A stretch of DNA of 12,748 nucleotides from Cellvibrionaceae bacterium (lineage in GTDB: Bacteria; Pseudomonadota; Gammaproteobacteria; Pseudomonadales; Cellvibrionaceae): NCBI GenBank assembly GCA_027012915.1, contig JALUYN010000329.1, positions 1 to 12,748 of the forward strand, written 5' to 3'. Below, one piece after another: positions 1 through 12,748 of this stretch (positions within the stretch are counted from its first letter, which is position 1; each line of letters starts with the position of its first letter). The notes beneath the pieces are model-generated. The model made no database searches. It was given only the letters and a program-made list of their open reading frames with translations, and had not been told where the DNA came from. The translations under genes and the position numbers were made by a program.

Positions 1-214
1 AGCCCACCAGAGCGGAAAACGGTAATTGTTCGTAGATACTGCTGGGCATGGTGGTGGCGACATAGCGCAGCGCCTCGACAAAGTCGTAATCACCATCGAG
101 TTGCGACAACTCATCCACCAAGGCTGCAATGGAATCCAACCCGACAATAACCAGGAGCACCATTAAAATCGCAGCGGTAACCGTGCGTGCAATGTATCGA
201 TTGAGCTTGCGCAT
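1..214 (-). CDS. lptG: LPS export ABC transporter permease LptG, N-terminal part (runs off the left edge)
   Basis: Only the first 71 codons lie in the window. The product begins MRKLNRYIARTVTAAILMVL and continues with a hydrophobic first membrane segment (about residues 10-30), then a stretch ending near MPSSIYEQLPFSALV, typical of LptG. LptG is one of the two inner-membrane permeases of the LptB2FG machine, which extracts LPS from the inner membrane and passes it to LptC and the periplasmic bridge. The ATG (214-212) follows the lptF stop codon by a single base, and a strong GGAGG (230-226) inside the end of lptF precedes it by about 11 bases, so the two genes are co-transcribed and probably translationally coupled. 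Identity rests on this N-terminus plus the lptF neighbour. The rest of the gene cannot be judged. Confidence 0.93.
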   Translation of the reverse strand, partial: MRKLNRYIARTVTAAILMVLLVIVGLDSIAALVDELSQLDGDYDFVEALRYVATTMPSSIYEQLPFSALVG

Positions 215-215
215 A

Positions 216-1340
216 CTAGCTCGCACCTCCGACTACCGCTTTCTTGTTGCCTGAAAAGTGCAACTTGATGGAAGGTGCAAACAACAACGCCAAAGCGATA
301 ACAATAAAAATAAAGTGCACAGGCCAAATACCGGGGGTGGTCGGCAGTCGCCCTTCTTCCAATGCTCCTCGCGCCGCATTGAGAGAGACCAGATAGATAA
401 TGTACAGGAGAATAGCCGGTATCATCTGTACATAACGTCCCTGTCGAGGATTGGTCTTGCTCAGTGGAACCGCCAGCAGAGTCACAACCAAAACCAGCAG
501 CGGCAGCGAAAATCGCCATTGCAACGCCGCTTTATCTTCCAGACTTTTTGACTGCCACAGTTCCGAGGTAGGAATGGAATCGGCTTTCGCACTGCGCTTG
601 CGCGCAGCTTGTGGCTGCGCCAACAACTGCATATAGGTGTCGAACTTCACAACCTGATAGTCCGCATCACCGGGCCGTCCGCTATAGCGATAGCCGTCGT
701 ACAGCTTCAGGTAGCGCTGGCCCGAGGTATCATCTACAACCTGCTCGCCCCGCTCAGCCAGCATAATGGCCAGGTCACCATCACTGCTGCCCTTGGAGTT
801 CCCCATTTCAGCCATAAACACTTTTTGCATTTGCTTGCGGTCTCGACTCAAAGTCTCGGCGTAGGTAACGCCGTTACCACCCTGGGTAGGCATAAACCGC
901 GTGGGCTTAAGGTGATCAAACTCACTGCGCATTTTTTGCTCATCAAGTATGGTTTCCGCCCTTTGAATTCCAACAGGGCTAATCACCAAGCTTAGAGTAC
1001 CGACAATGATGGAGACACATAACGCAGGGAACATGGTATAGGCCAACAACTTGCGCTGGCTCATTCCACACGCCGATAGCACGGTCATTTCGCTATCCAT
1101 ATACAAACGACCGTAGGCCATCAAGATAGCGATAAACAGTCCCAGTGGCAGCACCAATTCCAGAAACCCCGGCAAACGGTAGCCCATAATGGCCAACAGT
1201 ACATCTGGCGCCAGCTTGCCCGCCGCCGCATCAGCCAGATATTTAACAAAGCGGCCACTCATAATAATCAGCAACAACACCCCGCTGACGGCAATCATGC
1301 TGACGAGCACTTCACGAGCGAGATAGCGAAATATAATCAT
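216..1340 (-). CDS. lptF: LPS export ABC transporter permease LptF
   Basis: 374 residues, close to the usual family length (about 365). The protein starts MIIFRYLAREVLVSMIAVSG, a typical LptF opening, and contains the SGRFVKYLADAAAGKL segment. Three hydrophobic segments near the N-terminus (about 10-28, 58-76, 98-120) and three near the C-terminus (about 279-297, 304-323, 342-359) flank a soluble periplasmic beta-jellyroll domain (about 125-270), the layout of the LptF/LptG family. It pairs with LptG and two LptB ATPases to power LPS transport to the outer membrane. The start is ATG; no convincing Shine-Dalgarno precedes it (the leader is a T-run), so initiation may be weak. It is first in a leftward lptF-lptG operon, diverging from pepA across 123 bp, the arrangement seen in many gammaproteobacteria. 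Confidence 0.97.
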   Translation of the reverse strand: MIIFRYLAREVLVSMIAVSGVLLLIIMSGRFVKYLADAAAGKLAPDVLLAIMGYRLPGFLELVLPLGLFIAILMAYGRLYMDSEMTVLSACGMSQRKLLAYTMFPALCVSIIVGTLSLVISPVGIQRAETILDEQKMRSEFDHLKPTRFMPTQGGNGVTYAETLSRDRKQMQKVFMAEMGNSKGSSDGDLAIMLAERGEQVVDDTSGQRYLKLYDGYRYSGRPGDADYQVVKFDTYMQLLAQPQAARKRSAKADSIPTSELWQSKSLEDKAALQWRFSLPLLVLVVTLLAVPLSKTNPRQGRYVQMIPAILLYIIYLVSLNAARGALEEGRLPTTPGIWPVHFIFIVIALALLFAPSIKLHFSGNKKAVVGGAS

Positions 1341-1463
1341 AAAAAATTAACTGTTTTTTTCCGTAGCGCGCTTGGCGTACACTATTCAATTAATATAGAA
1401 AAATAGCCCAATACAATGCGGGCATTATCCAGAAAATTGACCTTGTTGTCTTGAGGAGTCTCA
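1341..1463. promoter_or_regulatory. Divergent promoter region between lptF and pepA
   Basis: This 123-bp AT-rich spacer must hold promoters for both directions. For pepA a plausible sigma-70 site is TTGGCG (1372-1377), a 16-bp spacer and TATAGA (1394-1399), about 65 bp before the pepA ATG. On the other strand several TATATT/TAATTG-like -10 sequences lie near 1385-1400, but no -35 pairs with them cleanly. No operator palindrome was recognised. PepA represses transcription in E. coli as a DNA-binding protein, but no evidence of autoregulation is visible here. Confidence 0.5.
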
Positions 1464-2951
1464 ATGAAATTTCAGGCCAAACATACGAGCCCGTTATCCC
1501 TAAAATCCCAGTGTCTGGTTTTACCTCTCATTGAAGGTTCCAAACAACCTGCTGTCACTCAGGCTTTTGACAAAGCCTGCGGCAACATCGTCAGCGACCT
1601 GCTGAAAGCCGGCGATGCCAAAACCTCCTGCGGCAGCACCTTTCTGTTGACTCGCCAAAGCGGCTGCGGTTCCGATCGCATTCTGCTTTTGGGGTTGGGC
1701 AAGGTGGACAAAGCCATCGACGCGGACAGCTATTCGAAAGCACTGCGCAATGCCGTCGCGGCCATTAAGAAAACCCCAGCCAAATCCGTAGCATTGAGCC
1801 TCGAGAACATTCGCGTAGCCGCTCGAGATGAGTACTGGAAAGCTCAGCAAGCCGCCAAAATCTTTGCCGATGGTCTATATAGCCTGACCGACTACAAGAG
1901 CAACCCGGCCGGTGCAACAGCACTGAAAACCGGTGTATTTCTGGTAAAAGATCAGAAATCCGTCACCGCCACCAACAAAGCACTGAAGCAAGGCCTGGCA
2001 ATTGCCAACGGCATGTCGCTCACACGCGATCTGGGTAACGCCCCAGGCAACGTCTGCACCCCTGCCTATCTCGCTAATCTCGCAAAAAAAATGGCGCGCA
2101 CAGAAACCAAGCTGACCGCGAAAATATTGGGTGAAAAACAAATGCAGGATCTGGGCATGGGCTCGTTCCTGTCTGTCGCCAAAGGCAGCGATCTCGAGGG
2201 CAAGCTGATTGTTCTGGAATACAAAGGGGCCAAAAAGGCCGATCAGCCTGTGGTACTGGTAGGCAAAGGCATCACCTTTGACACGGGCGGCATCAGTCTT
2301 AAGCCCGGCGCCGCTATGGATGAAATGAAGTACGACATGTGTGGTGCAGCCAGTGTTCTGGGAACACTGCGAGCCGTTGTCGACATGCAATTGCCGATCA
2401 ATCTCGTTGTCGTGGTTGCCGCCGCCGAAAACATGCCCAGTGGCAGAGCTTCGAAGCCCGGCGATATTGTCACGTCAATGTCGGGCAAAACCATCGAAAT
2501 TCTTAACACCGATGCCGAAGGCCGCCTGGTGCTCTGTGATGCCCTCACCTACGCCGAGCGTTTCAAGCCCAAAGCCGTCGTCGACGTCGCCACGCTCACC
2601 GGCGCTTGCGTGGTCGCACTTGGCGCCCACGCCACCGGCTTGTACAGCAATGACGACCAGCTGGCGCAAAGCCTGCTCAACGCCGGTATTCAGGCCGAAG
2701 ACAAAGCCTGGCACATGCCTTTGTGGGATGAATACCAGTCGCAGCTCGACAGTAATTTTGCGGACATGGCCAACATCGGCGGGCCCAAAGCAGGCAGTGT
2801 GACCGCCGCCTGTTTTCTGTCCCGTTTTACCGAAAGTTACCCCTGGGCACATTTGGATATTGCTGGCACCGCCTGGCTTTCCGGTGCTGCGAAAGGCGCC
2901 ACAGGCCGCCCGGTAGGACTGCTCACTGAATACCTGTTGACGCAAGTCTAA
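1464..2951 (+). CDS. pepA: Leucyl aminopeptidase PepA (M17 cytosol aminopeptidase)
   Basis: 495 residues, near the E. coli length (503). The C-terminal catalytic half carries the M17 signature NTDAEGRL at 348-355 and the GKGITFDTGGISLKPG block at 267-282. Residues expected to bind the two metals are K268, D273, D291, D350 and E352, with catalytic K280 and R354. Each is two positions below its E. coli counterpart, so the active site is intact. It removes N-terminal residues from peptides in the cytoplasm as a hexamer; E. coli PepA also binds DNA at Xer sites and at carAB. The ATG is preceded by GAGGAG (1453-1458) at a good distance. holC follows after 62 bp on the same strand, a common pairing, so they are probably co-transcribed. 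Confidence 0.98.
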   Translation: MKFQAKHTSPLSLKSQCLVLPLIEGSKQPAVTQAFDKACGNIVSDLLKAGDAKTSCGSTFLLTRQSGCGSDRILLLGLGKVDKAIDADSYSKALRNAVAAIKKTPAKSVALSLENIRVAARDEYWKAQQAAKIFADGLYSLTDYKSNPAGATALKTGVFLVKDQKSVTATNKALKQGLAIANGMSLTRDLGNAPGNVCTPAYLANLAKKMARTETKLTAKILGEKQMQDLGMGSFLSVAKGSDLEGKLIVLEYKGAKKADQPVVLVGKGITFDTGGISLKPGAAMDEMKYDMCGAASVLGTLRAVVDMQLPINLVVVVAAAENMPSGRASKPGDIVTSMSGKTIEILNTDAEGRLVLCDALTYAERFKPKAVVDVATLTGACVVALGAHATGLYSNDDQLAQSLLNAGIQAEDKAWHMPLWDEYQSQLDSNFADMANIGGPKAGSVTAACFLSRFTESYPWAHLDIAGTAWLSGAAKGATGRPVGLLTEYLLTQV

Positions 2952-3013
2952 ACGCCCCCTATTGGATGTTATGTCGAAGACGACAGTGTGAGACAGAATA
3001 GAGGTTTTGGACG

Positions 3014-3445
3014 ATGACCAGGGTCAGTTTCTATGTGCTCGGCGCCGACGCTGTGGAACATCAGCGATTCGAATTTGCCTGCCGTCTGGCGGAGAAAGCC
3101 TGGCGCGCGGGCAACCGCATTTTCATTGCCGTCAATTCCCCTGCCGAAGCCGAAGCTCTGGATACCCTGTTGTGGGAATTCCGCCCGGAGAGTTTCGTGC
3201 CGCACAATTGTGAAAATGGCGATAGTCCCACGACAGACGTGGTGATCGGCTGCGGTGAAGATTGTGGCGATCACCATGATCTGTTGATCAACCTGCGTAC
3301 ACACATTCCCTCCCACTTCAGCCGCTTTGAACGGCTGGTTGAGATTGTGAGCCAGGAAGCTGATGTGCTGAGCGAAACCCGCGAGCACTTCGCCTTTTAT
3401 CGGCAGCGAGGTTATCCGGTGGAAACCCATAATATCGGACAATAA
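3014..3445 (+). CDS. holC: DNA polymerase III subunit chi
   Basis: 143 residues, the usual size. The opening MTRVSFYVLGADAVEHQRFE and the following CRLAEKAWRAGNRIFIAV and LDTLLWEFRPESFVPH segments are typical of HolC. The chi subunit binds psi (HolD) in the clamp-loader complex and contacts the C-terminal tail of single-stranded DNA-binding protein, linking the replisome to SSB. It acts in the cytoplasm. The ATG at 3014 is preceded by a GAGG about 9 bases upstream. It lies downstream of pepA and upstream of a long acidic protein; in many relatives valS follows soon after holC, but not here. The C-terminus is slightly divergent (ends HNIGQ). Confidence 0.95.
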   Translation: MTRVSFYVLGADAVEHQRFEFACRLAEKAWRAGNRIFIAVNSPAEAEALDTLLWEFRPESFVPHNCENGDSPTTDVVIGCGEDCGDHHDLLINLRTHIPSHFSRFERLVEIVSQEADVLSETREHFAFYRQRGYPVETHNIGQ

Positions 3446-3479
3446 TTTAAGAATACGCCCGCATATACGCCTTGGTTAC

Positions 3480-3508
3480 TGCCCAAGCACCGCGTGCTCT
3501 TCTATACT
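3480..3508 (+). promoter_or_regulatory. Possible promoter for the acidic protein gene
   Basis: A good -10 hexamer TATACT lies at 3503-3508, 33 bp before the ATG at 3541. The hexamer 17 bp upstream (TGCCCA) is a poor -35, and TTGGTT at 3472-3477 is too far away (25 bp). The gene may therefore have a weak promoter of its own besides read-through from pepA-holC. Confidence 0.3.
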
Positions 3509-3540
3509 CGTTTTGCCAAATACTGAATAACCACTCTGCC

Positions 3541-5280
3541 ATGACCGATCGCAAAGAATCAAAGAACGCCATACTGGGGGAACTGGAATCCATCAAGGAT
3601 TTACTCAGTGAAGAAGAACTGGCCGATATCCCAGTACTGGAAGATACCGTTTTTAGCGCCTCAGAGTCAGTTTCTGACACGCAAGACAGTGAAGCGGATA
3701 ACGCCTCCGACGAGCTGGAATTTCCGCTGTTGACGGCTACGACTGACAACATACCCACCTTGAACGATACACTGGAACTGCCAGAAAAGGATGCAACGCC
3801 CGGCGCAATCGACACGCCGGAATTCGAGGATTTGCCACTGCTGGACGATATTCCCGAGTCGCCTCAAATTGAAGCGTTTAATGCCGATACTCAGGAAGCG
3901 GAAACGCTCGATTCCGAGATCGAAACTGCGATGGATCTTTCCGAATTGGAAAACGAAATCAGCAAAACCCTATCTGACATCGACGCTCTCCCGTCTACCG
4001 CTGAGCAATACACAACGCCGGATTTTGACAGCGACACCACCGCAAGCACCAACGATCAAGCCGCTGCAATGTTCGAAGATATCCTACAAGACGCTAAAGA
4101 ACAGGGACTCGACACCTCAGCGCTGGACAACTTCGAAACATTCCTGGAAATTTCAGACACCATCAACGTCGACAGCCAATTCAATGCTACGGACGAAAAA
4201 GATAAATCCATTGACGACGTTAGCGATTACGAAAGAGCCGTTAGCGATGAAGATAGAGCCATCAGCGATGAAGAAAGAACCATCAGCGACGACAATACAA
4301 GCGTTAGCCAGAACGAGCAGGTATTAGCGGAGGACGAAGATGCTCTCGACGTAACTGATGAGGCATCTGACGACGACAGCACTTCAGACACTTGGCCAAC
4401 ACCCCAGTTGACGCCTTTTACTGGATTGGAAGACATTGATGCAGAACAGCTCGATCAGAAAATAGAACAGGTATTGCACGAGGTCGAGCCAGATAACCTT
4501 TCAGAGGCAGCTCTCGAGGACCTCTCTCCGAAAGAGCATGGAGGTCTTCCAGCACCATTGTTGGCGCCCAATGCCCTACCCGGTCAGCAAAGTCTTTTTG
4601 ATGTCGAATCGAAAAACAATCAAGACACACTTTTGCCAACGGCTGACAGTAACACCGATACGGAAACAACAGAGGCGGAAGCAACAGAAGCTGATGTCCC
4701 AAAAATTGTCGAGAGTGTTGAAGAAAGCCGACAAAAGATTGAGAACACAGCCACCCAATCAGCACTGTCGGATGAACCCGTTTCTGAGGAGCAGGATGTC
4801 GAATTGTCCGACACTGCTCCAAGCGACAATGATCTAGTCGACAATGATCCACTCGCCAGCGAGCTCGATCACCTCGAACAATCACTCGCGGAAATTACCC
4901 AGGATCACAACGCTGCGGCGCCGGAAACATCCGAAGCCACATTTCCCAGCAGTATGCCAAAAAGTACGCCCAAAAGTACAAAAGGCGAAAACCCGTTTCT
5001 ACCCAAACACATTCGCGACCGATTGCATACCGATCGCAGTCTGATTGATGAAATCAAAAGTGACCCTGCCAACACATCAAACGCCGCAGCGAAGAAGATA
5101 CTGGAACCAGTACTGAATCAGGTAAATGTCGAAACCACTGAGAAACTTCTCGCCAATGATATTGATCAACGACAGTTGAGCAACATCATCAGTGATGTGT
5201 TGCGGGAACAAATGCCTGTGATCGAAGAAGAGATTCGTAAGCGGTTGCTGAAGAGCCTGAACAAGAACAAAGACAGTTAG
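3541..5280 (+). CDS. Large acidic, mostly disordered protein of unknown function, downstream of holC
   Basis: 579 residues from the ATG at 3541. An in-frame extension to 3472 exists but adds an unlikely tail, so the ATG beginning MTDRKESKNAILGELESIKD was preferred even though no clear Shine-Dalgarno precedes it. Residues 23-470 are rich in Asp, Glu, Ser and Thr with few aromatic residues, as in a disordered protein. Short repeated motifs of the type D-I-P-V-L-E-D recur near residues 29-35, 70-76 and 97-104. Four 7-residue repeats built on VSDE/ISDE occupy about 227-254. QQSLF at 349-353 resembles the beta-clamp-binding pentapeptide. The best-ordered part is the C-terminal 98 residues (482-579), beginning GENPFLPKHIRDRL, basic and predicted helical, ending in a charged helix and KNKDS. 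No signal peptide or membrane segment is seen. Position suggests the acidic proteins found between holC and valS in pseudomonads, but this is from memory. Function unknown. Confidence 0.85.
   Translation: MTDRKESKNAILGELESIKDLLSEEELADIPVLEDTVFSASESVSDTQDSEADNASDELEFPLLTATTDNIPTLNDTLELPEKDATPGAIDTPEFEDLPLLDDIPESPQIEAFNADTQEAETLDSEIETAMDLSELENEISKTLSDIDALPSTAEQYTTPDFDSDTTASTNDQAAAMFEDILQDAKEQGLDTSALDNFETFLEISDTINVDSQFNATDEKDKSIDDVSDYERAVSDEDRAISDEERTISDDNTSVSQNEQVLAEDEDALDVTDEASDDDSTSDTWPTPQLTPFTGLEDIDAEQLDQKIEQVLHEVEPDNLSEAALEDLSPKEHGGLPAPLLAPNALPGQQSLFDVESKNNQDTLLPTADSNTDTETTEAEATEADVPKIVESVEESRQKIENTATQSALSDEPVSEEQDVELSDTAPSDNDLVDNDPLASELDHLEQSLAEITQDHNAAAPETSEATFPSSMPKSTPKSTKGENPFLPKHIRDRLHTDRSLIDEIKSDPANTSNAAAKKILEPVLNQVNVETTEKLLANDIDQRQLSNIISDVLREQMPVIEEEIRKRLLKSLNKNKDS
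4219..4302 (+). repeat. Four 21-bp tandem repeats inside the acidic protein gene
   Basis: Four consecutive 21-bp units (4219-4239, 4240-4260, 4261-4281, 4282-4302) encode seven-residue repeats of the form V/I-S-D-x-E/D-x-A/T. Units 2 and 3 are most alike and unit 4 is degenerate. They look like internal duplications in a low-complexity acidic segment. Confidence 0.75.
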
Positions 5281-5339
5281 AGAGCTTAACAGCCAGTAAC
5301 CTCTCTACGCTAAACGCACTGCAAGGGAAATAGGGCTTT

Positions 5340-5369
5340 TCGGCTATCGCTGCGCTCTAGCCGACCTAC
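5340..5369 (-). repeat. REP-like palindromic element
   Basis: Read on the minus strand this begins with the tetranucleotide GTAG (plus 5366-5369), followed by a palindrome with perfect 7-bp arms, TCGGCTA (5340-5346) and TAGCCGA (5358-5364), around an 11-base GC-rich centre. A 5' GTAG/GGAG next to an imperfect GC-rich palindrome is the classic form of REP sequences mobilised by RAYT (TnpA-REP) transposases. It sits in the spacer between two convergent genes, a usual REP location. Only one copy is present in this window, so its repetitive nature is inferred. Confidence 0.5.
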
Positions 5370-5397
5370 GACACTCTTCTTAGGGGCATATAAACGC

Positions 5398-5430
5398 AAA
5401 AGCCCCCGTGCCTGAGCGCGGGGGCTTTTT
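5398..5430. terminator. Bidirectional Rho-independent terminator
   Basis: The arms AAAAGCCCCCG (5398-5408) and CGGGGGCTTTT (5419-5429) form an 11-bp stem with six consecutive G-C pairs plus a G-C, around a 10-base loop. The A-run before and T-run after make it work in both directions. It lies between the rightward acidic-protein gene and the leftward porin gene and should end both transcripts. Confidence 0.92.
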
Positions 5431-5461
5431 GCATTATCTGCTAACTGACTAAGATCGGATC

Positions 5462-6697
5462 TTAGAAAGCGTATTGCAGACGTGCAGTAATGGCGTCGCC
5501 GTCGTCGTCACCGTTGATGTCTTCATCGGTTTCAACACTAACGTAGTTCAGAGACAGTTTCACATTGGAGTTAGCGTACCAGTTAACACCCAAAGTCAGA
5601 GCGTCAGCATCGTCACCACCTACCAAATTGATGTTAGTGCCGTCATCAGCGCTGATGTGGTCGATACGAGCAAAGACTTCCCAAGCGCCACTTTCAGACT
5701 TAGGCTTGATCTTGCCGAAGCTGGCGGAAGATTTCTTGTACTTGCGAGACTCACCAGTCAGGACGTAGCCAACCTGAACGTAATAACCGTCAGCTTCCAG
5801 GTCGTCGGAAACAACACCTTCTGGGGCGTCAATTTCACCGTCGTAGTACTCAGCCATGATGTGCAAAGGACCAGAAGCATAAGCGGCTTCCAAGTTGTAT
5901 ACACTCATCTCATCGCCGTCACCAGAAGTAAAACTTGGATTAAAACGGGTCGCATCGCCATTGTTCGCGCCGCGAATACCCAAGCGGGTACCAAAATCAT
6001 CAAAGTCATCACGAATGACATCGGCATCGGAATCACGCTGAGTAAAACCGGCACCCAAGTGCAGAACGGTATCGCCACTGTAGATAGGACGAACCACCAA
6101 ACGACCGGTAACAGAAGTGTCCAGCTCGTTGTCAGTGTCAACACCTTCTGTGAAAACACCCAGGCTGTAGCTCAGGAGATCGTTAGCCCCGTGAACTTTC
6201 AAACCGATGTTGTTGCCGGTATCAAAAGCATTAGCCACCAGTGAGCGCTCCATGGCAGTGATCCACTTGGAGCTGCCAGTGTCTTCCAAACCAAAGTTTT
6301 CTTTTTGCTGACCAGCAGTAATGTTGAACAGTTTACCGAAACCGGTGTAGGTTACGTGCAGTTGGTCAACACCAGCGTCGATGTCATCGCCAGCACCCAG
6401 GTTGTAAGACAAGCCGTATTTCCAATCACCAGCGTGGCCTTTTACTGCCAGGCGAGCACGACGGAAGAAAATGTCACTGTCACCGTTATCGTCCTGAGAA
6501 ATAACGTCGTCGTAGTCGTTGTAATCCAACTGAACGCGACCGCCAATTTTGAAGCTGTACTGGCCATCGGTAGTTTTAGCAGAAAAACCACCTTTGGTTT
6601 TGATGACGATATCTGCGCCATCGGTGGTTACAGTGCCAGCGTGAGCTTGTGCAGTTAAAGCGGCAATAGCAACAGGCAAAAGTGCTTTTTTCAACAT
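5462..6697 (-). CDS. Outer-membrane porin of the Porin_O_P (OprO/OprP) family
   Basis: 411 residues from the ATG at 6697, chosen because a GAGGGG (about 8 bases upstream) and a complete signal peptide, MLKKALLPVAIAALTAQAHA, follow this start; upstream in-frame codons lack both. Predicted cleavage is after A20 (AHA). The mature part has alternating beta-strand patterns, the family block FFRRARLAVKGHAGDWKYGL at about 77-96, many Asp-rich loops and a terminal Phe (LQYAF), the usual signal for outer-membrane beta-barrel assembly. OprP/OprO form trimeric anion channels selective for phosphate or polyphosphate. Here the loops are very acidic and only one Lys-rich stretch (about 318-333) is seen, so the phosphate selectivity of OprP should not be assumed. 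It has its own leader and is separated from hvfC by 279 bp, so co-regulation with hvfABC is not shown. Confidence 0.9.
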   Translation of the reverse strand: MLKKALLPVAIAALTAQAHAGTVTTDGADIVIKTKGGFSAKTTDGQYSFKIGGRVQLDYNDYDDVISQDDNGDSDIFFRRARLAVKGHAGDWKYGLSYNLGAGDDIDAGVDQLHVTYTGFGKLFNITAGQQKENFGLEDTGSSKWITAMERSLVANAFDTGNNIGLKVHGANDLLSYSLGVFTEGVDTDNELDTSVTGRLVVRPIYSGDTVLHLGAGFTQRDSDADVIRDDFDDFGTRLGIRGANNGDATRFNPSFTSGDGDEMSVYNLEAAYASGPLHIMAEYYDGEIDAPEGVVSDDLEADGYYVQVGYVLTGESRKYKKSSASFGKIKPKSESGAWEVFARIDHISADDGTNINLVGGDDADALTLGVNWYANSNVKLSLNYVSVETDEDINGDDDGDAITARLQYAF

Positions 6698-6928
6698 GGT
6701 ATTATCCCCTCTTAAGGACATCTAAATAATCTTGTTAGTAGACTTCAAAACTTTCTAACGCGACCAAGGTGTCTGATTGCGTTTGCGGGGAGTATTCTCT
6801 TGAATTTATATTTCAGAAATATGACCGAAGGGAAAAAAATGGAACTTTTTTAAATTTCGGGGGTATTTCGCACAAAAAACCGCTCAACCTGTTGTTTTTT
6901 GTACAAAAAATGGAGAAATGGCAAGAAA
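6698..6928 (-). promoter_or_regulatory. AT-rich leader and promoter region of the porin gene
   Basis: No coding sequence is supported here. Read leftward, the last 25 bases hold the porin ribosome-binding site (GAGGGG). A possible but weak sigma-70 promoter is TTGAAG with TTAGAT 17 bp further on, about 25-55 bp before the ATG. Further up are two related sites, TTTTTTGTACAAAAAA and TTTTTTGTGCGAAA, 31 bp apart. The region is long and AT-rich, which suits a strongly expressed, regulated porin, but no known regulator's box was recognised. Confidence 0.4.
6864..6911. promoter_or_regulatory. Paired palindromic sites upstream of the porin gene (possible operators)
   Basis: TTTTTTGTACAAAAAA at 6895-6910 is a perfect 16-bp palindrome. 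A second, imperfect copy on the minus strand, TTTTTTGTGCGAAA (plus 6866-6879), lies 31 bp away in the same orientation, close to three turns of the helix. The spacing and symmetry suit a dimeric regulator, but A/T-runs are frequent in this AT-rich spacer, so chance is possible. Confidence 0.3.
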
Positions 6929-6951
6929 TATTGCCCATATATAGGGCAATA
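6929..6951 (-). terminator. Probable terminator hairpin after hvfC
   Basis: TATTGCCC (6929-6936) and GGGCAATA (6944-6951) form a perfect 8-bp stem with a 7-base loop. On the minus strand the stem is followed by ATTTCTTG, only moderately T-rich, so it is a weak intrinsic terminator or a 3'-end protecting hairpin. A second small hairpin, CTAGCC/GGCTAG (6963-6968 with 6975-6980), overlaps the hvfC stop codon just before it. Confidence 0.5.
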
Positions 6952-6976
6952 ATTGGATAAGGCTAGCCCTAAAAGG

Positions 6977-7723
6977 CTAGATCAGAATGTCACTGTAATA
7001 GAGCTGCTGTAACAATTGATGGCCCATTTCGACCAATTTTTCGGGATCCGGGTGGCTCATTTCCACCGCCAATTGCAACAAAATCTGCTCTCCAGAGGTG
7101 CCCTTTTCTGCGGCAGCCAAGAGATTTAACAGGCGCACCGTCATGGCATTGCTGGCCATAAATCCCACTTCGTCGGCCCGATTGCGATAGACAATCAGAA
7201 AGGTCGGTTGCCCAGGGGGGTGTTCAGGCTGGTAGGCCTCGCCAATTTGATGAACCGGATACTGATAGGACAAACACCAGGCCAATGGCGATACAGTGGG
7301 TAGTCGATGCAATAATTCCCCTTCGGCCAGTTGAGGTCTCTCGCCGGGGATAGATTCCTGAGACACATCCAGCGCCAGTTCAACCCATTCATAGTGAGCC
7401 AGTTCTAGCATGAACTTTGGATCACAATCTCTGAGGTCGTGCTCTTCTTGCAAATATCGCAGAAACTCCTGACTCACCTCTAGAAAGTAAGGGCTCTCGG
7501 ACTGATGAGCACGAATAAAGCCGCGTACCAATTCTTGCCAATCGGCCTCACTATAGAGTGTGCGCAAAATGGGAAAGCCACCGGAAATAAAACCTTCGAT
7601 GTTTTTATAGATCAGATCGCGATAAATTTTGAGGCGACGCTCTTCGACATTGTCCGGGGCAGAATTAACTTCAGGATCGCGCAAATGATCAGCCAATTGT
7701 TTTTGGGTTTCAATAAAACTCAT
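6977..7723 (-). CDS. hvfC: HvfC-like DUF2063 partner protein of the MNIO enzyme
   Basis: 248 residues, usual for the family. The N-terminal half carries the DUF2063 pattern: RRLKIYRDLIYKNIEGFISG at about 29-48, then FPILRTLYSEADWQELVRGF and a PYFLEVSQEFLRYL block; the C-terminal half resembles the second HvfC domain. In characterised MNIO systems this protein binds the DUF692 enzyme and presents the precursor peptide to it. The ATG at 7723 was preferred over the GTG at 7732 because AAGG overlapping the hvfB stop codon (TAAGG) sits at the right distance from it. The hvfB stop and hvfC start are only 10 bases apart, so translation is probably coupled. The gene ends the hvfABC operon; no DoxX-type hvfD follows. 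No membrane segment or signal peptide is seen, so it acts in the cytoplasm before the precursor is exported. Confidence 0.93.
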   Translation of the reverse strand: MSFIETQKQLADHLRDPEVNSAPDNVEERRLKIYRDLIYKNIEGFISGGFPILRTLYSEADWQELVRGFIRAHQSESPYFLEVSQEFLRYLQEEHDLRDCDPKFMLELAHYEWVELALDVSQESIPGERPQLAEGELLHRLPTVSPLAWCLSYQYPVHQIGEAYQPEHPPGQPTFLIVYRNRADEVGFMASNAMTVRLLNLLAAAEKGTSGEQILLQLAVEMSHPDPEKLVEMGHQLLQQLYYSDILI

Positions 7724-7733
7724 TGAACACACC

Positions 7734-8606
7734 TTAACTTCGAACTGCTACAGACTGATCCAACGGTAATGTCTCAGTTTTGGCATATTTATTTTGCAGA
7801 CGTTTGATAATGGCAAGTTCGGACATTAGATGTTCTGCAGAAGGAATATTGAAGTCCCGCTCCAACAGAGTAGGTTTCACTCCAAACTGAGCATAGGCTT
7901 GATCGAGTAACTCCCAAACGGGATCGATCACATCGGCGCCGTGAGTATCGACACGTAGATCTTCGGCTTCGTCGAAGTGCCCTGCAACATGGATATACAC
8001 TGTGCGCTCACCTGGTAATTGCTTCAGGTAATCCACCGGGTCGTAGCGATGGTTAATGCTGTTAACGTAGATGTTGTTAACGTCCAACAGCAAATCACAA
8101 TCCGCTTCACTGATGACGGCATTGATAAAATCGATCTCTGACATTTCCTGTTGCGGCGCGCAATAGTAAGACACGTTTTCCATTGCGATACGCTCGCCCA
8201 AGAAGTCCTGAACTTGCTTTATGCGCCCACTAACATGCTTTACCGCTTCCTCGGTAAAAGGAATTGGCATCAAATCGTACAGATGACCGCTATCACTGCA
8301 ATAGCTTAGGTGTTCGGTATAGCGCATAACACCATGCTGTTTCATAAACGCTTTGATATCGCGCAGCAAATTTCTATCCAACGGATCAGTAGAACCGATC
8401 GATAGTGACAAGCCGTGACAGACAAACGGAAATCGCTCTGTATACTCTCTGAAACTTTTACCCATACGCCCACCGACATTGATCCAGTTTTCTGGAGCTA
8501 CTTCCATAAAGTGAATATCGTCGGAACTGTAATCGGTCAGATTATCCAGCAAAGAGCGTCGTAAACCTAAACCGGCAGAAAATGTATCGAGAGAAAGAGG
8601 ATTCAT
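7734..8606 (-). CDS. hvfB: HvfB-like multinuclear non-heme iron oxidative enzyme (MNIO, DUF692)
   Basis: 290 residues from the ATG at 8606. The TIM-barrel family blocks appear in order: AGLGLRR at 11-17, HFMEVAPENW at 32-41, HGLSLSIGS at 64-72, TEHLSYC at 97-103, MENVSYY at 142-148, LLLDVNNIYVNSINH at 172-186, IHVAGH at 205-210, DTHG at 220-223 and LLERDFNIP at 247-255. Residues expected to hold the iron cluster, by analogy with MbnB, include H64, E143, D175, H210, D220, H222 and E249; all are present, so the enzyme looks intact. The family oxidises cysteines in peptide precursors; HvfB of Haemophilus makes oxazolone/thioamide pairs at EGKCG motifs, exactly the motif in the upstream gene. No Shine-Dalgarno precedes the ATG; a TTG (8624) and GTG (8615) in frame upstream are not better. 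It probably depends on translation or mRNA structure set by hvfA. Confidence 0.95.
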   Translation of the reverse strand: MNPLSLDTFSAGLGLRRSLLDNLTDYSSDDIHFMEVAPENWINVGGRMGKSFREYTERFPFVCHGLSLSIGSTDPLDRNLLRDIKAFMKQHGVMRYTEHLSYCSDSGHLYDLMPIPFTEEAVKHVSGRIKQVQDFLGERIAMENVSYYCAPQQEMSEIDFINAVISEADCDLLLDVNNIYVNSINHRYDPVDYLKQLPGERTVYIHVAGHFDEAEDLRVDTHGADVIDPVWELLDQAYAQFGVKPTLLERDFNIPSAEHLMSELAIIKRLQNKYAKTETLPLDQSVAVRS

Positions 8607-8638
8607 GGGAGGCACACGTAACAAATTGGCGTCTGTCA

Positions 8639-8699
8639 GGCTTCATTTTGTTCAACCCAAACTGCAACAATGACAGTTTGGATTGAACCAAGTGAAGCC
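8639..8699 (-). other. Long intercistronic stem-loop between hvfA and hvfB
   Basis: The 26-base arms 8639-8664 and 8674-8699 pair across a 9-base loop (8665-8673). In the leftward transcript only two pairs are mismatched and one is a G-U wobble. No T-tract follows on either side, so it is not a standard Rho-independent terminator. It starts 26 bp past the hvfA stop and ends 33 bp before the hvfB ATG. Such structures commonly protect the upstream message from 3' exonucleases or partly stop RNA polymerase, which would give more HvfA precursor than HvfB/HvfC. Confidence 0.8.
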
Positions 8700-8724
8700 C
8701 AACATTCAGATTGGATAAATGCGA

Positions 8725-9135
8725 TTAACCGCCACACTTACCTTCGCCGCATTTTCCTTCATGGCCCTTACCTTTACCCATGGCCTTCCCCTTTTCGCTG
8801 GCATTGCTTCCACCACACTTACCTTCGCCACACTTGCCTTCTTTGTCGGCTTTAGAGCCACCACACTTACCTTCGCCGCACTTGCCTTCTTTGTCAGCTT
8901 TAGAGCCGCCGCACTTACCTTCGCCACACTTGCCTTCTTTATCGGCTTTGGAACCGCCGCATTTGCCTTCGCCACACTTACCCTCAGCGTGATTGCCCGC
9001 CAGGTTGTAACCGGATTCCAGAGGCTGCGCCGCGAAAGGATTTTCAGCGGCTGAAGCCATTGGAGCCAGAGCAACAGAGGCTACGAAAGCTGCGCCCACA
9101 GCAGCGGCGATTGGAGTTGTTTTGGTCTTAGACAT
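8725..9135 (-). CDS. hvfA: HvfA-like copper-binding RiPP precursor with ten EGKCG motifs
   Basis: 136 residues from the ATG at 9135, which has a good AAGGAG 5-6 bases upstream; a longer in-frame start at 9210 lacks one. Residues 1-29 form a Sec signal peptide (basic MSKTKTT, hydrophobic core, cleavage after ASA). The mature part begins AENPFAAQPLESGYNLAGN and then carries ten EGKCG motifs in five tandem pairs, with cysteines at 54, 59, 70, 75, 86, 91, 102, 107, 129 and 134 and no other cysteine. A Lys/Gly-rich linker (about 114-125) separates the last pair. In nontypeable Haemophilus HvfA, cysteines in the same motif are converted by HvfB/HvfC to oxazolone/thioamide pairs that bind Cu(I); the same job is inferred here: modification in the cytoplasm, Sec export, copper buffering in the periplasm or outside. 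Directly downstream are hvfB and hvfC. Confidence 0.93.
   Translation of the reverse strand: MSKTKTTPIAAAVGAAFVASVALAPMASAAENPFAAQPLESGYNLAGNHAEGKCGEGKCGGSKADKEGKCGEGKCGGSKADKEGKCGEGKCGGSKADKEGKCGEGKCGGSNASEKGKAMGKGKGHEGKCGEGKCGG
8809..8985 (-). repeat. hvfA: 48-bp tandem repeats coding the EGKCG pairs of HvfA
   Basis: Three full 48-bp units (8842-8985) each encode the 16 residues EGKCGEGKCGGSKADK without change, and a fourth, truncated unit follows to 8809. The units differ at a few mostly synonymous positions, so the duplications are not brand new and the amino-acid sequence is under constraint. The fifth EGKCG pair (8728-8760) lies outside the tandem block. Such repeats can gain or lose units by slippage or recombination. 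Confidence 0.9.
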
Positions 9136-9223
9136 TACTGTCTCCTTTTTATTGAACAACAGATAATTTGAATCAAACACTACCTTGCATAGGTAAGTAC
9201 GATAATGCATTCACATCGCTTAA

Positions 9224-9254
9224 GTCTGACCTGAGGAGCAAAAATTAGTTTCCC
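9224..9254 (-). promoter_or_regulatory. Possible ECF-sigma-type promoter of hvfABC
   Basis: On the minus strand GGGAAACT (9254-9247) is followed after 16 bp by GTCAGAC (9230-9224). This resembles the GAAC-like -35 and GTC-containing -10 of extracytoplasmic-function sigma factors, with suitable spacing, and would give a leader of about 80 bases before the hvfA ATG. No good sigma-70 -35/-10 pair was found in the 179-bp spacer. ECF control is known for some MNIO-RiPP operons. The -35 match is imperfect. Confidence 0.3.
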
Positions 9255-9314
9255 AACTTTTGATTTTTTTGAACAAAACTTTTCTTATACTGTTATAGCC
9301 GCTAACAAATTTAG

Positions 9315-10247
9315 TCAGGCAGTGTTGCGTTCAACGCTTATTTTTTGACCAGATAATTCTTCCAGCCAAACCAGCACTTGCAAAAAGTGATCTTCACACG
9401 CCTCGGGCCTGCTCAATATAGAGTTATAGTTGTAATTGCGCAGATTGCCACAGGGTTTCGCCACCTGAACGATTCTCACATCGTGACGCCCGAGCTCCTC
9501 TACCCATAGCCGGGTATCTTCCATGCCTCCTCGTACCGAGTCGCCCCGGCAACCCAGATACAGAGCCGGGGGCATCCCTTTAAGCTGCAGTGCGGCGCGA
9601 TAGTTATAGCCATCAGCGGGATCCTTCCATTCTGCATCTTGCTGCCACAGGCTGACTTCCCTTCGCAATCGAGAATCAATGCCCGCGCCCGGCATCCAGG
9701 ACTGCTCTTTTGATAACAGACCACCCAGGGAGGTAATTCCCTGCCACCACATCGCTTTGACGCTTTTTAGCAAAGACGATAGCTCGCAACGACGCGCGGC
9801 AGTAATCTGCACCATACCCAACACAGGCGCTGGCATAATATCCAAACGCCCATAGCAACTCGCCAGAAGCACCGAACCCAAACCGTGCCCCAACCAAAAC
9901 TGCGGGCAGGATGGCCGCAGTTTTGCCACTGCTGCCAAGTGCGCGGGAATCTCCTCGAGTATCAGCTGATGAAGCCCCACCTGACAGCGGAACTCAACCG
10001 CCAACGAAAAGCTCAGTTCGGCCACATAGACGTCGAAACCATGACTCGCGAGAAATGGCGCTAAACCGGCGTTGGGCTGCTCCCGCTGGATAAAACTGTC
10101 TGCGCCACCGCCTGTACCGTGCACCATAAATACGGGAACGCCCTCGGCATTGCTGCAAAATCGGTGCAGATCCAGCTTGCCCGAGGAAGTGTGTACACTG
10201 TGACACTCGTAATTCAGCAGGCTGTTACGCCAACTATAGGTTCCCAT
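9315..10247 (-). CDS. Alpha/beta-hydrolase-fold protein with a glycine in place of the catalytic serine
   Basis: 310 residues from the ATG at 10247, preceded by GGAG at 6 bases; a TTG start 12 bases earlier lacks a ribosome-binding site. The fold is recognised from VPVFMVHGTGGGADSF (37-52, the oxyanion-hole HG), followed by a strand-helix pattern, and FWLGHGLGS at 117-125 in the position of the nucleophile elbow. The normal G-x-S-x-G reads G120-H121-G122-L123-G124, so the nucleophilic serine is missing. D236 (in CRGDSVRG) and H287 (in CEDHFLQVL) lie where the acid and the histidine of the triad usually fall. No signal peptide or membrane segment is seen. It starts 25 bp after the hrpA stop and is probably co-transcribed with it. 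Either it has lost esterase/lipase activity and serves as a binding or scaffold protein, or it uses another chemistry. The substrate is unknown. Confidence 0.85.
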   Translation of the reverse strand: MGTYSWRNSLLNYECHSVHTSSGKLDLHRFCSNAEGVPVFMVHGTGGGADSFIQREQPNAGLAPFLASHGFDVYVAELSFSLAVEFRCQVGLHQLILEEIPAHLAAVAKLRPSCPQFWLGHGLGSVLLASCYGRLDIMPAPVLGMVQITAARRCELSSLLKSVKAMWWQGITSLGGLLSKEQSWMPGAGIDSRLRREVSLWQQDAEWKDPADGYNYRAALQLKGMPPALYLGCRGDSVRGGMEDTRLWVEELGRHDVRIVQVAKPCGNLRNYNYNSILSRPEACEDHFLQVLVWLEELSGQKISVERNTA

Positions 10248-10272
10248 CAAACACTCCAATCCATTGAGTTCA

Positions 10273-12748
10273 TTAGGTCTCGCTCTCCTGCCACAGTTTT
10301 TTAAGACGTTTCTCTGAAACCGGTTTTACGGTTTTCAAATTCTGGGCAAAAATCGAGACCCGATATTCTTCGAGCATCCAGCGATATTCGACCCTTTTGG
10401 CATTGCTCATGACCAGCTCCAGCCCCTCACGCTCAATGGCGTTTTGCCACTGTTGCCACAAATCATCCAGCTCGTGAGTCCAAAGTTTGTCCTTCTGCAA
10501 CTGTTGTGGAGCTTTTTCCAGGCGCTGCTCGATAGCTTTCATATAACGCGGGAACTGACGCAGCCAATAGATCGGCGTCTGATACATAAAGCCAGGGTAC
10601 ATCAGACGGGTGATCTGCTGGTTAATATCCCCAGCAGCCGTGGCGATGGCCAGGGCGTTCTTACTGGTTTTGATGGATTTTTTTATAGCGACAATGGTGG
10701 CCAGCGAGTCCGCCAGCAGTGCTTCCAACTGTTGAGCAACGGCAACTACCTGCTCCTTGCCCTGCTCCAGAAGCTGCTCGAATTCGGTATGAGTGCGCGG
10801 TAAAACAAACTCGCCGTTCTTCATAAAACAGGCTTGCGCAACCGCCGCCATAATCAGATCGTCCACCACCTGATCACGCTTGCCCAACGACACCACGGTC
10901 AGTCCCAAGTCCTTGCCTTTCATTAACTCTTTGCGCAAGTACTTGGTGGTCTGCTTCAGAGCCAAAACCGCCAGGCGAACTGTGCCCTGCCGGGATAAGA
11001 TCTGCGCCTCTAGTGGGTTGTCCTTGAGGCTGAGCGCCACGCTGTCGCGCTCATCCGTCAACACCGGATAAGCGGTAATTGCCATACCTGCGCGTTCCAG
11101 TTTGACAGTTTTAGGCAGCTCGTTGAAATCCCATTGATCGATACCGTTGCGCTCAAAACTGGTGTCTTCGCTCTGCAAAGTATCTTGAATCTGATCTCTG
11201 TAGCGCTCGCGCAACAGTTTTAGATCGCGCCCCTGGGCGAGCACCTTGCCGCCATCGTCAATCACCTGCACGTTAAAGCGGTAGTAATCATCGACACTGT
11301 CCACGGACCAGCAATCGTTCGGAATATCCACTCCGGTGTGACGCTTCAGTTGGTGCGCCAGAGCGTCACACAAAGCACTGTTATCCGCCTTGAGCGTGGC
11401 CAGAGCCTTATCTACATAAACCGGAACCGGTACAAAGTGTTTGCGCCATTGCTTCGGCAGTCCCTTCACCAGAGCAATACACTTGTCTCTAAGAATACCG
11501 GGAATGACCCACTCGAGACGCTTTTCCGGAACCAGATGCAGTGCTGCCACGGGCACCTGCACACTGACACCATCCTCGGGGTGATTGGGCTCGAAATGAT
11601 ATTTAAGAGGGAAACTCAAGCCATCCCACTCCAATTCAGTAGGAAACTGGGCTTGCGATGCGGCACTGGCATCGTGCTGCATCAGATAGCCACGATTCAT
11701 GCACAGTAATGTCGGCTCGCTTTGTTCCGCGTCCTTACGCCATTTTTCGAACCCAGCAAGATTGACTACCTGCTCAGCAATCCGCTCATCGTAGAAGTGA
11801 AAGATGGCTTCGTCATCGACCAGAATATCCCGGCGCCGGGTCTTGGCTTCCAGCTCCTGAACCTCTTCAATCAGAGCCTTATTGCTCGCAAAAAAGCGAC
11901 CTTTGCCGCGGTAATTACCTTCGACCAGAGCAGCGCGAATAAAGATTTCACGTGAGAGTTTCGGGTCGATTTGGCTGAAGCCCACACGCTGCTTCTCCAC
12001 CAATACCAGCCCGTACAGGCTGACTCGCTGGTAGGCCATCACCTGCCCGGTTTTAACCTCGTAGTGAGGTTCGTATTGCGTTTTCTTCAGCAAATGTTCG
12101 GCTGCTTTGATGACCCAGGGCGGTTCGATTTTCGCCACCTGGTGAGCAAATAATCTCGAGGTCTCCAACAGCTGCCCGGCGGCCATCCATTTAGGACCTT
12201 TTTTGGCTTGCGAGGAGCCAGGAAAAATATGAAAGCGGCGATTGCGTGCGCCCAGATACTCTTTATCTTCTGCCTTGTGACCAATTTGACCAAGTAATCC
12301 TGGCAACAGAGCCTTGTGGATCGCCTCGTAGCCAGCTTCTTCACCAGTCGATTTGAAGCCCAGTTTTTTGCAGGCCAATAACAGTTGGTGATGTATCTCT
12401 CGCCATTCCTGTAATCTCAAGAAGGACAAGTATTCTCTCTTGCACAATTTGCGAAACTGGCTTTTTGATAGCTCCTGCCGTTGTTCCTCCACGTAGCGCC
12501 AAAGATTGATATAGGCAATAAAATCGGAGTGATCATCTCGAAAACGACGATGCTTTTCGTCTGAAGCCTGTTGTTTCTCTGCCGGGCGCTCACGGGGGTC
12601 CTGTACCGCCATCGCACTGACGATAATGAGGACCTCGTTGAGGCTGTTAAGCTCATTGGCCGCCAACAGCATTCGCCCCAAGCGGGGGTCCACTGGCAAG
12701 GTCATCAACTGGCGTCCCGATCGCGTTAGACGCGCCTGCTTGTCAACC
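10273..12748 (-). CDS. hrpA: ATP-dependent RNA helicase HrpA, C-terminal part (runs off the right edge)
   Basis: 824 residues are inside the window; the frame is open to the right edge, where it reads ARLTRSGRQLMTLPVDPRLG, the highly conserved HrpA segment just after the helicase core, so apparent starts near 12705 are internal codons. E. coli HrpA has about 1300 residues, so the missing part should hold the DEAH-box RecA domains. Present are the HA2-type helical region (with VQDPRERP soon after the start), an OB-fold region, and the long DUF3418 C-terminal region specific to bacterial HrpA, ending KRLKKLWQESET. HrpA is a DEAH/RHA helicase acting on mRNA; in E. coli it has been linked to fimbrial mRNA processing and to rescue of collided ribosomes. 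The TAA stop is followed after 25 bp by the hydrolase gene. Confidence 0.96.
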   Translation of the reverse strand, partial: VDKQARLTRSGRQLMTLPVDPRLGRMLLAANELNSLNEVLIIVSAMAVQDPRERPAEKQQASDEKHRRFRDDHSDFIAYINLWRYVEEQRQELSKSQFRKLCKREYLSFLRLQEWREIHHQLLLACKKLGFKSTGEEAGYEAIHKALLPGLLGQIGHKAEDKEYLGARNRRFHIFPGSSQAKKGPKWMAAGQLLETSRLFAHQVAKIEPPWVIKAAEHLLKKTQYEPHYEVKTGQVMAYQRVSLYGLVLVEKQRVGFSQIDPKLSREIFIRAALVEGNYRGKGRFFASNKALIEEVQELEAKTRRRDILVDDEAIFHFYDERIAEQVVNLAGFEKWRKDAEQSEPTLLCMNRGYLMQHDASAASQAQFPTELEWDGLSFPLKYHFEPNHPEDGVSVQVPVAALHLVPEKRLEWVIPGILRDKCIALVKGLPKQWRKHFVPVPVYVDKALATLKADNSALCDALAHQLKRHTGVDIPNDCWSVDSVDDYYRFNVQVIDDGGKVLAQGRDLKLLRERYRDQIQDTLQSEDTSFERNGIDQWDFNELPKTVKLERAGMAITAYPVLTDERDSVALSLKDNPLEAQILSRQGTVRLAVLALKQTTKYLRKELMKGKDLGLTVVSLGKRDQVVDDLIMAAVAQACFMKNGEFVLPRTHTEFEQLLEQGKEQVVAVAQQLEALLADSLATIVAIKKSIKTSKNALAIATAAGDINQQITRLMYPGFMYQTPIYWLRQFPRYMKAIEQRLEKAPQQLQKDKLWTHELDDLWQQWQNAIEREGLELVMSNAKRVEYRWMLEEYRVSIFAQNLKTVKPVSEKRLKKLWQESET

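What the first reader, a model, noticed from the sequence alone, without database searches (positions are those of the whole stretch)
6977..9135. HvfABC-type copper-peptide operon with a ten-motif, signal-peptide-bearing precursor
Seen: an exported 136-residue protein with ten EGKCG motifs and no other cysteines, followed by DUF692 (all family blocks intact) and DUF2063 genes in the same direction. Known: in nontypeable Haemophilus, HvfB/HvfC convert EGKCG cysteines to oxazolone/thioamide pairs that bind Cu(I). Inferred: this operon makes a highly multivalent copper-binding peptide (up to ten modified cysteines). The DoxX-type gene often found with hvfABC is absent downstream, so the operon is a minimal version or relies on a gene elsewhere.
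Basis: partly seen in the sequence, partly recalled or inferred. Interest (0 to 1): 0.75.

Follow-up and report, generated by a model that had tools for sequence, protein, structure and literature searches.

The report
Ordinary copper-binding peptide operon, stress-type promoter
A bacterium carries a well-known kind of three-gene set that probably makes an exported peptide with up to ten chemically modified cysteines for holding copper; the only unusual part is a DNA switch in front of it that looks like an envelope-stress switch rather than a copper switch.

Summary
On the minus strand lie an exported 136-residue precursor with ten EGKCG motifs and no other cysteine (9135-8725), an HvfB-family MNIO/DUF692 enzyme (8606-7734) and an HvfC-family DUF2063 partner (7723-6977). 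The host genome is not held; it is Cellvibrionaceae, near Pseudomaricurvus. This is a new member of a known kind, the EGKCG-type captophorins. Ten motifs are not exceptional (8 of 70 related loci have ten or more). Lack of a linked DoxX is shared by the 30 nearest loci, as far as their DNA is held. New here: an ECF-sigma-type promoter element, GGAAACT-N16-GTCAGA at 9253-9224. It was found de novo in 70 hvfA upstream regions, holds when trained on the 30 nearest loci and tested on the other 50 and vice versa (20 of 42 and 16 of 27 at 1% false positives), and has the spacing of rpoE's own site. Against this, 1 of 42 further family genomes passes the same threshold. It suggests envelope- or oxidative-stress control rather than a copper sensor. 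Which sigma factor acts is inferred, not shown.

The parts
8725..9135 (-). hvfA: exported precursor, 136 aa, 10 EGKCG, 10 Cys
   Evidence: (NF050137 70.0 bits, cut-off 19.5)
9049..9135 (-). predicted Sec signal peptide, residues 1-29 (ends ASA)
   Evidence: sequence by eye, no program run; similar PLAAAVGAAF-type core in many relatives
9007..9042 (-). conserved NPFxxxxLxSGY segment after the signal peptide; candidate recognition site for the HvfC RRE domain (inferred)
   Evidence: N32 P33 F34 G42 Y43 invariant in 25 of 25 precursors that I chose for alignment
8728..8985 (-). core: four EGKCGEGKCG doublets at 16-residue period and a fifth doublet after an irregular linker
   Evidence: periods 16,16,16,27
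8634..8704 (-). long stem-loop in the hvfA-hvfB gap, no T-run after it; possible mRNA processing or stoichiometry element (inferred)
   Evidence: fold of 8730-8600, -48.3 kcal/mol, z -4.94, 0 of 200 shuffles as good
7734..8606 (-). hvfB: MNIO (DUF692) enzyme, 290 aa, with RR and DF pairs like those described for FonB (R16 R17, D251 F252 counted from the ATG at 8606)
6977..7723 (-). hvfC: DUF2063 plus RRE-type partner protein (PME1)
9224..9253 (-). ECF-sigma-type promoter element GGAAACT-N16-GTCAGA, starting 118 bp upstream of the hvfA ATG
   Evidence: 0 of 637 and 0 of 361 control upstream regions score as high
6929..6951 (-). weak terminator-like hairpin after hvfC
   Evidence: 3 found in 6600-9500, 3.1 expected by chance, so not significant

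Best explanation
It is an EGKCG-type captophorin operon (hvfABC). HvfC binds the precursor HvfA in the cytoplasm before export (inferred), and HvfB oxidises each Lys-Cys to a 5-thiooxazole with loss of 4 H, so up to ten per chain (inferred from homologues). The product is exported by Sec and chelates Cu(I) in the cell envelope (inferred). Transcription most likely starts at an ECF-sigma promoter 118 bp upstream of hvfA, so the operon would answer envelope or oxidative stress rather than a dedicated copper sensor. The best candidate sigma factor is RpoE/sigma-E (inferred; not in the window).
For: HvfB and HvfC above their curated cut-offs. Specificity and catalytic residues conserved in 81 HvfB sequences: RR (R in 79 and 81), DF (81 and 81). 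5-thiooxazole or copper binding shown for homologues in NTHi, Fontimonas, Neisseria and Microbulbifer. Promoter: the dyad AACT-N16-GTCA is in 25 of 70 hvfA upstream regions (24 of 69 without the window) against 6 or 7 for the best dyad in each of 10 shuffled sets, and in 4 of 998 control upstream regions, 3 of those 4 being DoxX genes of hvf loci. Train-and-test between near and far loci: 20 of 42 and 16 of 27 at 1% false positives. rpoE's own upstream has [AG]AACT-N15..17-GTC in 18 of 23 readable regions. ECF control of hvf/DoxX operons is known in H. influenzae (RpoE2) and Neisseria.
Against: No chemistry or expression was tested on this operon. In a further set of 42 family genomes the element is mostly absent: 1 of 42 at 1% and 7 of 42 at 5% false positives (where these regions were 260 bp and the controls 220 bp); AACT-N16-GTCA in 1 of 42, Fisher p 0.19. 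The near and far sets are not clean clades: L031-L080 hold Microbulbifer and Oceanicoccus loci, and L051/L055 are near-identical. hvfA starts were chosen by my own scoring. The hvfA sites (mostly GAAACT, GTCATA/GTCAGA) differ from the rpoE sites (GAACT, GTCTAG/GTCTGT), so another ECF factor may read them. In one relative the element also precedes a different ECF gene. The HvfA equivalog cut-off is not met. AlphaFold2 gave no confident fold for HvfA (pLDDT 42.3).
Confidence: 0.85

Rival explanations
1. The product carries methanobactin-type oxazolone/thioamide pairs and works as a secreted copper-acquisition chalkophore.
For: Original oxazolin assignment (told), and the NCBIfam name still says oxazolone/thioamide.
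Against: MbnB model 41.7 bits against a cut-off of 325; alkylation-HMBC NMR and 305-nm absorbance reassign oxazolin to 5-thiooxazole; none of the 8 window proteins scanned matched MbnC or a TonB-dependent receptor.
Confidence: 0.05
2. The operon is induced by copper through a copper sensor (CueR/CopR type).
For: Related MNIO clusters respond to copper or gold in other bacteria (Legionella GIG operon, title and abstract in the listing; PMC13097082).
Against: No CueR-like or CopR-like palindrome in the 179 bp upstream by a simple pattern check with consensus sequences recalled from memory; Microbulbifer MmrA-C were not detected with 0.1-0.2 mM copper; an ECF-type element is present instead.
Confidence: 0.15
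3. The promoter element is read by another ECF factor (for example one encoded with a DUF2282 bufferin cluster), not RpoE.
For: In Cellvibrionaceae SAT230 the pattern GAAACT-N16-GTCATAG occurs twice in a genome of about 4.9 Mb, at hvfA and 48 bp upstream of an ECF gene that follows DUF2282, MNIO and DUF2063 genes. The hvfA and rpoE sites differ at the same positions in most genomes.
Against: That ECF has a match at E <= 1e-12 in only 1 of 18 relatives, while 10 of those 18 have AACT-N16-GTC before hvfA; RpoE is in 17 of 17 searched.
Confidence: 0.35
4. The modified precursor is cut into small secreted peptides rather than kept as one multivalent chain.
For: The regular 16-residue units with K-containing linkers would allow processing (inference); whether EGKCG products are processed is unknown (PMC13097082).
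Against: No protease gene among the three operon genes; bulbicupramide was not detected in Microbulbifer cultures.
Confidence: 0.15

Closest known systems
mmrABC / bulbicupramide, Microbulbifer (PMC12538549; parts 1-4 of 7 read)
   Same: Three genes, EGKCG cassettes, MNIO plus DUF2063, Cu(I) binding; the tool places Microbulbifer genomes G014 and G017 in the same family as Pseudomaricurvus; in 4 of 4 Microbulbifer loci here hvfB lies downstream of hrpA as in the window (L030, L039, L058, L074) and no DoxX is linked
   Different: 5-8 Cys there, 10 here; HvfB 68-71% identical. Promoter in the four loci: N16 spacing in 1 (L030), N17 in 2, neither in 1; the published strain was not examined
hvfABCX / oxazolin, nontypeable H. 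influenzae (PMC13419390; part 1 of 6 read)
   Same: Signal peptide, EGKCG doublets, HvfB and HvfC, 5-thiooxazole by homology; ECF control there (RpoE2, PMC7907618, passages)
   Different: 6 modified Cys and a DoxX gene there
fonABC / fontiphorin, Fontimonas thermophila (PMC13097082; parts 1-4 of 6 read)
   Same: Three-gene cluster, EGKCG repeats, RR and DF enzyme residues
   Different: Seven 5-thiooxazoles there
Buf_EGKCG/oxazolin precursor group (PMC12452194; passages and section 15)
   Same: Variable number of repeats with two EGKCG each
   Different: 17-residue repeats and a beta-helix model are reported there; 16-residue period and no confident model here

Membership tests
HvfB-family MNIO maturase | NCBIfam NF003818 above cut-off; full DUF692 domain | tested here: met
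   443.6 v 360 bits; PF05114 positions 2-262 of 263
HvfC-family partner (PME1) | NF050145 above cut-off; DUF2063 plus RRE-type C-terminal domain | tested here: met
   315.3 v 142 bits; PF09836 and PF22106
EGKCG-type captophorin precursor | KCGExKCG doublets (NF050137) in a gene next to hvfB | tested here: met
   70.0 v 19.5 bits; 10 EGKCG
HvfA equivalog NF050188 (narrow model) | score above curated cut-off | tested here: not met
   79.6 v 95 bits; so filed under the broader domain family, not this equivalog
EGKCG-type captophorin | 5-thiooxazole on each Cys, Cu(I) binding | not testable with these tools
   inferred from homologues
Methanobactin | MbnB equivalog | tested here: not met
   TIGR04159 41.7 v 325 bits
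Bufferin (DUF2282 or Buf2) | BufB equivalog NF050167; DUF2282 precursor | tested here: not met
   265 v 310 bits; no Pfam family in the precursor
ECF sigma-factor regulon | -35/-10 element of ECF type at conserved distance | tested here: met
   sequence resemblance only, function not shown
RpoE (sigma-E) regulon | transcription depends on rpoE | tested here: inconclusive
   same block spacing as upstream of rpoE in 18 of 23 but different bases; no expression data

The most novel reading that the evidence does not exclude
EGKCG captophorins of many Gammaproteobacteria, this one included, belong to a sigma-E/ECF envelope- or oxidative-stress regulon kept through an unlinked promoter even where DoxX and any linked sigma gene are absent; copper released during envelope damage, not copper supply, would be what they answer. 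In one relative the same element sits before the ECF gene of a DUF2282 bufferin cluster, so one factor could run both captophorin types.
Probability: 0.45. Interest if true: 0.5.

Novelty: new member of a known kind. Interest (0 to 1): 0.35.

Why it matters
The operon itself adds one more example to a class of which more than 20,000 are reported (PMC13097082). The useful part is regulatory: a published puzzle is that the Microbulbifer homologue is conserved yet was not detected with or without added copper. An ECF-type promoter in front of many related operons makes a concrete, cheap test possible (envelope or oxidative stress, rpoE dependence) of what these peptides are for.

Tried and rejected
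Ten motifs as unusual: rejected by counts in relatives. DoxX absence as operon decay: rejected, no linked DoxX in the 30 closest loci. A single conserved ECF partner found through its own promoter: the SAT230 ECF gene looked like the answer but has a match in 1 of 18 relatives. Universality of the promoter in the family: tested on fetched upstream regions and not supported, 1 of 42 at 1% false positives. Genome-wide use of the motif to list a regulon: 33 sites in 30 genomes, 19 of them at hvfA (18 seen, one by identity with the L002 site), 14 elsewhere; the reversed control pattern gave 29, so no wider regulon could be read; two of the 14 were not looked at. The pattern was drawn from hvfA sites, so 19 of 33 is partly by construction. 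Beta-helix fold of HvfA: AlphaFold2 gave pLDDT 42.3, no fold. Sigma-70-like promoters in 6600-9500: 3 found against 4.2 expected. Rfam: nothing. Inverted-repeat finder: nothing, although folding shows the stem-loop. Plasmid search, near mode: no match.

Rows dropped before counts: 2 of 72 upstream regions shorter than 120 bp (L064, L079); 10 of 80 loci without a readable precursor; of 48 further genomes, 3 without a recognisable hvfA (one a cut fragment) and 3 near-duplicates, leaving 42, 4 of 27 loci in which my script found no rpoE frame.

Full report
What is there. The window looks like chromosomal DNA of a Cellvibrionaceae bacterium: its leucyl aminopeptidase is closest to Pseudomaricurvus sp. 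HS19 (67%) among 97 of 100 sampled family genomes with a match, and no whole genome is held for it. On the minus strand lie, in order, hrpA, an alpha/beta-hydrolase-like gene, hvfA, hvfB, hvfC, and then an OprO/P-like porin. HvfA is 136 aa with ten EGKCG and ten cysteines. HvfB and HvfC pass their curated family cut-offs; HvfA passes the domain model but not the narrow HvfA equivalog.

Place in the family. The EGKCG class is published under several names (oxazolin, fontiphorin, gonophorin, bulbicupramide, Buf_EGKCG, captophorin). I read part 1 of 6 of PMC13419390, parts 1-4 of 6 of PMC13097082, parts 1-4 of 7 of PMC12538549, and passages plus section 15 of PMC12452194. These assign 5-thiooxazole, not oxazolone/thioamide (for bulbicupramide tentatively), and show copper binding. 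The window's HvfB has Arg-Arg and Asp-Phe pairs like those that PMC13097082 discusses for FonB; they are near-invariant in 81 sequences (equated by motif, not by structure or alignment to FonB).

Number of motifs. In 70 related loci with a readable precursor the count of EGKCG runs from 0 to 13, commonest 8, with ten or more in 8 of 70; in the 120 listed best protein hits (of 6894) ten or more in 9 of 120 (both sets are biased towards close relatives). Pseudomaricurvus alkylphenolicus has 12. The 16-residue period of the window is the commonest in these sets (216 intervals against 65 for 17 residues).

Neighbourhood. hrpA lies upstream in the same direction, within the DNA held, in 25 of the 30 closest loci and 31 of 80 overall; some of the others are cut by contig ends. 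The hydrolase is found in 8 of 80 and the porin in 4 of 80. DoxX is within 4 kb of hvfB in 35 of 80 loci, three of these weak matches, and in none of the 30 closest. DoxX genes occur somewhere in 17 of 18 relatives' genomes, and in 7 of 14 control genomes. In a family sample 48 of 80 genomes have an HvfB at E <= 1e-80, so the operon is common but not universal.

Promoter. A search for any two 4-mers 14-20 bases apart in 70 hvfA upstream regions (the window is one of them) put AACT-N16-GTCA first with 25 regions; the best dyad in each of ten shuffled sets reached 6 or 7. In 998 upstream regions of other long ORFs of the same loci it occurs 4 times: three before DoxX genes of hvf loci and one before a glutamate-synthase-like gene. 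A weight matrix trained on loci L001-L030 finds 20 of 42 in L031-L080 at 1% false positives, and the reverse 16 of 27, at median distances of about 128 and 115 bases from the start; the window scores above every control both times. The two sets are nearer and farther relatives by HvfB, not strict clades, and related loci inflate in-sample counts: 34 sites fall to 27 after removing near-identical ones. Result against: of 42 further family genomes only 1 passes the 1% threshold and 7 the 5% threshold, and the plain dyad is in 1 of 42 (Fisher p 0.19). So the element is shared by distant Gammaproteobacteria but is missing or changed in most of the further Cellvibrionaceae looked at.

Which sigma factor. 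RpoE (TIGR02939, 317.1 v 236.15 bits for L135) is present in 17 of 17 relatives searched with it and in the ten genomes by clustering. Its own upstream region has the same block spacing in 18 of 23, but with GAACT and GTCTAG or GTCTGT where hvfA mostly has GAAACT and GTCATA or GTCAGA. In SAT230 the hvfA version also precedes an ECF gene behind DUF2282, MNIO and DUF2063 genes. Published precedents: RpoE2 controls the hvf/DoxX operon after hypochlorite in H. influenzae (PMC7907618, passages); [quoted passage not shown] sigma-F controls DUF2282 clusters in Caulobacter (PMC3511200, passages). In the searches I saw no title or abstract reporting this element before EGKCG genes; the library lacks most subscription journals.

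Mechanism, step by step. Shown here: gene content, repeats, conserved residues, the promoter-like element, and the hvfA-hvfB stem-loop (-48.3 kcal/mol, z -4.94). Shown elsewhere for homologues: 5-thiooxazole installation and copper binding. Inferred: recognition of the NPFxxxxLxSGY segment by HvfC, export after modification, ten modified sites, ECF control, and a buffering role in the envelope.

Noticed in passing
window 8634-8704 (minus strand): Strong stem-loop in the gap between hvfA and hvfB without a T-run. In relatives 11 of 61 gaps fold with z < -3 (30 mononucleotide shuffles each; gaps run to the first matched hvfB residue). May set the precursor-to-enzyme ratio.
   Followed up: partly
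L100 6165-9388: Cellvibrionaceae SAT230 carries a DUF2282 bufferin, MNIO, DUF2063, ECF sigma and a downstream protein without family match (possible anti-sigma); the ECF gene has the hvfA-type element 48 bp upstream.
   Followed up: partly
window 3472-5280: 602-residue acidic low-complexity ORF after holC, with 21-bp tandem repeats at 4222-4289; no Pfam or NCBIfam match.
   Followed up: no
L043: A contig labelled 'Halobacteria archaeon' holds hvfA, hvfB, hvfC and DoxX resembling gammaproteobacterial ones; possibly a mislabelled or contaminated MAG.
   Followed up: no
G065:C1:3347395-3348207 and G073:C1:2332667-2333512: hvfB matches with one in-frame stop each, 2 of 48 family genomes; pseudogene, end of the frame or sequencing error.
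   Followed up: no
window 9315-10259: Alpha/beta-hydrolase-like gene between hrpA and hvfA, found in 8 of 80 loci; below the Pfam cut-off (21.3 v 26.3 bits), function unknown.
   Followed up: no
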